24,531 nucleotides of DNA from a virus. The stretch spans positions 1 to 24,531 of IMG/VR virus record IMGVR_UViG_3300010233_000259. The stretch is one strand, 5' to 3'. Made by a program: the position numbers and the translations under genes. Numbering within the stretch: position 1 is the first letter of the stretch; every line of letters begins with the position of its first letter. This document shows positions 1 through 24,531 of this stretch, in pieces. Under the pieces are notes generated by a model that saw only the letters and a program-made list of their open reading frames with translations, was not told the DNA's origin and made no database searches.

Positions 1-104
1 GGATCGTCATTTACTTCTATCTCCTTTTCATCTGGGGCTTCTAAAGTACCTTCTTCGGCTTGATCTAATGCGGCTTCTAGTGCTTCTCTGCGATCTTCTG
101 ACAT
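1..104 (-). CDS. Scaffold-like protein, N-terminal part only (cut by window edge)
   Basis: An ATG at 104-102 opens a frame that runs off the left edge. The visible start reads MSEDRREALEAALDQAEEG, then continues very acidic (LEAPDEKEIEVNDD). An acidic, helical N-terminus of this kind, downstream of portal in the late operon, is typical of capsid scaffold or assembly proteins of podovirus-like phages. The major capsid gene would be expected just beyond the edge. Only 34 residues can be read, so the role is inferred from composition and position. Confidence 0.6.
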   Translation of the reverse strand, partial: MSEDRREALEAALDQAEEGTLEAPDEKEIEVNDD

Positions 105-112
105 AGTTAATC

Positions 113-490
113 CTATCTGTAGTTAAGTTTGGAGTATGCAATCTCAGCTATTTGCCGTTTGCGTTCTTGCTGTTCTTTTCTTGAAAATTCATGCACTTTT
201 TGCTGGGTTGGCACATCGTTACCTAATTCAATACAACCGTTGCGTTTAAGGTTTTCCCTATGTTTTGAACGGCTAGAAACCCATGTACCATCAGCCATTG
301 ATATATGACCCTCAATATCAGGCATAACCATTGGGGCTTCCCTAGACTTCATTTCTAGTTTGTCTTGCCAAGATGCTTTGGCGGCTTCTTCACCAATAGT
401 TGGTGTCCACCATTCTAGGAAGAATTCTTCATCCGTTTGTTTGGTTTCTAGGTGACTTTGTTGGGAATATCCGCAATTTGGGCAGAGCAT
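113..490 (-). CDS. Small phage protein with N-terminal zinc ribbon
   Basis: 125 residues. The N-terminus MLCPNCGY carries one CxxC pair, a possible zinc knuckle. The central segment around residues 74-90 (SSRSKHRENLKRNG) resembles a conserved part of small proteins found between portal and scaffold genes in podovirus-like phages; their function is unknown to me. The ATG at 490-488 overlaps the TAA of the upstream glycosyltransferase gene by one base (TAATG), with AAGGAG a few bases before it, so the start is well supported. It is cotranscribed with the virion genes and may have an assembly or regulatory role. Only one Cys pair is evident, so zinc binding is not certain. Confidence 0.75.
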   Translation of the reverse strand: MLCPNCGYSQQSHLETKQTDEEFFLEWWTPTIGEEAAKASWQDKLEMKSREAPMVMPDIEGHISMADGTWVSSRSKHRENLKRNGCIELGNDVPTQQKVHEFSRKEQQERKRQIAEIAYSKLNYR

Positions 491-1398
491 TACATTCTCC
501 TTATGATTTCAGGTAGTTGATCGTATTCATTAGGTCTAAGTAGGCAAATACTGTCATACCAACGGGCATTTTTCCACCGCCAGCATACAAATTCCTCTTT
601 AGGAAGCAAAATTACACATTTAACGCCCAAAGCACCAGCCAAATGTGCAGTTCCCGTATCTACAGTAACAATTCCCTTCATTGCTTTCATGTGGGATGCG
701 GTTTGTACCCAGTTTTTCTTCCAACCATCATCAGGAAGTGGGTGAAATAGGCCATCAGAATTAGGATTTAGCGAATATGCGTCATCCCCGACCAGTTCTG
801 CCATGTGTTCATGGGCAATAGACTTAATGTAGTACAAGGTTTGCTTAGATGCTTCCCAATTTACCCCAATCTTGGGTGGAATATTGCTAGGAATGGCGTG
901 TAAATAGCCTTCTGAACCCACAATTTTCTTGCGTGTTACAGGAAACATTGACTTTACGATGGGATGCTGTAGCGAAATGTAATACGGTAGCGACATTGAG
1001 CCAATCCAGTAATCAGATTCTTGTGCAGTACCGTTTCCTAAATCGTTGCTAAATACATCTACAGCGTGGATTTGACCTAACAAGTGATGAAGGGTGCTTT
1101 CTTGCAAAACAACAACCCTAGATGCCCCTAAAGCCTTTAAAACTGGTAAAAATCGGGCAAACATAATAATGTCACCAAATCCTTGCTCCATCTGTACTGT
1201 TATGGTTTTCCCTAATAGGGGTTCACCTCTCCATACAGGCATTTTTAAAGCAGGTGCGTAGGGAACGGCTTGCTGGGCAATAATGTCAGGATGCCAACGG
1301 TACTCAAAGCCCCTAAAGCCAGCTTCATATCTGCCAGCGTGTAGGTGTTCGTAGGCTTTCTTGTATTCCGAGTGCGGATTTAGTGTAAGAGCAGTAAT
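490..1398 (-). CDS. GT9-like glycosyltransferase, probable AUU start
   Basis: The frame encodes a glycosyltransferase related to family 9 (ADP-heptose transferase type) and to the transferase half of TPR-GT proteins. Counting from the proposed start, EQGFGD lies near residues 71-76, the nucleotide-sugar region DTGTAHLAGALG near 247-258, and a WRWKNARWYDS segment follows. The first ATG is at 1242, but clear family sequence (HAGRYEAGFRGFEYRWHP) is encoded upstream of it in the same frame. That frame is open back to a TGA at 1410-1408 and contains no ATG, GTG or TTG. An ATT at 1398-1396 sits 7 bases after GATGAGG, the same Shine-Dalgarno and spacing as the GTG-started gene at 3160, so AUU initiation is my preferred reading (302 residues). 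A sequencing error is the main alternative. It may modify virion proteins or host glycans; this is inference. Confidence 0.8.
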   Translation of the reverse strand: MTALTLNPHSEYKKAYEHLHAGRYEAGFRGFEYRWHPDIIAQQAVPYAPALKMPVWRGEPLLGKTITVQMEQGFGDIIMFARFLPVLKALGASRVVVLQESTLHHLLGQIHAVDVFSNDLGNGTAQESDYWIGSMSLPYYISLQHPIVKSMFPVTRKKIVGSEGYLHAIPSNIPPKIGVNWEASKQTLYYIKSIAHEHMAELVGDDAYSLNPNSDGLFHPLPDDGWKKNWVQTASHMKAMKGIVTVDTGTAHLAGALGVKCVILLPKEEFVCWRWKNARWYDSICLLRPNEYDQLPEIIRRM

Positions 1399-1853
1399 AG
1401 TGCAACCTCATCGTCAAGTTCCTCTTGGCGTTTGGCTTCCATATATATCAACTGCTCTTGTATGAGCCTTTGTTGGTTTCTGTAAGCTACTGCCGCAAGG
1501 ATGTTATCCCGTTGTCTTTCAAGGTAGCTTATAGACCGCTGTAATTCTTGTGTATCGACTGACGGTATATCAGCTTTAACCTCTTGTTTTGATTGTACTT
1601 TAGATTGCTTAACTTTTGCAACAGGATCAATTAAGTCTTTAAAGGCTTGCTTGCGTGAAGCATTAGCATCTTTGGTGGCCTGTTCTAACTTGCGTTGGCG
1701 TTCAGCGATTTTTTGCTCTAACTTTTGAATTCTTTTTAATTCTTCATAAGTTAAAGAAGCATCATCCCCACCTGTTAATCCTGTAGGTGCAGGTGCTACA
1801 TTGATCTGAAATGCGTTATTTTGAAACGCATTAGCTTGAAAAGCGGTAACCAT
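1380..1853 (-). CDS. Coiled-coil virion-region protein with AFQ repeats
   Basis: 157 residues. The N-terminus holds three AFQ units at a five-residue period (AFQANAFQNNAFQ), a pattern I recall in small proteins of uncultured tailed phages. It is followed by a Gly/Pro linker and two charged heptad-rich stretches, near 38-75 and 105-150, that should form coiled coils. The C-terminus is an unusual LLLLLH run. The ATG overlaps the stop of the upstream beta-rich gene (TAATG), so the two are translationally coupled. Its last 19 bases overlap the proposed start region of the glycosyltransferase gene. No enzyme motif is visible; a structural or tail-adhesin accessory role is likely from position only. 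Confidence 0.75.
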   Translation of the reverse strand: MVTAFQANAFQNNAFQINVAPAPTGLTGGDDASLTYEELKRIQKLEQKIAERQRKLEQATKDANASRKQAFKDLIDPVAKVKQSKVQSKQEVKADIPSVDTQELQRSISYLERQRDNILAAVAYRNQQRLIQEQLIYMEAKRQEELDDEVALLLLLH

Positions 1854-3160
1854 TAAAACACCGCCAAAAAGCTATTATTAAAGATATTCCAGCCTGTATT
1901 GTTGCCTAAATCATTAGAACTATTAGCATACCATTTAGCCCCACCAGTAGCTGTACTGTCTTTAACATTAAAGTATAAAGCGTTTACTGTTCCAGTTGCT
2001 TGGCTAATTGTTCTTGCTGTTCCTACTGTATTGCTATTAAAAGTAACTAAATTTCCTGCTGTTCCTGATAGGTTAAAGTTGGTAACTGTAAATCCAGTAG
2101 TACAAGCATTAGTAATAGTGCATGGTGATACTGTATTGTTTAAAGTAGTACACCTAGCTACTGTAGTAGCTGTATTAGAACCTAAATAAAGAGTGCCACC
2201 CAAACCTGACATGGTGACTGTGCCAAATTGATTTCCTGTGCCTGCTCCTGAACCACCACTAAATGTACTTGTTGCTGTAGTCGTAAATACAATAGTTGAG
2301 TTTGCAATGCTAGTGTAAGTTGTTCCTGCGTTAGAGCCTAAAAATCCTGATGTGTTTGTGCCACTTAAAATAGTAATTGTAGAAGTGCCTAAATTTAATG
2401 CTTTTGTATTGCTGTTTGAGTAATTAAATGCCCCTACAGTAACACTTTTATCATTACTGTTAAATGTGCCGTTTGTAAGGGTTAATTGTCTTGAAGAACC
2501 TAATGTTAAAGCATCTACTAATTGAACTGTGCCACCAACACCATTAATGGTTACTGGGTTATCTATTGTTTTTGCATTAGAAGTAATAGATTGTGTACCG
2601 CTAGTTGCTCCAAATGTGGTTACATTTGTACCAGCCGTTAATGACATGGTGCTTGAAAGCGTTAAGTTTCCATAAATGGTTCTACCAGCAATAGCTAATG
2701 CACCTGTAGCTGTACCAAAATTTAAATTTTTAACACTTCCACTTACAGCCAAAGAAGCACTTGTATTTGTGCCTGTAATGTTAAAACTAATAGAATTAGC
2801 TTCTGTTACTGTTACTGCATTAATGCCAATACTTCCAGTTGTAGTTGATATATTTATTACTGGAGTTCCTGTAACCGTCATTGTAGTAGAACCAACAAAT
2901 TGATTTGCCGCCGTAGCACTTATAGTTATGTTATTTGTGCCAAAAGCAAATGTTCCAGTAAATCCAGCAAAAGTTAAAAAGTTTACTGTTGGGCTTATTC
3001 CTAAAGTTACTGTGCCTGCACCTGAATTAGCATCAAAGAATACTATGTCAGCTGTAGTAGGGGCAAGCTGACCACCAACACCGCCTGAAGTCAAAGCCCA
3101 CTTTAGACCTATAGTGCCATCCCAAGATGCAGTCCCACCTACCCAATACCTATTTGCCAC
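1853..3160 (-). CDS. Beta-rich tail or adhesin-like virion protein
   Basis: 435 residues, almost entirely Thr, Ser, Gly, Asn and Val in short alternating stretches, as in beta-helical or beta-solenoid fibres. The N-terminus ANRYWVGGTASWDG and the following DIVFFDANSG segment are characteristic of a widespread phage and bacterial surface-protein family. No catalytic residues are apparent. The start is GTG at 3160-3158, with GAGG seven bases upstream inside the end of the preceding small gene. It is probably a receptor-binding or decoration fibre. Repetitive composition makes domain borders unclear, and the function is inferred from fold-like composition and the virion-gene context. Confidence 0.78.
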   Translation of the reverse strand: MANRYWVGGTASWDGTIGLKWALTSGGVGGQLAPTTADIVFFDANSGAGTVTLGISPTVNFLTFAGFTGTFAFGTNNITISATAANQFVGSTTMTVTGTPVINISTTTGSIGINAVTVTEANSISFNITGTNTSASLAVSGSVKNLNFGTATGALAIAGRTIYGNLTLSSTMSLTAGTNVTTFGATSGTQSITSNAKTIDNPVTINGVGGTVQLVDALTLGSSRQLTLTNGTFNSNDKSVTVGAFNYSNSNTKALNLGTSTITILSGTNTSGFLGSNAGTTYTSIANSTIVFTTTATSTFSGGSGAGTGNQFGTVTMSGLGGTLYLGSNTATTVARCTTLNNTVSPCTITNACTTGFTVTNFNLSGTAGNLVTFNSNTVGTARTISQATGTVNALYFNVKDSTATGGAKWYANSSNDLGNNTGWNIFNNSFLAVF

Positions 3161-3162
3161 GA

Positions 3163-3342
3163 TTAAACCTCATCTACAGGGGCTAAATCTTGCGTAGGGG
3201 CAGTAATAATGGCATACCAATTATCAAATCTAGCTTGTTTCATAGCTTCAATTTCTTCATCGGTAAAGGTATGGTCATCAGACAGGATTAAAGCATCGCT
3301 AAATGTATGATTGTTTTGAGTAATAGTAAAGTCAATTATCAT
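3163..3342 (-). CDS. Small virion-region protein, 59 residues
   Basis: Starts MIIDFTITQNN and contains a conserved-looking C-terminal half (FTDEEIEAMKQARFDNWYA). The ATG at 3342-3340 overlaps the TGA of the upstream fibre gene as ATGA, so this start is preferred over a possible in-frame start 30 bases further upstream. It lies between two fibre-like genes and could be a chaperone or connector for them, but no function can be read from the sequence. Confidence 0.7.
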   Translation of the reverse strand: MIIDFTITQNNHTFSDALILSDDHTFTDEEIEAMKQARFDNWYAIITAPTQDLAPVDEV

Positions 3343-3920
3343 ATTTGTTGTGCCACAGAAACGACATCCCAAAAGGTTTCATTAGAGTTATAAATACAAC
3401 CTATATAAACTACTTTACTAATTACAGTAGTTGTCGGCAATGTACAGCCAATTACCCTAAAACCACCTGAAGTAATAGTCCAACTAATAGTTTGTGCAGT
3501 AGCGTTATCTTTAAATCTTAATGTCAGTTTTTGCCCGTTTACTGGTGTTCCTGTTGGTGCGGCTACGGATAATGCTACGGCTTGGGCAGTTAATACGGCT
3601 TGGTCAAAAGAATCACTATTAACAGTTAAAGTTGCTGTACTGGTTGTAGAAGAAACTCTAGGGTTAATACGCTTGTTTGTAAGGGTTTGAGTATCTGTTG
3701 TTCCTACTACTGTTCCGCTGGGGGCAGTTACGGTAGTCACAGCAGAAGTGCCATTACCAAGCAATAGCCCAGTTAAAGTTGCCGCACCAGTTCCACCATT
3801 GGCTACATCAATTACACCTGTTAAAGCGTGGTCAGCGTTCCAATCACTAGGGCGAACTAAACTGGTATCTGCATCATCAGGTATTGTTGAAACCTTACTA
3901 TGCTTTACGGTTATAGCCAT
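3339..3920 (-). CDS. Tail-fibre-like structural protein
   Basis: 193 residues. The N-terminus (AITVKHSKVSTIPDDADTS, then VRPSDWNADHALTG) and the NGGTGAATLTG repeat-like motif near residues 41-51 are a familiar signature of phage tail-fibre and tail-collar proteins. The rest is Thr/Ser/Val-rich beta sequence with a compact C-terminal domain ending in FWDVVSVAQQI. The ATG overlaps the stop of the portal gene (TAATG), with AGGTG upstream. It sits directly after portal, so it may be part of the neck or fibre apparatus. No enzymatic residues are visible. Confidence 0.78.
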   Translation of the reverse strand: MAITVKHSKVSTIPDDADTSLVRPSDWNADHALTGVIDVANGGTGAATLTGLLLGNGTSAVTTVTAPSGTVVGTTDTQTLTNKRINPRVSSTTSTATLTVNSDSFDQAVLTAQAVALSVAAPTGTPVNGQKLTLRFKDNATAQTISWTITSGGFRVIGCTLPTTTVISKVVYIGCIYNSNETFWDVVSVAQQI

Positions 3921-6199
3921 TATTGGACACCTACAATTTTACCGTCTTGACCCCTAATTACTGTTTTGGGTTGGTTTAACTTATTCATCATTTCGCCAAG
4001 CATCATAGCCATTTGGTTGCTGTTGTTGTTAATTGCATTGGCAACGGTTTCCATTGGGTTTTGCATAGCTTGTGCCATATCCTGCTCATTAGCGTAGGCC
4101 ATTGCACCGTCTGAATCGTCTGAACCAATCCTTGCAACTTCAATCTTTGCCCCGTTATTAATATGGGCTAGTAAAACTTGGGTATTGCGTTCAGTCATCA
4201 TCTTCATTTGGGCAACTTTAAGTTCCATTTCCCGATCCATAGCATTACGCTGTTCTTCTAGCTGGAATTTAAGCTGGTTCTCTTGGGCTTGATACTCTTG
4301 TTTAGCCTTTTCAAGTTCCATCTGCATCTGCATCTTTTGCTGTTCCATCTGCATTTGGGCTTGCATTTCAGCTTGTTTAGCCTGTGATTGGGCTTGCATC
4401 TTAGCCTGATCCATCTGCATTTCCATCTGCATCTTCTGCATTTCAGGGCTTGGTGGCTTAGGTTGACCCTCTGCCGCTTTAGCTTGCTGACGGAACTTAT
4501 CGGCTGTTTCGTCTATCAATCCTTCTAAGCCTTTACCAGCTTTAAACGCTGTTACGCCAAATTTAAGCATTTCAATCAGCATTGGAGTAAGTTCAGGTGT
4601 AGCTTGTGCGGCAGGAATAGCTTGCTGTAAGAATCCACCCATAGCGGATAAAAACTCCATCCTATCTTGCTTTTCTTGCTGTTCATCCTGATAAATCATG
4701 GAATCGCTAGTCACTTCAATACGGAAGTTCTTAGCTGGTTCGTCTTTCAGTAATGCAAGGGCTTGCGGTATAAGCTGTTGATCTTGTGGCGATAATTGCA
4801 TTGCACCGCTGATCTTAACGATAGTATCGTCAGTAAAGTGCTGGCAAATAATCTGTGCTTTGATCTGCAACAAGGCGGTAGCAAAGTTAACTACATCGTG
4901 TTGCATTGTCTTTAAACGCCCTGAAGCGTTGTTTGACTTAATGATCTGAGCACCAAGAGTTTCGTTAGGATCGGTCTGACCACGCTGAATATCAGCAATA
5001 CCCATGATCTCGTAAATCTGACCCTTAACCTGCTCCATAGCCTGATAAGCCATGTTCAAACCTTCAGCAATCGGCTTGATGTCTACAAGGTTAATAGCCC
5101 CTACAAGTCCACCCTTTTCACTAAACGCACCGTAGTTCTTAACTGGTAGCAGGGAGTTGTTCTCACCCTCTGTGAACAAACGGGCAAGGGATGGCTCAGA
5201 AGCGTCATATACGCCACGAACTTTCAATGCTTGGATGAATCCATCAATGCGATCTGCCAGCGTATCTAACTGTCTTGCTTGGTCTTGGTAAAGAACAAAG
5301 TCAGGTACAGGAATCAGGCTGTCTGTTGTCAGGGTTGAAAACATCGGCTTTGGGCAAGGCCAAAAGTTTTCAAGTTGTAGCGGATCAGCACGGGTATCAA
5401 GGATCTTACCTAATGACTTATTTAGCCAAATCACTTCACCTGTAGTTTTATCCCAAATCTCATAAACCACGGCTTCAGATGAACCTTCGCCCATCTTTTC
5501 ATTAAATGTTTTGGATGTTTCAGGCTTGGTATCTAGCGGAATTTTACCGCCTAGTTCCTCACCAAAGCGTTCAACTAGGGCAGGTCTACCCATATAAACC
5601 TTACGCCATACTGCGGTTACTTCTTCCCAAGTACGGGCAACGGTTAAGCCAAAGTCACGCCAATGCACATAATCTACTGGAGCACACTCGTACTCTATTC
5701 GTTCTTGGTTCTCACGGTGCATACCGCCTTCAGTTTCAGCTTCGTCAATATCTTCTGTAACTTGAAAGCCATCGTCAGGAGCACCTTCACCTTCACCGCC
5801 TTCTTGACCAACAATATGCGGTTCATACCGTACCCAAGATGTTCCACGACCACCAAGTAAACGGTCTTGAACGGCTTGTTTCATAGCACTAGCATAGTCA
5901 CCATAATGCTCAATTTCGTACTCTAATGCCCGTTCTAGCATCATTGAAGCCACTCGACCTATAGGATCGTTATCCCTAAATCTGCGTGAAACATCAGGTC
6001 TTGGCAACCTTGCAAATACAGCTGGGGTAATGGTCTGAACATTAGACCAAAGAATATTGAACTTGGCATTGGGATTGTTTCGACTGCGTTGGTCATCACG
6101 ATAACGCTTAACAATCTTATCGGCTCGCCCTTCCCATTCCTTAAATGTACGCTCGTACTGGGCAATGCAGTTGTACCAATCGGTGTATGTGTGTTCCAT
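3920..6199 (-). CDS. Portal protein (P22-like podovirus type)
   Basis: 759 residues. It would form the dodecameric ring at the capsid vertex through which DNA is packaged and ejected. The N-terminal half has features of podovirus portals: an early YRDDQRSRNNPNAKFNILWSN region, a clip/stem-like central part and the late segment QIYEIMGIADIQRGQTDPNE. The C-terminal 170 residues are Met/Gln-rich and charged (QMQMEMQ-type repeats), predicted to be a long coiled-coil barrel, followed by a conserved-looking tail TVIRGQDGKIVGVQ. AGGA precedes the ATG by eight bases. It lies two genes after the large terminase, the normal order in head-gene clusters. Identification is by family pattern and context. 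Confidence 0.9.
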   Translation of the reverse strand: MEHTYTDWYNCIAQYERTFKEWEGRADKIVKRYRDDQRSRNNPNAKFNILWSNVQTITPAVFARLPRPDVSRRFRDNDPIGRVASMMLERALEYEIEHYGDYASAMKQAVQDRLLGGRGTSWVRYEPHIVGQEGGEGEGAPDDGFQVTEDIDEAETEGGMHRENQERIEYECAPVDYVHWRDFGLTVARTWEEVTAVWRKVYMGRPALVERFGEELGGKIPLDTKPETSKTFNEKMGEGSSEAVVYEIWDKTTGEVIWLNKSLGKILDTRADPLQLENFWPCPKPMFSTLTTDSLIPVPDFVLYQDQARQLDTLADRIDGFIQALKVRGVYDASEPSLARLFTEGENNSLLPVKNYGAFSEKGGLVGAINLVDIKPIAEGLNMAYQAMEQVKGQIYEIMGIADIQRGQTDPNETLGAQIIKSNNASGRLKTMQHDVVNFATALLQIKAQIICQHFTDDTIVKISGAMQLSPQDQQLIPQALALLKDEPAKNFRIEVTSDSMIYQDEQQEKQDRMEFLSAMGGFLQQAIPAAQATPELTPMLIEMLKFGVTAFKAGKGLEGLIDETADKFRQQAKAAEGQPKPPSPEMQKMQMEMQMDQAKMQAQSQAKQAEMQAQMQMEQQKMQMQMELEKAKQEYQAQENQLKFQLEEQRNAMDREMELKVAQMKMMTERNTQVLLAHINNGAKIEVARIGSDDSDGAMAYANEQDMAQAMQNPMETVANAINNNSNQMAMMLGEMMNKLNQPKTVIRGQDGKIVGVQ

Positions 6200-6207
6200 C
6201 TTTATTC

Positions 6208-6510
6208 CTAGGTGAAGTTACCTACAGCCAAAACTTCTGCACCAGCACCAGTAGTTACTTTCCAAGCACCATTTTTAGAAAAGGTGTTGATTTCAATGGA
6301 ATAAACACCGATTGCAGTATTGGCGGCTACCAATGTATGAGATGTAGTGTTATCTAACAAGGACACAGTTCCAGTAAGTGCTGTAGAAACTGTAATTATT
6401 AAACGGTGTAAATAATCACCTACTGCACCAGTTGTGCCTAATACTTGGGCTGTTTGTGAAACTGGTACGTGTTCGTAGGGTAATGCGTAAGTTGCGGAAG
6501 CTGTTGTCAT
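6208..6510 (-). CDS. Small conserved virion protein
   Basis: 100 residues, beta-rich, starting MTTASATYALPYEHVPVSQT and ending GAWKVTTGAGAEVLAVGNFT. I recognise the pattern from small proteins between terminase and portal in uncultured phages, where it is annotated hypothetical; a decoration or head-completion role is possible. The ATG overlaps the terminase stop (TAATG), and the Shine-Dalgarno AGGAG is inside the terminase coding sequence, so expression is coupled. Confidence 0.72.
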   Translation of the reverse strand: MTTASATYALPYEHVPVSQTAQVLGTTGAVGDYLHRLIITVSTALTGTVSLLDNTTSHTLVAANTAIGVYSIEINTFSKNGAWKVTTGAGAEVLAVGNFT

Positions 6511-7850
6511 TAAATTCTCCTATTGGTTACTTTGGGGGTTTCTTTCCACATTTCGTTCAAAGTTACATCCGTTTGCCCGACATGAAGTCCTTTAATCCTT
6601 GTATCTTTAAGGATAGGGCTGTCCTCATCCTTCCATACAATGCTGAGATAGCGGAACGCATCCGCAGAGTGGCTTGTCCAATCGTGTTTCGGGCGGTCAT
6701 TAAAACATTTTTTATCATCATTCCATTCCCTCTGATATTGACGCAAACATTCGATACCATCTTCACATCTATTATCAAACCAAGCTCTAGTTAATGCAAG
6801 CCTAGTTGATTGTATTCCATCCTGAATTGACAGGTTTGGAACAATTTTTAGGTGTTTTATGTCAATTTTTGCAGATATTTGCTCGATTATGCTCTTACCA
6901 CCACTAGCTAATGTTTTTGCTCTAGCGTCATGGGGCAGGTAATGGTAACCATATTTATACCCAAACTCATCTTCTTTTTGTGCTAGTAGACCCGTGTAAT
7001 ACGGTATTGCTTGACCGTTAGATGAGTGGTGATCTAGTACCCGTATCTCACCATAAACCACCTGAAACCACCAAATACTTGTACTGTCATTGAACCCAAG
7101 ATCCCAAGCAGTATGGCAGGGAAACATTGGATCATATTCAACTGTGGTGATACGCTCAAGATCGGTGATTCTACGCATCTCCTGCCCGTAATAAGCCCCA
7201 AGAATAGCCGCTTCAAAGCTACATAAAAACTCTTGTTCGTACTGGTTGTCAGACATCGTAGCTTTGGCATCATCTAATTCTGATTGCGGCAATAGCATGG
7301 TTTGATCTGCCCGTAACACTTTTACATACCAATTGGGTTTTTTTGTAGCTTCGTTGTAGATGTCATAAAAAGCGTTGTGGCCTTTCGGTGTCCTAATGAA
7401 TGTGGCCCAGCCCAATCTATCGGCTAAAAGTGGACGGATGATTTCACCCCAAACGGATGGTTTCATATCAGCCATTTCATCCATTACTACGCCATCAAGG
7501 AAGTTTCCTCGAAGTGCATCAGGGTTATCAGCACCAAATAGCCTGATCCTAGCCCCGTTAATCAACTCAACCCATAGTTCGGATTGGTTGGCTTTAGCTA
7601 ATACAGGCTCGGAAAAGCGTTCTAAATATCTCCAAGCAACTGATTTGGCTTGGGAGTAAAAAGGGGCGATATAGGCATATTGGGCGTGTTGTTTGTTTTC
7701 TAGCAATGCTTTGACAATAAGATCGTTTATACAAGCCACAGTCTTGCCACAACGCCTGTGTGCCACAATTACTGCCCAACGCTCCTTACGGTCATGGAAG
7801 TCCTCAAAAACGCTTCTAGGGCGGTATTTTAGCTTTATAGGGCTATTCAT
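6510..7850 (-). CDS. terL: Terminase large subunit
   Basis: 446 residues. The packaging motor: an ATPase that drives DNA into the prohead through the portal and a nuclease that cuts concatemers. The Walker A variant HRRCGKT is at residues 31-37. Walker B VVMDEM is at 121-126, with the catalytic acid next to Asp124. An RTP segment near 153-155 fits motif III. The C-terminal RNase H-like nuclease has its acidic residues at Asp250 (AWDLGFND), Asp308 (HDA) and Asp397 (SADAFR). Full length for the family. The ATG lies inside the end of the small-subunit gene (8-base overlap), giving translational coupling. Confidence 0.96.
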   Translation of the reverse strand: MNSPIKLKYRPRSVFEDFHDRKERWAVIVAHRRCGKTVACINDLIVKALLENKQHAQYAYIAPFYSQAKSVAWRYLERFSEPVLAKANQSELWVELINGARIRLFGADNPDALRGNFLDGVVMDEMADMKPSVWGEIIRPLLADRLGWATFIRTPKGHNAFYDIYNEATKKPNWYVKVLRADQTMLLPQSELDDAKATMSDNQYEQEFLCSFEAAILGAYYGQEMRRITDLERITTVEYDPMFPCHTAWDLGFNDSTSIWWFQVVYGEIRVLDHHSSNGQAIPYYTGLLAQKEDEFGYKYGYHYLPHDARAKTLASGGKSIIEQISAKIDIKHLKIVPNLSIQDGIQSTRLALTRAWFDNRCEDGIECLRQYQREWNDDKKCFNDRPKHDWTSHSADAFRYLSIVWKDEDSPILKDTRIKGLHVGQTDVTLNEMWKETPKVTNRRI

Positions 7851-8172
7851 CAGCCCATGAGATTCTTAAATCGCCACCATTAGCACCAGTTACTTCATTA
7901 ACTTGGGTTTCTTTCCATCTTGCCCGTGTTTTCAACCAAAAGATAGCGGCCGCAGTATTACCTTTCTTGGCTTGGCTAAACAAAGTACCAGCAATAGCGG
8001 CATTGGCGTCTATACGCCCTTCGTCTAACTCATCTTTGTAATACTTTACTAGCGTATCAGCACTAATTTTTAGCCTAGTAGCTATATCCTCATGAGGGCA
8101 ACCCAACGCAGACAAGCGTTTAACCTGTTCTCTTGTAGCCTCGGTAGGCTTATGTTCTTTTCCTTGGGCCAT
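7843..8172 (-). CDS. terS: Terminase small subunit-like DNA-binding protein
   Basis: 109 residues. A helix-turn-helix spans about residues 15-47 (EQVKRLSALGCPHEDIATRL). It is followed by a helical oligomerisation region with GTLFSQAKKGNTAAAIFWLK and a short C-terminal tail, a common layout for phage small terminases that recognise the packaging site. It overlaps the large subunit gene by eight bases, which fixes the role well. GGAG at the end of the methyltransferase gene lies seven bases before the ATG. The small-subunit label is inference from the helix-turn-helix fold and position, as this family is poorly conserved. Confidence 0.85.
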   Translation of the reverse strand: MAQGKEHKPTEATREQVKRLSALGCPHEDIATRLKISADTLVKYYKDELDEGRIDANAAIAGTLFSQAKKGNTAAAIFWLKTRARWKETQVNEVTGANGGDLRISWADE

Positions 8173-8173
8173 T

Positions 8174-9316
8174 TTATAACTCCGAAAGTACGGCTTTTTT
8201 GCCTGTAAAGTCTTCCCAACGCTTAACTATGACATCACAGTATTTAGGGTCAAGTTCCATAACAAATGCTTTACGACCAGTTTGCTCTGCACCAATTAAT
8301 GTTGATCCACTACCACCAAACAAATCAAGCACATTAAGCAATTTAATATGGTTTCCAAATGCTCTTACAGATAAAGCTACTGGCTTTTGAGTTGGGTGTA
8401 CATAATTGTGGTCTTTTTTTACTTCCCACAAATCAGACTCATTTTTAATAATTTCATCAATTTTGCCGTTAAATAAACAAAACTCATGTTGGTGTCTATA
8501 GCCGTTACCCATGCCAAATACATTTTTAGCCCAAACTATGCAAGTTTTGTAATCTAGCTTACCTTGCAATATGCCGTAAAACTTCCAATTGCACCAAATG
8601 TAATAAACCTTTGGGTCAATAGCTTTGATGGTGTTACATACTTCACCAATAAAGGCTTCAAAGTCTGACTCGGAAAGGTTATCGTTTTTAATTACATCGT
8701 GCTTACCGCTTCTACCATTAAATGCCACGTTGTATGGTGGGTCTGTAAATAGTAAATCTACAGTATTGCCATCCATTAACTTATCCACAGCATCAATACT
8801 TGTGCTATCACCGCACATAAGTCTATGATTTCCAAGGATATATATGTCGCCTAGCTTGGTTTTTGATTCTATTGGCGTGTCAGGTACGGCATCTTCATCG
8901 GTTAAGCCATCTGTGCCTTCTATTACATTTAGCAAGGCATCTAGTTCTTTATCGTCAAAGCCTGTAAGTGTTAGGTCAAAGCCTTCATCTTCTAGGTCTT
9001 TTAACTCAATTGTAAGCATGGCGTTATCCCACCCAGCATTTAGTGCCAGTTTATTGTCTGCAATAATGTAAGCCTTTTTTTGGCTATCAGTCATATCAGA
9101 GCAATCAATAGTGGGTACTTGGTCTAAGCCTAGCTTTTGGGCGGCCAATAATCTACCATGCCCAGCGATGATCCCTACTCCATCTACAAGAATTGGGTTG
9201 CGAAAGCCAAACTCTTTAATGCTGGCGGCAATCTGCCCTACTTGTTCAGGGCTATGTGTACGGCTGTTTTTGGCATAAGGAATCAGCTTGTTTACAGCAA
9301 CTTCTTGAATTTTCAT
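8174..9316 (-). CDS. ParB-like domain fused to beta-class DNA methyltransferase
   Basis: 380 residues. Residues 1-130 are a ParB/Srx-type domain with a GHGR motif at 52-55. From about 160 there is an adenine-N6 or cytosine-N4 methyltransferase: DPPY (motif IV) at 192-195, HPTQKP at 307-312, and the SAM-binding DLFGGSGST (motif I) at 331-339, followed by ELDPKYC. Motif IV preceding motif I marks the beta class. Such fusions are common in phages and modify phage DNA, often against host restriction; the target site cannot be read here. The ATG has no clear Shine-Dalgarno, and a short palindrome (AACCAAGTGGTT) sits just upstream. It ends one base before the small terminase gene. Confidence 0.92.
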   Translation of the reverse strand: MKIQEVAVNKLIPYAKNSRTHSPEQVGQIAASIKEFGFRNPILVDGVGIIAGHGRLLAAQKLGLDQVPTIDCSDMTDSQKKAYIIADNKLALNAGWDNAMLTIELKDLEDEGFDLTLTGFDDKELDALLNVIEGTDGLTDEDAVPDTPIESKTKLGDIYILGNHRLMCGDSTSIDAVDKLMDGNTVDLLFTDPPYNVAFNGRSGKHDVIKNDNLSESDFEAFIGEVCNTIKAIDPKVYYIWCNWKFYGILQGKLDYKTCIVWAKNVFGMGNGYRHQHEFCLFNGKIDEIIKNESDLWEVKKDHNYVHPTQKPVALSVRAFGNHIKLLNVLDLFGGSGSTLIGAEQTGRKAFVMELDPKYCDVIVKRWEDFTGKKAVLSEL

Positions 9317-9320
9317 ATTT

Positions 9321-9348
9321 AACCAAGTGGTTGATTAAGATAAGTTAA
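9321..9348 (-). promoter_or_regulatory. Palindrome and operator-like site before the methyltransferase gene
   Basis: AACCA-AG-TGGTT (9321-9332) is a perfect 5-bp inverted repeat 5 bases upstream of the methyltransferase ATG. Next to it, 9335-9348 (TTAAGATAAGTTAA) matches the early operator at 17710 in 12 of 14 positions, though one arm is imperfect. No convincing -35/-10 pair was found, so this is only a candidate control site. Confidence 0.3.
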
Positions 9349-9356
9349 TTCTACTA

Positions 9357-9506
9357 CTATTTGACTTCTTTATCCAAGTCTTTAAGTTTATTAGCGATTA
9401 GTTTTCTACGGGCAATGCGGTCAGCTTGTTGCTTTTCTAAGGTAGATTGCTGATGCGGTCTAAGCATGGCATCTTCAGGCTTGTATTTGCGGCTCATGTG
9501 TTCCAT
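9357..9506 (-). CDS. Small basic protein, 49 residues
   Basis: The protein starts MEHMSRKYKPEDAMLRPHQQ and ends KLKDLDKEVK. It is charged and helical throughout, with many Lys, Arg and Glu and no Cys. The ATG overlaps the preceding stop (TAATG), with AAGGA six bases upstream, which supports a real coupled gene. It is the last of three tiny genes in a row (9858 to 9357). Function unknown; a nucleic-acid or protein-binding accessory is possible. Confidence 0.72.
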   Translation of the reverse strand: MEHMSRKYKPEDAMLRPHQQSTLEKQQADRIARRKLIANKLKDLDKEVK

Positions 9507-9676
9507 TACATATCCTTCATTTGTTCAGTAATGACTTCTTTACGGGTTTTAGCGGATTCTTTAAAATCTTTAGCAGTTGGAGCACCTTTAGAACCTGCTT
9601 TACGCATCTTTTCGCCTGAGCCTTCAGCTATCCGTTCACGCTTTGCGTGGATATTGGCATAAAGTCCGTTTTTCAT
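9506..9676 (-). CDS. Small conserved basic phage protein, 56 residues
   Basis: The protein begins MKNGLYANIHAKRERIAEGS and continues GEKMRKAGSKGAPTAKDFK. I recognise this pattern as a short protein common in phages of aquatic bacteria, with no known function. GAGGA lies a few bases before the ATG, and the ATGA overlap with the preceding gene indicates coupled translation. Its basic, Gly/Lys-rich sequence suggests binding to DNA or the virion, but this is inference. Confidence 0.78.
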   Translation of the reverse strand: MKNGLYANIHAKRERIAEGSGEKMRKAGSKGAPTAKDFKESAKTRKEVITEQMKDM

Positions 9677-9858
9677 GCTTTTTCCTCAATGTACTTACCG
9701 TAGGCTTCTTCTAACTTAGCTTTTCTTGCACCTTTAGCGTTTTCACGCTCAACATTAAGGGCAATAGCAAGTGCCTGTTTTTTAGGCTTGCCAGCTTTAA
9801 CTTCGGCTTTAATGTTTTTGCCGACAGATTCGGCTGATCCTGATTTGTCTAATGGCAT
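9673..9858 (-). CDS. Small conserved phage protein, 61 residues
   Basis: Starts MPLDKSGSAESVGKNIKAEV and contains AGKPKKQALAIALNVER, a segment seen in a widespread group of very short phage and bacterial proteins (KSGKS...AGKPxKQAxAIA). Lys/Ala-rich and helical. Four-base ATGA overlap with the next gene. AAGAG precedes the ATG. No biochemical role is known to me. Confidence 0.78.
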   Translation of the reverse strand: MPLDKSGSAESVGKNIKAEVKAGKPKKQALAIALNVERENAKGARKAKLEEAYGKYIEEKA

Positions 9859-9860
9859 GA

Positions 9861-10220
9861 TTAACTCTTAAATTTAAGTAAATAGATGGTTGTATCAATC
9901 TCTTGGGCAATATTGTCGATAAGCTGGCAAATTTCTGTATCTGTTGGCAAGTCGGCTCTAGCATCCTTTACAAACGCTTTTAAGGACTGTAGGTAAGCTA
10001 ATGGTTCTTTAGGCATATGGTAGGTGGCAGGAAATTCTGTAATTTGCCCGTAACACCCAAAATAGGCTTCGGCTAGGGCATCGGTATGCTCGATGATGTT
10101 CTCGTAGAACTTGCCTAATGCTTTATGTTTAGCGTAAGACTTGGTAGCCCAATGGAAAAAATGGGTATTAGTCCCCGAATGTAGCAATGTTGCTAGGAAT
10201 AATGCCATTGACTTTTCCAT
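9861..10220 (-). CDS. Ferritin-like (Dps-type) phage protein
   Basis: 119 residues, all-helical in appearance. The pattern HSGTNTHFFHWATKSYAKH followed by FYENIIEHTDALAE matches a phage family resembling Dps/ferritin four-helix proteins. His20, His23, Glu40, His45, Asp47 and Glu51 are candidate metal ligands. AAGGAG is placed six bases before the ATG; a second Met at residue 5 is a less likely start. It may bind iron or be a structural relic of the fold. Ferroxidase activity cannot be claimed from the sequence alone. Confidence 0.7.
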   Translation of the reverse strand: MEKSMALFLATLLHSGTNTHFFHWATKSYAKHKALGKFYENIIEHTDALAEAYFGCYGQITEFPATYHMPKEPLAYLQSLKAFVKDARADLPTDTEICQLIDNIAQEIDTTIYLLKFKS

Positions 10221-10242
10221 AAAACGCTCCTTTTGGTGTATT

Positions 10243-10527
10243 TTATAACACTTTTCTAGTAATACCTAGTGCTCTAATTGCGGCATCAACGCTATCTACA
10301 CGGCTAACTGCACCACCCTTCCACTTACCCATAAAGTCTAATTGGTCAGAAGTAAACTTGGCTTTTGAATCTCGTTTGATTTCCATTAATAGTGTTTCAC
10401 CGTTGTAGCCAACAAGTAAATCAGGACAACCGTGCTTCATTTCGGCGAGTGACACCACAGTAGCACCTGCTTCTCGTAATGCTTTGACTATCTCTTTGTG
10501 GTTTGTATCAATTCGTGCGTATGTCAT
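10243..10527 (-). CDS. VRR-NUC domain nuclease
   Basis: 94 residues, a minimal stand-alone VRR-NUC (PD-(D/E)xK) fold. GCPDLLVGYNGETLLMEIKR supplies the catalytic set: Asp36 (PD), Glu49 and Lys51 (ExK); Gln62 follows. Related phage proteins act on branched DNA such as Holliday junctions, needed to resolve replication intermediates before packaging; this activity is inferred from the family. It is the first gene of the leftward late-side operon and has no clear Shine-Dalgarno. It faces the metallophosphoesterase gene across a 57-bp divergent promoter region. Confidence 0.88.
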   Translation of the reverse strand: MTYARIDTNHKEIVKALREAGATVVSLAEMKHGCPDLLVGYNGETLLMEIKRDSKAKFTSDQLDFMGKWKGGAVSRVDSVDAAIRALGITRKVL

Positions 10528-10554
10528 TGATTTTCAATTAAAATAGATTAGTAT
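10527..10554 (+). promoter_or_regulatory. Candidate rightward promoter
   Basis: TTGATT at 10527-10532 and TAGTAT at 10549-10554, 16 bases apart, form a sigma70-like pair (four of six matches each) upstream of the metallophosphoesterase gene. Short and AT-rich, so chance similarity is possible. Confidence 0.33.
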
Positions 10555-10568
10555 TAGCTAACTTTACC

Positions 10569-10597
10569 ATTATAAAGGTGTGGTATGACCAAGCCAG
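10569..10597 (-). promoter_or_regulatory. Candidate leftward promoter
   Basis: A perfect -10 TATAAT reads on the minus strand at 10574-10569. Seventeen bases upstream a poor -35 (CTGGCT) is found inside the opposite gene. It would drive the VRR-NUC gene and the operon below it. The palindrome TTAGCTAA at 10554-10561 lies just downstream and could be a regulator site. Confidence 0.4.
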
Positions 10598-11550
10598 CGT
10601 GTAGTGAGCAAGAGTTTATTGCATTATTTAAAGAACATAGATCTCCTACCGCTGTAGCTAAGATATTAGGTATTGATGCTAGAAGTGTAATGTTAAGAAG
10701 AAAAAACATAGAAAAAAAGCACGATATTGTGCTTGAATCTAATAATAATCGGGGCGTACCAAGATTTGAAATTCCTGAAAATAAAATAGAGTGTTCGTAT
10801 AGCTTGCCTAACGGAATTGTTTTAGTAGGCTCAGACTGCCACTACAACCCCAATTACATTTCTACTGCCCACCGTGCTTTTGTACATTTTACGAAACAAT
10901 TAAAGCCGTCAATGGTGATTTTAAATGGCGATTTGTTTGATTTTGCACAAATCAGCCAACATAACAGAATAGGCTACCAACAGCACCCAACAGTTCAACA
11001 AGAATTAGAAGAAGTCCAAGCTAGATTAGGTGATATAGAGAAAGTTAGACCTGCTGGGTGTATATTGCACCGCACAATAGGTAATCACGATTTACGCTTT
11101 GATGGCAAGCTATCCAATGTCTTACCCCAGTATGAGGGTGTCAAAGGTATGTGTTTAGCGGATCACCTATACGGCTGGTCATATAGCTGGTCAGTACGGA
11201 TTAACAACAATACGATGATCAAGCACCGTTGGCATAATGGTATTCATGCTGTCTACAACAATATTTTAAAGGGGGGTCTGTCAATGGTGACGGGTCATCT
11301 ACATTCTTTAAAAGTGACCCCTTGGACTAATTATACTGGTGACCTATACGGTGTTGATACTGGAATGATGGCGGCAGTTAAGGATGAGCAGTTCATTTAT
11401 CACGAAAATGCAAGCGTCAACTGGAGAGCAGGATTTGCTGTTCTTACCTATGTCAATGGTCATTTAATGCCACCTGAATTAGTACAGGTTATTAATGAAG
11501 ATGAGGGGCTTGTGTTCTTTAGGGGCGAACTATATGAGATTAAATCCTGA
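10585..11550 (+). CDS. Calcineurin-like metallophosphoesterase
   Basis: 321 residues. An N-terminal helix-turn-helix-like segment (about 8-45, SPTAVAKILGIDARSVMLRR) is followed by a metallophosphoesterase domain with the full motif series: GSDCH (Asp84, His86), NGDLFD (Asp116), GNHD (Asn167, His168), a KHRWH segment near 213-217 and GHLH at 237-240. These residues bind two metals and hydrolyse phosphodiesters or phosphoesters. Phage members of this type are common near replication genes, and their substrate is usually unknown. AAGGTG lies just before the ATG. It overlaps the SprT-like gene by 17 bases, so the two form a small rightward operon. Confidence 0.9.
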   Translation: MTKPACSEQEFIALFKEHRSPTAVAKILGIDARSVMLRRKNIEKKHDIVLESNNNRGVPRFEIPENKIECSYSLPNGIVLVGSDCHYNPNYISTAHRAFVHFTKQLKPSMVILNGDLFDFAQISQHNRIGYQQHPTVQQELEEVQARLGDIEKVRPAGCILHRTIGNHDLRFDGKLSNVLPQYEGVKGMCLADHLYGWSYSWSVRINNNTMIKHRWHNGIHAVYNNILKGGLSMVTGHLHSLKVTPWTNYTGDLYGVDTGMMAAVKDEQFIYHENASVNWRAGFAVLTYVNGHLMPPELVQVINEDEGLVFFRGELYEIKS

Positions 11551-11887
11551 AGTATTAAAAAACTTGTATGCAAGCCTGTATTGCTGTTACCCGTTTACTA
11601 AATGGCCTATGCCATTGCCTGAAGAAATAGAGTTTGTTGTTACGGCTGATCCTGAAGTAATGGGTACATACCTGCTAGATACGGGCGAGGATTACAGTCA
11701 TACCATTACTATCTCATCGGGGCGTTGTAGCCACTTCTATACCGTTTTAACCACCCTTGCCCATGAGTGTGTACACATGAGTTTTCACAAGCAAAAAGGG
11801 GAAAAGTGGATGCAACATGGAAAACCGTTTAGAACTCGTTGCAAAATGGTAGCCAGCGAACTAGGCTTTGATCCGCTAGAACTTTAA
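11534..11887 (+). CDS. SprT-like zinc metalloprotein
   Basis: 117 residues starting MRLNPEVLKNLYASLY, at an ATG within the end of the upstream gene and after AGGGG. The motif HECVH at residues 77-81 (HExxH) is a zinc-protease signature; His95 (QHGKPF) is a candidate third ligand. The layout, with an N-terminal beta part, HExxH helix and basic C-terminal helix, resembles the SprT/Spartan group, but it is short and lacks an obvious zinc ribbon. Protease activity is plausible, perhaps on DNA-bound proteins, but is not shown. An upstream in-frame ATG at 11495 is less likely. Confidence 0.8.
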   Translation: MRLNPEVLKNLYASLYCCYPFTKWPMPLPEEIEFVVTADPEVMGTYLLDTGEDYSHTITISSGRCSHFYTVLTTLAHECVHMSFHKQKGEKWMQHGKPFRTRCKMVASELGFDPLEL

Positions 11888-12005
11888 GGTATATATTTAA
11901 TATATATTGATTGCGTATACATATTAATATCTATATGTACAAATTAAGCCGTTTTGTATACATATATATAAATACTTGTATAAATTTTGCAATATTTTAT
12001 ATATT
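11888..12005 (+). repeat. AT-rich gap with repeated GTATACATAT
   Basis: A very AT-rich stretch between convergent genes. The 10-mer GTATACATAT occurs at 11915-11924 and 11956-11965, and related TATATG, GTAC and TTGTATA blocks fill the space. No coding frame and no GC hairpin terminator were found. It could be a DNA-unwinding or replication-start region or simply a low-complexity spacer that ends both transcripts. Confidence 0.45.
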
Positions 12006-12149
12006 TTATTTAGCCATGATGTACAAACCAACATTAGAAAAAGCGTAGCCTGTATATACAACTGCCATAGGTAGGTTGCCTTTTACACCCTGTTCTATGC
12101 CAATGTAAAAGTAAATTAAACCAGTAACAATAATTAACCAGCTACTCAT
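12006..12149 (-). CDS. Small membrane protein, 47 residues
   Basis: Begins MSSWLIIVTGLIYFYIGIEQ and ends VVYTGYAFSNVGLYIMAK. Two hydrophobic segments (about 4-20 and 28-45) are separated by a short polar loop (EQGVKGNLP), giving a two-helix hairpin. The GYAFSNVGL pattern is familiar from short membrane proteins of tailed phages. The ATG overlaps the TAG of the Ref-like gene by eight bases. Function unknown; membrane effects on the host are possible. Confidence 0.78.
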   Translation of the reverse strand: MSSWLIIVTGLIYFYIGIEQGVKGNLPMAVVYTGYAFSNVGLYIMAK

Positions 12150-12423
12150 TTAAAAGGCTTTCCGTTTTCTCCAACAACTGTTCTTCCGAGATAGCGTACT
12201 CCCTTTCAAAGCGTTTTCTACCCATGCCGTGAATACTGGTATTTGATCCTCGATGGTGATAGGGGCAGAGCGGAATGACGGGTGCTTGAGAGCGAGGGAT
12301 ATTACCTCGTCTAATGTGATGTATTTCGCACCCACAGTCATCGGTTTCGTATCCAATGTGCCTGCACAAACTGCACCCCAATCTCGCCACTCGACCATAA
12401 TATTCCTTTTGTTGTTTGTTCAT
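12142..12423 (-). CDS. Ref-like HNH nuclease (RecA-dependent nuclease family)
   Basis: 93 residues. The pattern C17-x2-C20, HH at 35-36, PLCPYHH (53-57) and the HGMG segment at 65-68 matches the family of phage P1 Ref, an HNH nuclease that cuts at RecA-made D-loops. Metal ligands would be the Cys pair and His residues listed. Start MNKQQKEYYG at 12423 overlaps the stop of the HNH homing-type gene (TAATG); an upstream TTG is less likely. It likely serves recombination-linked DNA processing, as inferred from the family. Confidence 0.85.
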   Translation of the reverse strand: MNKQQKEYYGRVARLGCSLCRHIGYETDDCGCEIHHIRRGNIPRSQAPVIPLCPYHHRGSNTSIHGMGRKRFEREYAISEEQLLEKTESLLNE

Positions 12424-12938
12424 TAAATGTGTTTCCAACTGCTTCCGTAGCGTATTTTTTCAACGCAACCCATTGAAACATTGTATTTTTTTGCCATTTC
12501 TTTTAAAGATTTTTCAGAATATTTAACAAATAAAGCCTGTTCTTCGGTTAATTTAGAAGTTCCGCTTTTTTCACCTTGTTGATTTGTACCATGCAATTTT
12601 TTATCGGCATGATTATTTTTTCTTGTATCCCACCTAAGATTTTCAAGTTTACAATTTGTTTTAATACCGTTGTTATGGCAACCTTCCATCCCAGCGGGGG
12701 CTTTACCTATAAACGCTTCGAGAACCAATTTGTGTATGTGAAACTGTTTTCTGTAACCTTTATAAGTAAGGTTTACTGCTGGATAGCCTACTGTGCTTAC
12801 AAAAGGTTTAACCAAACCACCGCCATAAGTTCTTTTGCCAAAATTTGTTACGCCAATTCGAACTTTTGATTTAACATTACCAAGATCAGATATTTGGTAA
12901 TAATCTTCTAAACCTAATACATCCATCCAATTTTCCAT
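12423..12938 (-). CDS. NUMOD4-HNH homing-type endonuclease
   Basis: 171 residues. The N-terminal NUMOD4 region (about 1-55, YYQISDLGNVKS) is followed by an HNH domain with HIHKLVLEAFIG (67-78), H88-N89-N90, and NLRWDTRKNNH (100-110), then a C-terminal helix-turn-helix-like part (about 128-165). This is the domain order of free-standing homing endonucleases of phages. AAGGAG precedes the ATG. No intron is visible around it, and it sits in the same operon as neighbouring early genes, so it is probably an intronless insertion that spreads by cutting related phage DNA. Confidence 0.9.
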   Translation of the reverse strand: MENWMDVLGLEDYYQISDLGNVKSKVRIGVTNFGKRTYGGGLVKPFVSTVGYPAVNLTYKGYRKQFHIHKLVLEAFIGKAPAGMEGCHNNGIKTNCKLENLRWDTRKNNHADKKLHGTNQQGEKSGTSKLTEEQALFVKYSEKSLKEMAKKYNVSMGCVEKIRYGSSWKHI

Positions 12939-12968
12939 GCAATCTCCTTATGTGGTGATTACATCATA

Positions 12969-13148
12969 TCAGGTTTGGTGGCCATTGATATGATCCACGG
13001 TCATTTGTTCTAGCTTTTCGCCTGATTCTGCTATGTCAACGCTTAATTCCAGCATTTGTGTATAGTCTTTGCGGTTTAAAGCATCTTCATACATCTTGCA
13101 AAATAGTTTAAGAATTAAAAATTCTTCGGTTAATTTTAATGGTGTCAT
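12969..13148 (-). CDS. Small early protein, 59 residues
   Basis: Reads MTPLKLTEEFLILKLFCKMY with an acidic helical rest (LELSVDIAESGEKLEQ). The ATG at 13148 overlaps the stop of the upstream gene (ATGA). It has the look of a helical partner protein; no motif is recognised. Confidence 0.7.
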   Translation of the reverse strand: MTPLKLTEEFLILKLFCKMYEDALNRKDYTQMLELSVDIAESGEKLEQMTVDHINGHQT

Positions 13149-13474
13149 CGTGTCATTTTCTCTAAATTACGGTTACTTGCTTGCTCTGTACGCCACGCAT
13201 CAAAACGCATCGTAGCACTTGTGATCTGCCATTTTAATAATTCAACCTGCTCTGTGGCCGTTCCTATTGCAACGCACAAATCTTGATATTCTTGGCTGGC
13301 GTAGGCTTCACGCTCTTGACCGCCAAGGCTTTGCTCATTTGATTTCTTCATCATTATGGCTTTAAGACTAGATTTGTATGCTTCTAGTTGGGCTAGTTGA
13401 CCCTTGGCTTTAGCGTATTCAGGGGCATTGTTAAATATAAAATTAATTGCTTCGTGTGGATCGTATTCTGTCAT
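13145..13474 (-). CDS. Conserved phage protein of unknown function
   Basis: 109 residues, helical and charged. The pattern PHEAINFIFNNAPEYAKAKG, QEREAYAS and a C-terminal RFDAWRTEQASNR is recognisable as a widespread early protein of proteobacterial phages, without known activity. Central KWQITSATMRFDAW is likely a long helix. The start overlaps the stop of the 49-residue gene (ATGA). It is in the operon with replication and recombination genes, so a role in DNA metabolism is plausible. Confidence 0.8.
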   Translation of the reverse strand: MTEYDPHEAINFIFNNAPEYAKAKGQLAQLEAYKSSLKAIMMKKSNEQSLGGQEREAYASQEYQDLCVAIGTATEQVELLKWQITSATMRFDAWRTEQASNRNLEKMTR

Positions 13475-13620
13475 TTTCCTAGTTTCTTTTTTATCAATTG
13501 TTTTATGCGTTCTTCTTTTTCAGGGTATTGGGCTAACAACTTTACAACCGCAGGCCATCCTCGTTTTTTAGCTACTGCGATATACCACTCAACTAAATAA
13601 TTATCAGAGTTGTTCTTCAA
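13471..13620 (-). CDS. Small early protein, TTG start, 49 residues
   Basis: The frame reads KNNSDNYLVEWYIAVAKKRG then WPAVVKLLAQYPEKEERIKQ, a compact helical and basic protein. The only possible start after an in-frame stop is TTG at 13620-13618. It overlaps the stop of the upstream replication-type gene by 17 bases, so coupling is likely. It ends in an ATGA overlap with the next gene. Family not recognised with certainty. Confidence 0.68.
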   Translation of the reverse strand: MKNNSDNYLVEWYIAVAKKRGWPAVVKLLAQYPEKEERIKQLIKKKLGK

Positions 13621-13981
13621 GTTGCTTTATCTTCTGACTAATTCGTGCTCGCCATTGTTGCCAACCCTCACCAGCGTAAGCAGGGCATTGAACTTCTTGG
13701 GCTTTTTTAGCCGTCAGTTCTTCGCTCGAATACCAAGGCAATTCAGGTTTCTTTAAAGGCTCAATGTCCAGTTCATCATCATACCGCCCAGCCCGTAACC
13801 AACTGGCAGGGTATGGAATAAAGTCTTTAGCAGTTTCTTTGATCTTCCAGTATTTAAGATGCTGTGGCAGGGCTTCTAAGGCTTTTTCCTGCTCATCGGT
13901 AGTCATAGACTTCCAAGCCTTTTCAGCGTCTTTACGAGCCATTTTACGGGGGTATAGGGCATAGAAATTATTGAATGTCAT
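13604..13981 (-). CDS. Phage replication accessory (primosomal C-terminal-type) protein
   Basis: 125 residues. The N-terminal part (NNFYALYPRKMARKDAEKAW, then IPYPASWLRAGRYDDEL) matches the C-terminal domain of phage and plasmid replication proteins and helicase loaders (FxxAYPRKxxKxDAxKAW ... FIPHPxxWLNxxRW), here standing alone. It probably binds single-stranded DNA or the helicase. A helicase or a full O-like protein is not seen in the window. It overlaps the preceding gene by 14 bases. Confidence 0.78.
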   Translation of the reverse strand: MTFNNFYALYPRKMARKDAEKAWKSMTTDEQEKALEALPQHLKYWKIKETAKDFIPYPASWLRAGRYDDELDIEPLKKPELPWYSSEELTAKKAQEVQCPAYAGEGWQQWRARISQKIKQLEEQL

Positions 13982-14246
13982 CTAACTGTTTCCGTAGTGC
14001 CGCACATTCTTCTTCAAGCATTTGTGTATGGTTAGACTTTTCAGTATCGGCAAATTTAAGAATAGGCTTGTCTAATGCTTGTTTAGCCATTTCAATATAT
14101 CTATCGACTTCAAGTCTATCTTCCCCACCAATAGCCGCATTGCTGTGACCAACTGGTTTACCCATCGTGTCGTAATACACTTCACGAATTTCAAAGTAAT
14201 CCTCGTATGAATTACTCATGTTTACCAAGCGTAAGTTCCAAGTCAT
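13968..14246 (-). CDS. Conserved early phage protein, 92 residues
   Basis: Starts MTWNLRLVNMSN at 14246 in a TAATG overlap with the small membrane gene; a TTG twelve bases further upstream is less likely. The first half (EDYFEIREVYYDTMGKPVGH, SNAAIGGED) is a compact beta-rich pattern I recognise from early phage proteins of unknown function. The C-terminus (LEEECAALRKQLDDIQ) is a coiled coil, so it probably forms oligomers. Confidence 0.74.
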   Translation of the reverse strand: MTWNLRLVNMSNSYEDYFEIREVYYDTMGKPVGHSNAAIGGEDRLEVDRYIEMAKQALDKPILKFADTEKSNHTQMLEEECAALRKQLDDIQ

Positions 14247-14344
14247 TATTTCACCCAATAAAAGATTAAAGCCATAAAGAGCATTGCCACGCCTAATATG
14301 GCAAAGATTCCAACAGAAAAAATTAATATCAAATTTTCAATCAT
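14246..14344 (-). CDS. Single-span membrane peptide, 32 residues
   Basis: MIENLILIFSVGIFAILGVA followed by MLFMALIFYWVK: one long hydrophobic helix (about 5-29) with a short basic end. It is the first gene under the promoter with operator at 14351-14372. The predicted transcript start falls on or next to its ATG, so it may be translated from a leaderless message. The TAATG link to the next gene supports it. Function unknown. Confidence 0.68.
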   Translation of the reverse strand: MIENLILIFSVGIFAILGVAMLFMALIFYWVK

Positions 14345-14350
14345 GGTGAA

Positions 14351-14372
14351 AGTATATGTTAAGTGAACTTAA
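14351..14372 (-). promoter_or_regulatory. Early leftward promoter with operator TTAAG-N4-CTTAA
   Basis: Minus-strand -10 TATACT (14356-14351) lies seven bases from the ATG at 14344. Two bases upstream is the perfect inverted repeat TTAAG-N4-CTTAA at 14359-14372, in the spacer position also used by the operators at 15846 and 17710. The -35 is weak. Repression of block 3 early genes by the Cro-like protein is the simplest reading. Confidence 0.6.
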
Positions 14373-14399
14373 TGTTAGTAATTATTTTGTAGGTGTTTT

Positions 14400-14780
14400 C
14401 CCTATGTGTTGTTTTTTTGCCATAGGTTGCCCAAAGGTGATAAGCCTTCATCCATTCAGGATGTGTCCCGAACTAATGCTCCCTAAGGTAGTGTTCATTC
14501 GATTACAAGGTTGTCTATCACCATTGTCCTTGTATCTTGTGTAGTCGCCACTCAACGCTACGGGGCTTGCTGTCAGGTGTAAACCAGCCCATGTTCTATT
14601 CCACGCCACCCATTTAGGTGCTTAATATCGTTTGGAGTACGGCAGAAATAGAAAAACCCATCAGGGTTGCTCTAAGTTGAACCCACTTTAGAAAAGGTAT
14701 CCACAACTTTTCCAAAATGCTCAAAGCAACCCAAATGGGTCTTGGTGTGGATACTGGTACTAAGCAGGGTTCAATCTGCC
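14400..14780 (-). ncRNA. Candidate structured non-coding RNA, about 380 nt
   Basis: No good coding frame fills this gap. On the minus strand a 5' domain is closed by 14776-14780 with 14641-14645. Inside it are an 8-bp helix (14767-14774 with 14677-14684), a 9-bp helix (14746-14754 with 14697-14705), a 4-bp helix (14742-14745 with 14712-14715) and hairpins at 14729-14740, 14718-14728 and 14655-14668. The 3' domain has a hairpin at 14563-14590 and an H-type pseudoknot: 14528-14534 pairs with 14504-14510, crossing 14516-14522 with 14436-14442. Hairpins at 14449-14463 and 14401-14426 complete it. All listed pairings are perfect complements. An extended -10 promoter lies just upstream (14786-14794). 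Class unknown; large phage RNAs such as GOLLD or ROOL are possible comparisons, but no shared sequence is claimed. Either strand could fold; the flanking minus-strand genes and promoter favour minus. Confidence 0.6.
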
Positions 14781-14783
14781 CAC

Positions 14784-14803
14784 ACAGTATAACACTATTC
14801 TGT
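14784..14803 (-). promoter_or_regulatory. Extended -10 promoter and hairpin before the RNA gap
   Basis: Minus strand TGTTATACT (14794-14786) is an extended -10 (TGnTATACT) with no recognisable -35. It would start a transcript near 14779, exactly where the first RNA helix begins. The same bases sit in a hairpin (ACAG/CTGT and ATA/TAT, loop GTGT) that includes the stop codon of the PAPS-reductase-like gene. Confidence 0.45.
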
Positions 14804-15569
14804 ACACTCACATGGAGTATCAAACCCTACAAATGGAAGCGTCATTTGGGATTTGTGCATCAAAATTACTTCCGACCAAGCGTAATTTCTACCTAATCCT
14901 TTAATGCTGGTAAGTTCTGCTTGTTTTTCAATGTTTAATGCCCTTTGCAATAAATCAGGGTGTTTCTCATAAAGATCAACTATTTCTTTTGGGCGAGAAG
15001 ATGGGCAAAAAAAGCAAGCAGATTTACCAACATTAATAATTCCATGCTTTGCAATGATGTCCAAACAATTTTGCCTATCCCATTGCCACTCAATTAATGG
15101 ATATTCATAGTCATATTTAGGGTCATCACGCTTTGCCGCATTGTCAGCCCTATGTGATTCACCAGCATCATACCCAATGTATTTAACGCATTTTGAACCT
15201 GTTTTCCACCAATCAATAGCTGGTTGCCAATGATTGCAATATTTGTCTTGTGGGGCTATTTTGTGTTTTTGAGAGCATCTTTTGTAACCATAAGCAATAG
15301 ACGGCAAAGTGTTTGATCTTAGACATTCTTCTTCAAGGTTTTCTAGGCTTCCATCTTTTCTAACACGCTTTACTACGGTAATTTTAGGCAAACCTTTGCT
15401 TGCCAACCAATTACTAAAATTTTCAATGTGGGCGTAAGTTTCAGGGCGTTCACCACCAGTATCGGCAAAAAGAATTAAATCTATTGGTCTGTTAGCTTCG
15501 TATAACCCCAAAATCATAGCGGTGCTATCTACGCCCCCCCCCAAAAGCAACAATATGCGGCTTATTCAA
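14795..15569 (-). CDS. PAPS-reductase-like ATP pyrophosphatase, frame shifted at a G9 tract
   Basis: About 257 residues if one G is removed. The N-terminal nucleotide-binding loop should read MNKPHIVAFGGGVDSTA: the first part comes from a TTG start at 15569 and the second (VDSTAMILGLYEAN) from the other frame, joined across nine Gs (15534-15542, C on the plus strand). Eight Gs would make it continuous. Downstream are FADTGGERPETY, KRCSQKH and CFFCPSSRPKE, conserved in phage phosphoadenosine-phosphosulfate-reductase-like proteins of the N-type ATP-pyrophosphatase fold. Intact relatives may act in nucleotide or sulfur-linked modification; substrate unknown. A second TTG at 15553 gives a shorter in-frame product starting MLLLGGGVDST. 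The natural C-terminus (PCECTE) is present, so the only fault is the tract. Confidence 0.82.
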
Positions 15570-15792
15570 GTTCAGGCCAAATTAGCTTGTAATTGTTAGG
15601 AAACAAGTTTTTACGGGTAATTAGCCCATGCGATTCTTTTTCTAGGGTGGCGGCTAGAATCATCAGCTTATCGTAGGGAATATCCCCGTTTTGCCACATA
15701 GATACGGCTGGAACGGACACATTGACCAATTTTGATACCCGTGTTGGGCCACCTAAAAGACGAATCATTGCTGTTGCTGTAATTTTATCCAT
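15562..15792 (-). CDS. Cro/CI-type helix-turn-helix regulator
   Basis: 76 residues. The helix-turn-helix (about 13-40: GGPTRVSKLVNVSVPAVSMW) and the C-terminal ending LIWPELE resemble Cro/YdaS-type repressors of lambdoid phages. It lies next to two divergent promoter elements with TTAAG-N4-CTTAA operators and is read leftwards, so it likely controls both early operons and itself. No Shine-Dalgarno is visible, and the predicted start of its own transcript is at the ATG, as for lambda cI made from its maintenance promoter. Whether it acts as Cro or as the lysogeny repressor cannot be decided; no integrase is in view. Confidence 0.85.
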   Translation of the reverse strand: MDKITATAMIRLLGGPTRVSKLVNVSVPAVSMWQNGDIPYDKLMILAATLEKESHGLITRKNLFPNNYKLIWPELE

Positions 15793-15825
15793 AAGCTATC
15801 TTAACATTTTTACAACATTTTGCAA
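15791..15825 (-). promoter_or_regulatory. Leftward regulator promoter with operator
   Basis: Minus-strand TTGCAA (15825-15820), 16 bases, TAAGAT (15803-15798). The operator at 15791-15804 (minus TTAAG-ATAG-CTTAT, one mismatch from the symmetrical form) covers the -10 and the start codon, so bound regulator would block its own transcription. A predicted start near 15791 would give a leaderless message. Confidence 0.6.
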
Positions 15826-15833
15826 ATAAACTG

Positions 15834-15862
15834 TTGCTTTATGTTTTAAGTTGGCTTAATAT
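15834..15862 (+). promoter_or_regulatory. Rightward early promoter with operator in the spacer
   Basis: TTGCTT (15834-15839), 17 bases, TAATAT (15857-15862). The perfect inverted repeat TTAAG-TTGG-CTTAA at 15846-15859 fills the spacer and touches the -10. Just downstream, ACGG-N6-CCGT (15869-15882) could form a hairpin at the 5' end of the transcript. It drives the early operon from 15903. Confidence 0.65.
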
Positions 15863-15902
15863 CTAAATACGGTATATGCCGTGTTAATTAGGAGAAACTC
15901 TT

Positions 15903-16139
15903 ATGAGTGAGCAAGATCAAGACTTACACAGCTTCCAACAACATTTGGAACGCATCTTTAAAGACCTTGAAGAAGGTGTCTTTATTACAGAAGATGAAAT
16001 AGGTGACCTACGCTATGCGTGTGGCTTGCCATCACCAGTCCGCAACACCCAAGTCAACCCCGTATTGCGTGATGCCATCAATGACTTTGGCAAAGTATTT
16101 GGTATTCAATCTTTTCCTACAATTTGGAGTAAAAAATGA
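15903..16139 (+). CDS. First gene of the early operon, unknown function
   Basis: 78 residues, acidic at the N-terminus (SEQDQDLHSFQQHLERIFKD, LEEGVFITEDEIGD) and ending SFPTIWSKK. It has a strong Shine-Dalgarno (AGGAG) and is the first gene after the operator-controlled promoter, a place where phages often keep host-takeover or anti-defence genes. No domain is recognised. It overlaps the SSB-like gene by four bases (ATGA). Confidence 0.78.
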   Translation: MSEQDQDLHSFQQHLERIFKDLEEGVFITEDEIGDLRYACGLPSPVRNTQVNPVLRDAINDFGKVFGIQSFPTIWSKK

Positions 16140-16750
16140 TAATTTCAGATAACAGTAAAGAATTTAAAATTGCCCCTGCAGGGTTACACATGGCTAGGTT
16201 GTACTCGGTCATTGACCTAGGGCATCAGGCTACCGAATGGGCTGGCGAAACCAAGATCATGCACAAAGTTGTATTGACTTGGGAATTGCATGGTAATGAC
16301 GATGCTGACCAGCCATTAAAGACAGATGACGGTAAACCTTTGATTGTGTCTAAGCGTTATACAGTCAGCCTTGGTGACCAAGCTAGATTGCGTCAAGATT
16401 TAGAAGCGTGGTCTAACAAGAAGATGACCGCAGAAGATCGCAAGAACTTTGACCTGCGTAATTTATTAGGTAAGTTTTGCATGGTCAATATTACGCATAG
16501 TGAAGATGGCAAATACGCCAACATTAGCGGTATTAGCCCTGTACCTTCTGCCCTGCGTAACGCCCAGCCTGAAGGTGTCAACCCTACCCTGCATTTTTGG
16601 TTAGCCGAATTTGACCAAGCTAAGTACGATGCCCTGCCAAAGTATTACAAAGAAAAGATTACAGAATCGTCTGAGTGGCGTGGGCAAAAGGCACGGGAAG
16701 CAGATGAGCCAAAAGCTGAAGATTCTAAACTTGACGATATTCCATTCTGA
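16136..16750 (+). CDS. SSB-like phage replication protein
   Basis: 204 residues. The pattern IAPAGLHMARLYSVIDLGHQ, SKRYTVSLGDQARLRQDLEA and FDLRNLLGKFCMVNITHSED is that of a phage OB-fold family that binds single-stranded DNA (I recall it annotated as NGO0469-like replication protein). The C-terminus is acidic and ends SKLDDIPF, like the tail of bacterial SSB that recruits repair and replication partners. It probably coats ssDNA during phage replication or recombination next to the RecB-like nuclease. Starts in an ATGA overlap. Confidence 0.88.
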   Translation: MIISDNSKEFKIAPAGLHMARLYSVIDLGHQATEWAGETKIMHKVVLTWELHGNDDADQPLKTDDGKPLIVSKRYTVSLGDQARLRQDLEAWSNKKMTAEDRKNFDLRNLLGKFCMVNITHSEDGKYANISGISPVPSALRNAQPEGVNPTLHFWLAEFDQAKYDALPKYYKEKITESSEWRGQKAREADEPKAEDSKLDDIPF

Positions 16751-16752
16751 TT

Positions 16753-17523
16753 ATGATAGTTAAAGAAAAAGAGGAAAAAAGTGGTCACTTCTATACTAAA
16801 GACGGCAGTCCAGCCTATACAGTCATTGGATCGTCTACGGGCAAAGAACGGGCAACAAATGTATCTGATGCACGAAAACTCGGTTTATTGCCCTCAGTTA
16901 CCACCATCATCAATGTCGCAAACAAAGGTGAAGGATTGCTTCGATGGATGCAAGAACAAGCTATCCTTGCCGCACTTACATTACCTCGCCTAGAAGGGGA
17001 AGAAGAAGGGGTTTGGCTATCTAGGGTAATGAAAGATAGCAAGGCTACTGGCAGGGAAGCGGCAGAGCGTGGTACGGCTATTCATAACATCATTGAAGGT
17101 TACTTTGAACAGATGTATTTGCCTGAAAAGCCAGCTTACCTTGATGAGATTGATAGGTTGCTAAAGGTAACCTTTGGGAACCAGCCTTGGCTAAGTGAAC
17201 GCTCATTTGGTCATCCCTTGGGATTTGGGGGAAAGTGCGACCTTATGGCCAAACCGATCAACGGTCAAGGTACGGGGTTCATAGTAGATTTTAAGACTAA
17301 GACTACCGATCTTGATAAAATTGATGTATGGTTCGAGCATGAACTACAGTTAGCGGCATATCGTGAAGGGCTAAACTTGCCCTTTGCTCGCTGTGCCATC
17401 GTATTTGTCAACGGCACGACTAATCAAGTAAAATTAATTGAAGTAGAAGAACCCCAGCTTCAAAAGGGCTGGGAGTGTTTTCAACATCTGTTACGCTTTT
17501 ATCAGGTAAAAAACAATCTTTAA
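16753..17523 (+). CDS. RecB-like PD-(D/E)xK exonuclease
   Basis: 256 residues. A RGTAIH segment (106-111) is the RecB/Cas4-family motif, followed by GFGGKCDLMAK (Asp163), IVDFKTK (Asp179, Lys181) and QLAAYREG (Gln199, Tyr203). These are the metal-binding and catalytic residues of a PD-(D/E)xK nuclease of the kind paired with phage ssDNA-binding or annealing proteins. With the SSB-like gene directly upstream it is probably part of the phage recombination or replication system. ATG two bases after the upstream stop, no obvious Shine-Dalgarno, so coupled translation is likely. Activity is inferred. Confidence 0.88.
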   Translation: MIVKEKEEKSGHFYTKDGSPAYTVIGSSTGKERATNVSDARKLGLLPSVTTIINVANKGEGLLRWMQEQAILAALTLPRLEGEEEGVWLSRVMKDSKATGREAAERGTAIHNIIEGYFEQMYLPEKPAYLDEIDRLLKVTFGNQPWLSERSFGHPLGFGGKCDLMAKPINGQGTGFIVDFKTKTTDLDKIDVWFEHELQLAAYREGLNLPFARCAIVFVNGTTNQVKLIEVEEPQLQKGWECFQHLLRFYQVKNNL

Positions 17524-17538
17524 TTCCTTCACGGGAAC

Positions 17539-17632
17539 GGGGGAAACGCAAGGAGTACCCCAACTTCTTTAGGGCGTTAAGCCGCCATAGTAGGATGCAG
17601 TAAGTTAGGGTTTTTGCGGCTTTCCACCTAAC
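17539..17632 (+). ncRNA. Candidate structured RNA element with pseudoknot
   Basis: The gap 17524-17771 has no gene. After a GGGG/CCCC hairpin (17540-17543 with 17558-17561), a 7-bp stem 17579-17585 (AAGCCGC) pairs with 17616-17622, and 17604-17609 (GTTAGG) pairs with 17627-17632. The two are interleaved, making an H-type pseudoknot. It lies downstream of the exonuclease gene on the same strand and could be a 3' end that resists nuclease, or a small RNA. The remaining bases up to 17701 are AT-rich, with an AGGG/CCCT hairpin near 17687-17699, before the next promoter. Confidence 0.45.
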
Positions 17633-17701
17633 GGCTAGTAACTGCCAAATACTGCCCTGTATCTTTTTTGCAACTAAGGGTATATCCCTAATAAATAATA
17701 C

Positions 17702-17730
17702 TTGCATTGTTAAGATAGCTTAACTAAACT
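17702..17730 (+). promoter_or_regulatory. Second rightward early promoter with operator
   Basis: TTGCAT (17702-17707), 17 bases, TAAACT (17725-17730). The perfect repeat TTAAG-ATAG-CTTAA at 17710-17723 lies in the spacer and continues symmetrically by one more base pair (GTTAAG/CTTAAC). A short hairpin (ACTC/GAGT, 17737-17750) would begin the transcript. It drives the genes from 17772, placing them under the same regulator as the main early operon. Confidence 0.6.
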
Positions 17731-17771
17731 GGTGTTACTCAATAACGAGTGAGATAGAAAAAGGAAAAAAA

Positions 17772-18128
17772 ATGAAAAAATTAAATTACAAAGCAGTATG
17801 TTTTTCATGCAAACAAGGTGAGCAAGACAATATTCCTGCTCAATGGTATGTGACTGGGCATGATGGCAATAAGCCTTTTAAAGGCTATGTTTGTGATGAC
17901 CATTACGAAATGCTTGCAACAGAAGATATGATTAAATCAGAGCAAAACATTGACTTAGATTCTATTGTTTCTTATCACACAGGTTTTAAGAGTTTTAATG
18001 ACATGGTGAAAAGCGTAAGTTATTGCTACACACCGACACTTAGAACCGATGTAGTGCCTGAACTTAAAATTGTTCGTCAAGCATTTAACGACAAAATGTC
18101 TGAACTTGGTTTAGAAAACAGAGCTTAA
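17772..18128 (+). CDS. Early protein with possible zinc site, unknown function
   Basis: 118 residues. The first third carries CFSC (10-13) and CDDH (41-44), a possible CxxC...CxxH zinc site (AVCFSCKQGEQDN, GYVCDDHYEML). The rest (IVSYHTGFKSFNDMVKSVSY) is mixed helix with no known motif. AAGGA lies seven bases before the ATG. It stands alone between an operator-controlled promoter and a strong terminator, so it is probably expressed strongly and briefly early in infection. A host-factor or anti-defence role is conceivable but unsupported. Confidence 0.75.
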   Translation: MKKLNYKAVCFSCKQGEQDNIPAQWYVTGHDGNKPFKGYVCDDHYEMLATEDMIKSEQNIDLDSIVSYHTGFKSFNDMVKSVSYCYTPTLRTDVVPELKIVRQAFNDKMSELGLENRA

Positions 18129-18134
18129 TTAACC

Positions 18135-18157
18135 AGCCCCTACGGGGGCTACTTTTT
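18135..18157 (+). terminator. Intrinsic terminator with UACG tetraloop
   Basis: AGCCCC (18135-18140), loop TACG, GGGGCT (18145-18150), then ACTTTTT. A six-pair stem capped by C(UACG)G, an especially stable UNCG tetraloop, followed by a U-run. It ends the transcript of the 17772 gene. Confidence 0.88.
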
Positions 18158-18174
18158 AAAAAAGTGAGATAGAA

Positions 18175-18402
18175 ATGAGCAATAACTATTTATTTTCAAT
18201 GTATGTTGGTGATACCTATTTAGATGTTTACGGGTATATAGATAAAGACGAACCTAGCGTTGGTCATGTAGGCGGCATAGAAATAGAAGATGTCTGCACC
18301 TGCGACACTAAAACAAGCGTATGGGAAATGATCCACGCACTCAACTTTGATAAATTTAACGAACAGGCTCAAATGGCTTGGTCAGAACGGAACGACAAAT
18401 GA
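18175..18402 (+). CDS. Small acidic early protein
   Basis: 75 residues, acidic overall (YIDKDEPSVGH, IEIEDVCTCDTKTSV), with a CTC pair at residues 41-43. The leader AGTGAGATAGAAA at 18163-18175 is an exact copy of the bases at 17748-17760 before the 17772 gene, so the two leaders share a short direct repeat. Acidic small early proteins often bind host enzymes, but no family is recognised. It overlaps the lipoprotein gene by four bases. Confidence 0.72.
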   Translation: MSNNYLFSMYVGDTYLDVYGYIDKDEPSVGHVGGIEIEDVCTCDTKTSVWEMIHALNFDKFNEQAQMAWSERNDK

Positions 18403-18650
18403 AATATTTACTACTACTTACCCCGTTTGTATTGGCCGCCTGTACTTCATTTGACCCACCCAATGTCAGCCTAGAAACTGATAAACAGGCTTTCCACATG
18501 AGCCGTGCTCAGGTCATACTGGGTATTACAGAATGTGAAGATGCTGGTACACGCCCCGTAGTCATTACAGCAAAGCGTAGGATCAATGGCACTATGAGTG
18601 ATGTACCCGTAGAAGTTACCTGCAATCCCCGTTATAAAATATTTCATTAG
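18399..18650 (+). CDS. Small lipoprotein
   Basis: 83 residues starting MKYLLLLTPFVLAACTSFDP: a short basic start, a hydrophobic signal helix and the lipobox LAAC, with lipidation at Cys15. The mature part (LETDKQAFHMSRAQVILGIT, TECEDAGTRP, VPVEVTC) matches a conserved small phage lipoprotein of unknown role. It starts in an ATGA overlap; an in-frame upstream ATG (18378) would put residues in front of the signal peptide and is less likely. A superinfection or spanin-like envelope role is possible; it is not nested with a larger partner as Rz1 would be. Confidence 0.84.
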   Translation: MKYLLLLTPFVLAACTSFDPPNVSLETDKQAFHMSRAQVILGITECEDAGTRPVVITAKRRINGTMSDVPVEVTCNPRYKIFH

Positions 18651-18659
18651 GAGATAAAC

Positions 18660-18752
18660 ATGAAAGAGTTTATTCAAGGCGGTTTAGTAGCTATTTTAAT
18701 CTGCGTCATTATTTTTGGTACTAACTATTTAATGCACGGGTATGTAATTTGA
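18660..18752 (+). CDS. Single-span membrane peptide, 30 residues
   Basis: KEFIQGGLVAILICVIIFGT is one membrane helix followed by a short tail (NYLMHGYVI). AGGAG is perfectly placed before the ATG, and the stop overlaps the next gene's TTG start, so it is likely a real gene. Function unknown. Confidence 0.72.
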   Translation: MKEFIQGGLVAILICVIIFGTNYLMHGYVI

Positions 18753-19216
18753 GAGTTGACCTGTCCAAGCATGAATTATTCCTATGTGAGTATTTCGGTA
18801 CTATGCGTAGGAAAAACGCCATGCAGTTTAACCATGACAGGCAAGTTAGCCAGCAAGATCCGTATGAAATGGATATAGACGGGTTTAAAGGTGAGTATTT
18901 GGTGGCCAAGTATTTAAATTTAATGCCCGACTTTTCTATCAATAAAAAGAAAAACCCTGCCGATCTCAAAACTGTTGGTGGCAGGACTATTGATGTCAAA
19001 TCTACCCGTAATAATCAAGGTGATGTCTATGTTACCGAATACCACCGCAAAAGTCCTTGTGATTTCTACATCCTGATCGTTTTAGACGATGCTGGGGGCG
19101 ATATTGTAGGTTGGGTGGATAAGGATGAGTTATTTCAGTTTGCAACGCTACAGGGCGGTTCTCACCCTTCCTACAGGTATGACCGCAAACGACTTAATCC
19201 TATAAACCAGTTTTAA
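18749..19216 (+). CDS. PD-(D/E)xK-like nuclease-family protein, TTG start
   Basis: 155 residues. The central region GFKGEYLVAKYL (Glu49), NPADLKT (Asp72) and RTIDVKSTR (Asp82, Lys84) has the order and spacing of a PD-(D/E)xK active site, in a short protein resembling restriction-type nuclease folds. The start is TTG at 18749, in the overlap TTGA with the preceding stop; no better codon lies before the conserved part. It ends four bases into the convergent endolysin gene. Activity and substrate are unknown; involvement in host DNA breakdown or recombination is inference. Confidence 0.78.
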   Translation: MRVDLSKHELFLCEYFGTMRRKNAMQFNHDRQVSQQDPYEMDIDGFKGEYLVAKYLNLMPDFSINKKKNPADLKTVGGRTIDVKSTRNNQGDVYVTEYHRKSPCDFYILIVLDDAGGDIVGWVDKDELFQFATLQGGSHPSYRYDRKRLNPINQF

Positions 19217-19632
19217 GCAATCTGCTTGCCTTCTTTAAGGTCTGTGAGGGTTAGCCCACCCGTGTACTGGAAGTGGGCTAATTCCTTGAATGTACGCCAT
19301 TCTCCAGCCCATTCCAATCCTGCTTGTTGTCCTAATTCTCCGACTTTAACCCATATAGGGTGAGAACCATCCCAATCAGGCTTGCCGTTGACCATAGGTA
19401 CGACATCAACAGCACAACGCCAGTTATGCCAAGAATCACCAGCTTTAGCATTGGTAACCACCTTTCCTGCCGTAGTCCTACCTTGTTCGTATAAAGCCTG
19501 TTGGGATTCATTGTCACGGTATGTAGAAGTCACTAGCAGGTCTATACCCTCATCCTTGCAAAGACTAAGGAAGTGCTCTACACGCTCTTTAGCTGGAGAA
19601 ATCAAATCATCAAGGCTTCGGCTGTTTATCAT
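19213..19632 (-). CDS. Endolysin: L-alanyl-D-glutamate-type peptidase (M15)
   Basis: 139 residues with no signal peptide. VTSTYRDNESQQALYEQGRT (34-53) and SWHNWRCAVDVV (68-78) supply His69 and Asp76, and AHFQY supplies His120, the zinc ligands of VanY/M15 peptidases; Glu117 is a candidate catalytic acid. This type cuts the L-Ala-D-Glu bond of peptidoglycan stems in Gram-negative hosts. It follows holin in a three-gene lysis cassette and starts in an ATGA overlap. The stop codon overlaps the end of the convergent gene. Confidence 0.93.
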   Translation of the reverse strand: MINSRSLDDLISPAKERVEHFLSLCKDEGIDLLVTSTYRDNESQQALYEQGRTTAGKVVTNAKAGDSWHNWRCAVDVVPMVNGKPDWDGSHPIWVKVGELGQQAGLEWAGEWRTFKELAHFQYTGGLTLTDLKEGKQIA

Positions 19633-19997
19633 TTTTTTAAATTGGCTACAATCCGTGTGCCAAATAAAAAACCAAACGCAATGTTGGCGGCTTCAATCCC
19701 AATTCTTTGAATTTCAGGGGTAACCGATAAAAACAATGTACCGATACCTACGACAATGACAAACAATGCCCCTAAATAACGGCTAGAAGCCCTCAGATCA
19801 ATTACCCATTGGCTAGGTGTACCGTAGGGGTTATCTAGCTGTGCAATGGCTTGTAGCTTGTTTATTTCGTTTTGATCTAACTTAATTTGCTCATCTACAG
19901 AAATAGGTTTTACACCGCCTGTAACCATCCCAATAAGGCTTTTAATCCCATCAATTCCTACAGGGACTAAAGCACCAATAATAGTTTCTAAAATCAT
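19629..19997 (-). CDS. Holin (3TM / GTA-holin type)
   Basis: 122 residues starting MILETIIGALVP. Hydrophobic segments at about 3-22, 75-95 and 101-118, with the hallmark WVIDLRASSRYLGALFVIV, resemble the three-span holin family found in gene-transfer agents and phages. It would form membrane holes for endolysin. The ATG is in an ATGA overlap with the upstream gene; an upstream TTG start is less likely. Located directly before endolysin. Confidence 0.84.
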   Translation of the reverse strand: MILETIIGALVPVGIDGIKSLIGMVTGGVKPISVDEQIKLDQNEINKLQAIAQLDNPYGTPSQWVIDLRASSRYLGALFVIVVGIGTLFLSVTPEIQRIGIEAANIAFGFLFGTRIVANLKK

Positions 19998-20203
19998 TTG
20001 CCTGTCAGCCAATGTGCAATAAAACCCACAATAGAACTAATGCCTGATACAACCATCATTCCTACCCAAAACCCACCCCGACCTTTATTTGCTAGTGCGA
20101 GCAGTTCTTCCATGCCTTCTTCTAGCTTATCTACTTTGGCGGTAAGTTGGTCAACCTTTTCCCAAAGTTGGCCGTATTTAACTGGGTCAATTTCGAATGA
20201 CAT
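19994..20203 (-). CDS. XhlA-like small coiled-coil membrane protein
   Basis: 69 residues. A coiled coil (LWEKVDQLTAKVDKLEEGME) precedes one membrane helix (about 44-65, GGFWVGMMVVSGISSIVGFI). This order resembles XhlA-type lysis helpers that act with a holin. It heads the three-gene lysis cassette; a direct test of lysis function is not available from sequence. Confidence 0.75.
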   Translation of the reverse strand: MSFEIDPVKYGQLWEKVDQLTAKVDKLEEGMEELLALANKGRGGFWVGMMVVSGISSIVGFIAHWLTGK

Positions 20204-20205
20204 GA

Positions 20206-20745
20206 TTAGGCACTAGGCTGTTTAGTTTGGGCTAATTCTTGTGCGGCCAATTGTTCTACTTCCAAAGCTACTTGGTCAGGGTCTTTAGGCCATGTAATAT
20301 TCATTGCACTAGCTACCGCATCCACATCACTAGCACCTTCAACAGCGTTTGTAGCCGTTAGTGCAGTAGTGCGGATAGATTGCCGCCATGTATTCCAAGA
20401 AGCATTAATAGGGGTGCTAGTTTCTACTGACTTAACTACCATCCAATCAGTAGGCAAAAGAATAGAATAAGCAGTAGCGTTAATTTGATTTAACGCAGTT
20501 GTTTTAACTGATAACAAGTCTTTTGGTGTATTAGTGTAAGTTAGCGTTGCTTCACTTAATGTTTCGCTAACCCAGTAATAAGTGTCATTAGCTGGTTGGT
20601 TAGTAACAATAACTTCTTCTAAGCCAATTTCAACTTTTTCTTCAGGCGTAGAAAGATTTAACCAGTTAGCTGGGTACTGTACGCCATTGATTTCAAAAGC
20701 AGTACCTTCGTTAATGTATTGTTGGTTTTGTGTGCAATAAAACAT
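20206..20745 (-). CDS. Tail-fibre assembly-type protein
   Basis: 179 residues. The first part (YINEGTAFEINGVQYPANWL) and the C-terminal segment WNTWRQSIRTTALTATNAVE resemble the accessory proteins encoded after tail fibres, often chaperones or fibre tip proteins. It lies directly downstream of the large spike gene with GAGG before the ATG. Role inferred from pattern and position. Confidence 0.74.
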   Translation of the reverse strand: MFYCTQNQQYINEGTAFEINGVQYPANWLNLSTPEEKVEIGLEEVIVTNQPANDTYYWVSETLSEATLTYTNTPKDLLSVKTTALNQINATAYSILLPTDWMVVKSVETSTPINASWNTWRQSIRTTALTATNAVEGASDVDAVASAMNITWPKDPDQVALEVEQLAAQELAQTKQPSA

Positions 20746-20747
20746 AA

Positions 20748-23129
20748 TTACCTCGCTAAAGCGTTCTTAAAAGGGTTTTCGGCAAATGCCATGTAGATGT
20801 ATGTTGAACCTGAACCATTAGTAGCGGCTCTAGTATTGCGTTGTTTAAATCCATTTGACAAAATATCTATTGCAGAAGTATTTGAAGTATTCTCAGCACC
20901 ACTAGAATTTGCTTCTAAAAGACCAACTGCTTGATTATAAGTATCTCTTGATGTATCAAACATTTCCCAGCTTTCCACACCAGTTGATTTAATCATAAAA
21001 AACTTAGGTCTAAACCCAGTAAATACAAAAGTTCCATCACTAGAACCATTACCTATATAGCTACCAAAAGCAGAATAACCAGCAATAGGTGTCCAGCAGT
21101 AGGCTACGATTAAATTACCACTTCCACTTACACTTGTATCAGTTCCAACACCAAATATAGTAGATGTTGGTGTAGTGTTATTCCAAATTGCCGCACCTGA
21201 ATTAGACTGTGCTTGTGTAGTATTTAAATTACAATGCCAAGAAGCCATATTTGTAAGACCAGTATGTGCAACTCGCCAATCTTCTGCCGCAGACCTATTT
21301 TTACTAATAATCATTTTAGGTGCAACACCTAAACCATGACCAACTGTTCCTGTTGAACCTGTACCAGTATAAGTAACAATACTAAATCCAGCAGTAGCAT
21401 TAACGCTTACTGTTGATGTAATAGAGCCATTTGTATTAGATGATGTAGTGCCTTGACCAGCTTGCCATTGCCAACCTACATAGGTATATCCACTTGTATT
21501 TTGTGTACCATCATTACCTACAGTAAATCCATTAGAATTAAACGCATGAATGTCGTAGGTATAAGTTTGTTCTGCGGCTGTAAGATTTGAAAATAAAGTT
21601 TTATCTATACCACGAACAGAATCCCCAATATGATGTGATACTGCATTGCTTCTAGATTTTGTCCATACCAAATCAGGTTTAAAGCCACCAGCATTTGTAA
21701 TTGTTTGAACATCTGTAGCGGCACTTCCATTACCAGTATATAAAGTAGCATCCATTACTGTATTACCTTTAACAATAGTGCTAGTAGGTAAGTTGTAAGT
21801 ATTGAGTGCTACAAAGCCTGTTGGTGGGGTGTAGGTAAAACTTTGTTGACCATAGTTATGCGTTGAATTGCTAGTGTTATATTCATTTGCCATTGGATAA
21901 TATGTGCCAGCAGTTAAGCTAGTTATTGTATATATCAATGAATTATTTTTATAAATTGCACAAGTCAAAGCACCTAAATCAAGTGCATACCCAACAACAT
22001 CATTAGCTACAAGTGCAGTTACAGTTGTAACAGTTGAACCTTCTTTAATTATATTTCCATTGCCAACAACAATGCCAAAACCACCTACTGATGATATTCC
22101 CGAATAAAGACCAACAAAACTAGATAGTATATTTCTACCAGCACCAAGAATGGGATAAACGGCAGAACTTATAGTTCCAATTTTATCTTCCCAATACCAC
22201 TTACCACTTGAAACACCTATTGTTGCTACTGAAGTATCACTATCAATAGATGATGTTCCAGCACTTTTTAAATTGCCATCTGTTTGTGTGCAATATGTTT
22301 TTGGTACTGTTGGGTTTAGCGTTGCATAGTTACTTTGTGTTGCACTTGTCAATGTTGGTACATCATTCATTGAATCGTAAGTGCTACCAGTAGTTAGGCT
22401 GATGTTATTTACTGTCCAAGTATTACTGTTACCTGAGAAGTCATTACCTAATGTGCTTGTGCTAGTAGTGTTAGTAAATGGCAAATAGAAGCCATTAGTT
22501 CCGTATGTGCCTGTGTATTTAGCTGGTTGCCATACACCAGTTAATGCGTTAGTAGAACCAAATGAAGATGGGGTAAGGGCTTGTCCGTCAATAGAATTAA
22601 CTTCAGCCATGTAGCCGTCAAAATATTGTGGTACAGCAGTCCATGCACCAATGTATTGAGCAACATTGTTATTGAACGAGCCATCAAAATTTTGAGCAGG
22701 ATAAACAGCCGTTGAAAACGCAGTTATTTGTAAACCATTAACATAAAGTTTTGCTCTATTTGTACTTGTTGCTTGCGTTGTATCTAATTGAATTACGATG
22801 TGATACCAAGCGGATGGGTCACGAAATACTTGTGTTGTTATTAGTTGAAAATTATCAACTCCACCAACTTGTTGAAAAAACCTTAATTGGTCAGAAGAAT
22901 TAAACTCAATAACAGCATTTGTATTTCCACCAGCTTCAGCTTGAGCAATAATATTTCTTGTTCCTAATGTGCCACGCTTAACCCACGCAGAGTAAGTCCA
23001 AGTTCTACGATTACCAGCACTAGCTGGAGTACGATTTAAATAAGCAGAAGCACTACTTCTAAACCTTAAAGATTTAGTTAGGTTATAGCCTGTAGCCCCA
23101 TTAGCGGTAAATACAACAGGTAATGTCAT
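20748..23129 (-). CDS. Large tail spike or fibre with LamG-like and SPRY-like domains
   Basis: 793 residues. About 15-200 is a concanavalin/LamG-type jelly roll (RTWTYSAWVKRG, AWYHIVIQLD, KLYVNGLQI). About 305-435 carries a SPRY-like domain (SSGKWYWEDKIGT). About 455-790 is a repeated-looking domain with GGFKPDLVWTKSR and FRPKFFMIKSTG, a pattern I associate with receptor-binding proteins of aquatic phages. No enzyme motif, so binding rather than degradation is likely. It overlaps the previous fibre gene by one base (TAATG) and is followed by a chaperone-like gene. Confidence 0.85.
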   Translation of the reverse strand: MTLPVVFTANGATGYNLTKSLRFRSSASAYLNRTPASAGNRRTWTYSAWVKRGTLGTRNIIAQAEAGGNTNAVIEFNSSDQLRFFQQVGGVDNFQLITTQVFRDPSAWYHIVIQLDTTQATSTNRAKLYVNGLQITAFSTAVYPAQNFDGSFNNNVAQYIGAWTAVPQYFDGYMAEVNSIDGQALTPSSFGSTNALTGVWQPAKYTGTYGTNGFYLPFTNTTSTSTLGNDFSGNSNTWTVNNISLTTGSTYDSMNDVPTLTSATQSNYATLNPTVPKTYCTQTDGNLKSAGTSSIDSDTSVATIGVSSGKWYWEDKIGTISSAVYPILGAGRNILSSFVGLYSGISSVGGFGIVVGNGNIIKEGSTVTTVTALVANDVVGYALDLGALTCAIYKNNSLIYTITSLTAGTYYPMANEYNTSNSTHNYGQQSFTYTPPTGFVALNTYNLPTSTIVKGNTVMDATLYTGNGSAATDVQTITNAGGFKPDLVWTKSRSNAVSHHIGDSVRGIDKTLFSNLTAAEQTYTYDIHAFNSNGFTVGNDGTQNTSGYTYVGWQWQAGQGTTSSNTNGSITSTVSVNATAGFSIVTYTGTGSTGTVGHGLGVAPKMIISKNRSAAEDWRVAHTGLTNMASWHCNLNTTQAQSNSGAAIWNNTTPTSTIFGVGTDTSVSGSGNLIVAYCWTPIAGYSAFGSYIGNGSSDGTFVFTGFRPKFFMIKSTGVESWEMFDTSRDTYNQAVGLLEANSSGAENTSNTSAIDILSNGFKQRNTRAATNGSGSTYIYMAFAENPFKNALAR

Positions 23130-23806
23130 TAAGAAACCCCTAATGAACGACCTTGCTCATATAAATTAGTTCCATCACTTCTAAATACAAAATAGTCTTT
23201 TGCACTTGCAGAAGTTGAAAGGGTAGGGGCAGTACCACCTGTCCACTTAAATACAGAATTCCATGTAAGTGTATTAGAACCAGCGTTTTGAATAACTGCT
23301 AAACCATAAAAAGCACCATTAACTAGGTTTGTAGGTGCTCCCATAGTTCTATTGCTAGAAACAAAAGTAAATGTGGCTACTTGGGCGGTTTCTGCGTTCC
23401 ATGCAATAGTAGCGGCATCAGTAAGGGTTGCATTGCCAAAATACTGTTGTTTAGAAAAGTTAGTTACAGCAGTAGCTACTGTGTAATCTGTACCTGCTGT
23501 AGCGTTACCAATTCCACCAGTTCCATTACCTTTAAGAATAGCTGTACCAACAGTAATAAAGCCTGTAATTTGGCTAACTGTTGCGGCATCAGTAGCCGCT
23601 ATTCCATCAGCTAACCCAGTAATGCGGTTAGCACCCATTTTAAGGTTACCAGTAGCGGTAGTTTGTCCGTCAGATGCTAAAGAACCAGTCATAGCAGTAG
23701 CTAAATCTGTAAGGGTGTTATTAGCCCATGTACTAGATATAGTTGTGCCTGTTACGACAGGGTTGCCAGCAGGTAGGGTATAAGTACCCGATCCGTTTCT
23801 ACTCAT
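23129..23806 (-). CDS. Tail-fibre protein
   Basis: 225 residues. The start MSRNGSGTYTLPAGNPVVTG and the segment GNLKMGANRITGLADGIAAT are typical of fibre proteins that attach to the virion by the N-terminus and form a trimeric beta shaft. The C-terminal part (FKWTGGTAPTLSTSASAKDY, FVFRSDGTNLYEQGRSLGVS) is a small beta domain. The start overlaps the stop of the gene above by four bases. Probably works together with the spike below it. Confidence 0.84.
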   Translation of the reverse strand: MSRNGSGTYTLPAGNPVVTGTTISSTWANNTLTDLATAMTGSLASDGQTTATGNLKMGANRITGLADGIAATDAATVSQITGFITVGTAILKGNGTGGIGNATAGTDYTVATAVTNFSKQQYFGNATLTDAATIAWNAETAQVATFTFVSSNRTMGAPTNLVNGAFYGLAVIQNAGSNTLTWNSVFKWTGGTAPTLSTSASAKDYFVFRSDGTNLYEQGRSLGVS

Positions 23807-24531
23807 TTTGTTTTCCTCAATGCGTCTGCCATACCTTCAGGCGTATAGTTTACTGATTCTTTAACTTGCTTTTTGATGCCCATTTCTTTAACTTTTTCTA
23901 ACCCTTGTTTTACGCCAATTACACGGGAAATAGGCAGTAAAGCCACCCCATCTAAAGCCTTCATTAAAGCACTAGAAGTATTGGAATAGTTGACAGCCCC
24001 TTTAAGCGGATTATTTACATTTGAAGATGTTTCGTATAGGTGTCTAACTTCTTCAGCACCTTTTTTACCAAAAATGTAGTCTAATTTGCCGTCTTGATCT
24101 ATCTCATTAAGGACAGATTTAAATTTGGCAGGAGAAACAACAGGATTTCCAAAAGAATCAACATCAGAATTTTTTGTAACTTGATTTTTAATGTGTTGAA
24201 TTGTTTGACCTTGTAGTTCTTTCCATGCTTGTTGACCATCTGCACCACCTTTTTTAAGGGTTAAACCAATGGCGGCAACATCATCCCTAGATCCGTCAAG
24301 AATAGAATGTTTAAAAACATCTTCAAACGCTACGGCACGATCTGTAGTACCTTTTTTGGTACGCAATAATTTATCAACTGCACCAACATCTTCAAACTGC
24401 CTAGAATATTTGGTGCGTAATGCTCTAGCTGTTTGATATAGTTCTCCACCCTTGTCTTTGGTAGCGGCATTAATTAACTCTTTCATTTTTCCAGCGTGTA
24501 ACATACCTACCGCATCGCTTGGATCGTAGTT
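23803..24531 (-). CDS. Large virion (ejection-type) protein, C-terminal part only
   Basis: The frame stays open to the right edge and reads NYDPSDAVGMLHAGKMKELI before a helical rest (about 242 visible residues, highly charged; AEEVRHLYETSSNVNNP, ending TPEGMADALRKTK). Its position before fibre genes and helical composition fit the end of a very large internal virion or DNA-ejection protein of podovirus-like phages. No transglycosylase motif is in the visible part. The role is inferred. Confidence 0.72.
   Translation of the reverse strand, partial: NYDPSDAVGMLHAGKMKELINAATKDKGGELYQTARALRTKYSRQFEDVGAVDKLLRTKKGTTDRAVAFEDVFKHSILDGSRDDVAAIGLTLKKGGADGQQAWKELQGQTIQHIKNQVTKNSDVDSFGNPVVSPAKFKSVLNEIDQDGKLDYIFGKKGAEEVRHLYETSSNVNNPLKGAVNYSNTSSALMKALDGVALLPISRVIGVKQGLEKVKEMGIKKQVKESVNYTPEGMADALRKTK

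Follow-up and report, generated by a model that had tools for sequence, protein, structure and literature searches.

The locus considered here raises the question of what kind of genetic unit is formed by two small genes, encoding proteins of 118 and 75 residues, that sit between a PD-(D/E)XK exonuclease gene and a lipoprotein-like gene (18399-18650; no family match in Pfam or PHROGs despite that reading). The source virus record is 24,979 bases long, and its positions 1-24,531 are the stretch analyzed, hereafter the window. The initial annotation described the genes as an isolated, separately controlled early pair and suggested anti-defense or host takeover as their function. Both reading frames are as it described them, the first product carrying the motifs CFSC and CDDH and the second being acidic (14 D+E against 5 K+R, pI 4.24).

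Table 1. Features of the two-gene locus and of its candidate regulatory partners, in window coordinates.
Feature	Position	Strand	Remarks
Operator of leftward promoter	14359-14372	-	No hairpin leader in window
Cro-like repressor gene	15562-15792	-	P22_Cro 1.4e-5, phrog_35 4.6e-8
Operator copy (one mismatch) over repressor start	15791-15804	.	
Operator of rightward early promoter	15846-15859	+	
Hairpin ACGGU-AUAU-GCCGU at predicted +1 of rightward early transcript	15869-15882	+	
PD-(D/E)XK exonuclease, upstream early operon	16753-17523	+	PDDEXK_1 2.1e-5, phrog_298 2.7e-16
Upstream motif AGGGTATATCCCT, 33 bases before operator	17677-17689	+	
-35 element TTGCAT	17702-17707	+	Sequence
Operator TGTTAAGATAGCTTAAC, whole 17-base -35/-10 spacer	17708-17724	+	Kept in relatives
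-10 element TAAACT	17725-17730	+	Sequence
Leader hairpin ACUC-AAUAAC-GAGU	17737-17750	+	Starts at predicted +1 (17737)
Single-stranded tag GAGATAGA	17751-17758	+	Conserved; GTGAGATAGA is 17749-17758
Shine-Dalgarno AAGGA of 118-residue gene	17761-17765	+	
118-residue gene	17772-18128	+	ORF; putative exchangeable first cassette gene
Motifs of 118-residue protein	CxxC (C10, C13), CxxH (C41, H44)		ORF translation
3' hairpin AGCCCC-UACG-GGGGCU of first cassette	18135-18150	+	
Intercistronic leader hairpin ACUUUUUAAAAAAGU	18151-18165	+	Folds; counterpart of promoter leader hairpin
GTGAGATAGA tag directly before 75-residue ATG	18164-18173	+	
75-residue gene	18175-18402	+	ORF; putative second cassette gene

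The 118-residue gene had been proposed to have its own operator promoter, and the upstream sequence agrees: TTGCAT and TAAACT are separated by 17 bases, the whole of which is the operator TGTTAAGATAGCTTAAC, and a 15-mer of this operator is repeated in inverted orientation at 15792-15806, beside the Cro-like gene. Separate control by a repressor holds up as a reading, and the assignment to the early class, made from the operator and the neighboring genes, stands as well. A generic promoter scan of the window did not list this promoter (17702-17730). Among relatives, the spacer is 17 bases long in 49 of the 62 spacer matches having a -35 element with at least 4/6 agreement, and a TANNNT -10 element ends exactly six bases before the leader hairpin in 98 of 110 distinct contexts (the 12 exceptions include four coding false hits), so that transcripts would begin with the hairpin. 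Of 110 distinct operator promoters, 77 have an AGGG..CCT-type motif like that upstream of the operator, 69 of these with it at 30-35 bases, compared to 0.7% in shuffled sequences; the motif is possibly an activator or UP-type site. A similar motif is seen at about 14391-14403, before the leftward operator promoter.

The candidate repressor gene lies 1.9 kb upstream of this promoter; its P22_Cro score (25.2 bits) is below the curated cut-off of 30.2, and its match to the PHROG repressor family has an E-value of 4.6e-8. Homologs were found in 138 loci, including repeats of the same contig, which represent 79 distinct upstream regions. Where the repressor is at least 70% identical to that of the window a TTAAG-type operator is located near its start in 67 of 72 distinct regions, with two operators in 47, and where it is less than 70% identical this is so in two of seven. 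Among the more divergent examples, in L022 (repressor 53% identical) the sequence TTTAGNNNNCTAAA is present at both the early and the cassette promoters, such that repressor and operators have changed together, L185 (60%) has TAAAG..CTTTA and a near match, and L036 (49%) has no shared palindrome. In L099, whose repressor is L022-like, the early promoter has the L022 operator (TTTAG-type) and the cassette promoter has the TTAAG-type; this mismatch could be a genuine exception or could reflect recent import, and it suggests that the cassette promoter itself is exchangeable. Taking these patterns together, we consider the pairing of repressor and operators to be likely.

The other early promoter has an AC..GT hairpin with different stems in 74 of the 79 distinct regions, although a few of the 74 lie at a start codon and may be false, and a -10 element stands six bases before the hairpin in 63 of the 74 leaders. 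In the window the rightward early leader (15869-15906) folds at -8.7 kcal/mol. The repressor resembles Cro-like early repressors in being a small helix-turn-helix protein divergent from the early operon with predicted operators at its own gene, and differs from them in that the operator set is also present at a separate cassette promoter 1.9 kb away and that no integrase is found in any of 28 phage records. Given that neither an integrase nor a resolvase was found in these possibly fragmentary records, the repressor may act in shutting off early expression rather than in lysogeny.

Several other features of this region are recorded here as separate observations. A PAPS-reductase-like gene (14795-15553, minus strand; phrog_424, 1.1e-35) adjoins the repressor gene. 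The leftward promoter (-10 TATACT) would give an mRNA starting at the ATG itself, a predicted leaderless message for a membrane-like peptide of about 32 residues (14246-14344, minus strand). An operator-like sequence, TTAAGATAAGTTAA (one mismatch, 9335-9348), is situated just before a minus-strand gene of 380 residues (8174-9316), whose motifs resemble those of a ParB-N/DNA methyltransferase fusion.

The repetition of a 13-base leader before the second gene, noted at the outset, is exact: AGTGAGATAGAAA occurs twice in the 24,531 bases, at 17748-17760 and 18163-18175, the last A of the second copy being the first base of the 75-residue ATG. At up to three mismatches there are 10 occurrences in the window compared to a mean of 8.6, which is chance level. 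The pattern GTGARATAGA has 61 matches in the 28 phage records compared to two for the reversed control pattern, though every record but the window's own came into the set by way of loci collected for these elements or for the two genes. Across 119 loci, deduplicated and including the window (1.08 Mb), there are 197 occurrences of RGTGARATAGA compared to three expected from base composition, an excess that is partly built in because many of these loci were gathered using the patterns, and 187 of the 197 sites have an ATG within 28 bases. Five of the 187 were dropped as coding false hits in which the start codon reads ATGAGTGAAATAGA, leaving 182.

These sites fall into two principal contexts. 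There are 108 behind operator promoters and 71 in intercistronic positions behind a GCCCC..GGGG hairpin, with three in neither. The promoter sites comprise 60 in a right slot (within 900 bases after the exonuclease gene, same strand), to which the pair of the window belongs, 33 in a leftward slot (on the repressor's strand), four at the rightward early promoter and 11 unplaced, with more than one class present in 13 loci, and the junctions comprise 28 in the right slot, 35 in the left and eight unplaced. The pattern scans of IMG/VR had recovered the promoter-leader in 53 stretches and the intercistronic junction in 60, and the frequency of the elements is inflated because loci were gathered partly by patterns that contain them. 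The proteins encoded at the sites form 47 clusters, of which 45 are usable, corresponding to about 45 unrelated small-gene families of uncultured-phage contigs; cluster 39 is false and cluster 46 a spurious frame, and cluster 20 opens the rightward early operon and does not belong to a slot.

The order of these genes varies extensively, with 60 arrangement strings (eight of them incomplete or with an unrecognized promoter). The family of the 75-residue protein stands directly behind the promoter in 11 contigs, and also in L021 and L022 with a diverged operator, and elsewhere it is preceded by nine different first families, or 11 at 18 junctions if single-linkage members are counted (the downstream proteins of L111, L116, L117 and L129 join it only in this way, with direct E-values of 0.009-0.07). 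Another family is preceded by 10 different ones at 21 sites, nine first families stand before at least two second families, and families 2, 3, 17, 23 and 27 come first in both slots. The flanks are conserved: in L011-L016 the exonuclease is 93-94% and the 75-residue gene 93-96% identical to those of the window, and between them lie 304-908 bases. L090 has a chain of four genes with three junctions. In a protein-based set, gathered independently of the promoter and leader patterns (the best 80 of 95 stretches encoding relatives), the 75-residue gene lacks both elements in 18 of 63 distinct contexts. The description of the pair as an isolated module must therefore be given up, the pair being one of the 60 arrangement strings, and it is very probable from these comparisons that it consists of two cassettes of an early slot that related phages refill.

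What the two proteins do is less readily addressed. The 118-residue family is represented at five IMG/VR loci, and a profile search for further relatives returned the same five contigs only; C10, C13, C41 and H44 are invariant in all five aligned sequences and likely constitute a zinc site. Synonymous changes dominate in both genes (dN/dS of 0.11-0.18 in four comparisons for the 118-residue gene, that with L006 on the first 80 codons only, and 0-0.16 in nine for the 75-residue gene), so that both are very probably real and functional, and we regard both as being under purifying selection. In L003 the 118-residue relative stands behind a different promoter and is followed by a member of the 75-residue family (47% identity, E 5e-17), in L004 and L005 it precedes another small gene with the operator present and no hairpin, and in L006 it is cut off; L003 and L006 are without this operator or leader. 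The gene and its 3' hairpin thus occur under different control.

The statement that no family is recognized holds up, with Pfam and PHROGs giving only weak, chance-level rows and GenBank phages no convincing match for either protein; homology to a housekeeping phage gene was looked for and not found. A PDB sequence search gave nothing significant, zinc-finger and other chains appearing at E 0.12 and worse, and no relatives of the 75-residue family were confirmed in GTDB genomes. Structure prediction with fold search, the check originally recommended, was productive for only one of the two proteins. The 118-residue model is too poor to use (pLDDT 47.8). The 75-residue protein is confidently modeled as beta-beta-beta-alpha (AlphaFold2 pLDDT 90.1) and is nearest to PDB 3PES, a protein of Pseudomonas phage YuA named as uncharacterized in its entry (Z 5.7, rmsd 3.0 over 71 residues, 14% identity), where a Z below 8 may reflect only a common arrangement. 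Other VIA-align rows for this fold (Z 2-4) were taken as noise. Foldseek found nothing at E of 0.001 or below in PDB or BFVD, and the best BFVD rows are small uncharacterized phage proteins.

A host-directed accessory role for the two proteins is the most likely reading, and the high turnover of the slot fits accessory genes, such as those for anti-defense or host takeover. For the 118-residue protein we think it probable that it binds zinc and acts on the host as an accessory early protein, the chances of the host-directed role taken by itself being about even. A slot family in L007 (about 5600-5858) ends in CGRC..WYAVTC, which by eye is like the CFSC..QWYVTG start of the 118-residue protein, and the two possibly share a zinc-binding half. 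Anti-defense is one form of such a role, and the specific proposal that the 118-residue protein, or both proteins, blocks a host defense has the small size, presumed early expression, repressor control and high turnover of these genes in its favor, together with the lack of convincing GenBank phage matches or of a confirmed GTDB relative of the 75-residue family. LPD29 is a polyvalent-protein domain linked to conflict, and one slot protein, of 187 residues, contains it (L109:3840-4403, Pfam 3e-21). The searches, including Pfam and PHROGs, however, gave no match to a characterized anti-defense family, the 118-residue model is poor, and AcrF10 aligns with the 75-residue fold only at noise level (Z 2.2, among unrelated rows). 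The slot can also carry a replication-type gene, the last gene of the L090 chain (L090:300-1429) resembling a phage replication initiation protein. PADLOC, whose models describe defense rather than anti-defense, matched none of 45 slot proteins. We therefore rate anti-defense as such a rather unlikely account of the pair, and retain the broader host-directed reading.

The features that unite these otherwise unrelated genes are in the leader, which consists of an AC..GU-closed hairpin followed by GARAUAGA. Individual promoter leaders fold weakly: the 4-bp hairpin of the window has a predicted energy of -3.0 kcal/mol (five of 200 shuffles as good), which is modest for a 5' protector, and the L007 leader does not stand out from its shuffles, 48 of 200 being as good. 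No match was found in an Rfam scan of 17400-18500, and the fold of 17580-17700 shows no excess structure (z 0.35). A stem of at least 4 bp is present in 75 of 76 distinct elements (80 minus four coding false hits) compared to 21-26% in shuffles. Twenty sites were left out of the hairpin set: two with stems of less than 4 bp, and 18 in neither context, of which 13 are chance-like and five real-looking (L021, L022, L035 with its repeat L049, and L197). The 4-bp filter cost one distinct hairpin sequence (L090 and L110).

A MAFFT alignment of 59 hairpins put the stems out of register and was replaced by sets of equal length containing 16 and 28 of the 60 distinct hairpin sequences, with 16 in neither. 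Covariation is 0.407 in the smaller set compared to 0.094 in shuffles and 0.535 in the larger compared to 0.240; none of 500 shuffles reaches either value, and both exceed all slid versions, in a test that sequence relatedness inflates and on sets whose 100% pairing is built in, only sequences already forming at least 4 bp being included. In the 16-sequence set position 4 is CG, UA or GC and position 5 is CG, GC or UA, and in the 28-sequence set positions 3 and 4 are altered on both sides in 21 cells. Two of the five covariation measures are not above shuffles in either set, these being the pairs with both sides altered (191 and 358 of 500 shuffles as high) and the further pair types (224 and 486 of 500). 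Even so, we think it highly probable, on these comparative grounds, that the hairpin and GARAUAGA together are an RNA element.

The junction between the two genes brings together this element and the GC-rich UACG hairpin. The latter was described as a strong terminator, and its stability is not in question (-12.9 kcal/mol, one of 200 shuffles as good). Its strength as a terminator is doubtful. It passes a lenient terminator scan, and the T-run that follows has five T in eight, starting two bases late, with the tail occupied by the next hairpin; 16 of 31 distinct intercistronic copies have five to six T in eight and 15 have only four. Partial termination is possible, and a strong terminator is unsupported.

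The two contexts also differ in how translation would begin. A Shine-Dalgarno sequence follows GARATAGA in 65 of 66 distinct promoter contexts, whereas in intercistronic contexts the ATG is one to two bases past the tag with no Shine-Dalgarno after it in 37 of 38, the lone exception, L021, being really a promoter. In the intercistronic tag no stretch other than GUGA could pair with the 16S tail. Median pairing energies are -8.5 kcal/mol for GGUGA (eight contexts) and -4.9 for AGUGA (18), compared to -7.9 in 51 promoter contexts and -4.7 in 22 other genes of the window, so that the AGUGA pairing is only moderate and at the level of those other genes. Since the GU of GUGA is enclosed in the hairpin and these are the only Shine-Dalgarno-like bases, initiation at the second gene is probably coupled to translation of the first. 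The junction pattern has no matches in GTDB genomes; phages of Streptococcus, Providencia and Pelagibacter gave short DNA matches (E 0.2-0.7) that were discarded as chance. In L062 (4214-4236) and L122 the ATG immediately follows the tag of a promoter-type leader, ACTTTAACTGAAAGTGAGATAGAAATG, without a Shine-Dalgarno, as in the intercistronic form.

Phage cassettes with terminators are common, and the arrangement could be an ordinary operon with a leaky intrinsic terminator after the first gene and a duplicated ribosome-binding region inherited by descent. The copies with at least five T after the hairpin are as this predicts, as is L004, in which the same GC hairpin follows the 118-residue gene, the leader element is missing and the next bases are TTTTCTT. 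The copies with only four T are not, and the second hairpin has compensatory changes, which descent alone would not keep; moreover, the tag is maintained not only between genes, where there is no separate Shine-Dalgarno, but also behind promoters, where there is one. This account is accordingly improbable. We give still less credence to an antitermination signal of the put or nut kind, in which nascent leader RNA would modify RNA polymerase for readthrough of the UACG hairpins: the leader does lie at the predicted +1 of operator promoters and again just after each GC hairpin, but its length of about 22 bases is less than that of HK022 put, its order of hairpin then tag is unlike the boxA-boxB of nut, and copies are also positioned after, not only before, the supposed terminators. 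An integron-like system, with the intercistronic element as a structure-recognized site for a site-specific recombinase, would explain why a single promoter heads a stack of promoterless genes and why each has a folded site whose structure is better kept than its stem sequence, but is very improbable given that tyrosine recombinases (PF00589) and serine resolvases (PF00239) are found in none of the 28 records including the window's (which may be fragments) compared to 14/14 and 10/14 control genomes, respectively, and that the integron core GTTRRRY is absent at the junction.

We favor instead a slot of exchangeable cassettes in which the unit is a small gene, a GCCCC(UACG)GGGGC hairpin and a hairpin-GAGATAGA leader, stacked between the promoter leader and a downstream gene. 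One type of promoter, with its operator in the spacer, stands at the right slot and, in many relatives, at the leftward slot, and the Cro-like repressor is predicted to bind the operator TTAAGNNNNCTTAA and to shut the slots off after early infection. At the mRNA start the leader would form a 5'-terminal hairpin, expected to shield that end from degradation; in the intercistronic position it would open the next reading frame by supplying its only Shine-Dalgarno-like bases (GUGA), and the UACG hairpin would guard or weakly terminate the 3' end of the upstream gene. New cassettes would most likely enter by homologous recombination at the common junctions. The combination of slot architecture, RNA element and repressor control, as read from the genomes, is reasonably probable as a whole, and the part assigned to the leader in stability and translation is tentative. 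We are doubtful of a bolder version, in which AC..GU hairpin plus GUGARAUAGA would be a new phage RNA element acting as a universal start module, beginning early mRNAs and internal genes without a canonical Shine-Dalgarno, read by a specific factor, and allowing any small gene to be plugged in with matched timing and dosage.

In PeSL cassettes, each border of a shuffled gene has both an early promoter and a stem-loop. Those of the T4-like phages, as cited in PMC4503421 (Arbiol 2010; Comeau 2014), are small conserved regulatory pieces at gene borders associated with early-gene shuffling, and the phages described here also have conserved regulatory pieces at the borders of early genes shuffled between relatives, with the nine first families before the 75-residue family and the 60 arrangement strings. 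They differ in that only the first border of a slot has a promoter, none of the 71 intercistronic junctions having an operator promoter within 75 bases upstream, and in that the junction has two hairpins and a ribosome-binding-like tag, with one repressed promoter per slot. In cluster K mycobacteriophages, PMC3203893 and PMC12699233 describe the SAS, a 13-base sequence a few bases before the starts of many different non-structural genes, and the ESAS, an inverted repeat of 17-bp repeats often just upstream of it. The SAS consensus, GGGATAGGAGCCC, with no more than two deviations and 3-7 bp before the start, contains a Shine-Dalgarno, and RNA hairpins at the ESAS have little support according to the authors of PMC3203893. 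The resemblance is in a start-associated repeat common to unrelated genes, here in 45 clusters kept of 47; however, the leader AGTGAGATAGAAA is unrelated to GGGATAGGAGCCC and falls outside that consensus, and in contrast to the ESAS the stems here co-vary. Stem-loops at mRNA 5' ends can act as stabilizers (Emory 1992, Bouvet 1992, as entries in the reference list of PMC3997798), and to that extent are alike in having a hairpin at the first transcribed base, which here is predicted from the position of the -10 element only; the stems here are 4-5 bp with a fixed GARAUAGA tag and are reused between genes. PeSL and SAS/ESAS are the closest precedents, and the present system belongs to neither, differing in sequence, structure and layout. 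A limited search of the open-licence literature, which cannot show absence, found no description of the hairpin-tag element.

The junction provides a searchable handle with which about 45 orphan early-gene families, few with a named match, have been catalogued by the control that they share rather than by homology, and such catalogues allow systematic screening for host-takeover and counter-defense genes. If the RNA element acts as we infer, it would provide a small natural module by which genes lacking a Shine-Dalgarno of their own could be inserted into an expressed operon, and would offer a test of how phages may gain genes without breaking expression.
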